Assembly (NCBI GenBank): GCA_015523335.1 | Contig: WAKM01000003.1 | Location: 1 to 60,036 of the forward strand | Reading direction: 5' to 3' | DNA: 60,036 nucleotides | Source of the DNA: Archaeoglobaceae archaeon | Lineage (GTDB): Archaea; Halobacteriota; Archaeoglobi; Archaeoglobales; Archaeoglobaceae | Shown: positions 1 through 60,036 of the stretch, piece by piece | How the letters are laid out: each line of letters starts with the position of its first letter | Position numbering within the stretch: position 1 is the stretch's first letter | Notes under the pieces: generated by a model | Told to the model about the DNA's origin: nothing | What the model saw: only the letters and a program-made list of their open reading frames with translations | Database searches by the model: none | Made by a program: the position numbers and the translations under genes

Positions 1-936
1 ATCATAAACTCCGTTCACGCCTTCGCCGAGAATCCCGTTGGAGAGGCATATCTTCTGCTGATAATCTCCTCAACCTTGCTGGCTTTTGGAATATGGATGA
101 AAAGGAGGGATTTCCTGATCTCAAATCAGATTCCGACTTTCAGCAGGGAGTATATGATGTTTCTGAATATTCTACTTCTGCTTATCTCAACTTTCACGGT
201 CTTGCTCGGAACTTTAGCCCAAATCTCGGTGTCCGTGAGTAGGAGTTACTACGAATCGATCGAACTTCCGCTGATAGCCGTGATAATAGCTCTTTCCGGC
301 GTATGTGCGTCGATGGGTTGGATGGCAAGTAAGGAAAAGCTGTTGAATAGGCTGAAAGTAAGCTTTGTCTCGGGAATTCTCGCCGGGTTGATAGTTTTCG
401 CTTTGAGCAAAGCTGTAATCCTGAGCATCGTCGTTGGTATATGTGCTTTTGCAATAGTTGGACACGTTTTTGATATAAACTTTAGCGGAAGAAGGCTAGG
501 CGGCTACGTTGCTCACATCGGAGTCATGTGTCTGCTTATAGGTGCCATAGGTGCTTGGGTTTACGGCGAGAACTACCACGTTACGCTCGATATCGGACAG
601 CAGGCTAAGCTGAATTCGCTGGAAGTCAAGCTGTTGGACGTCGGAATGAAGGAGGAGCCGGATAAGTTCGTTATCATAGCAAAGCTCTGGCTGAAGTATG
701 GTGGTAGGGTATACATCCTGTATCCTATGGATTACGTGTATAAGATAATGCGTCCGGACAAAATAGTTTCCGTTGTGGACATTATCTCAACACCCTTTAA
801 AGACATCTACGTTGCAATGCCGAGCTTTATGCACGGATTCTACTTCGAAATTCACATAGTTCCCCTAATAGCCTTCGTTTGGATAAGCATGATCTTGCTA
901 ACCGTCGGTGGCATTTACGCGATCGTTAGAAGGTAA
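1..936 (+). CDS. ccmF: Cytochrome c maturation protein CcmF/CcsA-type haem lyase, C-terminal part
   Basis: The reading frame is open from base 1, so the gene begins outside the window and only about 311 C-terminal residues are present. The visible part has several hydrophobic membrane segments. It contains an HAFAENPVGEAYL stretch, a GTLAQ motif matching the GTLxP region of CcmF, and an AHIGVMCLLIGAIG segment typical of the family. CcmF-type proteins ligate haem to apocytochrome c on the outer face of the membrane. A ccmC-like gene lies 380 bases downstream on the other strand, which supports a cytochrome c maturation locus. Family assignment is good; the exact CcmF versus fused CcsA subtype cannot be settled without the N-terminus. 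Confidence 0.85.
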   Translation: MINSVHAFAENPVGEAYLLLIISSTLLAFGIWMKRRDFLISNQIPTFSREYMMFLNILLLLISTFTVLLGTLAQISVSVSRSYYESIELPLIAVIIALSGVCASMGWMASKEKLLNRLKVSFVSGILAGLIVFALSKAVILSIVVGICAFAIVGHVFDINFSGRRLGGYVAHIGVMCLLIGAIGAWVYGENYHVTLDIGQQAKLNSLEVKLLDVGMKEEPDKFVIIAKLWLKYGGRVYILYPMDYVYKIMRPDKIVSVVDIISTPFKDIYVAMPSFMHGFYFEIHIVPLIAFVWISMILLTVGGIYAIVRR

Positions 937-1125
937 TTTTGTAGGTGGTGGTGTAACGTTTTCCCATCTTACTTTAAACGTCAGAATCCAATTCTCATCT
1001 TCGGGCTTAAAATCGTTGCATGTAGCATAGATCAAAACAGTTCCGTTTGATTTGATCGTAAATGAAAAATCTATTGACATCGGTGCAATCGCTACGGTTG
1101 CCAGAAAAAACGCAAACGCTAACAT
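898..1125 (-). CDS. Putative small secreted or membrane-anchored protein
   Basis: This is a 75-residue frame from an ATG; an in-frame TTG at 1152 would lengthen it. It opens with a hydrophobic MLAFAFFLATVAIAP segment that could be a signal peptide. A polar, Asn/Thr-rich region follows that includes ILTFKVRWENVT. It overlaps the 3' end of ccmF by 39 bases in the convergent direction. A neighbouring frame upstream (to about 1198) also looks protein-like, so the gene may be frameshifted and originally longer. I do not recognise a family. If it is not a gene, the 937-1317 stretch holds nothing else I can name. Confidence 0.3.
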   Translation of the reverse strand: MLAFAFFLATVAIAPMSIDFSFTIKSNGTVLIYATCNDFKPEDENWILTFKVRWENVTPPPTKLPSNDRVNATDG

Positions 1126-1317
1126 TTGTAAATCCAACCTTGGACGATTCAACCGATACGTCGTAACAATTCGCTCTGCTGTTTATCTTGGCTATCAAAG
1201 TTTGTGAGATTTGTGCGTAACACAGCCTGATAGAACTACGAAGAGTAGAGTAACAAAAACCAACTTAACTTTAGATATAAAATTTGATCTAAAACGATAT
1301 TTTAAAAATTTTTGAAA

Positions 1318-1953
1318 TCAGCTGATCTTAAGTTCGAGCTTCGATATTGCGGTATCTACTATCATAAAGGAGATATACATCAGAAGAAACGAAACTATCA
1401 CCATCGAAAGCGGGACTCCGATCTTAAGTCCGATTTGGGCGGTTGAAGGATGCAGAGAGAAGAATATCCTTGTGGATATGTAGCTCAGCGGAACGGTTAC
1501 GTATGCGAATATTGCGAATATGCTCGAAAACTTTGCCTTCTCTTCTACATCCTCTATCGAAGCCCTCAAAGCGAAGTAAGCGGCATATGCGAACCAGAGA
1601 ATTAGAACAGTGGTTTCCCTCGGATCCCAGTTCCAGTATGACCCCCAAGCGACTTTAGCCCAAATCGAACCGCTTATCAAAGCGGCGGTGATCATGAAGA
1701 ATCCCACTTTTGCCGAAGATGAGGATATTATGTCCCATTTAACGTCCCTTTTCTTCAAAAACACTATCGAAGATATCATGGTTACCGTGAAGGCCGTAAA
1801 GGATGTTATTGCAGATGGAAGGTGGAAGAATATTATTCTGTAGTTGTTCCTGAGCGTCGGCTCGGGAGATGGCGGAAGTTTCATCGCAATGTGTATTCCG
1901 ACGATGAAAAGGATCGTCGCTACGATCATCAAGACTCCAGCCAGCTTTTTCAT
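1318..1953 (-). CDS. ccmC: Haem exporter CcmC/CcsA family protein
   Basis: The 211-residue protein has about six membrane segments, the usual CcmC length. It carries the periplasmic tryptophan-rich haem-binding motif WGSYWNWDPRET (near residues 107-118). Flanking histidines lie in FFHLPSA (near residue 44) and in SLHPSTA towards the C-terminus, matching the paired His ligands of the family. CcmC presents haem for transfer to apocytochrome c. It is convergent with ccmF across a 380-base gap and divergent from cysS. The WNWDPRET form resembles CcsA/ResC, but the length fits CcmC. Confidence 0.85.
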   Translation of the reverse strand: MKKLAGVLMIVATILFIVGIHIAMKLPPSPEPTLRNNYRIIFFHLPSAITSFTAFTVTMISSIVFLKKRDVKWDIISSSSAKVGFFMITAALISGSIWAKVAWGSYWNWDPRETTVLILWFAYAAYFALRASIEDVEEKAKFSSIFAIFAYVTVPLSYISTRIFFSLHPSTAQIGLKIGVPLSMVIVSFLLMYISFMIVDTAISKLELKIS

Positions 1954-2025
1954 AGCACTTAGGCAAGTTTAAAGCTATTTTAATCTATCGAAAATGTTGT
2001 TTAACCTGAGTTCAAACTCGCAACG

Positions 2026-3441
2026 ATGAGAATGTTCAATACATTCACGAAAAAGGAGGAAGAGCTAAAGCTCGATAAAACCGTTAAGATCTACGTCTGC
2101 GGGATTACGGCTTACGACTACTCCCACATAGGACACGCGAGGACAGCGGTGTTCTTTGATACCTTAAGGAGGTTTCTGGAGTTCAAAGGACATAAAGTCG
2201 TTTTCGTCCAGAACTTCACGGATGTCGATGATAAGATCGTTCACAGGGCTGTGAAGGAGGGAAAAACGCAGAGGGAGATTGCCGAGAAGTTTATCGGTGA
2301 ATACTTCAAAGATATGTCCGCTTTGAACGTAAGAAAAGCTGACTATCATCCCAAAGTCACGGATCACATCCGAGACATAATAGATGCGGTTCGAAAGCTG
2401 GTCGAGAAGGGATACGCCTACGAGGTTGAGGGGGAAAACGGAAGGGATGTTTACTTCCACGTTCCCTCTTTTCCCTCATACGGAAAACTTTCGGGCTTTA
2501 GCTTAGAAGAGCTTAACAGGCACAGGATAGAGCCGGATCCGAGGAAAAAGGATGTAAAGGATTTCGCGCTCTGGAAGTCGGCGAAGGAGGAAGATATAAG
2601 GGCTAAAGCGGTTTTCGATTCCCCTTGGGGCTTGGGCAGACCGGGATGGCATATAGAGTGCTCTGTGATGTCAGCCAAGTATTTGGGCGTCCCATTTGAC
2701 ATCCACGGCGGAGGTAAGGATCTGATATTCCCGCACCACGAAAACGAGAGGGCACAGAGCTACGCTTTATTTGGAGTCGAACCGGTTCGCTACTGGATTC
2801 ACAACGACTTTGTGACGATTGGAGGGGAGAAGATGAGCAAGAGCCTGGGCAACATCGTTAGGATCAGGGATGTCCTACGGAAATTCGACGGAGAGGTTTT
2901 GAGATACTTCCTGATTTCAGCCCATTACAGAAGCTCGCTCGATTACAGCGAGAAAGCTTTGGAGAGGGCTAAGAAGTCATACAACTCGCTCAAGAATTCT
3001 TTGGAGTTGCTGGATATGGAGATAGCATATCTTAAAACCTTCGGAGAAAATAGGGAATCCGCAAACTGCAACGCTACGGTCGATAGCTTCTTCAGGAGAT
3101 TCATCGATGCGATGAATGACGACATGAACACACCGAAGGCTTTGGCGGTTCTGCACGAATTTTCAAGTTTCATAAACAAGAACGTCAGCGCCATGAGCTT
3201 GGAAGAACTCGAATACTGCTTCGACAGATTAAGGCAACTCTGCTGGATCCTTGGCTTATTCGAGAACTATCGCAGAATACCGATACTATCGAGCGAGTTA
3301 GCCGAACTGATAAGAGAAAGAGAAATCGCAAGAAAGGAGAGAAATTTCGAAAAAGCGGATGCTATAAGGAACAAATTCAGAGATATGGGTTATCTGCTCA
3401 TAGATACTCCGAAAGGAACGAGATGGAAGCTTGTTAGATAA
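2026..3441 (+). CDS. cysS: Cysteinyl-tRNA synthetase
   Basis: This 471-residue class I aminoacyl-tRNA synthetase charges tRNA-Cys in the cytoplasm. The HIGH motif is at residues 34-37 (SHIGHART) and the KMSKS motif at 269-273. Cys25 in YVCGITAY and the GWHIECS and HHENERAQ stretches match the zinc site. Full family length is present. A second in-frame ATG two codons in is an alternative start. Not all F420-using archaea have CysRS, since some methanogens use the SepRS route, so its presence is informative for tRNA-Cys charging here. Confidence 0.97.
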   Translation: MRMFNTFTKKEEELKLDKTVKIYVCGITAYDYSHIGHARTAVFFDTLRRFLEFKGHKVVFVQNFTDVDDKIVHRAVKEGKTQREIAEKFIGEYFKDMSALNVRKADYHPKVTDHIRDIIDAVRKLVEKGYAYEVEGENGRDVYFHVPSFPSYGKLSGFSLEELNRHRIEPDPRKKDVKDFALWKSAKEEDIRAKAVFDSPWGLGRPGWHIECSVMSAKYLGVPFDIHGGGKDLIFPHHENERAQSYALFGVEPVRYWIHNDFVTIGGEKMSKSLGNIVRIRDVLRKFDGEVLRYFLISAHYRSSLDYSEKALERAKKSYNSLKNSLELLDMEIAYLKTFGENRESANCNATVDSFFRRFIDAMNDDMNTPKALAVLHEFSSFINKNVSAMSLEELEYCFDRLRQLCWILGLFENYRRIPILSSELAELIREREIARKERNFEKADAIRNKFRDMGYLLIDTPKGTRWKLVR

Positions 3442-3560
3442 CGCGTTCTGAGAAAGATTTTTAAATCTTTTACGTAAATACCCATAAGATAGTGTGTTCC
3501 TAATTACCACTCCATTGTTACTAATTTTACACCATTAAAAATTCGGGGAGGTGATTCTGA

Positions 3561-4745
3561 ATGAAGGTATGGCTGATAGGTGCTTATGGAATTGTATCCA
3601 CGACGGCGATGGTCGGAGCGAAAGCCTTGGAGAAAGGGCTGATCGATAAGACCGGCTTGGTTTCAGAGTTACCTTGCTTCAGCAAGCTTTCGGAATATGT
3701 TCCTCTGAAGTTTGAATTCGGCGGACACGACATTAGGCCTCTTCCAACGGCTTACGATGCCGCTTTGGAGCATTGGGAGATGAACCGTCACTTTGACAAG
3801 CCAATACTCGATGCAGTTGCTGATGATTTGAAGAAGATCAAAGCGTGCAAGGGAACGGCGTTGAACTGCGGAGAAGGAATAAAGGAGCTCGGCAGATTGG
3901 AAACGCTTGAGGACGAAGGACTAACGCTGAAGGAGATCGTCGATAGGATAGAGAAGGATATGAAAGCATTTGCAGACGATGAGACCGTCGTGATAAACGT
4001 AGCTTCAACCGAGCCTCTACCAAACTACAACGAGGAGTATCACGGCAGTTTGGAGGGATTCGAGACGATGATCGACGAAGATAAAAAGGAGTATGCGAGC
4101 GCGAGCATGCTTTATGCATACGTAGCTCTTAAATTGGGACTGCCTTACGGAAACTTCACGCCGAGCCCGGGTTCAAGCATTCCGGCGTTGAAGGAGCTTG
4201 CTGAGAAGAAAGGGGTGCCTCACGCCGGAAACGACGGTAAGACCGGAGAGACTTTGGTTAAGACCACCTTGGCTCCGATGTTCGCATACAGAAACCTGAA
4301 AATATTGGGCTGGATGAGCTACAACATTCTCGGAGATTTGGACGGAAAGGTTTTGAGCCACAGAGAAAACAAGGAGAGCAAGGTTATAAGCAAGGATAGA
4401 GTGCTCGAAAAGATGCTCGGATACGCACCATACAGCATAACGGAAATCCAGTTCTTCCCGAGCTTAGTCGACAACAAGACGGCGTTCGACTTCATACACT
4501 TCGAGGGATTCTTGGGCACGAAGATGAAGTTCTACTTCATCTGGGACGGAATCGATGCAATAGTTGCCGCTCCGCTGATACTGGACATCGCGAGGTTCCT
4601 ACTATTTGCAAAGAAGAAGGGGATCAGCGGCGTCGTCAAGGAGATGGGGTTCTTCTTCAAGAGCCCGATGGAAACGAACATCGTAAACACCCACCAGCAG
4701 TTCGAGATTCTCAAGAAGTGGTTCGCCGAGCTTGCTGAGGGCTAA
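3561..4745 (+). CDS. ino1: Myo-inositol-1-phosphate synthase
   Basis: The 394-residue protein converts glucose-6-phosphate to L-myo-inositol-1-phosphate using NAD. In Archaeoglobus this feeds synthesis of the compatible solute di-myo-inositol-phosphate and of inositol phospholipids. It starts with a Rossmann-type segment (VWLIGAYGIVSTTAM) and has family stretches such as NVASTEPLPN and FTPSPGSSIPAL. A strong ribosome-binding site, GGGGAGGTGAT, lies at 3544-3554 shortly before the ATG. The gene stands alone, with a 119-base upstream gap carrying AT-rich promoter-like sequence. Confidence 0.93.
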   Translation: MKVWLIGAYGIVSTTAMVGAKALEKGLIDKTGLVSELPCFSKLSEYVPLKFEFGGHDIRPLPTAYDAALEHWEMNRHFDKPILDAVADDLKKIKACKGTALNCGEGIKELGRLETLEDEGLTLKEIVDRIEKDMKAFADDETVVINVASTEPLPNYNEEYHGSLEGFETMIDEDKKEYASASMLYAYVALKLGLPYGNFTPSPGSSIPALKELAEKKGVPHAGNDGKTGETLVKTTLAPMFAYRNLKILGWMSYNILGDLDGKVLSHRENKESKVISKDRVLEKMLGYAPYSITEIQFFPSLVDNKTAFDFIHFEGFLGTKMKFYFIWDGIDAIVAAPLILDIARFLLFAKKKGISGVVKEMGFFFKSPMETNIVNTHQQFEILKKWFAELAEG

Positions 4746-4941
4746 CGGAAACCGCTAAAGGTATACAGAGAACCCGTTTTATTTTATATTTGAAGTTGAT
4801 CGGGCAAGCTTAAAGATATCAATTTTCTAAATGTAATTTATATGTATGTTTATTCGCGATATTTAAAAATTCAAGGGGGGTGAATCGAAATCTTTAAAAG
4901 TTGTTCTGTCTATGGCTTTAAAGCCAATAACGGCTTTTTTT

Positions 4942-5592
4942 ATGGTGAACGCTATGATGCAGGATATGGTGTATAAGGGAACGACGACAGTGGGTTTAGT
5001 TTGCAAGGACGGAGTGGTCCTTGCAACGGAAAAGAGAGCTACGATGGGGAATTTCATAGCGAGTAAAAGGGCTAAGAAGATCTACCGAATAGCGGACAGA
5101 GTTGCCATGACCACAGCCGGAGCGGTGGGGGATGCTCAGTTCTTGGCGAGGCTGATATCTGTGGAGGCTAAGCTCTACGAAATCCGAAAGGAGGAAAAGC
5201 TGACGATAAAGGCTTTAGCAACTTTGCTTTCGAACATACTGAACTCATACAGATTCTTCCCGTATCTCGTCCAATTGCTCGTCGGTGGAATAGATGTAAG
5301 GGGACCGAGCATATACTCGATCGATCCGATAGGTGGAGCGATCGAGGAGAAGGACATCGTAGCCACCGGATCTGGAAGCTTAACCGCTTACGGAGTCCTC
5401 GAAGACAGATACACTCCGGAGATCACGACCGATGAAGCCGTAGAGCTTGCTGTAAGGGCAATTTACTCGGCGATGAAGAGGGACTCAGCTTCCGGCGACG
5501 GTATGGATGTTGTTAAGATAACCGAAGACGAGTATGTAGAACTGAAGCCGGAGGAGATAGAGGAGATAATCAAGAGGTTCAGCAAAAGATGA
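4942..5592 (+). CDS. psmB: Proteasome beta subunit
   Basis: This is the catalytic subunit of the archaeal 20S proteasome. Autocleavage before the GTTTVGL threonine exposes Thr1. Counting from it, Glu17 and Lys33 are present, the expected active-site pattern. Family stretches [20 protein letters not shown] and [10 protein letters not shown] are intact. In-frame ATGs at 4912, 4942, 4954 and 4957 make the start uncertain; 4942 gives a 13-residue propeptide, near the usual length. A G-rich run at 4875-4883 is too far from any of these to decide. The stop overlaps the fttA start (ATGA at 5589), so the two genes are cotranscribed. Confidence 0.95.
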
Positions 5593-7490
5593 CGGGAGAT
5601 AAGCTGAAGGAGATCAAGGAGAAGGTTGTAAAATCTCTTCCGCCAAACATAAAAATTAAGAACGTCGAATTTGAAGGTCCTTTTTTAGTTATTTACGTCA
5701 AGAATCCGCAGGAGTTAGCGGAGATAGACATCGTAAAGAAGCTGGCTAAGGACTTGAGAAAACGAATAATCATTAGACCGGATCCGAAGAGTCTAAAGCC
5801 GCCGGAGGAGGCTAAGGAGATAATAAAGAAGATCGTTCCAGAAGATGCGCACATAACGAACTTCTACTTCGACGAGGAAAACGGGGAGGTGATTATAGAG
5901 GCGGAGAAGCCCGGTGTCGTCATCGGAAAGGGCGGATCGACTTTCAGAGAGATAATGAAGGCTGTTGGCTGGAGTCCGAGGGTTGTTAGAACACCGCCGA
6001 TCAAATCGAAGACGATCGAAAATATAAGGAACTATTTGATGAGCGTTAGGGATGAGAGAAAAGAAATCCTGAAGAAGATAGGCGAAAGGATTCACAGAAC
6101 TGTTCTGCACGAAGATAAGTGGGTCAGGGTTACGTTCTTGGGTGGTTCGAGGGAGGTCGGTAGGAGTTGCTACCTACTTCAGACTCCTGAAAGCAAGATT
6201 CTCATCGAATGCGGTGTGAACGTCAGCAACATCCAGCAGACTCCGTATTTATACGTTCCCGAAGTCCAGCCCTTAGACAGCATAGATGCGGTGGTGATTA
6301 CCCACGCCCATCTGGATCACTGCGGACTCGTTCCTCTGCTCTACAAATACGGATACAAGGGACCGATATACCTAACACCGCCGACGAGGGATCTGATGGT
6401 TCTCCTTCAGATCGATTTCATCGAAGTTGCGGAGAGGGAAGGGACGGTCGTTCCCTACAGTTCCCAATACATCAGAGAAGCTTTGAAGCATACGATTACG
6501 CTTGATTACGGAGTGGTTACGGACATCAGTCCAGATGTAAGGCTGACCTTCTACAATGCTGGCCACATATTAGGCTCCGCAATAGCTCACTTCCATATAG
6601 GCGAGGGATTATATAACGTAGCGTTTACCGGAGATTTCAAATTCGAGAGGACGAGGTTATTCGATAAGGCAGAAACACATTTTCCAAGACTTGAGGCTCT
6701 TATAATGGAAGCCACATACGGTGGAAGTCAGGATTTCCAGCCGACGAGGAAGGAGGCTGAGGAGAGGCTGATCGCAATTGTGAACGAGACTATCAATAAG
6801 GGTGGTAAGGTTCTGATTCCGACATTTGCAGTAGGTAGAAGTCAGGAGGTTATGCTCGTTCTTGAGGAGGCTATAAGAAACAAGAAGCTTGAAGAGGTGC
6901 CGGTTTATTTGGACGGCATGATATACGAAGCTACTGCAATTCATACAGCCTATCCAGAGTATCTGAACGCGAACTTAAGGGATTTGATATTCCACCACGG
7001 GATAAACCCGTTCATAAGCGAGAACTTCGTCAGAGTGGATTCGCCATCCAAGAGGCAGGAGGTCATAGACGAGTCTTCACCTTCGATAATCTTAGCGACA
7101 TCGGGTATGCTGAACGGCGGGCCTGTTATGGAATACTTCAAAGCGCTTGCACCGGATGAAAAGAACACGATAATATTCGTAGGTTATCAAGCTGAGGGAA
7201 CTCTGGGTAGGAGAATTCAGAAGGGCTGGAGGGAGGTTCCCTTCCCGACTGACGGAAGGAGGGAAGTCGTGAAGGTAAACATGAGAGTCGAAACCGTCGA
7301 CGGATTTTCCGGTCATTCGGACAGAAGACAGCTGATGAACTACGTAAAACATCTAACTCCCAAGCCCGAAAAGATCATAACCGTCCACGGAGATGAAAAC
7401 AAGTGCATAGACTTGGCTTCGAGCATATACAAGACTTACAGAATCGAAACGAGAGCTCCGATGAATTTGGAAACCATTAGGTTCATATGA
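5589..7490 (+). CDS. fttA: aCPSF1/FttA beta-CASP ribonuclease, transcription termination factor
   Basis: The 633-residue protein has two N-terminal KH-like regions (about residues 1-145, with GVVIGKGGS near 110). A metallo-beta-lactamase domain follows, with the zinc-binding motif THAHLDHCG near residue 240, then a beta-CASP domain and a C-terminal FSGHSDR and TVHGDE region. In archaea this CPSF73-like enzyme cleaves nascent RNA at U-rich sites and terminates transcription. It overlaps psmB by 4 bases and mobB by 4 bases. Confidence 0.95.
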
Positions 7491-7957
7491 AGGTATTGAG
7501 CATCGTCGGGAATTCAAAGACCGGAAAAACTTCGCTGATAGAAAGGCTCGTTCCGATTTTAAAGAACAGAGGTTTGAGTGTTCTCGTAGTTAAACACGCT
7601 TTGGATTTCGAAATCGATAGGGAAGGGAAGGATTCTTGGAGGATATTTAACGCCGGAGTTGACGTTGCGATAGCTTCGAAGAGCAAGCTTGCGTTCGTAT
7701 CGAGAATGGGGGACGATCTCAATAAGATCTGCTCGATATTCAACTTCTACGATCTGATCATTACGGAAGGTTTCAACAGCGCTTGCAAGGATAGGATTGT
7801 CGTGCTTAAAAATCCAGAAGAGGTCGAGCGGTTTAAGTGCGGTAGGATTCTTGCGGTCGTTTGCGATGATGATGTGGAGGGTTTCCGAACGCTCAGGCCT
7901 GATAAGATCGAAGAGATAGCTGAAGTTATCTTAAACTGGTTCTACGGAGGGCTATAA
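7487..7957 (+). CDS. mobB: Molybdopterin-guanine dinucleotide biosynthesis adapter MobB
   Basis: The 156-residue P-loop protein has GNSKTGKTS at about residues 8-16 and the [19 protein letters not shown] region typical of MobB. MobB binds GTP and assists formation of the bis-MGD form of the molybdenum or tungsten cofactor. It overlaps fttA by 4 bases (ATGA). Its stop overlaps the 3' end of a frameshifted gene on the other strand by 32 bases. Confidence 0.88.
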
Positions 7958-8674
7958 AGATCGCAAGCAAAGCCGTGGCAATTCCGAAGGATGGAACGCT
8001 TTCGGATTCGATCGCCTCATGCGGTATTTCAACGGATATGTTTACGACCGCTCGCTTCGGCGTTGCGTAAGGCTTAAAGTTTACGTAGGTCTTCTTGTAG
8101 ATTATCTTACTCCCGTTTCTGAGTGTTATCTCTTTTGGAACGATCAGTATCGTGTAATTTTCTGCTGGAATCACGTTTTCGAATTCGAACGTTCCGTTTC
8201 TAACACGGGTTTTTAAGCGGTAGAAATGCTTTGAGGTTATGAAGAGCACCGCCGTTAGATTGGCATTCTCGGGATCGTAAACGTGTCCGACTATTCTAAG
8301 CCTCGTGTTCGGCATAATCGGTTCCGGCGGATACCTCGCCTTTTCGGGCTTAATCGTTACGAAGGAATCTTTCGTCAAATATAGGCTTGGACTTCATCGG
8401 ATAGAAGTATAGATAAGGAACATCCGCAATTACGGAGGTGTTTTTATCCGGCAATCTTATGCTAACCCAAATTTTGTAGATGCCCTTTGGCAGATCCATG
8501 TAGAAGTTTCCGCTCTCGTCTGGTTTGATGCACTTACCGTTTATGCAGACCGTATAGTTTTCGTTCGTCAGGTTGTGGCTTACGCTCTTGTATCCCAAAA
8601 ATACGTCGACAGTTCTTAACGGTATCGATGTGTCCTTTCAGCGTCAAAGCGGACGCTGGAAAAATAAGAAGCAC
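7926..8674 (-). pseudogene. Frameshifted secreted surface protein with PGF-CTERM-like tail
   Basis: Three reading frames join into one plausible protein of about 245 residues. A GTG at 8674 gives MLLIFPASALTLKGH, a signal-peptide-like start. A frame change near 8612-8616 leads into a segment with NLTNENYTVCINGKC, and a second near 8360-8390 leads into the C-terminal 150 residues. Removing one base at each place, for example one T from ATATTTGACG at the second, restores a single frame. The C-terminus, [19 protein letters not shown], has the layout of archaeosortase sorting tails (short PxF, one membrane helix, Arg cluster), but with PSF instead of PGF. Many Asn-X-Thr sites suggest an exported glycoprotein. 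It may be real decay or sequence error. Confidence 0.65.
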
Positions 8675-8719
8675 TTACGTTTAATCGGTACACTTCAAAT
8701 AAAAACTTTATGAAAAAAA

Positions 8720-10312
8720 TTAGATCAGGCCGTTAGCCTTTGCGAACTCAGCAACGTTCTCCGCTTGGCTCCTACTCCTCGCAACCTCTATGGGAACCTT
8801 CTTGAAGATAGTTTCGTGGGTTCTTACTATCTCCTCCGGCGGCTTTGTAATCAGGCTGACCAGAATTATCACCGCCATTGTCACGAAGAAGTTGACGAAG
8901 AACACGGGCACACCGTTTAAGGTTGCTCCGATTACTCCGAAGATTCCCGGAGCTTTCGGATTGAACTCCCAGCCGTAGATTGCTGATTCCAAGATCACCT
9001 CGGAAACAAGTCCGTAGGTCATGCCGATTATTCCAGCTTCCTTCGTTACCCTCTTCCACCAAAGGCTCAGCAGTAGGATTGGACCGAACCCCACTGCTAA
9101 GCCGCCCCAAGCTGTGGCGACCATCCCGTATACGAGTTTGTTACCGTTTATGGCGTAGTATATCGCAATGATCGACAAAATTATAACTACGATCCTTCCG
9201 ATGTTCACCATCTGCTTCTTGCCGAGCTCCTTGCCCAAAACCTTGTGGATTAAATCCCTCGAAATCGCTGAAGAGGCTACGAGGAGCTGGGAATCCGCTG
9301 TGGACATTATAGCGGCAAGGATTCCGGCGATTATGAATCCGGCAAGCCAAGACGGCATCAGTGTCATAGCCATAGCTGGAATTATCTTCTCAGCATCCGT
9401 AACTTGAACCATTCCGGCCTTTGCAAGTGCGAAACCTATGAATCCGGCAAAGAACGCGCCCCAGAGGACGAGTATCGTCCAGAATCCGCTTATGAATATT
9501 CCCGGTCTTCTGAGCTTTCTCGGGTCTTCGACACTCATGTATCTCGTCACTATGTGCGGTTGCCCGAAGTATCCGACGATCCAAGATGCGTAACCTATCG
9601 CAAAGATCAGCGCGGCTAATCCCGTGGCTCCTCCGAACGGGCTGAGGTGCTTGGGATCGGCGTGAGCCATTATCTCTATAGCCCTATCGAATCCGCCGAT
9701 GGCCAAAACCGCTACGATGGGAACTATGATGAGCGTCGTAACCATGAACAGAGCCTGAACGACGTCCGTCCAAACTACTGCGAAGAACCCTCCGGTCAGA
9801 ACGTAAGCGGTTACGATTATTGCGGTCAGAAGAATTGCAGTATTAACGTCCAAGCCGAAAGCCTGCGACAGAGCCTTTCCTCCGGCTTTAAACTGCGCTG
9901 AAACGTAGGCTGTCATGAATACGAGTATTATTATCGCTCCCAATATTCTGATAAGCTTCGTGTCGTCTTTCAACCTTGCCTCCAAGTAATCCGGAACGGT
10001 TATAGCCCTGAACTTTCCTGTGTATATCCTCAGCCTCGGTCCGATAAAAACGTAATCCGCTAAGGTTCCGAAAAGACATCCTATAGCCGCCCAAAATGCA
10101 CCCAAGCCAGTTGAGAAAGCTTGCCCGGGATATCCGAGCATCAGCCATCCGCTGAAGTCACTCGCCTTATCGCTGAGTGCCGCGGCTAATACCTTGACCT
10201 TTCTTCCGCCAACGAAGTATTGGTCTTCCGTCCCCGTAAACCTGTTTGCCCAATATCCTATGTATGCCAGAATCACCAAGTAGACTACAAAACCTAACAC
10301 CACTTCGTTCAT
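8720..10312 (-). CDS. putP: Sodium:solute symporter, PutP (proline permease) family
   Basis: The 530-residue protein has about 13 membrane segments and SSS-family motifs: YFVGGRKV near residue 35, an SDKASDFSGWLMLGYPG stretch close to the PutP signature, and an STADSQLLVASSAISRD segment late in the protein. It would import proline or a similar small solute with Na+. The start overlaps the small upstream gene by 4 bases, so the two are translated together. Substrate is inferred only from family. Confidence 0.88.
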   Translation of the reverse strand: MNEVVLGFVVYLVILAYIGYWANRFTGTEDQYFVGGRKVKVLAAALSDKASDFSGWLMLGYPGQAFSTGLGAFWAAIGCLFGTLADYVFIGPRLRIYTGKFRAITVPDYLEARLKDDTKLIRILGAIIILVFMTAYVSAQFKAGGKALSQAFGLDVNTAILLTAIIVTAYVLTGGFFAVVWTDVVQALFMVTTLIIVPIVAVLAIGGFDRAIEIMAHADPKHLSPFGGATGLAALIFAIGYASWIVGYFGQPHIVTRYMSVEDPRKLRRPGIFISGFWTILVLWGAFFAGFIGFALAKAGMVQVTDAEKIIPAMAMTLMPSWLAGFIIAGILAAIMSTADSQLLVASSAISRDLIHKVLGKELGKKQMVNIGRIVVIILSIIAIYYAINGNKLVYGMVATAWGGLAVGFGPILLLSLWWKRVTKEAGIIGMTYGLVSEVILESAIYGWEFNPKAPGIFGVIGATLNGVPVFFVNFFVTMAVIILVSLITKPPEEIVRTHETIFKKVPIEVARSRSQAENVAEFAKANGLI

Positions 10313-10473
10313 GCTCTCTCCTCCTTCAGGAGTTCTTCATCGTAGCCCAAAATTTCGTCGTCAACCAAATACTCCTTTCTGGTTATCTTGTCCCAAAAGC
10401 CGTAGACGAACATCACCACTACAGCAAGTATCGTCGGAACTATCAAAGTAGCCCAAGCTTCTGCGCTTAGCAT
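10309..10473 (-). CDS. Small single-helix membrane protein paired with PutP
   Basis: From ATG 10473 this gives 54 residues: one hydrophobic helix (LIVPTILAVVVMFVYGF) followed by a charged tail ending in DEELLKEERA. A longer frame exists upstream, but a TATA box at 10496-10504 lies about 25 bases before this ATG, which fits a leaderless start here. It ends inside the putP start (4-base overlap). The arrangement suggests an accessory subunit or stabiliser of the symporter; I recognise no named family. Confidence 0.65.
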   Translation of the reverse strand: MLSAEAWATLIVPTILAVVVMFVYGFWDKITRKEYLVDDEILGYDEELLKEERA

Positions 10474-10495
10474 GTTGCTGAAGCCAAGCGCTTGG

Positions 10496-10504
10496 TATAT
10501 ATTT
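10496..10504 (-). promoter_or_regulatory. TATA box for the small membrane protein and putP
   Basis: AAATATATA on the minus strand is centred about 27 bases before ATG 10473. This is the normal distance for a leaderless archaeal transcript. Confidence 0.55.
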
Positions 10505-10542
10505 CTTGTCAAAATCGATCGATCGTGGTTAATGTTCGTGCG

Positions 10543-10956
10543 ATGAAGCCTATATTTAAGCCCGAGAATCCGAGCACGTTCGTTCTGTATCCCTACTGGA
10601 TATTCCACATAAGATTGAGATTCAGGAGAATCGTCGGTAAGGACAGGATCGTGGACTACTTCGCTTATGTGGACTGCTACAGATGTTGCGTTGAGAGGGG
10701 TGACGGCTTCATAGATATAATCGAGATTGAGGCGGATGAAAGGCAGGTAATGGAATATCTCATAGGCTACGATGAAGCTAAGAGCAAGGCGATTGAGAGC
10801 GCTGTAATCTGGGGGAATTTCAGAGTTATATCTTGGTGGCTACCGAAAGCCGAGGTTATTAGGGAAGAAAAAGCCTACAAGATCTTCTGGATTTTCAGGC
10901 AAGATGAAAAAACGATGATAATGGACAGCCTAACCGGAGAGGTTTTCGAAGGCTAA
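10543..10956 (+). CDS. Uncharacterised protein with PepSY-like C-terminus
   Basis: The 137-residue reading begins at ATG 10543; the longer frame upstream runs into the divergent promoter of the symporter pair and is less likely. There is no signal peptide. The middle has two close cysteines (CYRCC). The C-terminal EEKAYKIFWIFRQDEK and MDSLTGEVFEG resemble the last strand and helix of PepSY-type domains, where an Asp-x-x-Thr-Gly-Glu motif is typical. No function can be assigned. It is divergent from the putP pair and 32 bases upstream of the FKBP gene. Confidence 0.6.
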   Translation: MKPIFKPENPSTFVLYPYWIFHIRLRFRRIVGKDRIVDYFAYVDCYRCCVERGDGFIDIIEIEADERQVMEYLIGYDEAKSKAIESAVIWGNFRVISWWLPKAEVIREEKAYKIFWIFRQDEKTMIMDSLTGEVFEG

Positions 10957-10988
10957 GCTTTTTATAACCCCTCCAAGTCCATTGCTCT

Positions 10989-11765
10989 ATGTCCATTGCT
11001 AAGGGTGACATCATAAGGATCAGCTATACCGCTAAGCTCGAAGACGGAACGGTAATCGACACTACCGATGAGAAAATTGCGAAGGAGTTCGGGATATACA
11101 ACGAGGACTACCGCTACGGAGACGTTTACGTCATAGTAGGCGAGGGGAACGTCGTAAAGGGGTTCGATGAAGATTTTGAGGGCAAGGATGTAGGATATAA
11201 AGGAGAAGTCGTCGTTCCACCGGAGAAGGGCTTTGGAGAATACGATCCAGAGAAGGTGGACACCATCAGCATAGCAAGGCTTAAGGAGAAGCCGAGAGTT
11301 GGAGACAGGGTGAAGGTTGGGGATAAGATAGGAGTTGTCAAGAGGATCATCGGAAGAAGGGCTGTTGTGGACTTCAACCATCCTCTCGCCGGAAAAACGC
11401 TGATATTCGAATACGAGATCAAGGAGAAGGTCGAAGATACAGCTGGCAAGATCAAGGCCATATTCATGATATACACTGGCAGAGAGGTCGATGTGAAAGT
11501 AGAAGGAAAGAAAGCCATCGTAGAAGTTCCGAGAGACTTCCACTTCATGCCATACGCTCCGCTTGCGAAAGTTTCGGCTTTGAACAGGATATTCAAGTAT
11601 CTGGACATAGACGAAGTTGAGATCGTTGAAAGGCACAAGAAGGAAGAGGTTCCGAGGTTCGATGATGTCGTGAAGGAGAAGAGAGCGGAAGGAGAAACTG
11701 AGCAAGCGGAACAGAGTGAAGAGGTAGAATCAAAGGCTGAAGCAGAAAAGGTCGAGCAAGGTTAA
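10989..11765 (+). CDS. FKBP-type peptidyl-prolyl isomerase (SlyD-like)
   Basis: The 258-residue protein has an FKBP domain split by an insert-in-flap chaperone domain, as in archaeal and SlyD-type FKBPs. Recognisable parts are ISYTAKLEDGTVID at the start, VVKGFDEDFEGKDVG, PPEKGFGEYDP, and FNHPLAGKTLIFE after the insert. A C-terminal extension of about 100 residues ends in a Glu-rich tail. It catalyses prolyl isomerisation and assists folding in the cytoplasm. The start follows an AT-rich stretch with a probable TATA box at 10960-10968 (TTTTTATAA). Confidence 0.92.
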   Translation: MSIAKGDIIRISYTAKLEDGTVIDTTDEKIAKEFGIYNEDYRYGDVYVIVGEGNVVKGFDEDFEGKDVGYKGEVVVPPEKGFGEYDPEKVDTISIARLKEKPRVGDRVKVGDKIGVVKRIIGRRAVVDFNHPLAGKTLIFEYEIKEKVEDTAGKIKAIFMIYTGREVDVKVEGKKAIVEVPRDFHFMPYAPLAKVSALNRIFKYLDIDEVEIVERHKKEEVPRFDDVVKEKRAEGETEQAEQSEEVESKAEAEKVEQG

Positions 11766-11797
11766 ATTTTTTATTTTATCGGCGTGTTAAAGCGATT

Positions 11798-13222
11798 ATG
11801 AAGGTTCTCGTTGTCGATGCCGGCGGAAGGGGTAACGCCATAGCTCACGCTTTTTCGAGAAGCGAGAGGGTTAGAAAGGTTTACGTAGCTCCGGGCAATG
11901 CTGGGAGCGAGTTCTTTCCGAAATGCGGGCACGTTTCCGAAGTTCCGTCCATAAGGGCTATAGATGAAATAGTTAGGTTTGCAAAGAAGAGTGATGTGGA
12001 TTTGGTTTACATCGGCCCTGAGGAGCCTTTAAGCTTGGGACTAGTGGATAGACTTGAGGAGGAAGGAATTCCAGCAGTTGGGCCGAAGCAGGAGGCGACG
12101 ATCCTTGAGGCGAGCAAGTGCTGGTGTAAGGATTTTCTGAGGAAAATAGGGGTTCCGATTCCGGAATACAGGAACTTCGACGATCCGGAGGAGGCTAAGG
12201 AGTTCGTCAGAGAATGGTATGAAAGCGGAAGGGGAAACGTTGTAGTTAAAGCCGACGGATTGGCGGCTGGAAAGGGTGTTTTCGTCTGCGATAGCTTGGA
12301 TGAAGCTATCTTCGCCATAGACGAGATAATGGTTAGGAAGAGGTTCGGAAAAGCTGGAGATAGGATCGTAATTGAAGAGAGACTGTATGGTGTTGAAGTG
12401 GCTTTCACCGCCATAAGCGACGGAAAAACAGTAAAACCCTTTGGGCATGCTAAGGACTACAAAAGGGCTTTCGATCCCAATGATATCGAAGGGATGAGGG
12501 AGTTCTACATAGGATTCATGAGGAAGTTCATAACGAAAGCGGAAGCCGAGAGAATGTTTAAGGAAGGAAAGCTCATCAATCCGAACACCGGCGGAATGGG
12601 TGCCGTGAGTCCGCATCCGAAGGTTAGCGAGGAGATCGAGGCTAAGATAATGGAGACGGTTGTGGAGCCAGTAATAAAGAAGTTCAGGGAGATCGAAGGT
12701 AAGACTTTCAAGGGAGTGCTCTATCCGGTCATAATGCTGGTAGAGGAAGAAGGAGAAGTGATTCCAAAGGTGCTCGAAATAAACGTTAGAGACTGCGATC
12801 CCGGGGCTGAAGCTAAGCTTCCCCGCCTCGAAACCGATATGGCTGAAATAGCTTGGGCTGTTATAAACGGAGAGCTCGACAGCATCGATATCAGATTTAG
12901 CCCAGATTACTGCGTTGCAGTTTGCGCGGTAAGCGGAGCTCTGAGAGGAAGGGAAGGGTTAAAGCCGGGATATCCCTCTGACCACTACACGAGCCAGCCG
13001 ATAGAGGGGATCGAGGAGGCAATGAAGGAAGCTGTTATATATGCAAACGGAATCGCAAAGCCGAACGGTTACGTAACAACTGGCGGAAGGGTGCTTACGG
13101 TAGTTGGCAGAGGAAAGACGCTTGAAGAGGCAAGGGAAAGAGCTTATTCGGCTATATCCAAGATAAACTTTCCCGGAATGAGATACAGAAAGACGATAGG
13201 ACTACCGGACATCCCGGATTGA
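11798..13222 (+). CDS. purD: Phosphoribosylamine-glycine ligase
   Basis: This 474-residue ATP-grasp enzyme catalyses the second step of purine synthesis, making GAR from phosphoribosylamine and glycine. Visible family parts are VDAGGRGNAIAHAF at the N-terminus, VVKADGLAAGKGVFV in the ATP-grasp region, NTGGMGAVSPHP, and LEINVRDCDPGAE, which resembles the usual NxRxGDPE site. It lies 32 bases after the FKBP gene on the same strand, with its own AT-rich gap. Confidence 0.94.
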   Translation: MKVLVVDAGGRGNAIAHAFSRSERVRKVYVAPGNAGSEFFPKCGHVSEVPSIRAIDEIVRFAKKSDVDLVYIGPEEPLSLGLVDRLEEEGIPAVGPKQEATILEASKCWCKDFLRKIGVPIPEYRNFDDPEEAKEFVREWYESGRGNVVVKADGLAAGKGVFVCDSLDEAIFAIDEIMVRKRFGKAGDRIVIEERLYGVEVAFTAISDGKTVKPFGHAKDYKRAFDPNDIEGMREFYIGFMRKFITKAEAERMFKEGKLINPNTGGMGAVSPHPKVSEEIEAKIMETVVEPVIKKFREIEGKTFKGVLYPVIMLVEEEGEVIPKVLEINVRDCDPGAEAKLPRLETDMAEIAWAVINGELDSIDIRFSPDYCVAVCAVSGALRGREGLKPGYPSDHYTSQPIEGIEEAMKEAVIYANGIAKPNGYVTTGGRVLTVVGRGKTLEEARERAYSAISKINFPGMRYRKTIGLPDIPD

Positions 13223-13239
13223 TTTTTATTGTTTTTTAT

Positions 13240-14031
13240 TCATGCACATTGAGTAATCATCAAACCGATCACGAAACCCAAGATCGCTCCAGTATTCAAA
13301 AAAGGCAATCCGGCGTGGGGTCGGTTGAACTTCTCCGCAACTGTAACCAAAGCGACCATGCCTAAGATTCCACCCAGCAATGCTGTTAAAGCCGGGATCT
13401 TTAAAAATCCGATCGTCGGAGCTTTTACGAACGTTTGGGCTGAAACAACCAATATGTTCGGAATTACGACGTCTCCGACGCCCAAAAGCATCGGCTTGTC
13501 CTTTTTTGACGGGATTACGAAGAGCATGGGCAAACCCATCTTGATAACAGAATCGGCGAGGTCTATCATGTGTCCCGTCCTATACACCGACAGAGCGTCG
13601 TAGATCGCGAGTATCGCCAACAGGATTATCACGGGCAGAGGCTCAAGACTAATTCCGAACATCGAGGTAATTCCGGCCGCTAATAGCAAAGCCGAGGCGT
13701 TTATAACCATCCAATTCGGCTTTTTGATCAGTAAGGCAACAACGACAATCGCAACTACCAGTGACAGACCGCCTAAGAACGGAATCAGAACGTAATATAC
13801 CGAAACGAAGACCAGAAAATACATGAAAAATCGCAGAAACTTCTCACTTCTCTTAGCCATTATAAGAACGAAAGCTGTAAATACTAATATCAAGCCGAAA
13901 TATAGGAAGGAATTGGAAACATCCGATGGATTTTGGAAAACCCGCATTCCGCTTTCTTCATACTTCGGAATACACGAAACAGCTAAGAGTGCAGTAATCG
14001 CATAGAGTAAAATGAAGATCCATCTTCTCAT
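13240..14031 (-). CDS. Presenilin/signal-peptide-peptidase-like intramembrane aspartyl protease (A22)
   Basis: The 263-residue protein has about nine membrane segments. The two catalytic aspartates are in Y144-D145 (AIYDALSVY) and G184-x-G-D187 (LGVGDVVIPN). A third family element, RPHAGLPFLN near residue 237, occupies the place of the PAL motif. Such archaeal homologues of presenilin cleave within membrane helices; natural substrates are unknown. It overlaps the upstream PIN-ATPase gene by 4 bases, so the two are one transcript. Confidence 0.88.
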   Translation of the reverse strand: MRRWIFILLYAITALLAVSCIPKYEESGMRVFQNPSDVSNSFLYFGLILVFTAFVLIMAKRSEKFLRFFMYFLVFVSVYYVLIPFLGGLSLVVAIVVVALLIKKPNWMVINASALLLAAGITSMFGISLEPLPVIILLAILAIYDALSVYRTGHMIDLADSVIKMGLPMLFVIPSKKDKPMLLGVGDVVIPNILVVSAQTFVKAPTIGFLKIPALTALLGGILGMVALVTVAEKFNRPHAGLPFLNTGAILGFVIGLMITQCA

Positions 14032-15809
14032 GGTCTGTATCTGATGTATATCTTTTCACCCTTCATCAAAGCCAATCTCAGGGATTTTCCGGCTTCTTTG
14101 TCCTTCCTAACCTTAATTATCCCTTTTTTGCTGACCGCCGCCGTAAACAGATATTCATCTCCAGCGAAGACATCCACAGTCTGCCCCTCCAAGCCTTCCG
14201 CGTGGATTATGTAGTGCTTGCCAGACTCCTCGACCTGAACCTCCCTAAGCTCTCCAGCAAGCCTGAGGGGTTGAACGTCCAACTTCACCTTAAGCTCGTT
14301 CTCGATCCTCTTTATCCTCCTTCCCCTCTTACCCAAGAGGTGAGGAATCTCCTCTTCAGGCACCCTCACTATCGCCCTTTTATTGCTCAGAACCTCGACC
14401 TCGTATTCGGTAACATATCTGTTGATGACCTCTTCTATCATCTTTTTTACCGCATCCAACTCCTCCTGTTCTATCGGCATCACTACCACTTGTTCTCCGT
14501 AGGTGTAGATCTCATACTCAACCCTCTTCGTCTCGAAGTCGATCACCTCTATGACCGGTCTCGCAAGGTCTTCCTCCATCATACCGTATGGAACCTTCAC
14601 CGTGAAATTAAGCTCGTAAACTTTCTTGATCTTTCCAGCGTCGATGAATATGATGGTATCAACGACTTGCGGAATAACTCCCAATTCTACCCTCCCAATC
14701 ATCCTCTGAATAGCATCTATCGGTCTTGTAGCATGGGTGACTCCGATCATTCCGACTCCGGCTAAACGCATATCCGCGAAAACTTGGAAATCCGAAGTCC
14801 TCCTTAACTCGTCGTAGATCGTATAATCTGGTCTTACTAGCAAAAGAACGTCAGCTGTGAGGCTCATATCTCCTTCCAAAGGAGCATACTGGGTTATCTC
14901 GTCTCTGACCATCAGATCTCTCGGGCTTTCCATCGTCTTCACTATGTATCCGTTCTCCATCAGATAGTTCGCAACGCTCGCCGCAAACGTTGATTTTCCG
15001 GCTCCCGGCGGGCCGGCGATTAAAATACCCCTCTGCTTCTCTATAAATCTCCTCTTCAACTCTTCACTTATTCCGTATTCGTCCAACGTTACCTTCGCTA
15101 TGGGTCTAACGGCTGTGATTTCCATTCTGTCTGCGAAAGGTCTTTCCGCGATCGCTATCCTGAGATTCCTCAGCTGAACGACGGTCACGCCAGTCCTTTC
15201 GATCTCGATGCTACTGTCCTCATCCTGTCTTGCGGCTTCCAATATCTCGTGAGCTATCTGCTGTAATTCTTCAAGGGTCATCGGTTCGTCCCTTATCTTC
15301 ACGAGCTTTAGTTGTCCTATCTTACCCCGCTTCGCAAAAGGCGGAACACCCTCTCTTAGATGAACGCTTGCCGTGTCTGGAGTGAAGAACTGCATAATCT
15401 TCGTATCTTCTGGCTTTATCCTTTCCTGCGTTAGGAACATAGCTTTGATTCCCTTGGCAACCGCAACGTAATACTGAACTCTGTCGCTCGTAATTAGAAC
15501 GGCATCCTCCTCTTCCGCAATCCTTCTGATCATGTTGTCGATCTCTCCACTTCTCGCGAGTCTTATTTGCTCCAACGTAGGTCTTTCTCCCAAAAAGAGA
15601 ACGTCGAAACCCTTCTTCTCTGCAACCTCCCTTATTCTGCGAACCTCCTCAAGCCCCTGCAAGCCCGTCATCTTTCCAGCGTTGGCTTGAGCTTCCAATT
15701 CAGCCAAAGCCGGTTCGGGAATTATGATAGTTCCAGCTAACTCACCACTTTCAAGCATCTGCGAAACCCTTCCGTCGATCAGAACGCTCGTATCTACGAC
15801 GTATTTCAT
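14028..15809 (-). CDS. PIN-domain/PilT-like AAA ATPase with KH domain (PINA type)
   Basis: The 593-residue protein has an N-terminal PIN nuclease domain (VVDTSVLIDGR at residues 4-14). A secretion-type ATPase core follows, with the Walker A motif GPPGAGKST near residue 266, then a KH-like segment (HLLGKRGRRIKRIE) near 500. This architecture is archaeal; the Sulfolobus relative PINA forms hexamers and promotes Holliday-junction branch migration. The same function here is inferred by family. It is the first gene of a pair with the intramembrane protease. Confidence 0.9.
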   Translation of the reverse strand: MKYVVDTSVLIDGRVSQMLESGELAGTIIIPEPALAELEAQANAGKMTGLQGLEEVRRIREVAEKKGFDVLFLGERPTLEQIRLARSGEIDNMIRRIAEEEDAVLITSDRVQYYVAVAKGIKAMFLTQERIKPEDTKIMQFFTPDTASVHLREGVPPFAKRGKIGQLKLVKIRDEPMTLEELQQIAHEILEAARQDEDSSIEIERTGVTVVQLRNLRIAIAERPFADRMEITAVRPIAKVTLDEYGISEELKRRFIEKQRGILIAGPPGAGKSTFAASVANYLMENGYIVKTMESPRDLMVRDEITQYAPLEGDMSLTADVLLLVRPDYTIYDELRRTSDFQVFADMRLAGVGMIGVTHATRPIDAIQRMIGRVELGVIPQVVDTIIFIDAGKIKKVYELNFTVKVPYGMMEEDLARPVIEVIDFETKRVEYEIYTYGEQVVVMPIEQEELDAVKKMIEEVINRYVTEYEVEVLSNKRAIVRVPEEEIPHLLGKRGRRIKRIENELKVKLDVQPLRLAGELREVQVEESGKHYIIHAEGLEGQTVDVFAGDEYLFTAAVSKKGIIKVRKDKEAGKSLRLALMKGEKIYIRYRP

Positions 15810-15832
15810 CTCAATCTCACCAACTCACACAA

Positions 15833-18052
15833 CTATTTAAACGTTCTTATGAGCTTAACCCATCTCCTCGTCATTACCACTGTTTTCCTCGTTCTGGTAA
15901 CCACCTTCTCGGGGAACACTCCGAGCAAGAAGTTCTTAAGGAACGGCTGATTAGTTGCACCTATCAGAACGATATCGTAATTCTCAGATTCTTCTGCAAT
16001 TCTATCAACGACGTTTCGATCGATTAAGAACTTAGTGTCGACTTTGATCCCCTCAAGAGGTTCTAAAGTCTCCTTAAACGCTTTTTCAGCCCTTTTTCTC
16101 TCTTCCTCGCTCTTTCCGACGTAGAGCAGAGTTACGCTCGCGTTGGTCTGCTTTGCCAAATCCCTCGCAAGCTCCGCCGCCAAAACTGCATGGGGCCCTC
16201 CGGCTGTGGAGATCAATATCCTTTTTATCTCACTCCATGTCGGTTCGAATCTTACAACGGCTACATCGCACTTAGCTCTAAGGAGAACCGGATCTATGGT
16301 GCTTCCCAAGACGAAATCCTTTCTGAATGTCCTTCCCCTCCACCCCATTATGATCAGGTTGGGTTTCATCTCTTCAACGGTGTTGAGGATGGCTTCGGAA
16401 GTGCTGTGTCCTATCTTAATAACTCCGCCCGCCGGAACCTCCATACTTTTTATAAGCTTGCTCAGAAAGTCTTTGGCATTTTCAACGTATCTCATCGCTC
16501 CAGAAGGTGGAGTCTGATCCGGAATCGTTACAACGTTAAGCAGAATAATTCCACCGTTTCTCTCTTTTGCGATCAAGCTTGCAAGTCTTATGAGCTTGTC
16601 CGCATATCCCGGGTTGGCTATCGGAACGAGAATTCTAAATTTAACCTCTCTAATCGGCATCTCTTCGTAAACTGTCTTCGCTATTTCCTCAAGCTTTTCG
16701 ACCTTCTTCTTCTCGGAGTATGCGAAGTAAACGATGCATCCGACTAATATCCACAGAAACGCGGCACCGAAGACGATCGAACCCTGCTTGATTTCCCTGA
16801 TGAGGAAGTATCCTATCAGTATCTGCATGGATATAGCTATAAGCGGTAGATAGGGTATGAGCGGAGCCTTGAATGCTCTCTTTAAATCGGGTCTCCTGTA
16901 TCTCAAAACGATCACGACGAAGTTTACGAGCATGAAGATCGTCAGATACATTATGTCGGCCGCGGTAGCGACGACCTCTATCGGTGCAACCGAAAGAAAA
17001 ACGACAATTATATAGCTAAAGAAGATGGCGTAATAGGGGGTTCTGTTCTTTCTATGTATTCTCGAAAATATTCTTGGAAGGAATGCGTCCCTCCCCATCG
17101 CAAAAGCCATACGGGATGAGGAGTATATCGTGGCGTTCATGGCGCTGACTGTTGAAACCAAACCTCCAATTAGGATTAAAATCGAACCGAACGGCATTAT
17201 CTGGTTGGCTATTCTGATGAGTCCGAATTCAGCAAGCTTGCCGAGATACTTCCAGCTCGGAACATTGGTTTGAATGGCTCCGAGCGAGGCGAAAGCGACA
17301 AGCAGGTAGATCGTTACGACGATCCACAAAGATAGAATTATCGCTTTAGGTATGTTCTTCTCCGGATTCTTTACCTCTTCACCGCTCTGGACGATTATCT
17401 CGTAACCCTCGAAGGCTATATACGTCAAACCCATTGCGGCCAAAACTCCCGCAAAACCGTTGGGCATAAATGGAGTGAAAGCCTGAACCCAGTTCGGTCT
17501 TATCAGCGTTTTGTATATTCCGAATGCCGAGAAGGTGAGCAGTATCGCAACCTTCAAAGCGGTAACTATTCCTCCGACCCTTCCGCTCTCCTTAACACCG
17601 ATGTAGTTTACGTAGGTGAGAAACGTAACTATGGCAACCGAGGAGACCTTTGCAACCAAGCTTTGGGGAAGAGGAACGCCCATCATTCTGACGATAGCTT
17701 CCGATAGAAAAGCTCCAAAAGTTACGGCGTAAAGTGCACATGCTATGCTGTTTGCGGACCAGCTACACCACCCAGCCAAAAATCCGGCGAAGTCTCCCAA
17801 AGCCTCCTTAACCCAGACGTAGCTACCGCCCGCTTCCGGAACAGCTGAACCGAGTTCTGCATAGGATAAGCCCGTCAAAGTGGCTATGATGCCGTTCAGC
17901 AAGAAAGCCAGTAGAATTGCCGGTCCAGCGATGCCAGATGCTATTCCTATCAACGCGAAGATTCCAGCGCCGATCATTGCGGCGATTCCCAAAAGAGTTA
18001 TGTCGATCAGACCCAAGTCCCTGCTCAGACTGACCTTTATGGAATCCTGCAT
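15833..18052 (-). CDS. APC-family amino acid permease with two C-terminal universal stress domains
   Basis: The 739-residue protein starts with a 12-helix APC transporter core (LGIAAMIGAGIFALIGIASG near residue 20; SYAELGSAVPEAGGSYVWVK). About 260 cytoplasmic residues follow, forming two UspA-like domains (RILVPIANPGYADKLIRLA near 470 and RILISTAGGPHAVLAAELA near 600). USP domains bind nucleotides and may regulate transport. It is divergent from hypA across 61 bases. The transported substrate cannot be told from sequence. Confidence 0.9.
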   Translation of the reverse strand: MQDSIKVSLSRDLGLIDITLLGIAAMIGAGIFALIGIASGIAGPAILLAFLLNGIIATLTGLSYAELGSAVPEAGGSYVWVKEALGDFAGFLAGWCSWSANSIACALYAVTFGAFLSEAIVRMMGVPLPQSLVAKVSSVAIVTFLTYVNYIGVKESGRVGGIVTALKVAILLTFSAFGIYKTLIRPNWVQAFTPFMPNGFAGVLAAMGLTYIAFEGYEIIVQSGEEVKNPEKNIPKAIILSLWIVVTIYLLVAFASLGAIQTNVPSWKYLGKLAEFGLIRIANQIMPFGSILILIGGLVSTVSAMNATIYSSSRMAFAMGRDAFLPRIFSRIHRKNRTPYYAIFFSYIIVVFLSVAPIEVVATAADIMYLTIFMLVNFVVIVLRYRRPDLKRAFKAPLIPYLPLIAISMQILIGYFLIREIKQGSIVFGAAFLWILVGCIVYFAYSEKKKVEKLEEIAKTVYEEMPIREVKFRILVPIANPGYADKLIRLASLIAKERNGGIILLNVVTIPDQTPPSGAMRYVENAKDFLSKLIKSMEVPAGGVIKIGHSTSEAILNTVEEMKPNLIIMGWRGRTFRKDFVLGSTIDPVLLRAKCDVAVVRFEPTWSEIKRILISTAGGPHAVLAAELARDLAKQTNASVTLLYVGKSEEERKRAEKAFKETLEPLEGIKVDTKFLIDRNVVDRIAEESENYDIVLIGATNQPFLKNFLLGVFPEKVVTRTRKTVVMTRRWVKLIRTFK

Positions 18053-18113
18053 CCCTATGAGCTAAACTACTCGGCTTGAAAAACTTTATCTTGCTTCGGA
18101 CTGAAGTCGTTTA

Positions 18114-18449
18114 GTGCACGAACTGAGCTATGCCCAAGCGCTGCTGGATGAGGTTCTGAGACTCGCCGAGGAGAACGATGCAAAAAGGATTGTTAAAATA
18201 CATCTTCAAATCGGAGAACTGCTGTTGATCAATCCGGAACAACTCAAATTCTGCTTCTCCGCGATAAGCAAGGGAACGATAGCGGAGGATGCCGAACTTG
18301 TCATAGAATTTATTAAGCCGAAGATCGTTTGCACGGAATGCGGAAGGGAGTTCGATGAAGTCATCGGAATTTGCGATTGTGGAGGTATCGTTTCGATCGA
18401 AGGTGGGAAGGATTTTTTGCTTAAGAAAATTGAAATGGAGGTGGAATGA
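18114..18449 (+). CDS. hypA: Hydrogenase nickel chaperone HypA
   Basis: The 111-residue protein delivers nickel to NiFe hydrogenase together with HypB. The N-terminal Met-His-Glu that binds nickel is present. The zinc site is Cys73-x-x-Cys76 with Cys87-x-Cys89, so the second pair is CxC instead of the usual CxxC. The start is GTG at 18114; a TATA-like AACTTTATC about 26 bases upstream and no ribosome-binding site suggest a leaderless transcript. It overlaps hypB by 4 bases and heads a hypA-hypB-hypC operon. Confidence 0.93.
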   Translation: MHELSYAQALLDEVLRLAEENDAKRIVKIHLQIGELLLINPEQLKFCFSAISKGTIAEDAELVIEFIKPKIVCTECGREFDEVIGICDCGGIVSIEGGKDFLLKKIEMEVE

Positions 18450-19108
18450 TGCACAGGATTGAGGTCGATGCGGAGTATGACGTCCTCTCTCTCAATAAGA
18501 GATTGGCGAAGGAGAACCGTGAGTTTTTGAGTAAGCATGGAGTGATTGCGATAAACGTTATGGGTGCGATCGGTTCTGGCAAAACTCTGCTAATTGAGAA
18601 GACTATCGAAGCTTTGAAGGATGAAGTCAAGATAGGTGCGATCTTGGGTGATGTGATAGCGAAGGACGACTACGAAAGGGTTGCGAGGCATGGAGTGAAG
18701 GCTGAGCCGTTGAACACCGGAAAGGAGTGCCATTTGGATGCTCACCTCGTTCATCACGTTATCGAGAAGTTCGGAGATGTCGACGTTCTGTTCATAGAGA
18801 ACGTAGGTAATTTAATCTGCCCCGTAGATTTCGATTTGGGAGAGAACTACAGGGTTGTTATGGTGAGCGTTACGGAAGGAGATGATGTGGTAAAGAAGCA
18901 TCCTGAAATATTCAGGCTTGCGGACGTCATAATAGTAAACAAGGTCGCCTTAGCCGAAGCCGTCGGAGCGGATGTGGACAAGATGGTCGAAGATGCTAAG
19001 AGTTTGAATCCGAAGGCTAAGATTATTAAGATGGATCTGAAGAAGAATATAGGTTTTGAAGAGTGGCTGGAGTGGTTGAGATGTGCATTGCGATCCCGGG
19101 GAGAGTAG
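18446..19108 (+). CDS. hypB: Hydrogenase maturation GTPase HypB
   Basis: The 220-residue SIMIBI-class GTPase hydrolyses GTP to drive nickel insertion. The P-loop GAIGSGKT is at about residues 40-47. The KECHLDAHLVHH stretch carries the Cys/His metal site. FIENVGNLICPVDFDLGE and IIVNKVALAEA are the later G motifs. It lacks the N-terminal nickel-binding Cys or His-rich extension found in some bacteria. Two adjacent ATG codons (18446, 18449) are possible starts. It overlaps hypA by 4 bases and hypC by 28. Confidence 0.95.
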   Translation: MMHRIEVDAEYDVLSLNKRLAKENREFLSKHGVIAINVMGAIGSGKTLLIEKTIEALKDEVKIGAILGDVIAKDDYERVARHGVKAEPLNTGKECHLDAHLVHHVIEKFGDVDVLFIENVGNLICPVDFDLGENYRVVMVSVTEGDDVVKKHPEIFRLADVIIVNKVALAEAVGADVDKMVEDAKSLNPKAKIIKMDLKKNIGFEEWLEWLRCALRSRGE

Positions 19109-19296
19109 AAAAGGTGGAGTATCCATACGCGATAGTGGACTTCAAGGGAACGAAGAGGAAGGTAAGGATAGACTTGATTGAGGACGTAAGGGAGGGAGAC
19201 TACGTTTTGGTTCATGTAGGCTTCGCCATTCAGAAGGTGGAGAAAAGCGAAGCCGAGAACATAGCCGAGCTACTTGAAGAGGTCTTCGGTGTCTAA
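19081..19296 (+). CDS. hypC: Hydrogenase assembly chaperone HypC
   Basis: From ATG 19081 the product is 71 residues and begins Met-Cys-Ile-Ala-Ile-Pro-Gly, the defining HypC N-terminus, in which Cys2 carries the Fe(CN)2CO group with HypD. This decides the start over an in-frame upstream codon at 19063. The gene overlaps the end of hypB by 28 bases. hypD, hypE and hypF are not in this window. Confidence 0.94.
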   Translation: MCIAIPGRVEKVEYPYAIVDFKGTKRKVRIDLIEDVREGDYVLVHVGFAIQKVEKSEAENIAELLEEVFGV

Positions 19297-19414
19297 TTAG
19301 TTGCCTCCTTTTTTATAGCTTAATTATTTTCAATGCCGAATAGAATGAAGCTGAGGGCATGAACGAAACGTTCGATGAGCTAAGCTTTTATTTCTTTCCG
19401 TTCAACTCCATTCA

Positions 19415-20563
19415 ATGCGGATAATTCTATTTACCGGAAAAGGAGGAGTCGGAAAAACAACGGTTGCCGCGGCTACGGGCATTAGATCGTCTCAATTGGG
19501 CTACAAGACCTTGATAATTTCAACCGATCCAGCCCACAGCTTGTCGGATTCGTTCCAGAAAGAACTCAAGCCGTATCCGACCAAGGTGACGGAAAATCTC
19601 TACGCTATGGAAGTAAACGTCGAATACGAGCTTGAGAGGCATTGGAATACGATAAAGGAATATCTGACGATCTTCTTTAAGTCCCAAGGCATAGACGATG
19701 TAGTTGCAGAGGAGCTTGCGATCTTTCCCGGCTTCGACGAGCTCGCGAGTCTTCTTCATCTGCTTAGCTATTACGAGAGAGAGTTGTTCGACGTGATTAT
19801 TTTAGACTGCGCTCCTACAGGCGAGACGCTGAGACTTCTCAGCGTGCCAGAAGTGGCTAAGTGGTATATGAATAGGTTCTTCGGAATAGAGAAGAAGGTT
19901 CTCAAGTTGGTTAAGCCGATCGCCGAACCCCTCATAAACGTTCCACTGCCTTCAGAAGAAGTTCTTAACAAGATTCAGGAGTTATACGTTAAGATGAGCA
20001 AGTTGAAGGAGATTTTGGAGAGCAAAATAACGAGTGTTAGGATAGTAATGAACCCGGAAAAGATGGTAATAAGGGAATCTGAAAGGGCTTTCACGTATCT
20101 CAACCTCTTCGGCTACCGAGTTGATTGCATAATCGTGAACAAGATATTTCCGAGAGAGGCAGGAGATTACTTCGCAAAGTGGTTCGAGTTGCAGGAGAAG
20201 TATCTGGAGGAGATCAAGGAAAGGTTTCCGATTCCGATTTTCAAGATTCCGTTTAAATCGACTGAGGTCGTCGGAGATAAACTCTACGAGCTTGCGGACG
20301 AACTTTACGGAAGAGAAGATCCGACGAAAGTCTTCTATTCTGAGAAGCCGATAAAGATTGAAAAGGAAGGAGAGATGTTTGTTTTAGTGATAAAGGCACC
20401 TTTCATATCTAAAGAAGATTTGAAGTTGCTGAAGAGAGGTGAAGAGCTTATAATAATTGCTGGACAGTGGAAGAGGATAGTATTCCTTCCCCAGTCCTTA
20501 GCTCTGAAGGAGCCGGTTGAGGCAAAGTTTAATAATGGGGAGCTCAGAATATACTTCAGATGA
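19415..20563 (+). CDS. ArsA/Get3-type ATPase
   Basis: The 382-residue protein has the deviant Walker A motif GKGGVGKTT at residues 8-16 and a STDPAHSLSDSF switch region at about 31-42. ILDCAPTGETLRLLSVPE is diagnostic for the ArsA/Get3 family. It is a single-copy ATPase module with a C-terminal beta-rich extension. Archaeal Get3-like proteins are thought to handle tail-anchored membrane proteins; arsenite transport is unlikely with no arsB nearby. A TATA-like CTTTTATTT about 25 bases before the ATG suggests a leaderless transcript. It overlaps the next small gene by 4 bases. Confidence 0.88.
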   Translation: MRIILFTGKGGVGKTTVAAATGIRSSQLGYKTLIISTDPAHSLSDSFQKELKPYPTKVTENLYAMEVNVEYELERHWNTIKEYLTIFFKSQGIDDVVAEELAIFPGFDELASLLHLLSYYERELFDVIILDCAPTGETLRLLSVPEVAKWYMNRFFGIEKKVLKLVKPIAEPLINVPLPSEEVLNKIQELYVKMSKLKEILESKITSVRIVMNPEKMVIRESERAFTYLNLFGYRVDCIIVNKIFPREAGDYFAKWFELQEKYLEEIKERFPIPIFKIPFKSTEVVGDKLYELADELYGREDPTKVFYSEKPIKIEKEGEMFVLVIKAPFISKEDLKLLKRGEELIIIAGQWKRIVFLPQSLALKEPVEAKFNNGELRIYFR

Positions 20564-20769
20564 GGTGTCCGTTCATGCCGAAGGAGGTAAAGATCAGAAT
20601 ACCGACTCCGAATGAAGTCGTGCCCGAGGAGTTTAAGAGTCACATGCTGAACGCTTACAAGGAGTTTTTACTTGCGATGAGAAGCTTGATTGACGAGAGC
20701 TTAAAGAAGATCGAAGAGTTGGAGGCTAAAGAGAAGAAGAAGGAGATCAAGAAGATAGATGTGAGCTAA
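20560..20769 (+). CDS. Small charged protein downstream of the Get3-like ATPase
   Basis: The product is 69 residues, or 64 if it starts at the second ATG. It has a conserved-looking IRIPTPNEVVPEEF opening followed by a long helix rich in Lys and Glu that is likely a coiled coil. It has no hydrophobic segment. Overlap with the ATPase gene by 4 bases suggests it acts with that protein. I do not recognise a named family. Confidence 0.65.
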   Translation: MRCPFMPKEVKIRIPTPNEVVPEEFKSHMLNAYKEFLLAMRSLIDESLKKIEELEAKEKKKEIKKIDVS

Positions 20770-20821
20770 AAATCATCCAACCGATTAAGCTTTTAAATCC
20801 TGATTTTTCCACCTAATCAAA

Positions 20822-21601
20822 ATGCCCAAGATACTCGTAACCAACGACGACGGTTTCTATTCGGCCGGATTGAAGGCGAGTTACGAAGCTTTGAAGGATT
20901 TGGGTGAAGTTTACGTAGTCGCCCCTTTAGTTCAGAGAAGTGCCGTGGGAAGGAGCATGTCAGTGATGGAGCCTATAAGAGTTTCGGAAGTGACTATCAA
21001 CGACATGAAAGTCTACGCGGTCGATGGAACTCCGACGGATGCCGTGATAATCGGAATCTTCGAAATCATAGGCGATGTTCCGGACTTGGTGGTTTCCGGC
21101 ATAAACTTGGGCGAGAACCTTTCGACCGAAGCCGTTACGACATCTGGAACTGTTGGCGCAGCGTTAGAAGCGGCGAGCCAAGGAAGTCCAGCCATAGCGA
21201 TCTCTCAGGAGATGGACGATTCGGACAAGTTCGAGTTCACGTTTAAGCCTTACGACTTCTCACTCGCTAAAAAGATCCTTAGAATGCTCGCGAAGCTCGT
21301 GCTGAGGAAAGGCATGCCGGAAGGTGTAGATGTCTTGAACGTTAACATTCCATCGAAGTTCAGCGGAGAAATCGAGATTACGAGGCTTGCGAGGAGGCAG
21401 TATAGAACGAGAATAGAAGAGAGGCTCGATCCAAGAGGAAGGAAGTATTATTGGATCACTGGTGATGAAGTCGAGGATGCGGAGGAGGGAACGGACATCC
21501 ACGCCATAAGGAGTGGCAAGGTTTCGATAACTCCGATTACGATAGATTTAACTGCAAGCGTCGACTTCGAAGCCTTGAGAAGGTGGTTGTATGAAGGCTA
21601 A
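20822..21601 (+). CDS. surE: 5'/3'-nucleotidase SurE
   Basis: This 259-residue metal-dependent phosphatase acts on nucleoside monophosphates. The metal-binding Asn8-Asp9-Asp10 (VTNDDGFYS), the APLVQRSAVGRSMS loop, DGTPTDAV and SGINLGENLS are all intact. An AT-rich promoter segment precedes the gene. The 3' end overlaps rpiA by 11 bases. Confidence 0.95.
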   Translation: MPKILVTNDDGFYSAGLKASYEALKDLGEVYVVAPLVQRSAVGRSMSVMEPIRVSEVTINDMKVYAVDGTPTDAVIIGIFEIIGDVPDLVVSGINLGENLSTEAVTTSGTVGAALEAASQGSPAIAISQEMDDSDKFEFTFKPYDFSLAKKILRMLAKLVLRKGMPEGVDVLNVNIPSKFSGEIEITRLARRQYRTRIEERLDPRGRKYYWITGDEVEDAEEGTDIHAIRSGKVSITPITIDLTASVDFEALRRWLYEG

Positions 21602-22268
21602 GTTAAACTGTGCGAAAGAGGCTGTGAAGCTTGTAGAGGACGGCATGATTCTCGGAATCGGAAGTGGAAGCACAGTAGAGCTTTTCTTGAAGGAGCTCGG
21701 CAAGAGGATCAGGAGCGAAGAGCTTGAGATCTACGGAGTCCCGTCATCCTACCAATCGCACATCGTTGCGGTGGAGAACGGGATAAGGGTCGTAGATCTA
21801 ATTCAGTTTCCGGAACTTGACCTCTGCATAGACGGTGCGGATCAGATCGATTCGTCCTTGAACTGCATAAAAGGCGGGGGAGGTGCATTGACAAGGGAAA
21901 AGATCGTGGCTTCGGCGTCGAAGAGATTCGTAATCATAGCCGATGAATCCAAGCTTGTAGAAAAACTCAGCATGCCCGTTCCAGTGGAGGTGATGGCGTT
22001 TGCATACGGTTTCGTGGCTAAGGAGATAGAGAAAATCGGCGGGAGTTGCAACCTGAGAATCGGTAGCGGGAAGGTCGGGCCGGTTGTTTCAGACAACGGA
22101 AACTTCATAGTTGATTGCGACTTTGGAATCGTCGAAAATCCGAAGGAGCTTGAAGTTAAACTGAATTTAATTCCGGGCGTTGTGGAAAACGGAATCTTTT
22201 GCAGTAGCATGGTGGACAGGGTAATTGTGGGAACCGAAGACGGTGTTAGGATTTTGGAAAGGCTTTAG
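21591..22268 (+). CDS. rpiA: Ribose-5-phosphate isomerase A
   Basis: The 225-residue enzyme interconverts ribose-5-phosphate and ribulose-5-phosphate. [11 protein letters not shown] near residue 20, DGADQID near 80 and [12 protein letters not shown] near 93 are the family signatures. Overlap with surE suggests joint transcription of two sugar-phosphate/nucleotide genes. The last codons overlap the convergent rubredoxin gene by 4 bases. Confidence 0.95.
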
Positions 22269-22408
22269 AGTTTGCTAAATTCTTTATTTCCGCAGATCGG
22301 ACATCTGAAATCTTTTAACTTCTCAAACGGTGTTGGGGGTATTCCGTGCCAAGGACACCCTTCACTCTCGTCGTATATGTATCCGCAAACCTTACATTGG
22401 TAGAGCAT
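22265..22408 (-). CDS. Short rubredoxin
   Basis: A 47-residue protein with the two iron-binding knuckles Cys5-x-x-Cys8-Gly-Tyr and Cys36-Pro-x-Cys39-Gly. The family YIYD stretch and a [10 protein letters not shown] loop lie between them. It is shorter than typical rubredoxins (52-54 residues). The usual DPx turn is replaced by GCPWHG, giving an extra Cys18 and His21, and the conserved Trp before the second knuckle is Phe34. It should be a one-electron carrier, perhaps for oxygen or superoxide detoxification. The ATG at 22408 is the only start. Confidence 0.88.
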
Positions 22409-22493
22409 GATTTCAAATCATCCAAAAGCTAAAAATAAGTTACTATGTTTTGATTAGTCTGATTTAATCTAATACTTTGTTCTTAAGGCTTTC

Positions 22494-22653
22494 GTGGAAG
22501 TATGGAAGTCAGCACCGAAACAAGTGAAGCAATACTACAGATATAAATTCAAGGAAATCGATGAAGTGATGAAGTATATAAGATCGCTAAGTCGATCCTG
22601 TAGATGATAAACTGATAGCTAAGTTTGGTAAAGAGATAGCGGAGGAGATATGA
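22494..22653 (+). pseudogene. Unidentified gene remnant at the island edge
   Basis: A GTG-started frame of 37 residues (VWKSAPKQVKQYYRYKF then EIDEVMKYIRSL) ends at 22607. A second frame beginning DPVDDKLIAKFGKEIAEEI continues to 22653. The two read naturally as one C-terminal fragment broken by a frameshift near 22596. I cannot name the family. The rest of 22409-22767 is AT-rich and holds only a promoter for the next gene. Confidence 0.35.
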
Positions 22654-22767
22654 AATGTACAATTTTAGTTTGCTGATTCAAGACATGACCTAACTTGTCA
22701 TCAATATCAAAAGATTCAAATGACAAAAAAGTTTAGTTTATATAACACATTAGTCAACATCTACAAT

Positions 22768-23214
22768 ATGATGGAGCATAAACGGGTAGAGATTCGAATA
22801 TCAGAAGAACTTTACTGGAAATTAGAAGAAGAGCGTGTAAAGGCTAGATGTGAGGACTTAAGTGGGATAATCGAAAGATTGCTAAGAAAGGCATTAGGTA
22901 TGAAAGAAACTGCTAAATTGAAAGAAACTGAGGAATTAAATGAAAAGACTATCGACGAGTGTATATCAAAAGTTTTTCCAAATGCCAGGGGGGAGAAGTA
23001 CAGGGATCTAAAGAAAGTAGTGTATATTATGGTTACAAAGGGTGTAAGCAGGAGAGAAGCTGTAAAAATTAGAGCTAAAGAAAAAGGAGTAGATACGTCA
23101 ACTGTTCAAGCTAATATAACACGTGGATTCGGTATTGATACTGAAGAATTAGATAGGAGATTAAAGAGAGTTATTAACTGCCTAAAAGGTAAAGTTGAAA
23201 CTTTTGAGGGGTGA
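22768..23214 (+). CDS. Ribbon-helix-helix-type DNA-binding protein with helical C-terminal domain
   Basis: From ATG 22768 the product is 148 residues. A TATA box (TTTATATAA at 22737-22745) about 26 bases upstream supports this start over the longer frame. The N-terminus (KRVEIRISEELYWKLEEE) has the strand plus helix pattern of ribbon-helix-helix regulators. The second half is helical with GVSRREAVKIRAKEKGVD, which could be a second DNA-binding helix-turn-helix. No named family is recognised. It is seven bases upstream of the zinc-protein gene and probably in one operon with it. Confidence 0.65.
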   Translation: MMEHKRVEIRISEELYWKLEEERVKARCEDLSGIIERLLRKALGMKETAKLKETEELNEKTIDECISKVFPNARGEKYRDLKKVVYIMVTKGVSRREAVKIRAKEKGVDTSTVQANITRGFGIDTEELDRRLKRVINCLKGKVETFEG

Positions 23215-23221
23215 ATATTAA

Positions 23222-23470
23222 ATGGGACGTTACGATCATTTAAAAGTGATAGTGCCTGTAAAAGCAAGAGTCCAGCAGGTTTGCGATTGTTGTGGAAAAA
23301 TTATCCCTGCTGGAACAGTTTATTATAGGGAGAAGCTAAAAGACCCATTAATAAAGTATTTTGGTAGGAGATTTTGTCCAGAATGCTTTTTTGCGAGACA
23401 CCCAGATCAATATCATAACCAAATGAAGCTGGATGAGGTAATAGATAGTATGCGTGGGAATCAGAGATAA
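23222..23470 (+). CDS. Small zinc-binding protein
   Basis: The 82-residue protein has two Cys pairs, CDCCGKIIPAG and FCPECFFARHPD, spaced as a treble-clef or zinc-ribbon fold around a single Zn. Such small zinc proteins are common in archaeal viruses and integrated elements. A strong ribosome-binding site GAGGGGTGA (23206-23214) lies inside the end of the upstream gene. Its stop TAA overlaps an ATA that is the only sensible start of the HicA-like frame. Function unknown. Confidence 0.65.
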   Translation: MGRYDHLKVIVPVKARVQQVCDCCGKIIPAGTVYYREKLKDPLIKYFGRRFCPECFFARHPDQYHNQMKLDEVIDSMRGNQR

Positions 23471-23682
23471 AAGACAAGAAAAAAGAGGTTTACGAGAGAT
23501 TAAAGAAGAATCCTAAGAATGTTAGATTTACGGAATTATGTAAAACTGCCGAATTTTTTGGGTTTAAGTTTAGGGGTGGTCATGTTGTATATGTTCGGGA
23601 AGGGGTTAGGGAGATACTGGTCTTTCAGAATGTGAAAGGGAAAGCTAAGCCGTATCAAGTTAAGCAATTTTTAAAAAATTGA
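23467..23682 (+). pseudogene. hicA: HicA-like toxin, degenerate
   Basis: The frame encodes about 71 residues with HicA-family layout: KKKEVYERLKKNPKNVRF, then TELCKTAEFFGFKFRGG, then GKAKPYQVKQFLKN. There is no ATG, GTG or TTG; the frame is open from 23449, and ATA 23467 overlaps the previous stop as ATAA. The family GSHHxY active-site strand is shortened to GGHVVYV. After the TGA at 23680 the same frame continues LKYNLLENE to a second stop at 23708-23710, the usual HicA tail, so the C-terminus is also cut. It is probably inactive, though one His remains. Confidence 0.65.
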
Positions 23683-23716
23683 TTAAAGTATAACTTACTT
23701 GAGAATGAGTGAGTAG

Positions 23717-23950
23717 AAGTATGCGATTGAGATATTCTATAGCGAAGAAGATGAAGGATACATTGCGGTAGTTCCGGAGTTACCGGGATGCTCCGCATTT
23801 GGTGAAATTCCAGAAGAAGCATTAAAAGAGATAAAGATTGCCATCGAACTTTGGATTGAAGCCGCTAAGAAAGAAGATAGAGGAATTCCAAAACCTATAG
23901 GTAAGGAGTTGCTCAAGGAAATCCTGAGTAAAATAGAAGTAAAAGCCTAA
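23717..23950 (+). pseudogene. hicB: HicB-like antitoxin without a start codon
   Basis: The 77-residue frame reads KYAIEIFYSEEDEGYIAVV, then PELPGCSAFGEIPEEALKEI, then ends at 23950. This is the HicB N-terminal domain (Y-E-D-E-D-G-Y-x-A-x-V-P-E-L-P-G-C pattern). A TAG sits exactly where the start codon should be, directly before Lys-Tyr-Ala, so no normal start exists. The domain after it is intact. It lies behind the degenerate hicA, as in hicAB operons. The lost start suggests the pair is inactive, or that a frameshift from the GTG at 23710 is used. Confidence 0.65.
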
Positions 23951-24141
23951 AACCGTATCAATTATATTTTTCTCATATGAAAATGTAGTCACTTGATTGT
24001 TCTGCTATATTCAAAAACATGCTAGTAATGACTTAGCTTTAACTCAGATAGGGAAAAACAAGCAAAATAGCTCAAGAAATGGAGTTTAGTCAACAGAAGT
24101 TGAGGGATCTTTAATATTCAATAGCTGAATTTTAAAGATCT

Positions 24142-24189
24142 TTCTTACCTAACCGATGCTAAAAATAGTATCAGTAGGTTAGGTAAGAA
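24142..24189. repeat. 13-bp perfect inverted repeat upstream of the DUF433/DUF5615 pair
   Basis: Arms TTCTTACCTAACC (24142-24154) and GGTTAGGTAAGAA (24177-24189) are perfect complements with a 22-base spacer. The spacer has an imperfect inner dyad (GATGCTA/TAGTATC). It ends a few bases before a TATA-like TTTATAAC, a good place for an operator of the downstream toxin-antitoxin pair. A terminator or element end are alternatives. The rest of 23951-24258 is AT-rich, with a short decayed coding trace ending near 24113. Confidence 0.6.
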
Positions 24190-24258
24190 GGGTTTATAAC
24201 CTTATGACAGCCGTTCAGACGGAAAGAGTTTTTATTTGATTCTGCAAGTTTGAAAGTG

Positions 24259-24498
24259 ATGCTGGAGAAATTTAAACGGATAACAATCGATCCAAAAATT
24301 TGCCATGGAAAACCTGTTTTTAAGGGGACAAGAGTATTAGTATCTGATGTTCTTGAGATGCTAGGTTCTGGGATGAGCATAGATGAAATTCTTGAAGAAT
24401 ATCCTCAACTTAGCAAGGAGGCAATACTAGAAGCTTTACGCTTGGCTTCTGAGTTATTAAGAAGGGAAAGACATGTCATACATCGTCCTTCTCGATGA
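24259..24498 (+). CDS. DUF433 antitoxin (COG2442)
   Basis: From ATG 24259 the product is 79 residues. FKRITIDPKICHGKPVFKG is the DUF433 signature (ICxGxPxxxGTR), followed by a helix-turn-helix half (SIDEILEEYPQLSKEAILEAL). It is the antitoxin partner of the DUF5615 gene, which overlaps it by 26 bases. A TATA-like TTTTTATTT at 24228-24236 precedes the start. An in-frame TTG at 24250 is a less likely start. Confidence 0.88.
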   Translation: MLEKFKRITIDPKICHGKPVFKGTRVLVSDVLEMLGSGMSIDEILEEYPQLSKEAILEALRLASELLRRERHVIHRPSR

Positions 24499-24805
24499 AA
24501 ACGTTCCAAAGAGTGTTTATAGATCCCTCAAAAGTAGAAGTCATTACGTAGAATATGTGCCGAAAGGGGTAAGTGACGATGAAGTTATAAGGATTGCAAG
24601 GGAAAGGGATCTAATTCTGATCACGAGGGATTCCGATTTTGCTGATGAATTGTCATATCCTCCGAATACTCACCCCGAAATTATTGTACTGAGAATTCAT
24701 CCATCCTTGCCCAATGTTATCGTAGATAAGCTCGCAGGAGTCTTACAACTCAACCTTAAAATTAATGAAAAATTATTATCGTTTACAACGACAGAGTCGA
24801 GGTAA
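24473..24805 (+). CDS. DUF5615 PIN-like toxin
   Basis: The 110-residue PIN-like nuclease fold has LLDENVPKSVYRSLKSR at the N-terminus with the first acidic residues (Asp8, Glu9). GVSDDEVIRIARERDLILIT and RDSDF carry the second acidic group. These are the usual catalytic residues of this family, so the protein looks intact. It should be an RNA-cleaving toxin held by the DUF433 protein translated just before it. It is the only apparently complete toxin-antitoxin pair in the island. Confidence 0.88.
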   Translation: MSYIVLLDENVPKSVYRSLKSRSHYVEYVPKGVSDDEVIRIARERDLILITRDSDFADELSYPPNTHPEIIVLRIHPSLPNVIVDKLAGVLQLNLKINEKLLSFTTTESR

Positions 24806-24873
24806 TTGGGTAGAACAACATTGATTCGATAACGTTATGGGATTGGTGATAGAGGGTAGAGCTGAGGGAAAGG

Positions 24874-25029
24874 ATAAGCAAAAATCTCGAAATGTTGGAT
24901 TCTATAATCGAGACCCTTGAGGTTATGGCTGACGAGGAGCTGATGGAATCCATTAGAAGGGCCGAGGAAGACGTTAAAGCCGGAAGAGTCAGACCTATAG
25001 AAGAATTTCTGAGAGAGTTGGAAGAGTAA
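24874..25029 (+). CDS. RelB-like antitoxin, orphan
   Basis: The frame reads SKNLEMLDSIIETLEVMADE, then ELMESIRRAEEDVKAGR, and ends VRPIEEFLRELEE. The middle and end match RelB antitoxins (ADEELMESIRRxxED.K.G). The first ATG in frame is at 24892 (45 residues). An ATA at 24874 has GAGGG five bases upstream and would give 51 residues. The open frame reaches back to 24853 with no normal start. No RelE toxin follows. It is either an orphan antitoxin or a remnant. Confidence 0.55.
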   Translation: MSKNLEMLDSIIETLEVMADEELMESIRRAEEDVKAGRVRPIEEFLRELEE

Positions 25030-25068
25030 TACGCTTTTTTAGGGATTAGCATAAAACGGTGATCTGGA

Positions 25069-25258
25069 TTACTGCTGGTACTTTTTGATCATTTTAACGA
25101 ATTCATCTAAACTGAGATTTTCAGTTTTTTTCTCTAAGTTCTTTAACGGAATCGCCAGATCTTTTAACGATGTGCTGAAGGAATATAGCGAACTCCTCGT
25201 TTGTAAGTTCTCTTTTAAGAATCTCTAAGGCTTTAGCCATTATCTCTGATTTAATCAT
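25069..25258 (-). pseudogene. Antitoxin-like small protein broken at a run of seven A
   Basis: ATG 25258 gives MIKSEIMAKALEILKRE and a frame that stops at 25121 after 45 residues. In the coding strand the stop follows a run of seven A (25125-25131). Reading six A instead joins it to TENLSLDEFVKMIKKYQQ ending at 25069, giving a smooth protein of about 62 residues. It resembles small helical archaeal antitoxin-type proteins, but I cannot name the family. The change may be decay, sequencing error, or slippage that makes two products. Confidence 0.5.
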
Positions 25259-25314
25259 AGCTATATCAAAAGATAGATGTAACCTATTTAACTTGTGAAA
25301 GAAGTAAGAAGAGT

Positions 25315-25872
25315 ATGAAAGTTCGGGTGCTAATTAGGGGGAAGGTGCACGATGTTGGGTATAGACCGTTTCTGCTTGGTATAGCTGAGTCGTTAGAGAT
25401 TGAAAGATTTTTCGCTGATAATGTTTACGTTGATGAGAAGCAAGCGGTAGAAGTGCTGGTAGAAGACGAAGATGAAAAAGTTAAAGCCTTTGTTGAGTTG
25501 GTGAAGAAGAAAAAGCCTGAAAATGCTGAAGTTGAGAGTATAGATGTTGAGGAATACGATGGATATGTAATGAAGACTGAATCATATTACCGCTACCTAA
25601 CCGCTATGCAATTGGCTAAAATCGCTACCTATGGAGGGAAAATGTTACAAAAGCAAGACGAGACGATAAGAGTAATAAGAGAGGAATCTGAGAATATCAG
25701 AAAGGAGTTAGGGGTAAAGATTGATTCTGTTGGAAAGAAGGTAGAAGCTGTAGGGGAAAAAGTAGACCTGCTCAGATACGATTTGAGGGAATACATGGAA
25801 ACGCATTTAAAGAAGATCTACGCTGAAATAGCAGAAATTAAGAACGCTCTTAAGAAGGCTGGAATAATGTAG
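25315..25872 (+). CDS. Acylphosphatase-like domain fused to a coiled coil
   Basis: Residues 1-90 match acylphosphatase: RGKVHDVGYRPF with the catalytic Arg17, and FFADNVYVDE with Asn36 about where the catalytic Asn belongs. Residues 100-185 form a charged helical region with heptad-like repeats (VIREESENIRKELGVKID, VGKKVEAVGEKVDLLRYDL), a long coiled coil. Normal acylphosphatases are about 90 residues and end after the first domain. The fused helix suggests an oligomeric scaffold or a regulatory use of the fold. ATG at 25315 is the natural start. Function unknown. Confidence 0.7.
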   Translation: MKVRVLIRGKVHDVGYRPFLLGIAESLEIERFFADNVYVDEKQAVEVLVEDEDEKVKAFVELVKKKKPENAEVESIDVEEYDGYVMKTESYYRYLTAMQLAKIATYGGKMLQKQDETIRVIREESENIRKELGVKIDSVGKKVEAVGEKVDLLRYDLREYMETHLKKIYAEIAEIKNALKKAGIM

Positions 25873-25959
25873 TTTTGAATATTTTTATTTGACCATTTTA
25901 ATTTTAATCTTGATGTAACGTAATGGATTGTTACTTTCTCGGAGAAACATTTCCTAAAA

Positions 25960-26050
25960 TTTATATGTTAGCTTGCTAAAGAAGGGTCAGGGCCGGGGTG
26001 TGGCGGGCACCCCGAGCCCCTCATAAAAAGCCCCTAAGGGCGGAAGGCAG
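25960..26050 (+). promoter_or_regulatory. TATA box and GC-rich structured leader of the winged-helix gene
   Basis: TTTATATG (25960-25967) is a good TATA box and predicts transcription from about 25990. From that base the RNA would fold at once: GGGCCGGGGTG (25990-26000) pairs with CACCCCGAGCCC (26008-26019) in 11 base pairs, with one bulged A (26015) and a 7-base loop. A second small hairpin, GCCC(CTAA)GGGC, is at 26030-26041. A purine-rich ribosome-binding site GGAAGG (26042-26047) precedes the GTG at 26051. The block is far more GC-rich than its surroundings. It could be a cis-regulatory leader or a small RNA. Confidence 0.6.
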
Positions 26051-26401
26051 GTGTTCTATACGATAGGGTGTATCGATCAAAAACTAAAAAACCTTTCGGA
26101 TGTAAGGTGTGATGAAGCGCTAATACTTGTCAAGCTTAGGGGTAGTATTAGTGGTATTACGGCTTCTCAATTGGTTCGATTCTTCCGGAAGGTGTATAGG
26201 CATTTATCTAAGCAAGCTCTTATAAAAAGAGTTCACCGAGTTTTGGACAAATTAAAGGCTGAAGGTTTGGTTAAGTCGGAAGTAATCAGTAATTTCCGTT
26301 TTGCGAGGCTAACGGAGAAAGGTCATTCTTCTATACCCGATGCAGTTGACTCGTTTTCAATACTTTTGCGAGCTTTCTTAGCGACATTATGTAAAACTTG
26401 A
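26051..26401 (+). CDS. Winged-helix DNA-binding protein
   Basis: The 116-residue protein starts at GTG 26051. The centre (ASQLVRFFRKVYRHLSKQAL, then RVHRVLDKLKAEGLVKSEV, then FRFARLTEKG) has the helix-helix-turn-wing layout of a winged-helix regulator. The C-terminal 25 residues are hydrophobic. It is preceded by an unusual structured leader, so autoregulation at RNA level is possible. No closer family can be named. Confidence 0.6.
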   Translation: MFYTIGCIDQKLKNLSDVRCDEALILVKLRGSISGITASQLVRFFRKVYRHLSKQALIKRVHRVLDKLKAEGLVKSEVISNFRFARLTEKGHSSIPDAVDSFSILLRAFLATLCKT

Positions 26402-26730
26402 TGCGGTTTAAAAAGGGAGAGAGGGAGACCTCGTATTAAGGAACATATAGTATAGTGGTTGCCCGTTTAAGTCAAGAACTATCGTATCGCATCCTTGAAA
26501 TCTGAGCTCTTGCTTAGCAAAACTTTTAAATAATGATTTATTTATTTTATTTTAAGTAAATATTTTTACTAATTATTTTTATTTTTTTCTTATATTTAAG
26601 AAGATAACCTCCCATTGTTGTTTTCAAAAAATTGAGTCAGATACGCAATGTAATAAAGATATTTTATTTTTAATAGGAGTTAGAGAATCGTAATTTCTAA
26701 ACTTTAAAAATGAGACGCACTGCAGATTAG
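26402..26730. other. AT-rich non-coding stretch
   Basis: I see no convincing gene here. The stretch is strongly AT-rich around 26520-26620, with T- and A-rich runs. A short piece at 26447-26463 resembles a tRNA D-arm, but no cloverleaf can be built around it. Confidence 0.4.
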
Positions 26731-26859
26731 TCAATACTTCATTCCGCCACCTCTGTCATTTGATTTAGGAGATGGACTACAAAAACGGCAGATGTAGTTC
26801 TCTGCTAAAATTTGCAAGGATAAAATTATAACTACTACAACCAACCAGTGCCATGACAT
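26731..26859 (-). CDS. 42-residue membrane peptide with CxxC motif
   Basis: An ATG at 26859 opens a frame of 42 residues. Residues 4-18 (HWLVVVVIILSLQIL) form a membrane helix or signal peptide. Then come Tyr-Ile-Cys-Arg-Phe-Cys (CxxC), a Pro/Ser turn, and a Gly-rich basic end (DRGGGMKY). A TATA-like TTAAATATC (26873-26881 on this strand) lies about 20 bases before the ATG. It is too short to assign by homology. It could be a small exported metal- or redox-active peptide, or a chance frame. Confidence 0.4.
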   Translation of the reverse strand: MSWHWLVVVVIILSLQILAENYICRFCSPSPKSNDRGGGMKY

Positions 26860-26992
26860 TGTTGTTTGTCATGATATTTAACACTTCAGGATACTGGTTA
26901 ATGAACACTTAGGGAGTCGAGTCCCCCATAGCCACCACAATTTTGATAACTGAATAGAAAAAAGTGGAATAATATTAGAGAAAAAAGGATAA

Positions 26993-27807
26993 AAACCCTT
27001 ACTCTACAGACCTTTTGACGTTAGATGGACGTATTTCTTTGACAAATCACGATCTTTTGTAGCGTATCCAAGATATAAGGTAATGAAACACCCTGTTTTG
27101 GGTGAGAATGTCGGTTTAATTGCAATTAGACAGATAGTTTTAAGCGATTGCAGTGTTGAAGAGTATAATCCTATTTTTGTTTCAAGAACAATTGTAGATA
27201 GACGATTTTTCTTGAGTAATAGAAGTGCTTGTGCGATATTTCCACTCTACCGCTACGAAGAAGACAACAACAAGAAACTCATAAAGATCCCTAACATAAA
27301 GCCAGAATTTCTAAAGCTGATTAAAGAAAAATACAATGCAACACCCGAAGACTTCTTATACTACGCTTATGCAGTGCTACACGATCCAAAATACCGTGAA
27401 AGATATGCTGAATTCCTAAAAATCGATTTTCCAAGAATTCCATTATACGATAAAGAGACATTTGACAAATACAAGCAAATCGGAAAAGAACTCGTCGAGC
27501 TACACCTCATGAAAAAAGATATCCCAATAGACTTGGCTGGAAAGATAAAAGGCGAAAGTCTGAAGGTTGATACGATAACGATCGCAAAGATGTTTGGATA
27601 AACAACAAAACCATTCTGCTTGGAATTCCAGAGGACGTTTGGAATTACAAAATCGGTGGTTATCAAGTCATAGAGAAATACCTTAAGGGTAGAAAACGAA
27701 GAGAACTCAGCTTAGACGAGTTGGAGCATATATACCGAGTCGTTGAAATCATAAAGAGAACAATCGAGCTTGTAAATAAACTGAAAGATATAAGACCCAA
27801 AAGCTAG
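26993..27807 (+). pseudogene. C-terminal fragment of an ISP-type restriction-modification enzyme
   Basis: The frame begins after a stop at 26990 and reads LLYRPFDVRWTYF at once, the conserved segment of single-polypeptide (ISP) and related adenine-methylase restriction enzymes. It continues through YNPIFVSRTIVDRRFFLSN and TPEDFLYYAYAVLHDPKYRE to a stop at 27599. A one-base loss in GCAAAGATG near 27590 separates it from the family end GIPEDVWNYKIGGYQVIEKY, which stops at 27807. The nuclease, helicase and methylase domains are absent upstream. Internal ATG 27083 gives a 172-residue piece that could be made but has no known use. Confidence 0.75.
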
Positions 27808-28003
27808 AGTTGCAAAATTGGATTAGTGTTCAAATATTCTTTTAAATAGAGTGTTATTTTTAACGTAGAACATCAAATTTCTGTTTATCCTAATTATAAT
27901 GGATGATTTCATCAAGATTAAAAATAATCTAAGCTCAGATTAATCCGGCATACAAATAGTGCGTAGGCAAAATAAATTTAAAAATACCGAGAGATGTTGG
28001 AAT

Positions 28004-28555
28004 ATGAGGTTGTTCGTAGCCGTAGATATGAGCGAAGAACTTAGGGAAAGGTTGAACGAGCTATGCGAGCTCGTCGGTAAATTCAAGGGCGTCAAGCCCG
28101 TTGAGAAGGAAAACATCCACATCACGCTGATGTTTTTAGGTGAAGTGCCAGACAGAAGGGTTGAAATAGTCAAAGAGAAGCTTAGGGATATCAAAGCCGA
28201 GCCTTTCAAGCTACATCTCAAAGGATTGGGTTTCTTTCCTTCAGCCGGGCAAGTTAGGGTTATATGGGTGGGGGTTGAGGAAGGTAAAGATGAAATTTCA
28301 AGGCTCGCCGATTTGGTAGGAGCATCGATGAAGAAGCTAGGATTTAAGAGAGACAAGGATTTCGTTGCGCATGCAACGATTGCGAGGGTTAAGAGAATCA
28401 CAGCCGAAGATAAGAGAAAGCTGTTTCAGGCGTTGGAGCCTTATATGAACGAGGACTTTGGCTGGATGGATGTTAGAGATTTCAGGCTAAAGAAGAGCAC
28501 CCTAACATCCAAAGGCCCGATATACGAAGATTTGGAAGTGTATGAACTAGGCTAA
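28004..28555 (+). CDS. thpR: RNA 2',3'-cyclic phosphodiesterase ThpR
   Basis: From ATG 28004 the product is 183 residues and begins MRLFVAVDMSEELRE, the family N-terminus. A TATA-like AATTTAAAAATA about 25 bases upstream fits a leaderless start and excludes the longer upstream frame. The two HxTx catalytic motifs are HITL (His39, Thr41) and HATI in the second half. 2H phosphoesterases of this group open 2',3'-cyclic phosphates or ligate tRNA halves in vitro. It marks the return to chromosomal genes after the island. Confidence 0.92.
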   Translation: MRLFVAVDMSEELRERLNELCELVGKFKGVKPVEKENIHITLMFLGEVPDRRVEIVKEKLRDIKAEPFKLHLKGLGFFPSAGQVRVIWVGVEEGKDEISRLADLVGASMKKLGFKRDKDFVAHATIARVKRITAEDKRKLFQALEPYMNEDFGWMDVRDFRLKKSTLTSKGPIYEDLEVYELG

Positions 28556-28697
28556 CTTTACACATTCAACTTAAAGATGATGGCACAGCACTATTGATGA
28601 ACGTTTAAGATACAAACGCATAATGATCAATTTAAACACATACAAAGTTTGCCGATACAATTCGAAATAAATAAATTTAGATTTCCAAATTTTTACA

Positions 28698-30260
28698 ATG
28701 ATGAAAAAGCTGATCGTAGCAGTTGCAATTTTAATTTTATTCTGTGTGGTTGTCAATGCTAAGTTTACACCAAAAAGTGTGGTAATACACGAGTTTCCAG
28801 CTGATAACGATTACGTAGTAATATACTCAAAAAATCTAACCAAAACAAACATTATTGAACTGTTTAAATATATTGGATTGTCCGTTAAAGATGTTAAAGT
28901 AATCAAGGAAGATAGCTACAACGTTTTTACTATTTATACATCACTTGGAGAAAAACTCGGAATTTTTAAGAGGAGAATAGATGGCAAAATACTGGCTGGA
29001 TTATCTAAACTGGGTGACGTCTATATTTACATCGATAAGGGCTGTATTGTCAATGGAGATGTTCGTTTAGTTGAACGTGGAAACGTTCAAAATTTATACA
29101 AGGTTGTAGGCTACAGAGATATAACCTACGAAGTTCGAGAAAGCACGCTAACAGAGCTGTTAGCAGTTTTTATCATAATACCGATTTCCTCACTTCTTCT
29201 CTCAAGATATTACGCAGGAAAGGTGTTTTCATCCGATCTGAGCAGAGAGGAAAAGTTGTATAGAATAAGAAGGCTGGCGATATTTATTCCGATACCCATA
29301 GCATTAATTTTGGCATTTCTCATGATAACACTGAACGCTACAACAGTTTACGACATGATAATGGGCTATTTCTTTAGATACAACGAAACACTATTCGCAA
29401 TCGGCTTTCTCGGAATTTGGATAATAGTATACGTTATTTCGATGATATTCGTGACCATCGGCTATCTGCCTTACTACAGAATGCTGAAGAAGGAAGAGAT
29501 AAAACCGGGAAAGACCGTGAAGTATTCAATTTTGATTATCCTGATGATAATTGCACCGATGCTAATCTGGATTATCCTAATACTTAACCTGCCCAAAAGC
29601 ATCACATCCAATACGGAGTTTGTGATTGCGATCTTCGTGATCTTCATGTTTGCGTTGATGAGCTTATCTCCAAACCTCATCGCATTGTTCCAGAAGGCTG
29701 AAAGCTTAAGAACACCCTTAAAGGATGAAATAATCGAGTTCTGTAATAGAAACGGTGTCAAAATTTCGGATGTTAAAATTGTTAAGGATTTACCGGAAAA
29801 ATTCGCGAATGCCGGAGTATCGGGCATCTTGCATAAGTATGTTTTTCTAACGGATCATCTTATTGATAAATTCTCCAAAGAAGAGATACTTGCCATAGTA
29901 GCTCACGAGATAGGACACGTTAAGGAAAAACATAACCTGATCTCTGGCATATACGTCATCGCATTCTTCGGTATCTGGATTTACGCATCAAAGTTTATAG
30001 ACCAGTCCAGATTAAGTCCTTACAGCTTCATGGCACTGTGGTTCGCAGTAATTTTAGCGTTCTTTTTAATACTCGGTAGGATCATGGTTTATTTGGAACA
30101 CAGAGCGGACAGATACGCCGCGGAAACGGTTGGAAGGGAACTATACATCAGAGCTTTATCAAAGTTGGCTGAAATAAACGTGATGAAACGAAAAACGGGT
30201 AAGTTATACAACCTGCTCACACTGCATCCCTCAATAGAAGGAAGAATTAAAAAATTATAA
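28698..30260 (+). CDS. Membrane-bound M48 family zinc metalloprotease
   Basis: The 520-residue protein has a signal peptide or first helix at residues 4-20 and a mostly extracytoplasmic region to about 155. Several membrane helices follow between 160 and 340. The zinc motif HEIGH is at 403-407, and LEHRADRYAAE supplies the third ligand Glu. HtpX/Ste24-like M48 proteases degrade damaged membrane proteins. The N-terminal extracytoplasmic domain makes it longer than HtpX (about 290 residues). Confidence 0.85.
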   Translation: MMKKLIVAVAILILFCVVVNAKFTPKSVVIHEFPADNDYVVIYSKNLTKTNIIELFKYIGLSVKDVKVIKEDSYNVFTIYTSLGEKLGIFKRRIDGKILAGLSKLGDVYIYIDKGCIVNGDVRLVERGNVQNLYKVVGYRDITYEVRESTLTELLAVFIIIPISSLLLSRYYAGKVFSSDLSREEKLYRIRRLAIFIPIPIALILAFLMITLNATTVYDMIMGYFFRYNETLFAIGFLGIWIIVYVISMIFVTIGYLPYYRMLKKEEIKPGKTVKYSILIILMIIAPMLIWIILILNLPKSITSNTEFVIAIFVIFMFALMSLSPNLIALFQKAESLRTPLKDEIIEFCNRNGVKISDVKIVKDLPEKFANAGVSGILHKYVFLTDHLIDKFSKEEILAIVAHEIGHVKEKHNLISGIYVIAFFGIWIYASKFIDQSRLSPYSFMALWFAVILAFFLILGRIMVYLEHRADRYAAETVGRELYIRALSKLAEINVMKRKTGKLYNLLTLHPSIEGRIKKL

Positions 30261-30365
30261 TATCTAAAACGGTGACATACCTAAAGCTAAAAAGCAAATT
30301 CAAAAAATAATCTGGTAGTATTATGTTGCGCAAACAATGTTGCATCACAGCCATAAAAGAAAGAA

Positions 30366-31565
30366 TCATTCAACAAAAGGCAAAACTGCGAAAACCTTCG
30401 CATCGTTGACGATGTTATCTATGAGGCAGAACTCGTTCGGCTTGTGTGCGTTGCCGACGAACGTAGCCCAAACGGCTGTAGGAAATCCAGCTTTTCTGAA
30501 GAACGCCGCACACGTATTTCCGCCTATTCCAACAACCCTTGCATCTATTCCCCTTGCAATTTTTATCGCCTTTTTAAGTTTTGTAACGACCTCACTGTTT
30601 TCCGGCGTTGGAGGGGAGCTCTCCTTTTGAACGACTTCGACCTCGATAGGCATTCCGTCCTTCTCCTCGAACTTGGCTTTGATCTCATCAACAACCCTAA
30701 GCACATCGTTTAAATCATATTCCGGCAGTATTCTGCAGTCCATGTAGCTCACATCCAATCCGGGAATTGTGTTAACGTTATCGACGTTCTTTTCCCTCTT
30801 CGTCGGCTCGAATGTCGAATTCGGCGGACTGAAAAGATCATTTTTGGCGTTGAACCTCCTATGCAGTTCTTCATCGAGCTCAAGCAGGAACCTCATAGCC
30901 CTCCTACAGGCGTTGAGCTTCGGAGTGCTTGCATGAGACTGAATTCCATGAACTTTAAACTTTAACCACAGAATACTCTTCTCGGCAATTTCAATCTCAT
31001 CCCCCTTATCATTCCCGGCATCCGGAACGACTATCAAATCCCCGTCCTTAAACACGTTCTTCTTCAGCAGATGCTGAATGCCGTATTTGCTTCCGGTCTC
31101 CTCATCTGAAACGAAAGCCAAGCCGAAGCTAAGCTTCGGAGTCTTCCCAAGCTTTAGTATAGCCTTTCCGGCGAAAAGGGAGCTCACTATGGCTTGATTG
31201 TTATCCTCAGCACCTCTTCCGTATATTCTCCCGTCCTTAACGACAGCCTTAAATGGATGTATATTCCAAAGCGAGGGGTCGCCTTCGGGAACGACATCCA
31301 TATGCGAAACTATCCAGACCGTCTTATCGCTTTCTCCCTCTATTTTTGCTAAGATGTTCGGTCTAACCCCTCCCTTAGCCCTATCGTCCCTTGCATCGAT
31401 TCTCTCAACTTCGAAACCTTCCAACAGTTTCATCAGATATTCAGCCTTATCCAACTCCCCTTCCCCACCGGAATCGGGGCCTATAGCCTTTATTTCTATC
31501 AGATCGCACATCACTTTGACCATATCCTCCCTAAATACCTCAACAACCTTCAGCAGATCATCCAT
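30366..31565 (-). CDS. M20 family metallopeptidase (ArgE/DapE-like)
   Basis: From ATG 31565 the product is 399 residues. Zinc ligands are visible in SHMDVVPEGD, GRGAEDNNQA and SDEETGSKYG. The dimerisation lid has HGIQSHASTP, and a last His sits in VGNAHKPNEF. It is an aminoacylase, deacylase or carboxypeptidase of unknown substrate. Its start overlaps the end of the regulator gene by 8 bases, and it is the last gene of a four-gene overlapping series. Confidence 0.85.
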   Translation of the reverse strand: MDDLLKVVEVFREDMVKVMCDLIEIKAIGPDSGGEGELDKAEYLMKLLEGFEVERIDARDDRAKGGVRPNILAKIEGESDKTVWIVSHMDVVPEGDPSLWNIHPFKAVVKDGRIYGRGAEDNNQAIVSSLFAGKAILKLGKTPKLSFGLAFVSDEETGSKYGIQHLLKKNVFKDGDLIVVPDAGNDKGDEIEIAEKSILWLKFKVHGIQSHASTPKLNACRRAMRFLLELDEELHRRFNAKNDLFSPPNSTFEPTKREKNVDNVNTIPGLDVSYMDCRILPEYDLNDVLRVVDEIKAKFEEKDGMPIEVEVVQKESSPPTPENSEVVTKLKKAIKIARGIDARVVGIGGNTCAAFFRKAGFPTAVWATFVGNAHKPNEFCLIDNIVNDAKVFAVLPFVE

Positions 31566-32031
31566 AGGAACCACCCAAAAGCTCATCTATCCTCATCTCC
31601 AAATTTTTAATTTCCTCCAAAACTTCCGCATCCTTCGACTTCTTAAGCTCTTCAAGCTCAGCAATTACGGGAGCGAGAACTCTGAAAACGTTTCCGTCCT
31701 CGTTAACGCCGTTGACGATATCCTTCAAGATCGAAAGCTTTCTCCTCGCAACGAAATCCTTTCTGAGCTCGTTTCTTAAATTCCTTAGTATCTCGGCGAT
31801 CTTTCTTCCGTCTTCGGTAAATCTGACGACCCTAACTCTCCCCTTAACCTCGCTCTCAATCAGAGCATTTTTTTCGAACTCGCTGAGAACCTTTGAGATG
31901 TAGCTGTATGGGGAGCCTATTTCCTTCGAAATTATAAGGGGATAAACGCTTTTCCCGTTCTCCTCCGCTTCCAATATCTTGATCATTATCTCAACCGTTT
32001 TTTCATGCAGAAACATCTTTTCCAAGCTCAT
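31558..32031 (-). CDS. Winged-helix transcriptional regulator (MarR-like)
   Basis: From ATG 32031 the product is 157 residues. A winged-helix domain at residues 15-75 (YPLIISKEIGSPYSYISKVL, then RVRVVRFTEDGRKIAEIL) is followed by a long charged helix towards the C-terminus, probably a dimerisation coil. Its first 29 bases overlap mscS and its last 8 overlap the M20 gene. A regulator placed inside this operon may control the mechanosensitive channel genes. Confidence 0.75.
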   Translation of the reverse strand: MSLEKMFLHEKTVEIMIKILEAEENGKSVYPLIISKEIGSPYSYISKVLSEFEKNALIESEVKGRVRVVRFTEDGRKIAEILRNLRNELRKDFVARRKLSILKDIVNGVNEDGNVFRVLAPVIAELEELKKSKDAEVLEEIKNLEMRIDELLGGSYG

Positions 32032-32803
32032 CCTTTCCCCTCCTGAGCCAAACAACCCTTTGCGGAAATGGAATCTCTATTCCAGCCTTGTCAAGCTCAA
32101 CCTTTATTTTCCAGAGGATTTCGGTTTTTGCATCATACCACACCGACGAAGGACTCCAAACCCTCACGACTATATTAACGCTACTCTCCCCCAATTCGTT
32201 GACGAATATCTGAGGTTCTGGATTCTTTAGCGCGAAGGGATGATCATCAATTACCCTTTTTATGATTTCGATCGCTCTTTTGGCGTCATCCTTATAGCTG
32301 ATACCGATTACGTATTCGAACCTCCTCACAGGATTTGCCACCAGATTGACGATGTTCGAGGTAAACATCTTCTCGTTCGGTATTCTTACGAAAAGCCCGT
32401 CGTATGTTCTTATGATCGTCGAGAGGATTTGGATGTCCTCTACAAAACCGGCGACATCTCCGACCATTATCTGATCCCCTATCCTTACTGGCCTTTCAGC
32501 CATCAGGAAAATTCCGGAAACCAAGTTCGCCACGACGCTTCTGCTCGCGAAACCGACAACAAGCCCGGCAAAGCCTCCGGCGGCGATCAATCCTGATGGA
32601 TTAACTCCGACGAAGGGAAGGGCAAATAGGACGAAAACCGTGATTATGGTTACATTAACGATTTTTAAGATTAGATTTAGCTCGTTTTTCGGAATCTTCT
32701 CCGCAAGAGTTCTTCTAATATAAATGCCGACTATCTTCGCAACTATAACGCCGAGGGCAACGGCAAATGCGAATATTAAAAGCCCTTCGACGGAAACGCT
32801 CAT
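32003..32803 (-). CDS. mscS: Mechanosensitive channel of small conductance (MscS)
   Basis: From ATG 32803 the product is 266 residues. Two or three helices lead to the pore helix with the Gly/Ala-rich pattern GFAGLVVGFASRSVVANLVSG. The MscS beta domain follows (RPVRIGDQIMVGDVAGFVED, then IRTYDGLFVRIPNEKM). It opens under membrane tension to release solutes. ATGA overlap joins it to the DUF432 gene upstream. Confidence 0.92.
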   Translation of the reverse strand: MSVSVEGLLIFAFAVALGVIVAKIVGIYIRRTLAEKIPKNELNLILKIVNVTIITVFVLFALPFVGVNPSGLIAAGGFAGLVVGFASRSVVANLVSGIFLMAERPVRIGDQIMVGDVAGFVEDIQILSTIIRTYDGLFVRIPNEKMFTSNIVNLVANPVRRFEYVIGISYKDDAKRAIEIIKRVIDDHPFALKNPEPQIFVNELGESSVNIVVRVWSPSSVWYDAKTEILWKIKVELDKAGIEIPFPQRVVWLRRGKDELGKDVSA

Positions 32804-33438
32804 TTCAACCCCCACTCCATGGTAAAAGCTCTTCCTATTAATCTTCTGGTTGTGTAAAGTTCTATTGCCTTCTTCATACCCTTAATTATCGGCTTGTCGA
32901 TGAAAGCGGTTTCCGCCGAAATTTTGCTCAGAATTTTCATCTCAGCCCAGCACGATGCAAATTCGCCGTAATATATCTTCATGGCATGGCAATCCAAAAC
33001 GACCTTCCCGACTTCAACCCAATCTCCTCCGTTCCTGATAACGAGCTTTAGCACTCCCTCCCTTAAAGGATCAACCTCCGGAATTTCGTAATAAACTTCG
33101 CTCCAGAACCATCTGCAAACCACACCGTTTTTGGGATTTCCGTATAGCGTATATTTCGGCTTATCGAACGTGAACACATCCACAATGGCAATCTTATCGT
33201 CGTGTTTTGCAAAAACTCCGATCTCAACTGGAAACTTTAGGTAGATCGTCTCGACGGCATTCGGCTTAATCAGAATGGACGGGAAGTCTATTTCGAGGTA
33301 TTTGGTAACGTTCTTCGGAAGGTTTATCGGCTCGACCGGATTAACGACGATTTCGCATTCTGGCAAGATCTTCCTGACGTCGTCCCTAACGTAAATAAGC
33401 CTGCCGTTTTTTCTTTCAAGCTTAATCGGAACGAACAC
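32800..33438 (-). CDS. DUF432 protein
   Basis: The 212-residue protein starts at GTG 33438. Features matching DUF432 include the proline-rich NPVEPINLPKNV, the strand IYLKFPVEIGVF, DVFTFDKPKYTLYGNP and CRWFWSEV. There is no membrane segment. It is translationally coupled to mscS, so it may be a cytoplasmic partner of the channel. Function is not established. Confidence 0.75.
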   Translation of the reverse strand: MFVPIKLERKNGRLIYVRDDVRKILPECEIVVNPVEPINLPKNVTKYLEIDFPSILIKPNAVETIYLKFPVEIGVFAKHDDKIAIVDVFTFDKPKYTLYGNPKNGVVCRWFWSEVYYEIPEVDPLREGVLKLVIRNGGDWVEVGKVVLDCHAMKIYYGEFASCWAEMKILSKISAETAFIDKPIIKGMKKAIELYTTRRLIGRAFTMEWGLK

Positions 33439-33504
33439 TTAACATATTTGGCATTGACAGATAATAGCGTTACGGTCAAATATCCTCGCAAAAACTTCTC
33501 AACG

Positions 33505-34470
33505 ATGCAGATCGTAATCGACGGAAATCAAGCCTACACATCGTATTCAAAAAATTTGGAGAGAAGGGGTTTTGGGGTTAAGAGGGGCGGCAAGATACTT
33601 CTGCATCCAGTCGAAGTCGTATATTTGGCGGTTAAGAATGGAGCAGATGTAAGGTTAAAGGGGAAAAGTTTGAGTCCGCCCGAGCTCTTCAGCTGGGCTG
33701 TTTCCGTAGATGAAGACTTCGTTCCCTACTACTACGCCTACGAAGATCTCAGAAGGAGGGGATATAAAGTTAAGCCCATGAATGGGTTTTTAATTGCAAA
33801 GCACGTATTTTTGCCGGTTGCGGAATCGAAGATGATCTCGATATCCGAAGTTGCCGAAAGAAGGGTCGAAAACTTGGTTCTTGCGGTTGTCGATGACGAA
33901 AATGATGTAACCTATTATAAGATGGAGGAGATCGATGTTAAAGGTTGCCATTTTGAAAAAATCGGCAAGATACGCGGATACCTTGTCAAAGATAGAATCC
34001 TCACCGAGGATACGGAAATATTCGAGCGCTTCTTCTACGGAAGTCTCAAGGACGGTATTGTCAGTCTATCGCTACTGGAAAGCCTATACTTAATGGAAAT
34101 CGGCGCTCTTGAGGTGTATAGCTCTAACGGGAAAATTTCGATCGAAAAGCTTAGGGAATTGGCGAGATCTTTTGATCCGAACTTCGACAGGAGGTTTGAA
34201 GTTTACAAAGACCTGAAGCTCAGAAATTTCGTCGTAAAGACGGGTTTCAAGTTCGGAAGTGATTTCAGAGTTTATGAAGAGGTTAGAAGTGTGGAAGATC
34301 TACCGCATTCGAAGTTTTTGGTTACTATCGTAGATGATAGGAGATTGCCGATGTTCGAAATTGCGAGAGCCGTTAGGTTGGCTCAAAACGTTAGAAAGAA
34401 GCAGGTGTTTGTATATAAAGATAGAGAGGGTAGAAATAGGTTCGTTCTGGTTGAAAGAATCAAAGTTTAA
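33505..34470 (+). CDS. endA: tRNA-splicing endonuclease (homodimeric, duplicated type)
   Basis: From ATG 33505 the product is 321 residues, near the length of the A. fulgidus enzyme in which two EndA units are fused and form a homodimer. The catalytic triad is in the C-terminal copy: Tyr in FRVYEEV, His in DLPHSKFLV, and Lys in NVRKKQVFVY. The N-terminal copy has degenerated. It cuts introns at the bulge-helix-bulge of precursor tRNAs. It is divergent from DUF432 and upstream of the Hdr promoter. Confidence 0.92.
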   Translation: MQIVIDGNQAYTSYSKNLERRGFGVKRGGKILLHPVEVVYLAVKNGADVRLKGKSLSPPELFSWAVSVDEDFVPYYYAYEDLRRRGYKVKPMNGFLIAKHVFLPVAESKMISISEVAERRVENLVLAVVDDENDVTYYKMEEIDVKGCHFEKIGKIRGYLVKDRILTEDTEIFERFFYGSLKDGIVSLSLLESLYLMEIGALEVYSSNGKISIEKLRELARSFDPNFDRRFEVYKDLKLRNFVVKTGFKFGSDFRVYEEVRSVEDLPHSKFLVTIVDDRRLPMFEIARAVRLAQNVRKKQVFVYKDREGRNRFVLVERIKV

Positions 34471-34580
34471 ATTGTATAATTCGCAATTTATCTTTGTTAT
34501 ATAATTATTTTTCATGTTATTTAGCGAACGGGCGTATTTGTTATAAGAAGTGCTACCTTTTTAGGTTATTGGTAATACCC

Positions 34581-34666
34581 AAATCTTTCGTAAGATTTAT
34601 TATCCTTATAAGCTAACTGTTATTGATTATTAGGTAGTTTCTCGCTACCGGTAGGGGTGGTGTTAC
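34581..34666 (+). promoter_or_regulatory. Promoter and hairpin leader of the Hdr/Mvh operon
   Basis: AAATCTT-TCGT-AAGATTT (34581-34598) is a perfect 7-bp dyad directly upstream of the TATA region (ATCCTTATAA, 34602-34611), an operator-like position. The predicted start near 34632 gives a leader of about 35 bases. In it GGTAG (34633-34637) can pair with CTACC (34645-34649). Alternatively the 10-base palindrome CTACCGGTAG (34645-34654) can form. The ribosome-binding site AGGGGTGGTG (34653-34662) lies against this, so hairpin choice could affect translation of hdrA. Confidence 0.55.
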
Positions 34667-36760
34667 GTGCCTAAGATAGGAGTATACATTTGTCACTGTG
34701 GAGAAAACATAGCCGGAGCAGTAAACATTGAAGAGGTTAAAAAGTTCGTGGAGAAGTTGCCTGACGTTGTTGTGGTCAGGGACTACCTCTTCATGTGCTC
34801 CGACCCCGGACAGGAGATAATCAAGGAGGACATCAGAAAGGGACTCGTGGATAGGGTTGTAGTAGCCGCCTGCACACCGAGAACTCACGAGCCGATATTT
34901 AGAAAGGCGTGTGAAGATGCCGGTTTGAACAAGTATTACTTCGAGATGGCGAACATCAGAGACCAGTGCTCGTGGGCGCATTGGCATGAGAAGGAGAAGG
35001 CTACACAGAAAGCCAAGCAACTTATAGCTGCGGCAGTTGCAAAAGCAAGACTGCTCGAACCTCTGGAGGACAGATACGTAGAACTGAACAAGAACGTAAT
35101 GGTGGTTGGAGGAGGTATCGCCGGCATATTCGCCGCTTTGGATTTAGCTAACGCCGGATTTAAGGTTTACCTCGTAGAAAAATCGCCATCAATCGGAGGA
35201 AACATGGCTAAGTTGGATAAGACTTTCCCGACAAATGATTGCTCCGCTTGTATCCTTACACCGCTAATGGTTGAGGTTGCTAACCACCCAAACGTCGAAC
35301 TGCTAACTTATTCGGAAGTCGAAGCGGTGGAAGGAACGGTAGGTAACTTCAGGGTTAAGGTGAGAAAGAAGCAGACATACGTCGATTGGGAGAAGTGCAC
35401 CGGCTGTGGAGCATGTGTAAACGTCTGCCCGCCTAAGGCAAGAGTGCCGGATGAATTCAACGAAGGTCTCAGCTTGAGAGGGGCGATATACATCCAATTC
35501 CCGCAGGCCGTGCCAAAGAAGGCTGTAATCGATCCGGACGCTTGCATAAGCTGTAGCGGAAGATGGTTCGGTGAGGAGCCGAGGAGAACTAAGGACGGCA
35601 AGCCGATCTTGGCTCCTTGTGAGAAGGTCTGCCCAACGGGTGCTTGCAGTAGAGACGAGCCGAGAGATCCGAACGGCGAAATAATCGAGCTAAACGTCGG
35701 ATCGATAATCGTAGCTACCGGTTACAGGGTAATGGACAAGAAGTACTTCAAGGAGTTCGCTCCCGACAGCCCGAACGTGATTACAGCATTGCAGATGGAA
35801 AGACTGATCTCAGCCACTGGCCCAACCGAAGGTAAGCTGATCGTCCCATCAGACATACCGAAGTATCTGGACTGGAAGAAGAAGGTCGAGAAGGGTAAGG
35901 AAGCCAAATTGGAGGCGAGAAAGCCGCACGTCATTACGTTCGTATCGTGTGTGGGTTCGAGAGACGAAAGATATCACACCTACTGTTCTAAGGTTTGTTG
36001 CATGTATATGCTAAAGCAGGCAATGCTTCTGAAGGAGAAGTATCCGGACTTGGACATCTACATATTCTTCATAGACGTCAGAACTCCCGGAAAGGACTTC
36101 GACGAATACTACATGAGATGCAGGAAGTTAGGAATCAAGATAATCAAGGGTAAGGTCGGAGGGGTGCAGAGATTGCCAGACGAAAGGTTGCTCGTCAGAG
36201 GCTACGATGCCGACTTAGGTAAGCCGGTCGAGCTTATCTCCGATATTGTCGTTCTTGCAACTGCTATCGAGCCGAACACCGATCTGAAAGATTTGGCAAG
36301 GAAACTCGGTATCAACGTCGGAGCTGAAGGATTCCTGAGAGAGAGACACACGAAGCTGTATCCAGTAGACACGATGACCGAAGGCATATTCATCTGCGGT
36401 TGTGCCCAAGGCCCTAAGGACATCCCAGACTCTGTAGCTCAGGCTAAGGCTGCAGCATCCTCAGCCATGTCTTTGCTCGCTCCAGGTAAGATGAGGGTAG
36501 AACCACTCATCTCAGAAGTCAACCCAGAGAAGTGCACGGGATGCGGTATCTGCGCGCCGTTGTGCCCGTATGGAGCGATAGAATACGTTGAAGTCGACGG
36601 AAAGAGAAGAGCAAAGGTAAACGAGGCTAAGTGCAAGGGTTGCGGAGTCTGCGCGGCAGCATGCCCGAGTAAGGCGATAACGTTGCACGGATTCACCTAC
36701 GAGCAGGTTCTAGCTCAGATAAAGACAATTGCGAGAAAGGGTATTATTGAGGAGGTGTAA
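34667..36760 (+). CDS. hdrA: CoB-CoM heterodisulfide reductase subunit A
   Basis: The 697-residue flavin and iron-sulfur subunit is the site of electron bifurcation in the Hdr/Mvh complex. It begins at GTG 34667. Visible parts are ICHCGENIAG at the N-terminus, the FAD-binding VVGGGIAGIFAAL near 143, ferredoxin-type motifs CTGCGACVNVCPP near 246 and CISCSG, and two C-terminal 4Fe-4S clusters CTGCGICAPLCP and CKGCGVCAAACP. All cysteines are TGT/TGC; no in-frame TGA suggests selenocysteine. It is the first gene of hdrA-hdrC-hdrB-mvhD-mvhG-mvhA. Confidence 0.95.
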   Translation: MPKIGVYICHCGENIAGAVNIEEVKKFVEKLPDVVVVRDYLFMCSDPGQEIIKEDIRKGLVDRVVVAACTPRTHEPIFRKACEDAGLNKYYFEMANIRDQCSWAHWHEKEKATQKAKQLIAAAVAKARLLEPLEDRYVELNKNVMVVGGGIAGIFAALDLANAGFKVYLVEKSPSIGGNMAKLDKTFPTNDCSACILTPLMVEVANHPNVELLTYSEVEAVEGTVGNFRVKVRKKQTYVDWEKCTGCGACVNVCPPKARVPDEFNEGLSLRGAIYIQFPQAVPKKAVIDPDACISCSGRWFGEEPRRTKDGKPILAPCEKVCPTGACSRDEPRDPNGEIIELNVGSIIVATGYRVMDKKYFKEFAPDSPNVITALQMERLISATGPTEGKLIVPSDIPKYLDWKKKVEKGKEAKLEARKPHVITFVSCVGSRDERYHTYCSKVCCMYMLKQAMLLKEKYPDLDIYIFFIDVRTPGKDFDEYYMRCRKLGIKIIKGKVGGVQRLPDERLLVRGYDADLGKPVELISDIVVLATAIEPNTDLKDLARKLGINVGAEGFLRERHTKLYPVDTMTEGIFICGCAQGPKDIPDSVAQAKAAASSAMSLLAPGKMRVEPLISEVNPEKCTGCGICAPLCPYGAIEYVEVDGKRRAKVNEAKCKGCGVCAAACPSKAITLHGFTYEQVLAQIKTIARKGIIEEV

Positions 36761-36763
36761 CGG

Positions 36764-37327
36764 ATGGAGATTACGGAAGGCGTTCCTCCCGTTATTAATT
36801 TAACCGAAGTTGCGGAGAGGGAGAAGGAGGAGTTCGAAAAGAAAGTCTCGGAGCTGATCATTGAATTCGGAGCGGAGAACTTACTGGCTTGCATGCAGTG
36901 CGGAGCTTGCGCTTCTATCTGCCCGCTTGCGAGAGTTGGCTTCGAATGGTATAACAAGAAGCTGATCAAAGCGATACTGATCGGCATGAAGGAAGAGCTT
37001 TTAGACGATCCGACGCCGTGGGCTTGCGTTGCTTGCAACAGATGCACGGAGATCTGCCCAAGACAGGTTGCCCCGTTCGAAGTGATGTTTGCGATGAGAA
37101 GGCTCATGGTTGAAGAGTTCGCCATTCCCACGCTTGCGATTGAAGGACTCAGAAGCTTATACGAGCACGGACATGCCGTTTACATGACCGGAAGGGAAGC
37201 GAGGAAGAAGGTAGGTTTGCCGGAAAAACCGCCCACAACGGATTCCGATGAAAAGGCTCTGCAGGATCTTAGAACGATTTTGAAGAATACCAAGCTTGCC
37301 GAGCTTGGTCTTATTCCTATGGAGTGA
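36764..37327 (+). CDS. hdrC: CoB-CoM heterodisulfide reductase subunit C
   Basis: The 187-residue iron-sulfur subunit has two 4Fe-4S motifs, CMQCGACASICP (near 45) and CVACNRCTEICPRQ (near 87). It passes electrons from HdrA to HdrB. It follows hdrA by three bases and has the ribosome-binding site GAGGTG in the end of hdrA. Confidence 0.95.
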   Translation: MEITEGVPPVINLTEVAEREKEEFEKKVSELIIEFGAENLLACMQCGACASICPLARVGFEWYNKKLIKAILIGMKEELLDDPTPWACVACNRCTEICPRQVAPFEVMFAMRRLMVEEFAIPTLAIEGLRSLYEHGHAVYMTGREARKKVGLPEKPPTTDSDEKALQDLRTILKNTKLAELGLIPME

Positions 37328-37336
37328 GGTGGTCTT

Positions 37337-38269
37337 ATGATTTCGGAAACCGTGAAGGAGGAGAAGAAACTCAAGTTCGGATTGTTTTTGGGCTGTAACA
37401 TTTCTTTCAATAGACCGGACGTCGAGCAAGCGATGAGAAAGATCTTTCCGGCTTTGGGCGTTGAAATAGACGACTTGGTCGGACAATCGTGCTGTCCGAC
37501 TTGGGGAACGATGCCGTCCATCGATATCGTCGGCTGGTGCGCTGTGGCTGCGAGAAATCTCGCTTTAGGAGAGGAAAAGGGAATCGATCTGATGACAGCC
37601 TGCAACAGCTGTTACGGAAGTCTGAACGAGGCGAGGCACAAGATGCTCAAGAATCCAGAAATAATGAGCAAGGTAAACGAGATCCTTGCGAAGATCGGTA
37701 AGAAATACGAAGGAAGGGCTAAGTGTAGGCACGTTGCGTGGGTTCTCTACAAAGATGTGGGCTTGGAGAAGATCAAGGAGTCGATAAAGTATTCGTTGGA
37801 CGGAATAACGGTTGCGGTTCAGCCGGGCTGCCACTTCTTATGGCCCTCCGAGGTCTATCCAGACAAAGAGGAGGATCCGTTCAATCCTAAAGTGCTAAGA
37901 GAGCTTTGCAAAGCTTTAGGAGCGGAAGCTCCATACTACACTAAGCTTATCGATTGCTGTGGAATGGGTGCCTTGAGAAGCACAGATCCTGAGAAATCGT
38001 TTATCCTCGTAAGGGAGAAGCTTGAATGCATAAAAGAGGAAATCGATGCCGATTTGATCGTAACAACATGCTCTTCATGCCTAATCCAGCTTGATGACGC
38101 TCAGGAGAAGCTTAGAAAGGAGGGCAAAATCAACTTCTCGATTCCGGTTCTGCACTATGTCCAGCTCCTTGCCATCTGCATGGGTTTCGATCCTCAGCAG
38201 GTGGCTGGAATATGCGTTACGCCGAGAGATGAGATAATTAAGAGAGTTTTGGAGGGTGGTAAGAGATGA
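37337..38269 (+). CDS. hdrB: CoB-CoM heterodisulfide reductase subunit B
   Basis: The 310-residue catalytic subunit has two CCG-type cysteine-rich domains that bind the noncubane 4Fe-4S clusters where CoM-S-S-CoB is reduced. The first set is GCNI, SCCPTWG and CNSCYGS. The second set is PGCHFLWP, DCCGMGAL and CSSCLIQ. A ribosome-binding site GAGGTGG lies just before ATG 37337. Overlap with mvhD is 4 bases. In Archaeoglobus the true substrate could be another disulfide. Confidence 0.95.
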   Translation: MISETVKEEKKLKFGLFLGCNISFNRPDVEQAMRKIFPALGVEIDDLVGQSCCPTWGTMPSIDIVGWCAVAARNLALGEEKGIDLMTACNSCYGSLNEARHKMLKNPEIMSKVNEILAKIGKKYEGRAKCRHVAWVLYKDVGLEKIKESIKYSLDGITVAVQPGCHFLWPSEVYPDKEEDPFNPKVLRELCKALGAEAPYYTKLIDCCGMGALRSTDPEKSFILVREKLECIKEEIDADLIVTTCSSCLIQLDDAQEKLRKEGKINFSIPVLHYVQLLAICMGFDPQQVAGICVTPRDEIIKRVLEGGKR

Positions 38270-38679
38270 GTGAAGAATGGGAACCTAACATCATAGTTAT
38301 CGCCTGCAACTGGTGTACATACCAAGCAGCTGATCTTGCCGGAAGCTTGAGGTATTCATATCCGCCGACGGTGAAGGTTGTCAGAGTTCCTTGTAGCGGT
38401 AGAGTCGAGCCAGAATTCGTGCTCGAAGCTCTGATCAACGGGGCGGACGGTGTCCTAATAGGAGGTTGCCATCCCGGAGACTGCCACTACAAGGAAGGAA
38501 ACTACAAAGCTTTGAGGAGGTTCAAGCTACTCCACAAGCTCTTGACGGAATTGGGAATCGAGCCGGAGAGGGTAAGACTGGAGTGGATAAGTGGTTCCGA
38601 GGGTTTGAAGTTCGCTGAGGTTATGAAGGAGTTTGACGCTACTATCAGAAAGTTGGGGCCAAATCCTTTGAAGAGGTGA
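38266..38679 (+). CDS. mvhD: F420-non-reducing hydrogenase iron-sulfur subunit D
   Basis: The 137-residue protein joins the hydrogenase MvhAG to HdrA and carries a 2Fe-2S cluster. Cysteines in ACNWCTYQA, VPCSGRVEP, and GGCHPGDCHY are the expected ligand positions. It overlaps hdrB by 4 bases and precedes mvhG by four. Confidence 0.95.
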   Translation: MSEEWEPNIIVIACNWCTYQAADLAGSLRYSYPPTVKVVRVPCSGRVEPEFVLEALINGADGVLIGGCHPGDCHYKEGNYKALRRFKLLHKLLTELGIEPERVRLEWISGSEGLKFAEVMKEFDATIRKLGPNPLKR

Positions 38680-38683
38680 TTAT

Positions 38684-39643
38684 ATGGCTCTCAAATTTGC
38701 ATTCTATTTAGCCGCCGGTTGTGCGGGCTGCGAAATGGCGCTGGTAGATCTGGCGGACAGACTTGTTGACGCGTTGGGTGAGTTGGAGGTAGTCTTCTGG
38801 GCGCCGACCGTAGCAGACATCAAGTATAAGGATCTGGAGGCGATGCCGGACAAATCGATCGATATTGCACTCGTTGATGGAGCCATAAGGCTCAGCGAGC
38901 AGGAACACATCGTAAAAGTTCTTAGACAGAAGGCTAAGATACTGGTCGCCTTCGGCGCTTGCGCCGCAATGGGAGGAATTCCGGGACTCGCGAACATGCA
39001 CACGAAGGACGAGATATTCGAGACCGTCTACTTTAAGACTTACAGCACGGACAATCCCGACGGAGTGGTTCCGCAGACCAAATGCGTTGTGGACGGAAAG
39101 TATGAGCTAACCCTTCCGGAGTTCTGGAACGAGGTCAAAGCACTGCATCAGGTAGTTGATGTTGATTACTTCGTAGGCGGTTGCCCGCCACATCACGAGC
39201 ATGTTGCTAAGATCGTCGAGGCGATCGTTAGCGGAAACTTGCCTCCAAAGGGATCTTGGATCACCGACGGAAAGTCCGTCTGCGACGTCTGTCCGAGGAA
39301 TCCAGCCAACAAGGGTAAAACGAGAGAGATTGTAAAGGAAGTTAAGAGAACTATTGAAGGAATACCAGATGAGGAAAAGTGTTTGCTCCAGCAGGGCTAT
39401 TTATGCTTCGGCCCCGTAACTCAGGGAGACTGCGGTGCGAGCTGTCCTAAGGTTAACATACCGTGCAGAGGATGCGGAGGGCCATTGCCGGGAGTTAAGG
39501 ACTTCGGAGCAAGGGCTATTGCTTCTCTGGCTAGCATCCTCGACGACAGTACCGTTGATCAGCTTATGGAAAAGTATCCGAGCCTTGCAAAGCTGTTTTA
39601 CAGATACTCCCTGCCGGTGGCGACGATCAATAAAAGGAGGTGA
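38684..39643 (+). CDS. mvhG: F420-non-reducing hydrogenase small subunit
   Basis: The 319-residue small subunit relays electrons from the NiFe centre through iron-sulfur clusters. The proximal cluster motif AAGCAGCEMALVDL is at residues 10-23, with GACAAMGGIPGL and GGCPPHHEHV following. Further cysteines are in CDVCPRNP, CFGPVTQGDCGASCP, and CRGCGGP. The stop overlaps the ribosome-binding site of mvhA. Confidence 0.95.
   Translation: MALKFAFYLAAGCAGCEMALVDLADRLVDALGELEVVFWAPTVADIKYKDLEAMPDKSIDIALVDGAIRLSEQEHIVKVLRQKAKILVAFGACAAMGGIPGLANMHTKDEIFETVYFKTYSTDNPDGVVPQTKCVVDGKYELTLPEFWNEVKALHQVVDVDYFVGGCPPHHEHVAKIVEAIVSGNLPPKGSWITDGKSVCDVCPRNPANKGKTREIVKEVKRTIEGIPDEEKCLLQQGYLCFGPVTQGDCGASCPKVNIPCRGCGGPLPGVKDFGARAIASLASILDDSTVDQLMEKYPSLAKLFYRYSLPVATINKRR
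39636..39643 (+). promoter_or_regulatory. Ribosome-binding site deciding the mvhA start
   Basis: GGAGGTGA at 39636-39643 spans the end of mvhG. It is five bases before TTG 39649, giving Met-Lys-Lys-Ile-Glu-Ile-Asn-Pro as the MvhA N-terminus. The in-frame GTG at 39640 lies inside this site and is unlikely to be used. Confidence 0.75.
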
Positions 39644-39648
39644 GTAGT

Positions 39649-41109
39649 TTGAAGAAGATCGAGATCAATCCGATTACGAGACTCGAAGGTCACGGCAAAA
39701 TTGCGATATTTTTGGACGAATCCGGTAACGTCGCTGAGGCATTCTTCCAAGTCGTAGAGCTTAGGGGATACGAGAAGTTCCTCGTAGGAATGCCGATAGA
39801 GGAGGTGCCAAGGACAGTTTCTACGATCTGCGGTGTTTGTAGAGCCATCCATCACACAGCCGCAACAAAGGCTTCGGATCAGATTTACGGCGTTGAGCCG
39901 ACTGAGACTGCGAAAAAGATCAGAGAGCTATTCGTAAATGCCCACTACGTTGAAGATCATGCGGTGATTCTCTACGCTTTGGGCTTGCCGGACTTCGTGG
40001 TTGGGCCAGAGGCGGATCCGGCTGAGAGAAACATAGTCGGATTGGTTAAGAAGGTCGGAGTTGACGTTGCAAAGGAAGTCCTTAGGAAGAGAAGCTACGC
40101 GGTGAAGATCCTCGAAATGCTCGGTGGAAAGCCGATTCACCCCGTTGCGGGACTGCCGGGTGGTTGGTCAAAGAGAATTACGGAGGACGAGAGACAGGAG
40201 ATCGAAAAGCTTGCTAAAGAGCTTGTAGAGTTGGGCAAGCTTACGATTCAGATATTCGAGGATGTTATCCTGAAGAACGAGAAGTATATGGAGCTGATTA
40301 CGAGCGACGCTTACAGATCCGTGCTCAACTACATGGGAACGATTGACGAAAAAGGCAGGGTAAACTACTACGACGGAGTTCAGAAGATCATCGACACTAA
40401 GGGTAACGAGATCGGAAGGTTCACGGGCAAGGAATACCTGAACTACATTGCTGAGAGAGTTCTGCCATGGAGCTACCTGAAGATGCCATACCTTAAGACA
40501 ATCGGCTGGAAGGGCATAGTTGATGGCGACGGCACGAGTCTATACAGCGTAGGACCTTTGGCGAGACTCAACGTTGCCGACGGCATGAACACACCTCTCG
40601 CTCAGGAAGCCTACGAGAAGATGTTTGACGTGCTAAAGGAAAGACCAATCCACTACGTAATGGCGTATCATTGGGCAAGAGCAATCGAGTTGCTGAACGC
40701 CGCTGAGAGAGTCCTCGAGCTTGCTCAGGATCCAGAGATCACAAGCCCGGATGTAAGAGCGGAGCTTGGAGAGGTTACTGGAGAAGGTGTGGGAATCATC
40801 GAAGCTCCGAGAGGAACCCTAATCCACCACTACAAGACAGACGAAAAAGGAATCGTCACCGAAGCAAACCTGATAGTGGCCACGACACACAACAAGGGTC
40901 CGATTACTCTCGCAATCAGAAAAGCCGCCAAGCACTTCATAAAGAACGGACAAGTTGACGAGAAAATTCTCAACTACGTCGAGATGGCTTTCAGACCATA
41001 CGACCTCTGTCTGGCTTGTGCAACCCACGTCTTACCGGGTAGATTGCCGATAGAGATAAACATCTACGATTGCGACGGAAATCTCTACAAGACCCTAAGA
41101 AACTTCTAA
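39649..41109 (+). CDS. mvhA: F420-non-reducing hydrogenase large subunit
   Basis: The 486-residue NiFe-hydrogenase catalytic subunit starts at TTG 39649. The N-terminal ligands are in ICGVCRAIHH (near 61). The C-terminal ligands are in DLCLACATH, where Leu replaces the common Pro. About 26 residues follow the final His and should be removed by the maturation protease after nickel insertion. The protease gene lies 67 bases downstream. It splits H2 and sends electrons through MvhG and MvhD to HdrA. Confidence 0.95.
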   Translation: MKKIEINPITRLEGHGKIAIFLDESGNVAEAFFQVVELRGYEKFLVGMPIEEVPRTVSTICGVCRAIHHTAATKASDQIYGVEPTETAKKIRELFVNAHYVEDHAVILYALGLPDFVVGPEADPAERNIVGLVKKVGVDVAKEVLRKRSYAVKILEMLGGKPIHPVAGLPGGWSKRITEDERQEIEKLAKELVELGKLTIQIFEDVILKNEKYMELITSDAYRSVLNYMGTIDEKGRVNYYDGVQKIIDTKGNEIGRFTGKEYLNYIAERVLPWSYLKMPYLKTIGWKGIVDGDGTSLYSVGPLARLNVADGMNTPLAQEAYEKMFDVLKERPIHYVMAYHWARAIELLNAAERVLELAQDPEITSPDVRAELGEVTGEGVGIIEAPRGTLIHHYKTDEKGIVTEANLIVATTHNKGPITLAIRKAAKHFIKNGQVDEKILNYVEMAFRPYDLCLACATHVLPGRLPIEINIYDCDGNLYKTLRNF

Positions 41110-41176
41110 ACTACTTTTTTATTATTTTCCTCACAAAACTGCAGGTATTTATACACCAAGGTTTTTAGCTTAAATC

Positions 41177-41626
41177 GTGAAAACGATTGTAGTTGGTATC
41201 GGAAATCCCATACTGAGAGATGACTCCGTCGGTATTAAGGTCGTTGAAGAGCTAAGTAGGGATGTAGATGTTGATACGGCTATACTTACAACTACGAACT
41301 TCGAAGTTCTCGACAAGATCTTGGGATACGACAAAGCTATAATCGTCGACGCCATACAAACCGGAAACGAGCCGGGGACAATCTATGAGCTATCAATCGA
41401 CGACGTATTCGTAACTTATTCCTTTACAAACACCCACAACCTCACCCTCGCGACGACTTTAAAGCTTGGATATGTCATATTTCCGGAGAAGATGCCCAAA
41501 GAGATAAAGCTGATAGCTATAGAAGTTGAAGACGTTGAAAACTTCGGGGAGGAATGCACTCCGAAGGTTAAGGAGGCAATTCCGAAGGTCGTAGAAACAA
41601 TTAAAAAGGAAATTTCGAAACGATGA
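41177..41626 (+). CDS. Hydrogenase maturation protease
   Basis: The 149-residue HycI/HybD-type endopeptidase starts at GTG 41177. GIGNPILRDDSVGIKVVEEL at the N-terminus holds the family's nickel-sensing acidic residue. IIVDAIQTG and TNTHNLTL follow at the usual distances. It would remove the C-terminal tail of MvhA. A TATA-like TATTTATAC about 28 bases before the start suggests its own leaderless transcript. Confidence 0.92.
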   Translation: MKTIVVGIGNPILRDDSVGIKVVEELSRDVDVDTAILTTTNFEVLDKILGYDKAIIVDAIQTGNEPGTIYELSIDDVFVTYSFTNTHNLTLATTLKLGYVIFPEKMPKEIKLIAIEVEDVENFGEECTPKVKEAIPKVVETIKKEISKR

Positions 41627-41627
41627 G

Positions 41628-41690
41628 TTATCCAGCCCTAAAGGGAGCCTCTCCCGTCTCCACCCGCCTTGAACAGTAGATGGAAAAGTT
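41628..41690 (-). pseudogene. Possible tail of an IS200/IS605-type tnpB gene
   Basis: On the minus strand the last codons before TAA 41628-41630 read VETGEAPFRAG, which resembles the C-terminus of archaeal TnpB proteins. A neighbouring frame just before it reads PSTVQGG, suggesting a frameshift. The segment includes a perfect hairpin (GGGAG-CCT-CTCCC at 41643-41655), as found at the right end of such elements. No further transposase sequence is present. A plain transcription terminator for the hydrogenase operon is the main alternative. Confidence 0.35.
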
Positions 41691-41818
41691 TGGCATCTAA
41701 CTTTGAAATAAAAATCATGAGGCAATTTCAAAATTAAATAAAAATCTACAACCCTATTTAGGTTAACCTAATTGCCAACTTTGTTATCTACTGTGAAAGG
41801 CGAGGTTTTGCAAGCGAT

Positions 41819-42538
41819 CTATATCTCTTCGAAAGCCTCCTCGAACAGTTCGGAATACTTAGAAGGTTTAACTAAGAACTCAAGCTTGCTTAAGTCTTTA
41901 ACGAGCTTATACATTTCGTCGCTCCTCTTCAATCCGAGCTCCTTCAAAATTCTTGGCTTTACGAACCTTATTTCCGGAACTTCTCCGTATCTCTCGTTCT
42001 TTATCCATCCGTCTTCCGTGTAATAATAGCATGCACCTCTCAGCCTTTCGTATGGTTCGTAATCGGACTTGAAATCTCTGCACACCCAGTTGGTCATCCT
42101 AAGCTCCTTGTTGGATGGATTTATCGTTACATGCCCGTAGTTTGGTGGAATTATCACCTTATCTCCGGCTTTAGCCTCCACAACGATAACGTCAACTATC
42201 CTTCCGTTCTCAACCTTCTGAAGCAGGTAATAGGCTTCACCGCTCAAAACTTCGTATATCTCCGCGTAGCTCAAATTTCCTTCCGCTATGGGATGATAGT
42301 GACCGAACGTCTTTATAAACTCCCTACCTATCTTATTCGGCGGGATTATCGTCAGATCGAACCTAAGCCTGTGCTCCAAAATTCTGTCCCTGTCGCTCTT
42401 GCTGTAGTAAAGATCTCTAAACATGTAATAAGCGGGAAAGTTTCCTTTAAGCTCTTCGGGAAATGCCAATACAGGCTTCAAGTCCTCAGCCCACCTTATG
42501 TCCGGTTTAAATTTCCTTCCAGCGATTTCGATCTCCAT
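41819..42538 (-). CDS. pgiA: Glucose-6-phosphate isomerase, archaeal cupin type
   Basis: From ATG 42538 the product is 239 residues. The cupin metal site is clear: GHYHPIAEGNLSYAEIYEVL holds His-x-His and Glu, and NYGHVTINPS the last His. YYMFRDLYY and FDLTIIPPN are further family stretches. This metal-dependent enzyme, unrelated to bacterial PGI, serves gluconeogenesis and supplies substrate for ino1. It is divergent from mqnD. Confidence 0.93.
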   Translation of the reverse strand: MEIEIAGRKFKPDIRWAEDLKPVLAFPEELKGNFPAYYMFRDLYYSKSDRDRILEHRLRFDLTIIPPNKIGREFIKTFGHYHPIAEGNLSYAEIYEVLSGEAYYLLQKVENGRIVDVIVVEAKAGDKVIIPPNYGHVTINPSNKELRMTNWVCRDFKSDYEPYERLRGACYYYTEDGWIKNERYGEVPEIRFVKPRILKELGLKRSDEMYKLVKDLSKLEFLVKPSKYSELFEEAFEEI

Positions 42539-42602
42539 GGAGCTAATTTGAACGACCAACTTTTAAGAGTAACCGTTTTATCATCGAAGTCGAACTTGGA
42601 TT

Positions 42603-43409
42603 ATGCTCGTAGCCCACACGCCGGATGCCGACGATGCCTTCATGTTCTACGCAATGATCACCAGAAAGATTCCAACGAAGCTTAAAATCGAACATACGAT
42701 CGAAGACATAGAAACGCTCAACAAGATGGCTTTCGAAGGAAAATTGGACGTTACCGCTCTGTCAGTTCACGCTTACGCATATTTGGACGATAAATACCGT
42801 ATTCTGTCAGCGGGTGCAAGCGTCGGAGATGGATACGGTCCGATTGTGGTAGCTAAGGAAAGGATAAAACTCGAGAATGCCAAAATAGCGATCCCCGGAA
42901 AATACACGACCGCAACTCTATTACTCAAGCTCGCCGTTGGAGATTTCAAAGCCGTTGAGATGAGGTTCGACAAAATAATCGATGCGGTGAAGTCCGGAGA
43001 AGTGGATGCCGGGCTTTTGATTCACGAAGGACAGATAACTTATGAAATGCACGGTTTAGCCAAGGTATTGGATCTCTGGGAATTTTGGCACGATCAAACC
43101 AAACTACCACTTCCTCTCGGTGTCAACGTGATAAACAGAAGGATTTCCGAGGAAGATCAGAAGGAGTTTCTGAGGGTTATGAAGGAAAGCATAAGGTTCG
43201 CTTTGGAGAACGTGGATGAAGCGATAGATTACGCTATGAGGTATTCGAGAGGTTTGAGCAGGGATCTCGTTAAAAAGTTTGCACTGATGTATGTAAACGA
43301 ATACACCTATGAGATGCCACCGAAGATTGTTAAGGCAATGGAAAAATTATACGAGATGGCCGAAGAGAAAGGAATTCTCAAAAAACCTAAGCTTGACATT
43401 TTGAGCTAA
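42603..43409 (+). CDS. mqnD: 1,4-dihydroxy-6-naphthoate synthase (menaquinone, futalosine route)
   Basis: The 268-residue periplasmic-binding-like fold protein begins AHTPDADDAFMFYAM, the MqnD/MqnA family start. LSVHAYAYLDDKYRILSAG and IAIPGKYTTATLLLKLA follow, with DAGLLIHEGQ in the second half. MqnD cuts cyclic dehypoxanthinyl futalosine to the naphthoate precursor of menaquinone, used by Archaeoglobales in respiration. The end overlaps the convergent regulator by 23 bases. MqnA is the close alternative, but the sequence fits MqnD better. Confidence 0.82.
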   Translation: MLVAHTPDADDAFMFYAMITRKIPTKLKIEHTIEDIETLNKMAFEGKLDVTALSVHAYAYLDDKYRILSAGASVGDGYGPIVVAKERIKLENAKIAIPGKYTTATLLLKLAVGDFKAVEMRFDKIIDAVKSGEVDAGLLIHEGQITYEMHGLAKVLDLWEFWHDQTKLPLPLGVNVINRRISEEDQKEFLRVMKESIRFALENVDEAIDYAMRYSRGLSRDLVKKFALMYVNEYTYEMPPKIVKAMEKLYEMAEEKGILKKPKLDILS

Positions 43410-43662
43410 CGGCAACTATGAATTTCCTTTTCGGAGGAGGAGAGATCTCGATTCTTATCTCTTTTACCAATCTGTAGACTTTTCTCTTTCCGACGTTTCT
43501 ACTTTCCACCAGTCCTGCTTTCTCAAGCACTTCTAAGTGATGTTTCGCCGTTTTACCATCCATTTTAAGCTCCTCCATAATCTCGCTAACGCATTTCTCA
43601 CCTCTCGATAGCATTTTAAGTATCAACAACCTCTTCTTCGAACCGATTGCGTCGAGTATCAT
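43387..43662 (-). CDS. ArsR-type winged-helix regulator
   Basis: The 91-residue product from ATG 43662 is a compact winged helix: AIGSKKRLLILKMLSRGEKC, then VSEIMEELKMDGKTAKHHLE, then LEKAGLVESRNVGKRKVYRL. This is the ArsR layout. No clear metal-binding Cys pair is seen. It is divergent from the amphi-Trp gene, sharing a 53-base intergenic region, and convergent with mqnD. Confidence 0.82.
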   Translation of the reverse strand: MILDAIGSKKRLLILKMLSRGEKCVSEIMEELKMDGKTAKHHLEVLEKAGLVESRNVGKRKVYRLVKEIRIEISPPPKRKFIVAVSSKCQA

Positions 43663-43684
43663 CAAGTATAAAATTCCTAAGAAG

Positions 43685-43697
43685 GTTTATATAGATT
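43685..43697 (+). promoter_or_regulatory. TATA box for the amphi-Trp gene
   Basis: GTTTATATAGATT lies about 25 bases before ATG 43716. It sits in the 53-base region shared with the divergent ArsR-type gene. Confidence 0.6.
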
Positions 43698-43715
43698 AAA
43701 GTTTGATGAAGTAAC

Positions 43716-43991
43716 ATGGTGGAGTTGCCCGTTCACAAAGATAAGAAGTTGGTAGAATCCGGGGAATTCGAGTTCGAAACTTACCTAAGCAAGGACGAGC
43801 TTGTAAAATTCCTCAGAAATCTGGCAGATCAGATAGAAAAAGGTAATGAGATCGAAGTTTCTTCGGAGGATTGGGTAATAAAGTTCGCATTCACCGAGCC
43901 GATAGAGGTCGAGATAGAATTCGATGCTGAAGCTAAAAAGCTCGAATTCGAAATAGAGTTCAAGCAGATGTCCAAGATCGTAACGGGGTGA
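43716..43991 (+). CDS. Amphi-Trp domain protein
   Basis: The 91-residue protein matches the amphi-Trp domain: ESGEFEFETYLSKDELVKFL, then ADQIEKGNEIEVSSEDW, then alternating charged and hydrophobic strands (VEIEFDAEAKKLEFEIEFK). These small domains are amphipathic and of unknown function. It is the first gene of an apparent operon with the prenyltransferase-like, crcB and DUF190 genes. Its end carries a GGGGTGA ribosome-binding site for the next gene. Confidence 0.75.
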   Translation: MVELPVHKDKKLVESGEFEFETYLSKDELVKFLRNLADQIEKGNEIEVSSEDWVIKFAFTEPIEVEIEFDAEAKKLEFEIEFKQMSKIVTG

Positions 43992-43997
43992 TTAATT

Positions 43998-44807
43998 ATA
44001 GACGTTGAAGGTTTGAAGAGATTCGTGCTGGAAAGGAGATCCAAGGACGGGGGATTCGCATTCTGCAATCCTTTACCTTCTTCGCTCCCGGAAACGTTCT
44101 ACGCCGTTTACATTTTAAATGCTATAAACGTCGATATCGAGGACGAAGATAAGCTCGTTGATTTTTTGCTGAAAAAACTCAATCCGGATATTTATTCAAT
44201 TTTTTACGTTTACAACACCCTTTCGATTCTGAATGAGGATCTGCCGGATTACTCGGAATTTCTGCTTGGAAGGCTTAGAGAGGCTATGAAAAGGGAGAAA
44301 CGATCCGATTTGGGACACGAACTCGGAATTACGGCTACATACTCCTTCGAGAATCCGAACATACTCAGAGAGGTATACATGATCGTAACATCCCTGAAAC
44401 TGTTGGGTTCGGATGTTCCGAAGGAAGTATACGATTTCGTAATGCGGTTTAAGCGGAACGGCGGATACGGAATCGGTAGGGCTAACTTGAAGGATACTTT
44501 CTATGCCGTTTCGATTTTGAGGGATGAAAACGTAGTAGATTTCGTTCTAAAGCACGAATGCAAGGAAGGCGGATTCGCAAAACATCCGAAAGCTCATCCG
44601 CCTTATCTTGAAGATACCTTCTATGCCGTTTCAATCCTGAACACAGTGGATTACAGATACAGGAACGAAAGAACGATTCGATACATAACAATGTTGCAAA
44701 ATCCAGATGGAGGGTTCAGAAGGAGTATCTACGGCGGAATCTCTACGCTTGAAGACAGCTACTACGCAGTTGCAAGCTTGAAGCTTATGGGGGTAAAAAT
44801 ACGATAA
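43998..44807 (+). CDS. Prenyltransferase/terpene-cyclase-like alpha-toroid protein
   Basis: The sequence has repeated QW/PFTB-type motifs: DGGFAFCNPLPSSLPETFYA, NGGYGIGRANLKDTFYAV, EGGFAKHPK with LEDTFYAV, and DGGFRRSIYG with LEDSYYAV. This is the alpha-alpha barrel of protein prenyltransferase beta subunits and squalene cyclases. The first normal start is TTG 44013 (264 residues). ATA 43998 sits six bases after GGGGTGA and would give the more natural start Met-Asp-Val-Glu-Gly-Leu-Lys. Catalytic function is unknown; there is no clear DxDD or zinc triad. Confidence 0.75.
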   Translation: MDVEGLKRFVLERRSKDGGFAFCNPLPSSLPETFYAVYILNAINVDIEDEDKLVDFLLKKLNPDIYSIFYVYNTLSILNEDLPDYSEFLLGRLREAMKREKRSDLGHELGITATYSFENPNILREVYMIVTSLKLLGSDVPKEVYDFVMRFKRNGGYGIGRANLKDTFYAVSILRDENVVDFVLKHECKEGGFAKHPKAHPPYLEDTFYAVSILNTVDYRYRNERTIRYITMLQNPDGGFRRSIYGGISTLEDSYYAVASLKLMGVKIR

Positions 44808-45181
44808 ATGTTCTGTTGATAGGTTTGGGAGGATTCGTCGGTGCAATTTTGAGATACGTGGTGAGCGGTCTGGTTCAGGACGGCATAGTGACGTTTCCCA
44901 TCGGAACGCTGGCGGTCAATACGATAGGCAGTTACTTTCTGAGCCTTATCATGTATCTCTCGGAATATTACGGATTTTTCAACACCAATGCGAGGATATT
45001 CCTAACTATAGGTCTCTTGGGATCCTTCACGACGATGTCCACGTTCAGCTACGAATCCTTCAGACTCCTTGAGGAAAACAAAATGCTTTTATTTGCCTTA
45101 AACGTAATCGTTACCGTATCACTAACGCTGTTTGCAGTGTATCTGGGTAGAATAACGACACTAACGATATGGAGGCGTTGA
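44804..45181 (+). CDS. crcB: Fluoride channel CrcB/Fluc
   Basis: This is a four-helix fluoride exporter. GGFVGAILRYVVSG, PIGTLAVNTIGSYFLSL and GLLGSFTTMSTFSYESF are the three signatures, including the Asn and Phe residues of the pore. The first normal start is TTG 44816, which cuts four residues from helix 1. ATA 44804 overlaps the previous stop (ATAA), has GGGGGT nine bases upstream, and gives the expected N-terminus (Asn-Val-Leu-Leu-Ile-Gly). The DUF190 gene follows three bases later, a common pairing. Confidence 0.9.
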   Translation: MNVLLIGLGGFVGAILRYVVSGLVQDGIVTFPIGTLAVNTIGSYFLSLIMYLSEYYGFFNTNARIFLTIGLLGSFTTMSTFSYESFRLLEENKMLLFALNVIVTVSLTLFAVYLGRITTLTIWRR

Positions 45182-45183
45182 TT

Positions 45184-45519
45184 ATGGAGGATGCAGTCCT
45201 TCTGAGGATATTTATAGGAGAATCGGATAAGTATGAGGGCAAACAACTTTACAAATATCTGGTGGAGTTTTTTAAAAAGGAGGGTTTGGCTGGGGCAACG
45301 GTGATAAGGGGAATTTACGGCTTCGGAAAAACGAGCATAATAAGATCGCCATCAATTCTTCGCCTGTCCGTCGATCTTCCCATAATAGTCGAGGTAGTAG
45401 ACAGTAGAGAAAAAATAGAGAGGATCAAGCCGAAGTTGCTCGAAATAGTTAAGGAAGGTTTAATTACGGAGGAAAAAATTAACGTGGTTATATACAGAGG
45501 AAAAGGCAACAACCCCTGA
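45184..45519 (+). CDS. DUF190 protein
   Basis: From ATG 45184 the product is 111 residues, with GGAGG (45171-45175) upstream. RIFIGESDKYEGKQLYKYLV, GLAGATVIRGIYGFG and RSPSILRLSVDLPIIVEVVD are characteristic. It has a PII-like ferredoxin fold. Its frequent placement after crcB suggests regulation or support of fluoride export. Confidence 0.88.
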   Translation: MEDAVLLRIFIGESDKYEGKQLYKYLVEFFKKEGLAGATVIRGIYGFGKTSIIRSPSILRLSVDLPIIVEVVDSREKIERIKPKLLEIVKEGLITEEKINVVIYRGKGNNP

Positions 45520-45529
45520 AGTGTCGCCG

Positions 45530-45976
45530 TTACCTCAACTCGATCTTCTCCTCACGAACGACCTTCTTTTCGATACTCTCAGCTTTCGAAAAAGATCTGT
45601 ATTTGCCCTTGTTTATATATTCTTCAATTTTTCTTATAAATCTATCATTTGTTCTAATTACCGGCAGTATGGTCGTGTCTCCCCTTATGTCCTTGATCTT
45701 GTCAACGTATTCCACTGTGTCGTCGTTGCCGTAGTAGAGAACCCAGTTTCTGAAATCCCCAACCTCGCAGAAAGATGCGTAGCTTATCAACTCAACTATC
45801 GCGAACTTTCCGTCGATTATTCCGTGAAGGGTGTCGTAGTCGACTAAGAACAACCTTCCGTTCGAATAAAATAGCCTCTCAGCTTCCAAGGCTATAGCCT
45901 GCCTGACGAACTCGTCCAAGCTGAACTCCTCCGGCTCGTCGAGCATCACTGGTCCAATGTAGATTATTTGATCCAT
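45530..45976 (-). CDS. Uncharacterised protein
   Basis: From ATG 45976 the product is 148 residues. It is acidic and soluble with no membrane segment and no motif I recognise. Readable features are IYIGPVMLDEPEEFSLDEF at the start, a middle with VDYDTLHGIIDGKFAIVEL, and a basic end. It is convergent with the DUF190 gene across ten bases. It looks like a real gene by length and codon pattern, but no function can be given. Confidence 0.6.
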   Translation of the reverse strand: MDQIIYIGPVMLDEPEEFSLDEFVRQAIALEAERLFYSNGRLFLVDYDTLHGIIDGKFAIVELISYASFCEVGDFRNWVLYYGNDDTVEYVDKIKDIRGDTTILPVIRTNDRFIRKIEEYINKGKYRSFSKAESIEKKVVREEKIELR

Positions 45977-46000
45977 AACCAACATTTAGCGGAATGCTAA

Positions 46001-46912
46001 TTAAAGCTTTTGCAAAGCAATTACCGTGCTCCAACCGCAGTGAACTTCGATTTCCCCGTCCCAGCCTATCTTGGGATACGCGTTGTATATCTCAACCTCA
46101 TCGCCCACGTCAATTTCCCTGTAGAGCTTGGCATGCTCTCCCCAAAGCAGAACCTTAACCCTATCCGTTTCGTCCGATATGAATACCTCGGCTAAGTCTT
46201 TTCCCTTAACGAGCCTTACTCCGTTGAGACCGCTTATCCTTCCCCTCACGTTTACCTTTTGCAACGGAATTATCTTGCATATCGGAGTAAATACGCTTGA
46301 AAAGTCGATTTCAACGTTATTTATAACCCTAAGCTCGGTTATCACGAACTCTTCGTTTCCAAAACCTAAAGCTTCGATCACATCCCCCCTTCTAAGCTGA
46401 GCCTCGCATTTCAGAGTGCAGACCTTCACCGAACTTCCGTGCTTAAGTGCAATCTTAGTCCCGTTCGTAGCCAAGACTATTCCGCGAATTTTCTCCCTCG
46501 AATCCTCCAGTATCTCGACGTCGGAAGGATCGTTAACGGATAGCTCGATTCCGTCCCTTCTCTTCACGAATCCCCTAAGCCTAACTCTGCAACCTTCGAC
46601 GATATCCCCGGCTTTAATTAGTTCGGCGGAATCGTTCCAGAAGGTAACCCTAACCCTTGCATTTTCATCCCTGAGAATGGTATTCGCTACCAGACCCCTT
46701 CTTTCATCCTTTACAAATTCTCTGACGCTCAGAATCCTCTCTATCACTCCTTCAACCGCAACCTTGCCCCTCTTATTCGCAAGCTCGCTCAGTCTTGTTG
46801 TTGGAATTCTTCCAAAGCTGTAATCCACGAGAAGTTTCAGAGTTTCATCATCGATCAAATCCCCGAAGTGCTCCTTAAACTCTTGCAACCTTCGTCGGTA
46901 TTCGTCCATCAT
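46001..46912 (-). CDS. OB-fold single-stranded DNA-binding protein (RPA-like)
   Basis: From ATG 46912 the product is 303 residues; AAGGAGATC just upstream favours this over the TTG at 46930. After a helical start there are at least two OB-fold segments: VAVEGVIERILSVREFV then ANTILRDENARVRVTFWND, and VNVRGRISGLNGVRLV then EVFISDETDRVKVLLWG. This is the archaeal replication protein A pattern. No zinc finger is present, so it may be one of two RPA-like proteins. Confidence 0.82.
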   Translation of the reverse strand: MMDEYRRRLQEFKEHFGDLIDDETLKLLVDYSFGRIPTTRLSELANKRGKVAVEGVIERILSVREFVKDERRGLVANTILRDENARVRVTFWNDSAELIKAGDIVEGCRVRLRGFVKRRDGIELSVNDPSDVEILEDSREKIRGIVLATNGTKIALKHGSSVKVCTLKCEAQLRRGDVIEALGFGNEEFVITELRVINNVEIDFSSVFTPICKIIPLQKVNVRGRISGLNGVRLVKGKDLAEVFISDETDRVKVLLWGEHAKLYREIDVGDEVEIYNAYPKIGWDGEIEVHCGWSTVIALQKL

Positions 46913-46974
46913 GATCTCCTTATAGCTCAAATCGATATAGTTAACGGTTTAAACAATCGTGACTAATCCTTACC

Positions 46975-48402
46975 ATGGAAACGATCACGTCCGAGGAGAT
47001 GATGGTCGTCGATACGAACTGCGAGTATTACGGATTGTCGAGGCTTCAGCTTATGGAGAACGCCGGAAGGGGGGTTGCCGAAGAAATCGCAAATAGGTTC
47101 GAACCGTGCAAAGTTGCGATTTTTGCAGGCTTGGGAAACAACGGTGGAGATGCCTTCGTCGCTGCAAGGCATCTGAAAGGCTTCGAGGTCGAGATATATC
47201 TCATGGGATCAGCCAAGGATATAAGAACGGACATAGCCTTGAGGAATTTTAGGATTCTGAAGGAGTGTGGTTTCAGAATTTTCGAGGTTAAAGATTCAAC
47301 TATGCTTAAAGAAATCGATGCGGAAATAGTGGTTGACGGTATGCTCGGAACAGGAGTTAGAGGAAAGCTTAGGCAACCTTACGCAAGGGCTGTTGAAATT
47401 ATAAACGAATCAGATGCAAAGGTTTTTGCCGTGGACGTTCCGACCGGATTGAATCCCGATACAGGTGAGTATGAAGAAGCTGTAAAAGCCGATTACACGA
47501 TAACGTTCCACAAGGCGAAGCCGGGATTGCTGAAGGCTAAGGAGATCGTGGGAGAGCTTATAGTCAAGGACATAGGCATTCCGAAGGGGCTGGAGATGCT
47601 GACTGGGCCCGGAGAAGTCAAGCTAGCATACAAGAGGTTTGAGAGCGGTCATAAGGGCAGTCACGGTAGGGTTCTTATAGTCGGCGGAGGAGAATACACC
47701 GGAGCCCCAGCTTTGACTGCTTTGGCATCTTACTACGCCGGAGCGGACATAGTGACGCTGGTAGTTCCTGAGAAGATTTACGGCGTAGTTGCATCGTTTT
47801 CGCCGAATCTGATCGTCAGGAAGGTTGAAGGCGACGCGATAACGCTTAGGCATCTGGATACGATAGCCGAAATCGCGAAAAGGCATCACGTAGCCGTTTT
47901 GGGCATGGGGGTTGGAAGGAATGAGGAATTCAAGGAATTTGTTGCCGAATTCCTTAAGTGCGTTGATAAAGCTGTGCTCGATGCTGACGGCTTGATTTCC
48001 GATATTCCCGAAGGTGTCGAGTGCATCTTAACTCCGCACGCCGGGGAATTTAAGAAGGTCTTCGGCTTGGATGCAAGTTTGGAGAATGCGAAGAAGGTGG
48101 CTGAGAAGATCAAAGCGACGATACTGCTTAAGGGAAGAGAAGACGTGATAACGGATGGCAGTAGAGTGAAGGTAAACACAAGTGGGAACGCGGGAATGAC
48201 GGTCGGCGGAACGGGTGACGTTTTGGCTGGAATTACCGGAGCGTTCTTCGCGTTAAACGAAGCGTTTTGGAGCGCATGCGCCTCAGCTTTCGTTAACGGA
48301 AGGGCTGGAGATCTATGCCTCGACAACTTCGGCTACAACTACACGGCTTTAGACCTGATTAGAATGATTCCGAAGGCTATAAAAGACTCGCTCGAATTTT
48401 AA
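46975..48402 (+). CDS. nnr: Bifunctional NAD(P)H-hydrate epimerase and ADP-dependent dehydratase
   Basis: The 475-residue protein repairs damaged NADH and NADPH. Residues 1-205 are the epimerase (LMENAGRGVAEEI; GLGNNGGDAFVAARHL; VVDGMLGTG). Residues 210-475 are the kinase-like dehydratase (GSHGRVLIVGGGEYTGAP; LTPHAGEFKKVFG; GTGDVLAGITGAF). The two activities are commonly fused. The end overlaps the DUF211 gene by 4 bases in the convergent direction. Confidence 0.94.
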   Translation: METITSEEMMVVDTNCEYYGLSRLQLMENAGRGVAEEIANRFEPCKVAIFAGLGNNGGDAFVAARHLKGFEVEIYLMGSAKDIRTDIALRNFRILKECGFRIFEVKDSTMLKEIDAEIVVDGMLGTGVRGKLRQPYARAVEIINESDAKVFAVDVPTGLNPDTGEYEEAVKADYTITFHKAKPGLLKAKEIVGELIVKDIGIPKGLEMLTGPGEVKLAYKRFESGHKGSHGRVLIVGGGEYTGAPALTALASYYAGADIVTLVVPEKIYGVVASFSPNLIVRKVEGDAITLRHLDTIAEIAKRHHVAVLGMGVGRNEEFKEFVAEFLKCVDKAVLDADGLISDIPEGVECILTPHAGEFKKVFGLDASLENAKKVAEKIKATILLKGREDVITDGSRVKVNTSGNAGMTVGGTGDVLAGITGAFFALNEAFWSACASAFVNGRAGDLCLDNFGYNYTALDLIRMIPKAIKDSLEF

Positions 48403-48686
48403 TCCTGCTCGGTTTTCACCCTCTCAACGATAATGTTTCCGGCTACGATTTCGTCGACGCTGTGTATCACCGCTCCGAGCTCTTCTATAACCTTCTTTAT
48501 TTTTTCGAAATCCATGTTGTTACCTACAATCGTAATTTTCAAAGTCTCCGTATTTTGATCCATTTCGGAAAGGCTCAAATTTACGCCATCCACGTTTTCA
48601 ACTTCGCTGAGTCTCAACGCCAGTATTACGTTACTCGGTTCGTGCGGTTTTAAGACATCCAGCACCAATCTCCTCAGCCCGGTCAC
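48399..48686 (-). CDS. DUF211 protein
   Basis: The 95-residue protein starts at GTG 48686. LRRLVLDVLKPHEPSNVILA at the start and the later IIEEL-type helix with AVIHSVDEIVAG match the ferredoxin-like DUF211 family. Function is not known. It is convergent with nnr. Confidence 0.85.
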   Translation of the reverse strand: MTGLRRLVLDVLKPHEPSNVILALRLSEVENVDGVNLSLSEMDQNTETLKITIVGNNMDFEKIKKVIEELGAVIHSVDEIVAGNIIVERVKTEQD

Positions 48687-48745
48687 AATAACATCTTAAT
48701 CCTACTTTGTATTTAACTGTTTTTCACCGAACCGATGCGGGGATC

Positions 48746-49573
48746 TCACTCGACCATCTCCACTCCGTAAACCCTCTCAACGTTTTCGACGCATATCTTG
48801 TAAATGAAATCCTCATCGAATCCGTGCTTCAACAGTTCCTTAACCTTCCTCGGAACGGTCTTTGGCCCCAAAACAGCACCGGGTCTGCTTTTATCGTCTA
48901 TGTAATCCGTTTCGAGCATGAACCTATCTCCCTGCTTTGCCGCCTCAAGCGCGTAATCGTTTAGGCATATAACCGAAGGAAATATTCCGACTTCCTCGAA
49001 CTCTTTCACTTTGGGTGGAGAGAAGTGCTTAACGACCTTCTCCCTTTTTAATCCGACTTTATCAGCCATTTCGGCTATCTCCTTGATCCCTTCGAGAGTG
49101 TAAGATTCCGTATGCAGTTGAACCGCACATCCGACGTCCTTAGCAACTTCGAACGCGTGCATCATGACCTCGTTGCTAAGATCCCAGACATCCTTCGGAA
49201 CCTTGTAGTGCGGTCTTCCGCTCTTTATCGCCACGGCCTTCCCTTCTTCAACGTATTTCCCCGCTAATTCCAAAGCTTCTTTCATTATCTCAGCCGCCCT
49301 CTTGAATCCCAACCTTCCGCCGATTATTGTTATTTCAGCCGGATGAACACCCAAAACGGCGAAAGCTCTGACGATCTTATTGGCTTTGTTTACCAAGCCG
49401 ATGTGGGCGTCGAATATCTTTTTGAAATCCTCTCCCTTCGTGGGCTTAACGTTGTAGTGCTTGCTAAGTAGGGAAACAAGAAAGACGTGCGTTCCGCCAG
49501 CATTTTTGAACTGCTCCAGAGCCTTAAGCTTAAGGTGGTTGTAGAGGTGCATGTGGTCGTCCGTTATTATCAT
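48746..49573 (-). CDS. TatD-like metal-dependent hydrolase, archaeal type
   Basis: This 275-residue TIM-barrel amidohydrolase has the N-terminal metal ligands in DDHMHLYNH, LGVHPAE, QLHTESYT near residue 155, HFSPPK, and LETDYIDD with the last Asp. Substrate unknown; relatives are nucleases or phosphoesterases. It stands alone between DUF211 and nop5. Confidence 0.85.
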   Translation of the reverse strand: MIITDDHMHLYNHLKLKALEQFKNAGGTHVFLVSLLSKHYNVKPTKGEDFKKIFDAHIGLVNKANKIVRAFAVLGVHPAEITIIGGRLGFKRAAEIMKEALELAGKYVEEGKAVAIKSGRPHYKVPKDVWDLSNEVMMHAFEVAKDVGCAVQLHTESYTLEGIKEIAEMADKVGLKREKVVKHFSPPKVKEFEEVGIFPSVICLNDYALEAAKQGDRFMLETDYIDDKSRPGAVLGPKTVPRKVKELLKHGFDEDFIYKICVENVERVYGVEMVE

Positions 49574-49646
49574 GGAAAAGCGGTTGGCGGTTTCGGTAGT
49601 TATCCTTAACGCTAAGGTTTAATAGCTCGCAATGAAATCATAAGCC

Positions 49647-50525
49647 ATGAAGTGGAACGTTTGGTTCGGCGAAGTCGTTGAGGAAGACGGCAAGCTGATC
49701 GCTAAGAAATCGAGCGATCTTGTTGAATCTTTTAAGAACGCTTCGAATCCCGAAGCTCTCCCGTTCAATTTGCCCGAAGTTGGGCTTCAGGTTTTCGAAT
49801 CGCTTGAAGATTATTACAGAACACTCCGCAAGATCGCTATAAAGGTAACTTCGGAGAAGGTCGAGAAAGAGCTCAAAAGGGAGGACAGATACGTAATATT
49901 GCTGTTGAAAGCCTTGGACAAGCTCAACGAGAGTATAAACATGCTTGAAGAGAAGTTGAGGGACATAGAGGAGGTCAAGATAAGCGAAACCACCGAGGAC
50001 TTCAGGGAGAGAATCGAAGAGCTGAAGAGGTTGAGGAGGAGAATAGAGAAGGAGATAGAGGATGTTATAACCAAGATCGCTCCTAACCTTACGGAGATTG
50101 CCGGAGCGGTGATTGCGGCAAGGCTACTTGAGAAGGCTGGAAGCTTGGAGAGGTTGGCTTTCTTGCCGGCGAGCAAGATTCAGATTTTAGGAGCGGAGAA
50201 GAGTTTATACAAAGCTTTGGCGAGGATGAGAAGAGGGAAGCCCGCAAAAACACCCAAGCACGGAATAATATTCATTCATCCGTTCATAAGAACGTTGCCG
50301 AAGAGAAAGAGGGGTAGGATGGCGAGGTTCATGGCGGCGAAGCTTGCGATAGCGGCGAAGTTGGACTACTTCAAAGGTGAGCTGGACGAAAGTCTTGCAG
50401 AATCTGTTCGAAAGAAATACGAGGAATTAAGGAGGGAAAAGGACAAACCGAAGAAGGAGGAATCAAAGCAAGAGCGCAGGGAAGAAAAACAGAAAAAGAA
50501 GAAGAAAAAGCCGAAACATAGGTGA
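49647..50525 (+). CDS. nop5: Nop5 (Nop56/58), C/D box sRNP core protein
   Basis: The 292-residue scaffold of the 2'-O-methylation complex has an N-terminal fibrillarin-binding domain. A central coiled coil (about 105-150) is followed by the Nop RNA-binding domain (IAPNLTEIAGAVIAARLLEK and LPASKIQILGAEKSLYKAL), and a Lys/Glu-rich tail ends it. It is followed by fibrillarin 50 bases later, the usual archaeal pair. Confidence 0.95.
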   Translation: MKWNVWFGEVVEEDGKLIAKKSSDLVESFKNASNPEALPFNLPEVGLQVFESLEDYYRTLRKIAIKVTSEKVEKELKREDRYVILLLKALDKLNESINMLEEKLRDIEEVKISETTEDFRERIEELKRLRRRIEKEIEDVITKIAPNLTEIAGAVIAARLLEKAGSLERLAFLPASKIQILGAEKSLYKALARMRRGKPAKTPKHGIIFIHPFIRTLPKRKRGRMARFMAAKLAIAAKLDYFKGELDESLAESVRKKYEELRREKDKPKKEESKQERREEKQKKKKKKPKHR

Positions 50526-50574
50526 ATACTTTTTATGAGTAACATTTTAAAGCTTGGAGGAGGTTATAGCAACG

Positions 50575-51222
50575 ATGAAAGAAATAATCCACAATGTCTA
50601 TATAATTGAAAGGGAAGGCAAGGAGATTTTGGTAACCAAGAGTAAATACGGTAGCCATTACGGTGAGAGGAAGATCGGAGAATTCAGAGAATGGATACCC
50701 TCAAGAAGCAAACTCGCCGCGATGATCCTTAAGGGGCACGTCATAGACATAAAGCCAGATTGGAAGGTTCTCTACTTGGGAGCGGCGAGCGGAACAACCG
50801 TAAGCCACCTCGCGGATATAGTTGACGAAGGTATTATATACGCAGTAGAATATTCTGCAAAGCCGTTCGTAAAGTTCCTCCAGCTTGCTGAGGAAAGGAG
50901 AAACATAATCCCTCTACTCGAAGATGCCTCGACCCCTTGGAAGTATAACGGAATAGTCGAGAAAGTGGACTTCGTTTACCAAGACATAGCCCAAAAGAAC
51001 CAGATAGAGATATTCTTCGCAAACATCGACATGTTCCTGAAGGATGGAGGGGAAGGGGTTATAATGGTTAAAGCGAGGAGCATAGACTCAACTGCCGAAC
51101 CTGAAGTGGTTTTCGATAGGGTTGTGAAGGAATTGGGTGAGAAGCTTGAAGTGGTAGCTCACGGATCGTTGGAACCTTTCCATAAGGATCATATTTATGT
51201 TCACGTTAGGAAGACAAAGTAA
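50575..51222 (+). CDS. flpA: Fibrillarin-like rRNA/tRNA 2'-O-methyltransferase
   Basis: From ATG 50575 the product is 215 residues, with GGAGGAGG (50555-50562) upstream. VLYLGAASGTTVSHLADI is the SAM-binding motif, YAVEYSAKPFVKFLQLA the next, and VDFVYQDIAQKNQ holds the catalytic Asp. It methylates RNA guided by C/D box sRNAs with Nop5 and L7Ae. Confidence 0.96.
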   Translation: MKEIIHNVYIIEREGKEILVTKSKYGSHYGERKIGEFREWIPSRSKLAAMILKGHVIDIKPDWKVLYLGAASGTTVSHLADIVDEGIIYAVEYSAKPFVKFLQLAEERRNIIPLLEDASTPWKYNGIVEKVDFVYQDIAQKNQIEIFFANIDMFLKDGGEGVIMVKARSIDSTAEPEVVFDRVVKELGEKLEVVAHGSLEPFHKDHIYVHVRKTK

Positions 51223-51258
51223 TATATTGAGTGTGATAATTATTGTGAAGGTGATCGA

Positions 51259-52761
51259 ATGGAGAGGGAAATTGCCGTATTCGATACCACGCTGAGAGAT
51301 GGTGAACAGACTCCGGGCGTTTCTCTTCCGGTTAGCTACAAAATTCAGATCGCCAAACAGCTCGATAAGTTAGGTGTCGATGTAATCGAAGCGGGATTCC
51401 CTTCAGCTTCTAAAGGTGAGTTTGAAGCTGTAAAGGAGATAGCGAACTTAGGCTTAAACGCTAAGATCTGTGGTCTCGCAAGAATGGTTAAAGGAGACAT
51501 CGATGCCGCTATCAAAGCCGACGTGGATATGGTTCACATATTCATCCCAACGTCCAAGATCCAAGTTGAGCACACGATTAAGAAAAGTAGAGAAGAGATA
51601 ATCGAAATAAGCGTCGAATGCGTCGAATACGTAAAGAGCCATGGCGTCGAATGTATGTTCTCGGCAATGGATGCAACGAGGACGGAGATGGATTACTTAA
51701 AGAGGATCTACAAAGCGGTTGAAGAGGCTGGGGTCAATATAGTCAACGTTCCGGATACGGTCGGAATTGCAACGCCTTTCAAGTTTTACGACATGATAAG
51801 GGAATTGAGGGAACATTTGAAGGTTCCGATAGATGTCCACTGCCACAACGATTTCGGCTTGGCTACCGCGAACACATACGCTGCGGTTTTGGCTGGAGCT
51901 AATGAAGTGCAGGTTACCGTCAACGGAATAGGAGAAAGAGCCGGAAATGCCGCACTTGAGGAGGTAGTTGCACTGCTCTACGCTGAGGGATTCAAGACGA
52001 ATATCAGGATGGAATATTTAGTGGAAACTTCGAGGCTTGTAGAGAGGCTTACCGGAGTCAAGTTGCCGCCGAACAAGCCGATCGTTGGCGAGAACGCATT
52101 CAGCCACGAAAGTGGGATTCATGCGCACGGAGTGCTGAAGGATGCGAGGACGTTTGAACCGGGCATCATAACGCCGGAGATGGTAGGACACAAGCGTAGG
52201 ATAGTCATAGGCAAGCACGCTGGAAGGCATCAAATAAAGAAGATGCTCGAAGATGCCGGCTACATTGTAGATGAAGAAAGCCTGACGAAAATAGTGGAGA
52301 AGGTTAAAGAGCTCGGAGATAAAGGTAAGAAGGTCACCGATCTCGACCTATTCACGATAGCGGAAGTTATATTGGGAGAGGTCAGGAAGGAGGAGAGAGC
52401 CGTAAACATCGAGGAGGTTACAGTGATAACTGGCAATAAGATAACGCCAACAGCCGTCATCAACGCTGAAGTTATGGGCAAGAAGAAGGTTACCTCAGCC
52501 ATAGGAGTTGGACCCGTTGACGCTTCGCTGAAAGCTGTGACTGAACTTTTAGGTAAGAAGATCAAGATTACGGAATTCAGGATGGATGCGATTACCGGCG
52601 GAAGCGATGCTTTGGCTGACGTTTACGTGACGATCGAAGATGAGAGCGGAGAAACCTTTACCGCAAGAGCTGCTGGAACTGATATAGTTATGGCGTCAAT
52701 AGATGCGGTTATAAACGCAGTGAACTACCTAATGCTCAGGAAGAAGAAAGGTAGGCGATGA
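51259..52761 (+). CDS. leuA: 2-isopropylmalate synthase or (R)-citramalate synthase
   Basis: The 500-residue protein has a TIM-barrel HMGL-like domain ([15 protein letters not shown] at 8-22; [16 protein letters not shown] near 195; [14 protein letters not shown]) and a C-terminal regulatory LeuA dimer domain. Both leuA and cimA have this layout in archaea, so leucine or isoleucine synthesis cannot be told apart here. RBS AGGTGAT precedes ATG 51259. It is the first gene of a six-gene series in which each of the other five overlaps its upstream neighbour. Confidence 0.9.
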
Positions 52762-53300
52762 TCATGTCACTGAGGAGGAAGATAAGTTTATCGAAGGTTC
52801 AGAAAATTAAAAAATTTCTTTCATCTAAAAAATCCGAAAATAGAAAGAAGATAGGTGTTCTTGTGGATGGTCCGAACATGCTTAGAAAGGAGTTTAACAT
52901 CAATCTGAGCGAGATAAGGGAGATACTTTCGGAATACGGTGACATAAAGGTTGCAAAAGTCTTCTTAAACCAGTATGCGAGCGAAAAACTGGTTGAGGCT
53001 ATAGAAAATCAGGGATTCGAGCCTGTAGTCACATCCGGAGATGTAGATGTTAGGATGGCTGTTGAGGCTATGGAACTCATCTACAACGACTCGATAGATG
53101 TCATAGCTTTGGTTACGAGGGATGCGGATTTCAAAGCGGTGCTTAAGAAGGCTATGGAGATGGGAAAGGAGACTATAATCATCGGAGCGGAGCCGGGATT
53201 TTCTGCAGCACTCAAGAATTCCGCTGACATAGCGATAGTTTTGAACGAGGACGATTTTGAAGATGTGGAAGAAGAGGCAAAGGAGCAGGTCAAAGCATGA
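52758..53300 (+). CDS. NYN-domain (LabA/DUF88, TIGR00288-like) putative nuclease
   Basis: The 180-residue protein has a basic N-terminal helix, then a PIN-like NYN fold. GVLVDGPNMLRKEF near residue 35 carries the first catalytic Asp and Asn. GDVDVRMAVEAMELIY and LVTRDADFKAVLKKAMEMG carry the other acids. NYN proteins are RNases. It overlaps leuA and the next gene by 4 bases each. Confidence 0.82.
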   Translation: MIMSLRRKISLSKVQKIKKFLSSKKSENRKKIGVLVDGPNMLRKEFNINLSEIREILSEYGDIKVAKVFLNQYASEKLVEAIENQGFEPVVTSGDVDVRMAVEAMELIYNDSIDVIALVTRDADFKAVLKKAMEMGKETIIIGAEPGFSAALKNSADIAIVLNEDDFEDVEEEAKEQVKA

Positions 53301-54235
53301 AAGTGTTCCTGTTCGAGTTCGCAACCTGCTTGGGAGAGCTACCAGCGAAGATCGCCGTGGAAGGACTAGGAATGTTCAAATCGCTCTACGAAGGGTTTAC
53401 GGAGTTTTGCGATGTCGTATCGTTTATAGGTTTGGATGGTATCAGTTTCGATGTTGTAACCTTCGATTGCGATGATAAATTCGTCTGCCATCTTGAGAGA
53501 TCGGATTTCGCCCTCGTCATAGCTCCGGAAACTGATTGGAACTTGCTTAAGCTGACGAAGATAGTGGAAGAGCACGGAGTTCCGAACTTGGGCAGTTCTT
53601 CAGAGGCAATAGAAATCACATCGGATAAATGGGTTCTCTACCAAAAGCTGAAGGGTAAGGTCGAGATGCCGAAAACCTCGCTTAAGCCTATAGATCCGCC
53701 CTTCATCGTAAAGCCGAGGGTTTCCTGCGGAGGAGAAGGTATAAGAATTGCCGACAACGTTCCGGATGGATACGTAGCTCAGGAGTTCATAAAAGGGATA
53801 GATTTGAGCGTAAGCTTGATGGTCGGCGACAGCATCGAAGTTTTAAGCATAAACAGACAGATAATAGAGTCTTTCAGATACAAAGGAGCAGTGGTTCCGT
53901 TCGATTTCAGGGAGGACGTTGTAGAAACTGCTTTGAAAACCGTTGAATCGATCAGGGGGCTGTTCGGATACGTCGGAGTTGACGTTATCCTTTCGAACGA
54001 TGAGGAGGTCTTTGTAGTCGACGTTAACGCGAGGATAACGACGCCTTCGATACTCTTCAGAGATGTTTACGGGATAAACCTTGCAAAGTTGCTCATAAAG
54101 AACTACGAAGGAAAGAGCATCCCCGAATACGCACCGAAAAGGAAGATGGTTCTTAAGAAAGTCGAAGGCAACGGTAAAAACAGCTACGTCACTTTGGGTG
54201 GATACTCATTGGTTAAGGAGGTTCTGAATGGCTGA
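53297..54235 (+). CDS. mfnD: ATP-grasp ligase, probable tyramine-glutamate ligase of methanofuran synthesis
   Basis: The 312-residue ATP-grasp protein has KVFLFEFATCLGELP at the start, SDKWVLYQKL and PPFIVKPRVSCGGEGIRIAD for ATP binding, and FVVDVNARITTPSILFRD for metal binding. Length and these stretches fit the MfnD family, which joins tyramine to glutamate for methanofuran. This suits an organism with a C1 pathway. Other ATP-grasp amino acid ligases remain possible. It overlaps pyrF by 8 bases. Confidence 0.75.
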   Translation: MKVFLFEFATCLGELPAKIAVEGLGMFKSLYEGFTEFCDVVSFIGLDGISFDVVTFDCDDKFVCHLERSDFALVIAPETDWNLLKLTKIVEEHGVPNLGSSSEAIEITSDKWVLYQKLKGKVEMPKTSLKPIDPPFIVKPRVSCGGEGIRIADNVPDGYVAQEFIKGIDLSVSLMVGDSIEVLSINRQIIESFRYKGAVVPFDFREDVVETALKTVESIRGLFGYVGVDVILSNDEEVFVVDVNARITTPSILFRDVYGINLAKLLIKNYEGKSIPEYAPKRKMVLKKVEGNGKNSYVTLGGYSLVKEVLNG

Positions 54236-54851
54236 CATCGTCTTAGCTTTGGATCTTACGGATGTAAAGAAGGCTGTTAAGATCGCCGAAGAAGTTTCGG
54301 AATACGTATCGGCAATTAAGGTTAACTATCCGCTCGTCCTTTCCGCTGGAGTTGATATAATAGGAAAGCTCAGCGAGATTAAGCCAGTGATAGCGGATTT
54401 CAAGATCGCTGACATTCCATACACGAGCTCGCTGATAGCCGAGATAGCTTTTAAGAATGGAGCCAAAGCGGTTATAGTTCACGGTTTCGCCGGAAAGGAG
54501 ACTGTTCAAGTGGTCTTAGATGTCGCGAAGAAGTTCAATGGAGAGGTTTACGTCGTAACCGAGCTTACGAGCTCAACGGAGTTCTTCAAAGATGTTTCGA
54601 ATAAGATAGCAAGGATGGCTAAGGAACTGGGATGTCACGGAATAATAGCCCCCGGAAATCGAGCAGATAGGGTTAAGGAGTTGAGAAAAATCGTTGGAAG
54701 GCTGAAGATACTGTGCCCGGGCATAGGCGTTCAGGGCGGAGATGCGAAAGCTGTAGTGGAAGCTGGAGCCGATGCGATCATCGTCGGGCGGAGCATATAC
54801 AACGCTGAGAATCCGAAGAAGGTTGCGGAAGAGTTGTCGAAGCTGGTATGA
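54228..54851 (+). CDS. pyrF: Orotidine 5'-phosphate decarboxylase
   Basis: This 207-residue TIM-barrel enzyme makes UMP. The catalytic segment ADFKIADIPYTS holds the Asp-x-Lys-x-x-Asp array. CPGIGVQGG and ADAIIVGRSIY bind phosphate near the C-terminus. ATGA overlap with the radical SAM gene shows translational coupling. Confidence 0.95.
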   Translation: MADIVLALDLTDVKKAVKIAEEVSEYVSAIKVNYPLVLSAGVDIIGKLSEIKPVIADFKIADIPYTSSLIAEIAFKNGAKAVIVHGFAGKETVQVVLDVAKKFNGEVYVVTELTSSTEFFKDVSNKIARMAKELGCHGIIAPGNRADRVKELRKIVGRLKILCPGIGVQGGDAKAVVEAGADAIIVGRSIYNAENPKKVAEELSKLV

Positions 54852-55837
54852 TCGGCGTTTATTCAAACCTATATTACCCAACGAGATGGGTTCCGCTCAA
54901 GCGAAGGGGATTGGGCTGGCATAGGTGCAACAAGCTTTACGAGGAGCACGAGTGCATAGCATCATGCGGTCTCATCGATTCTCAGCTTGAGATAGTGCTG
55001 GACATCAAAGGTTGCAACCTGAACTGCAAATACTGCTGGGGATGGAAGATGAGATATCTGTCGAAGGACATAAGAAAGACTCCCGAGCAAGTCGTTTCGG
55101 ACATACTCTGCAGAATCGAGAAGACTATCAACGACAGGTTCGTTGCGAGGTCTAAGTATAGGTTCGGGGTTATCAGGATCACGGGCAACGAGCCAACGTT
55201 GCAGTGGGGGCATATAATCGAAGTCATGAGGATTCTAAATGATCCCGAAAGGTTAATTGAAATATGCAGAGTGATGGAGCTTGACAATGTCGCTGAAATT
55301 GCTCACAAGTCGAAGCTAATGGTTGAAACTAACGGAATTCTGCTAAATAAGATCAATCTTGAACCACTTCTGGAAATTCGAAATATCAGAATAGATTTCG
55401 ACGTATCGTTTAAAGGTGTAAATCCGGATCAATTCGAATGGCTCTCGGATAAACCGTCAAAGCTCTTCAAAAGCCAGATCGACGGATTCACTAAGCTGTT
55501 CGATTTTGTCGAGTCCAACGGACTTGAAAATGTAAGGGTTAATCCGGTCTTGGGAATAAACCACGCTCCAAATTACTGCGTTTGGAGTAAAGGCAGAAGG
55601 TTCGTCATGGACGTCGAAATAATCGATAAACACGGAAAAAAGCTGGATTTCGAAGATTTCTCGAAGGATTTCGAGGAGGATGTTCTTTCGAGGAAAGATT
55701 TGAGGTTCGATGAGGCTCCTTTTAGGGAATACTTCGGAATAAACAGGGAAAGAACGAGGTTGGTGGTGGCGGTTGTTTACGAAGGAGTCAGGTATCTGCA
55801 CGTTTTGCCATCCGAAATTCCGGATCTGGTGGGATGA
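54848..55837 (+). CDS. Radical SAM protein of unknown function
   Basis: The 329-residue protein has the 4Fe-4S SAM motif GCNLNCKYCWGWKMRY (CxxxCxxC) near residues 57-72. A GNEPTLQWGHIIEVMRIL stretch near 115 is the SAM-binding GE-like motif. Two extra Cys occur before it (HECIASC) and Cys residues are sparse after. It resembles archaeal activase-like or amino-acid-modifying radical SAM proteins, without closer match. Its place beside thiI and mfnD hints at a cofactor or tRNA role. Confidence 0.75.
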   Translation: MIGVYSNLYYPTRWVPLKRRGLGWHRCNKLYEEHECIASCGLIDSQLEIVLDIKGCNLNCKYCWGWKMRYLSKDIRKTPEQVVSDILCRIEKTINDRFVARSKYRFGVIRITGNEPTLQWGHIIEVMRILNDPERLIEICRVMELDNVAEIAHKSKLMVETNGILLNKINLEPLLEIRNIRIDFDVSFKGVNPDQFEWLSDKPSKLFKSQIDGFTKLFDFVESNGLENVRVNPVLGINHAPNYCVWSKGRRFVMDVEIIDKHGKKLDFEDFSKDFEEDVLSRKDLRFDEAPFREYFGINRERTRLVVAVVYEGVRYLHVLPSEIPDLVG

Positions 55838-56931
55838 GCATGCTCTATCTGGTCAGATATTCAGAAATATTTCTCAAATCGGAATGGGTTCGCAGGAAGT
55901 GGGAAGACAGACTCATTTGGAATATTAAGAGTGTTCTCGATTGCAGAATAAGGAGAGAGAGAGGAAGAATCTGGGTTATCACGGACGATCCAAATGCAAA
56001 GGAGAAGCTGAAAAAGATCTTCGGGATAGTCTCGTTTTCGGAATGTCATCACTGCAAGCTTGAAGATCTCGACAGGTTTGTAGTGGAGTTCTGTAGGATG
56101 ATCGGAATAGAGAAAGCCAAGACTTTTGCTGTTAGAGTTAAGAGGGTTGGAACCCACGACTTCACGTCCCAGCAAAAAGCCGCTGAAATCGGAGCGATAA
56201 TTCTTAGAAACTTTCCGCACCTCAAAGTCGATCTTGACAACCCCGATTTAACGATTTACGTTGAGTTAAGAAACGATGACTGCTATCTCTTCAGCGAGGT
56301 GATTAGAGGAGTGGGCGGAATACCTTTGGGTGTTGAAGGTAAGCTCGTTTCTCTTTTTTCCGGCGGAATAGATTCGCCCGTCGCAACTTGGCTGATGATG
56401 AAGAGGGGGTGCAAGATAATCCCAATATACTTCGACTGCTCACCGTTTACGGACGAATCGACACTCAAAAGGGCTAAAGCTGTTGCCGAAATTTTGAGGG
56501 AATACGATCCTGATTTCGAGCTAAGAATAGTTAAGCACGGCGAGTTTTTGATTAAGCTTAAGGAACTTCTGAAGGAAATAAAACTCGAAAGCTACACGTG
56601 CGTTCTTTGCAAGAGGAGGATGTATAGGGTTGCCGAAGAGATTGCAAGGGAGGAAGGGGCGAAGGGGTTGGTTACTGGCGAATCGTTGGGGCAGGTAGCG
56701 TCGCAGACTTTGGATAACCTCATGGTGCTCGATGAAGCTTGCAAATTGCCGGTATACCGCCCCCTGATAGGACTCGACAAGCTTGAGATTGAAGAGCTTG
56801 CGAGGAAGATAGGAACATTCGAAGCTTCGATAATGCAAGCAAAGGAATGCAAAGCCGTTCCGAAGAAACCCGCTACGAGGGCTAAGCTTGAGAAGGTTCT
56901 TGATATCGAGGAAAAATTAGAACCAGTCTAA
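55834..56931 (+). CDS. thiI: tRNA 4-thiouridine synthase ThiI, archaeal type
   Basis: The 365-residue protein has an N-terminal ferredoxin-like plus THUMP domain (to about 165) and a PP-loop pyrophosphatase domain with SLFSGGIDSPVATWLMM near 170. Cys pairs in TCVLCKRRM and the later AKECKAVPKKP follow. It has no C-terminal rhodanese domain, as usual in archaea. It makes s4U8 in tRNA. ATGA overlap joins it to the radical SAM gene, and its end overlaps the convergent KH gene by 15 bases. Confidence 0.9.
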   Translation: MSMLYLVRYSEIFLKSEWVRRKWEDRLIWNIKSVLDCRIRRERGRIWVITDDPNAKEKLKKIFGIVSFSECHHCKLEDLDRFVVEFCRMIGIEKAKTFAVRVKRVGTHDFTSQQKAAEIGAIILRNFPHLKVDLDNPDLTIYVELRNDDCYLFSEVIRGVGGIPLGVEGKLVSLFSGGIDSPVATWLMMKRGCKIIPIYFDCSPFTDESTLKRAKAVAEILREYDPDFELRIVKHGEFLIKLKELLKEIKLESYTCVLCKRRMYRVAEEIAREEGAKGLVTGESLGQVASQTLDNLMVLDEACKLPVYRPLIGLDKLEIEELARKIGTFEASIMQAKECKAVPKKPATRAKLEKVLDIEEKLEPV

Positions 56932-57450
56932 GCTTCTCATCTTTATCTCCCTTCTCTTCCTCTCCAAGAACCTCTGGACTGTAGAGTGCTGAGCTCCCTC
57001 AACTAACATCATTATAGCCTCTCTCGCAACTGCAACGCTTTCCGCATCTCCTATTATCGCTACGGTTTTACCGTAAACGGAGATGTTCACGTTGAGTATG
57101 TCTTCGATGAGCTTCCTCATCTTTCCCTCCTTTCCTATTATCCTTCCCTTTACCCTTTCCAAGTGCTTCGGCGGAACGTAGGATGTAAGATCGATGATCT
57201 CCAAAACGGTCATTTCATCCTGCAGAAGTTTCATAGCTGTGTCTGGATTGAATCCGTGAGCAATAGCCTTTATGATGTCTTGAACTCTCAGAAAGTTGAT
57301 CGGATCTTCGCACTGAATCCTAACTACGCCCGTCTTACTGCTTACGTTGATCTTACAGCCGGTTTCCTTCTCTATTCTTTCTTTAACTTCACCCTCCTTA
57401 CCGATTAGAACACCAATTCTGTCTTCTGGAATCACGAGTTCGATCTCCAT
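56917..57450 (-). CDS. KH-domain protein of the Dim2/Pno1 family
   Basis: From ATG 57450 the product is 177 residues; GAGGTGA five bases upstream decides this start. Two KH domains are present: IPEDRIGVLIGKEGEVKERI near the start, and HLERVKGRIIGKEGKMRKLI. Archaeal Dim2p binds the 3' end of 16S rRNA and helps ribosome maturation with other factors such as Rio kinases; rio1 is 1.3 kb away in this window. Confidence 0.9.
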   Translation of the reverse strand: MEIELVIPEDRIGVLIGKEGEVKERIEKETGCKINVSSKTGVVRIQCEDPINFLRVQDIIKAIAHGFNPDTAMKLLQDEMTVLEIIDLTSYVPPKHLERVKGRIIGKEGKMRKLIEDILNVNISVYGKTVAIIGDAESVAVAREAIMMLVEGAQHSTVQRFLERKRREIKMRSLDWF

Positions 57451-57661
57451 TTTTTCACCTCGGAACATATTGATCAACGCCCGTTTTAACAGTATCGAAA
57501 GATGGATCAATCAAAATTTAAGGTGTCAGTATCTACTCCAGTGCTTGCTTTATTGGATTCCTTTGGAAAAACTCCCAATATTGCCTCGTGAAATAAAAAT
57601 ATTTAAAAAAAAACGTTGATTTACAGATATCAAAAACGATCTCAAAATAAAGGTGTTGTAG

Positions 57662-57967
57662 ATGCATCCTATTGAGAACGTCATAAAATTTGTGGAGATT
57701 CCCCTCGGTATAGCGGTCATCTTCGTTTGGTTTTACGGTTACGCTAAGACGAGGGAGAAGGGCTTCGCTCTGATAGGTTTCGCCGGCGTTCTTAGATTTT
57801 TGTGCTCATTTCTGTTGTGGTTTTTGGTCACTTTTACTTCGCTAAGTATTCGGGATATATTCTACACTTTCCAGACGTTGGTGTTCGTCGTGGATGTAGT
57901 ATCATACGTTCTGATAATCTGGGGTATAATGTCTTTAATCGATCGAATTCGCCGTGATAAAACCTAA
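57662..57967 (+). CDS. Small three-helix membrane protein
   Basis: The 101-residue protein has about three membrane helices (IPLGIAVIFVWFYGYA; GFAGVLRFLCSFLLWFLVTF; TLVFVVDVVSYVLIIWGIM) and a basic C-terminal end. RBS AGGTG lies 8 bases before ATG 57662. No family is recognised. Confidence 0.65.
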   Translation: MHPIENVIKFVEIPLGIAVIFVWFYGYAKTREKGFALIGFAGVLRFLCSFLLWFLVTFTSLSIRDIFYTFQTLVFVVDVVSYVLIIWGIMSLIDRIRRDKT

Positions 57968-58029
57968 TCCATCACTCACCAAGTTTTCAAAAACATTTAT
58001 ATTTTATAACTGAAAAACTTGGAATAACT

Positions 58030-58630
58030 ATGGTTGATCCCTTTGATAACACCCAATACGTTTTTTATAAATATGCTGGAGCGGTCGAAGTTTTCGACGG
58101 AAATGGAAATTCTGTTCTATACGCTGAGAGAGAAGGAGCAAACAAGCTGGGAAAGCCAATACATGTTTATACGAACAAGTATCGAACCAAAGAGCTTTTA
58201 ACGATCTCATCACCGAAAGGGCGGAAAGAGATTATATACGAGGGAAAAAAACCATGGTTTTTTCTATGGTTTGCTTTCCTCGATCATTCCTCTAAGCATG
58301 GAATACATGGTGACCGACGCAGTAACCGGAGAGATTGTCGGCAGTGTTGTTCAGAAGAGCATGCAAAGAATCACAAAAGACGAATGGATTCTGATTTCAG
58401 GTGGAAAAACTGTTGGCAAGCTAAAATCCGTTCGGTACATTCTCCATAGTTTAATTTGGCCGAGGAAATACGAAATCACAGCGCAGGATGGAAGAGTGGT
58501 GGGCACGTTCAGACAGCACAGGGACACATTAAATTTCAGGTACACTATGGAGATAAAGGATCGATGTATAGACACGAGACTTCTTGTAGCAGCCGGTATA
58601 GTCATCGCTACTATACAGGCTACGTTTTGA
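58030..58630 (+). pseudogene. LURP-one/scramblase-like protein, frameshifted at a run of seven A
   Basis: An N-terminal part (NTQYVFYKYAGAVEVFDGNG, then HVYTNKYRTKELLTISSP) and a C-terminal part (VTDAVTGEIVGSVVQKSMQR, then DEWILISGGKTVGKLKSVRY) match the two halves of a tubby-like LURP-one/scramblase beta barrel. They lie in different frames. The junction is a run of seven A at 58245-58251. With six A, one frame runs to a protein of about 199 residues ending at 58630. It may be decay, sequence error, or slippage. Function of archaeal members is unknown. Confidence 0.7.
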
Positions 58631-58772
58631 GTGTTTAAGGATTTATCTTGTTATTTACCTTCGGTCATATCTTGGTAAAGCCACTCTACACAGGTTAGGC
58701 TCAATACCAATCAAAGATTAAATAATAGATATCACAATAAATTATAATATATAATAATTAATCTCCAAAAAG

Positions 58773-59579
<807 letters not shown>

Positions 59580-59608
59580 CTAAAACCTATTAATACATTC
59601 CCTCGATA

Positions 59609-60036
59609 ATGGCAATCGTGGAAGTGAAGGCGTATCCGGTAAAACTTCCGTTAATTAAGCCGGGAGACGACTTGGCTAAGCTCATAGCCGAAGCTTTCGA
59701 GCTTGAGGACGGAGACATCGTTGCTATATGCTCAACAATAGTTTCCAAGGCTGAGGGAAGGATTGCCGAATTAAAAGATTACGATCCTTCAGATGAAGCA
59801 ATAAAAATTGCGGAAAAAATTAATCTCGAGCCCGAGTTCGTTCAGGCGGTTTTGGATGAGAGCGAGGAGATCCTGCTCGATCATCCTTTTCTGCTCGTCA
59901 AGGCGAAGTTCGGAAACATTTGCGTGAATGCCGGAATAGACAGATCGAACGTCGAAGCTGGCAAGATCATCCTTCCGCCGAAAAATCCCGACGAAAGTGC
60001 TGAGAGGATAAGAAGGGGTATCGAGCGAATTACGGG
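59609..60036 (+). CDS. cofE: Coenzyme F420:L-glutamate ligase, N-terminal part
   Basis: The frame starts at ATG 59609 and is open to the window end, giving the first 142 residues. KAYPVKLPLIKPGDDLAKLI, DIVAICSTIVSKAEGRI, HPFLLVKAKFGNI, and CVNAGIDRSNV match CofE. It adds glutamates to F420-0 with GTP. The C-terminal half lies outside. TATTAATAC about 25 bases upstream fits a leaderless start. Confidence 0.93.
   Translation, partial: MAIVEVKAYPVKLPLIKPGDDLAKLIAEAFELEDGDIVAICSTIVSKAEGRIAELKDYDPSDEAIKIAEKINLEPEFVQAVLDESEEILLDHPFLLVKAKFGNICVNAGIDRSNVEAGKIILPPKNPDESAERIRRGIERIT

Follow-up and report, generated by a model that had tools for sequence, protein, structure and literature searches.

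Several described systems provide a context for the locus reported here. In rolling-circle plasmids of staphylococci, conserved blocks carrying qacC or lnuA end at the double-strand origin (dso), the rep gene beyond it is more divergent, and the pattern has been explained by premature nicking (PMC5037232). Among archaeal plasmids, the rolling-circle origin of pTP2 from Thermococcus prieurii (NC_021208) works in T. kodakarensis (PMC5988781), and pGT5 has a leader hairpin followed, about 210 nt further on, by the described dso, which is internal to rep. In the SNJ2/Rep-Arvir replicons a hairpin origin serves a Rep protein fused to a MarR-like winged helix-turn-helix (wHTH), and for these non-HUH proteins a role of the MarR-like domain in origin recognition has been argued (PMC13107129). 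For pGS5, the 2.8 kb plasmid of Archaeoglobus profundus, we found no replication experiments in the papers searched, and the later papers found that mention it say nothing of Rep motifs or of an origin.

The locus lies in 60,036 nucleotides of Archaeoglobaceae DNA, hereafter the window. We propose, with a probability of about 0.57, that a GC-rich hairpin in this chromosomal stretch comes from a pGS5-type rolling-circle plasmid, where it formed the promoter-leader and probably also the double-strand origin, and that it became stranded here. The first part of this reading, that the hairpin is a rep leader of such a plasmid, is very likely; the further step to a double-strand origin is the less secure one and has somewhat better than even odds.

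The hairpin and its promoter

On the forward strand of the window, positions 25990-26000 (5' arm GGGCCGGGGTG) pair across the loop TGGCGGG with positions 26008-26019 (3' arm CACCCCG(A)GCCC), which gives 11 base pairs and one bulged A at 26015. Direct reading and folding agree on this, and the stem matches the initial annotation exactly. Positions 25985-26034 are the most GC-rich 50-mer of the whole window (0.72), and the hairpin is also the best 34-mer fold on the forward strand of the 60 kb (-25.0 kcal/mol, versus -18.8 kcal/mol for the runner-up). An 86-nt segment containing the hairpin has a predicted fold of -34 kcal/mol, which was equalled in 54 of 200 composition-matched shuffles (z -0.53, no excess folding). 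The oddity of the segment is therefore a GC island with a palindrome, not folding beyond what its composition provides.

The rep-remnant promoter has its TATA box, TTTATATG, at 25960-25967 (forward strand), with the centre of the box 26 nt upstream of the stem; promoter and hairpin are in register. The same box is identical in the three related genomes discussed below, and a TATA-like stretch occurs in register in pGS5. Between the TATA box and the predicted transcript start is a palindrome, TTAGCTTGCTAA (25968-25979, strand not assigned), which is retained in one relative (G015), has one arm altered in the other two (G021 and G070), and possibly serves as an operator. Small inverted repeats (GTAAC..GTTAC and GGAGA/TTTCC) are located farther upstream at 25915-25953 and are conserved in all four copies of the locus; they may be Rep-binding sites or a single-strand origin (sso). 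No tRNA was found in the window.

On the other side, the stem is followed by the tail CTCATAAAA (26020-26028, forward strand), which is shared with pGS5 (CACATAAAA). The initial annotation further drew a second small hairpin (26030-26041, forward strand) and a possible pseudoknot between the loop and the downstream CCCC run. The window sequence allows both, whereas G015, G021 and G070 have neither.

A rep remnant and its plasmid counterparts

The gene downstream of the hairpin runs from a GTG at 26051 to a stop at 26401 (forward strand) and encodes 116 amino acids. It was taken for a winged-helix regulator; the frame is open, but the product is not an ordinary regulator and corresponds to the N-terminal DNA-binding domain of a rolling-circle Rep whose HUH domain is missing. 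A search of 72,556 plasmids with the 116-aa product retrieved ORF1 of pGS5 (E 3e-14), with 39% identity over 90 amino acids at the N-terminus of that 463-aa protein. Although pGS5 ORF1 is annotated as a MarR regulator, the full set of three motifs that characterise HUH rolling-circle initiators is present in it (VFLTVTLP, NFHKHIVFFG and DYIKKYIIK), and these align with those of ORF1 of Halorubrum virus HRPV-1 and of the pTP2 Rep; its match to the Pfam family REP_ORF2-G2P is weak and below the cutoff. The predicted structure of the winged-helix product had a mean pLDDT of 46 and was left out of the argument.

The genome to which the window belongs has the winged-helix part only, and the catalytic HUH domain (motifs I-III) is absent from it. 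In G015 the middle of Rep is deleted: motifs I and II are gone, the winged helix is joined directly to the part around motif III, and a frame break truncates the gene further. Since the window lacks the HUH domain and G015 retains motif III only, the window locus is a remnant and not a working replicon. Additional Rep fragments occur in G032, G002 and G014, and the remnants in G021, G070 and G032 are decayed. Judged by sequence, the Rep pieces of the window's genome and its relatives are remnants of pGS5-type plasmids; convincing homologues of pGS5 ORF2 and ORF3 were not found in the window. The G002 sequence (locus coordinates 2529-4436) is a near-complete pGS5-like Rep that is split into several frames and has a different N-terminus, and no strong hairpin is present upstream of it. 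The pGS5-like G014 fragment (locus coordinates 1425-1892) is preceded, at a distance of about 310 bases, by a tRNA-Asp gene, which possibly marks an old plasmid integration site.

In pGS5 itself a GC hairpin occurs immediately upstream of rep (its 34-mer begins 52 nt before the gene), about 25 nt downstream of the TATA-like stretch, and it is the strongest hairpin of the plasmid (-20.0 versus -12.0). Its coordinates are 2790-2802 plus 1-17 in the pGS5 record and 1351-1380 in pArcpr01; the pGS5 record starts inside the hairpin, so that linear searches miss it. The window hairpin aligns with that of pGS5 as TCAGGGCCGG-GGTGTGGCGGGCACCCCGAGCCCCTCATAAAA with TCGGGGTCGGCGGTAT-GCGG--ACCGCGGCCCCCACATAAAA, and this score was reached in two of 1000 local shuffles. 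The score of the window against pArcpr01 was reached in one of 1000 local shuffles, yet in 6 of 300 shuffles of the whole plasmid, and by such an unstructured whole-plasmid comparison the similarity between the window and pGS5 hairpins is modest. A covariance model built from the four chromosomal copies only, with pGS5 excluded, had as its top match the full-length pArcpr01 hairpin (18.3 bits, E 2.3e-4 under a rough calibration), whose stem is a perfect 12 bp; pArcpr01 has one C more than the pGS5 record. The window and pGS5/pArcpr01 (NC_012890, NC_013742) share a similar hairpin within the same order and spacing of TATA-like box, GC hairpin, CATAAAA tail and a rep with a wHTH-type N-terminus. 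They differ in that the plasmid Rep is complete (463 aa, with the HUH motifs) and no acp gene accompanies it, whereas the window copy is chromosomal and without the HUH domain.

The HUH Rep of pTP2 is related to that of pGS5 (E 7e-6), and this plasmid likewise has a TATA box, then 28 nt, then an 11-pair GC stem, and a first ORF whose product, judged by eye, resembles a winged helix. However, the loop and stem sequence of pTP2 is unrelated to that of the window in unstructured alignment, its ORFs are split, and it is a functional plasmid. The likeness to the Rep-Arvir replicons also has limits, as their Rep is non-HUH and the haloarchaeal origin is located downstream of rep (PMC13107129). In pGT5 the strongest hairpin (positions 27-60, -28.3 versus -14.7) lies between a TATA-like box and rep. 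A leader hairpin is not a universal mark of archaeal rolling-circle plasmids: the one before rep is the strongest of the plasmid in pGS5 and in pGT5 and the runner-up in pTP2, and pTN1, pTP1 and the T. eurythermalis plasmid have no such leading hairpin.

Copies in relatives and the junction at the hairpin

Three further genomes of the Archaeoglobaceae hold the segment: G015, of genus g12, and the two genus g7 members G021 and G070. Searches with DNA and with the covariance model placed the hairpin in four of the 59 genomes of the class, the window's included, and returned no additional copies in them; viral contigs yielded neither the hairpin nor relatives of Rep, wHTH or acp. In each of the four the hairpin lies between acp and the winged-helix gene or what remains of it, and it always adjoins a rep remnant. 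Among the four sequences 8 of the 11 stem pairs are invariant, one C-G is changed to U-G, and 3 of 44 cells (pairs by copies) are broken, all of them in G021 and G070, whose winged-helix gene is without its N-terminal part.

Upstream of the hairpin lies acp (25315-25872, forward strand), an accessory multi-copy gene that encodes an acylphosphatase domain and a coiled coil and is part of a conserved block ending at the hairpin. The acp family is mobile, present in 30 of 55 genomes of the family, and often situated at contig ends or in tandem. We considered the hairpin as a companion of acp; the other acp copies examined, including a second, 96% identical copy in G015, have no such hairpin downstream. 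This ties the hairpin to the winged-helix gene, and so to rep rather than to acp.

The window and G015, which come from two genera, are about 94% identical, noncoding positions included, up to the hairpin, and 70% identical beyond it. From 25101 to 26025, 876 of 922 aligned bases are the same; in the noncoding sequence left of the junction the count is 141 of 151, versus 177 of 252 beyond 26025 (Fisher p 7e-9). Synonymous divergence between the two is 0.18 for acp and 1.38 for the winged-helix gene. The sharp change in identity and in synonymous divergence marks a recombination junction right where the hairpin ends on its 3' side, within the tail where the G015 similarity falls. Drift along a single lineage fails to account for the drop in identity; two histories come together at this edge. 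Strong identity of G021 and G070 to the window ends at the same point (junction placed by eye), and in both genomes a Rep piece without its first half begins within about 20 nt of it.

A junction at this position is as expected of a rolling-circle nick site. The staphylococcal DSO-gene-SSO elements offer a parallel, in that there too a highly conserved gene block (qacC, lnuA) ends at an origin and is joined to a more divergent rep (PMC5037232). Unlike them, the window block lies in an archaeal chromosome and has acp as its gene, and the nick site and sso are putative.

Origin, leader RNA or decoy

If the hairpin is an origin, the plasmid rep would have been transcribed from the TATA box, with the hairpin as the first bases of the transcript. 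Recognition of the hairpin region most likely falls to the winged helix at the N-terminus of Rep, and the HUH domain would nick one of the strands at the hairpin or immediately 3' of it, from where rolling-circle replication would start. Occupancy of the site by Rep would also lower rep transcription. With the winged-helix domain as the only part left as an open frame in the window, the site could no longer fire from its own gene. Two features looked for in a dso, a hairpin or inverted repeat beside rep and recombination junctions at the site, are both present. Counting against an origin, the pGT5 dso lies within rep, and the three Thermococcus rolling-circle plasmids named above lack a leading hairpin before it.

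No known nick-site consensus was found in or near the hairpin, and together with the position of the pGT5 origin this makes a leader RNA controlling rep the main rival. The hairpin would then act on the stability or translation of the pGS5-type rep mRNA, or on copy number, the origin would be elsewhere, and the window would hold a leftover of the leader. A role as 5' leader RNA for rep is possible in its own right: in the window, in pGS5 and in pTP2 alike, 25-28 nt separate a TATA-like box from the start of the stem, the RNA form of the hairpin should stay folded at 80 C (predicted -10.1 kcal/mol), and the pGT5 hairpin sits apart from the described dso. This explanation, however, leaves the junction at the 3' edge of the hairpin unaccounted for, and the four copies are without compensatory changes; we regard it as unlikely, if the most serious of the alternatives.

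Less probable still is that the host has domesticated the locus as a decoy, keeping a solo winged helix and a hairpin site that repress or block incoming pGS5-type plasmids. The open frame without an HUH domain in the window, the fused frame with the catalytic domain deleted in G015, and a dN/dS of 0.26 between the two would be consistent with such a function. However, the signal of purifying selection may stem from plasmid life, the remnants in G021, G070 and G032 have decayed, and that in G015 has been truncated further. The model of the initial annotation, in which a chromosomal regulator of Archaeoglobales is controlled by an independent, conserved structured noncoding RNA or by a leader akin to a riboswitch, is very improbable and largely refuted: a GC island in AT-rich archaeal DNA with promoter and hairpin in register would suit it, but the element recurs in so few genomes of the class and always beside rep remnants, has a counterpart on a plasmid, gives nothing relevant in Rfam at gathering or permissive thresholds, and shows no two-sided change in 11 pairs among four sequences, a comparison of low power. 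The annotation is thus partly supported, namely for a structured element at the predicted transcript start of the winged-helix gene and not for a conserved cis-regulatory or noncoding RNA.

Under the preferred reading, a stranded rep leader and probable origin, what looked like an RNA motif becomes a prediction, open to testing, of where the pGS5 origin lies. Once mapped, such an origin would provide hyperthermophilic Archaeoglobi with a small replicon and would help to mark plasmid remnants in their chromosomes. GC islands in AT-rich archaeal DNA are usually taken to signal noncoding RNA and call for caution, since they can also be origins of plasmids or leaders of rep genes. More tentatively, and with the odds against it, the hairpin may be the nick site of an uncharacterised class of archaeal rolling-circle origin (the pGS5 type, with a wHTH-HUH Rep and an origin that overlaps the start of the rep transcript), and exchange driven by Rep at this site may have spread the acp block among replicons and genera; if true, this spread would be an archaeal counterpart of the staphylococcal DSO-gene-SSO mobilisation.

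The neighbourhood of the locus contains further genes of note. At 24250-24805 of the window a DUF433 gene is followed by a DUF5615/PIN-like gene, an arrangement that resembles a toxin-antitoxin pair, and at 27083-27601 there is a fragment of a Type ISP/IIG restriction-methylation enzyme, comprising its specificity domain and apparently a remnant.
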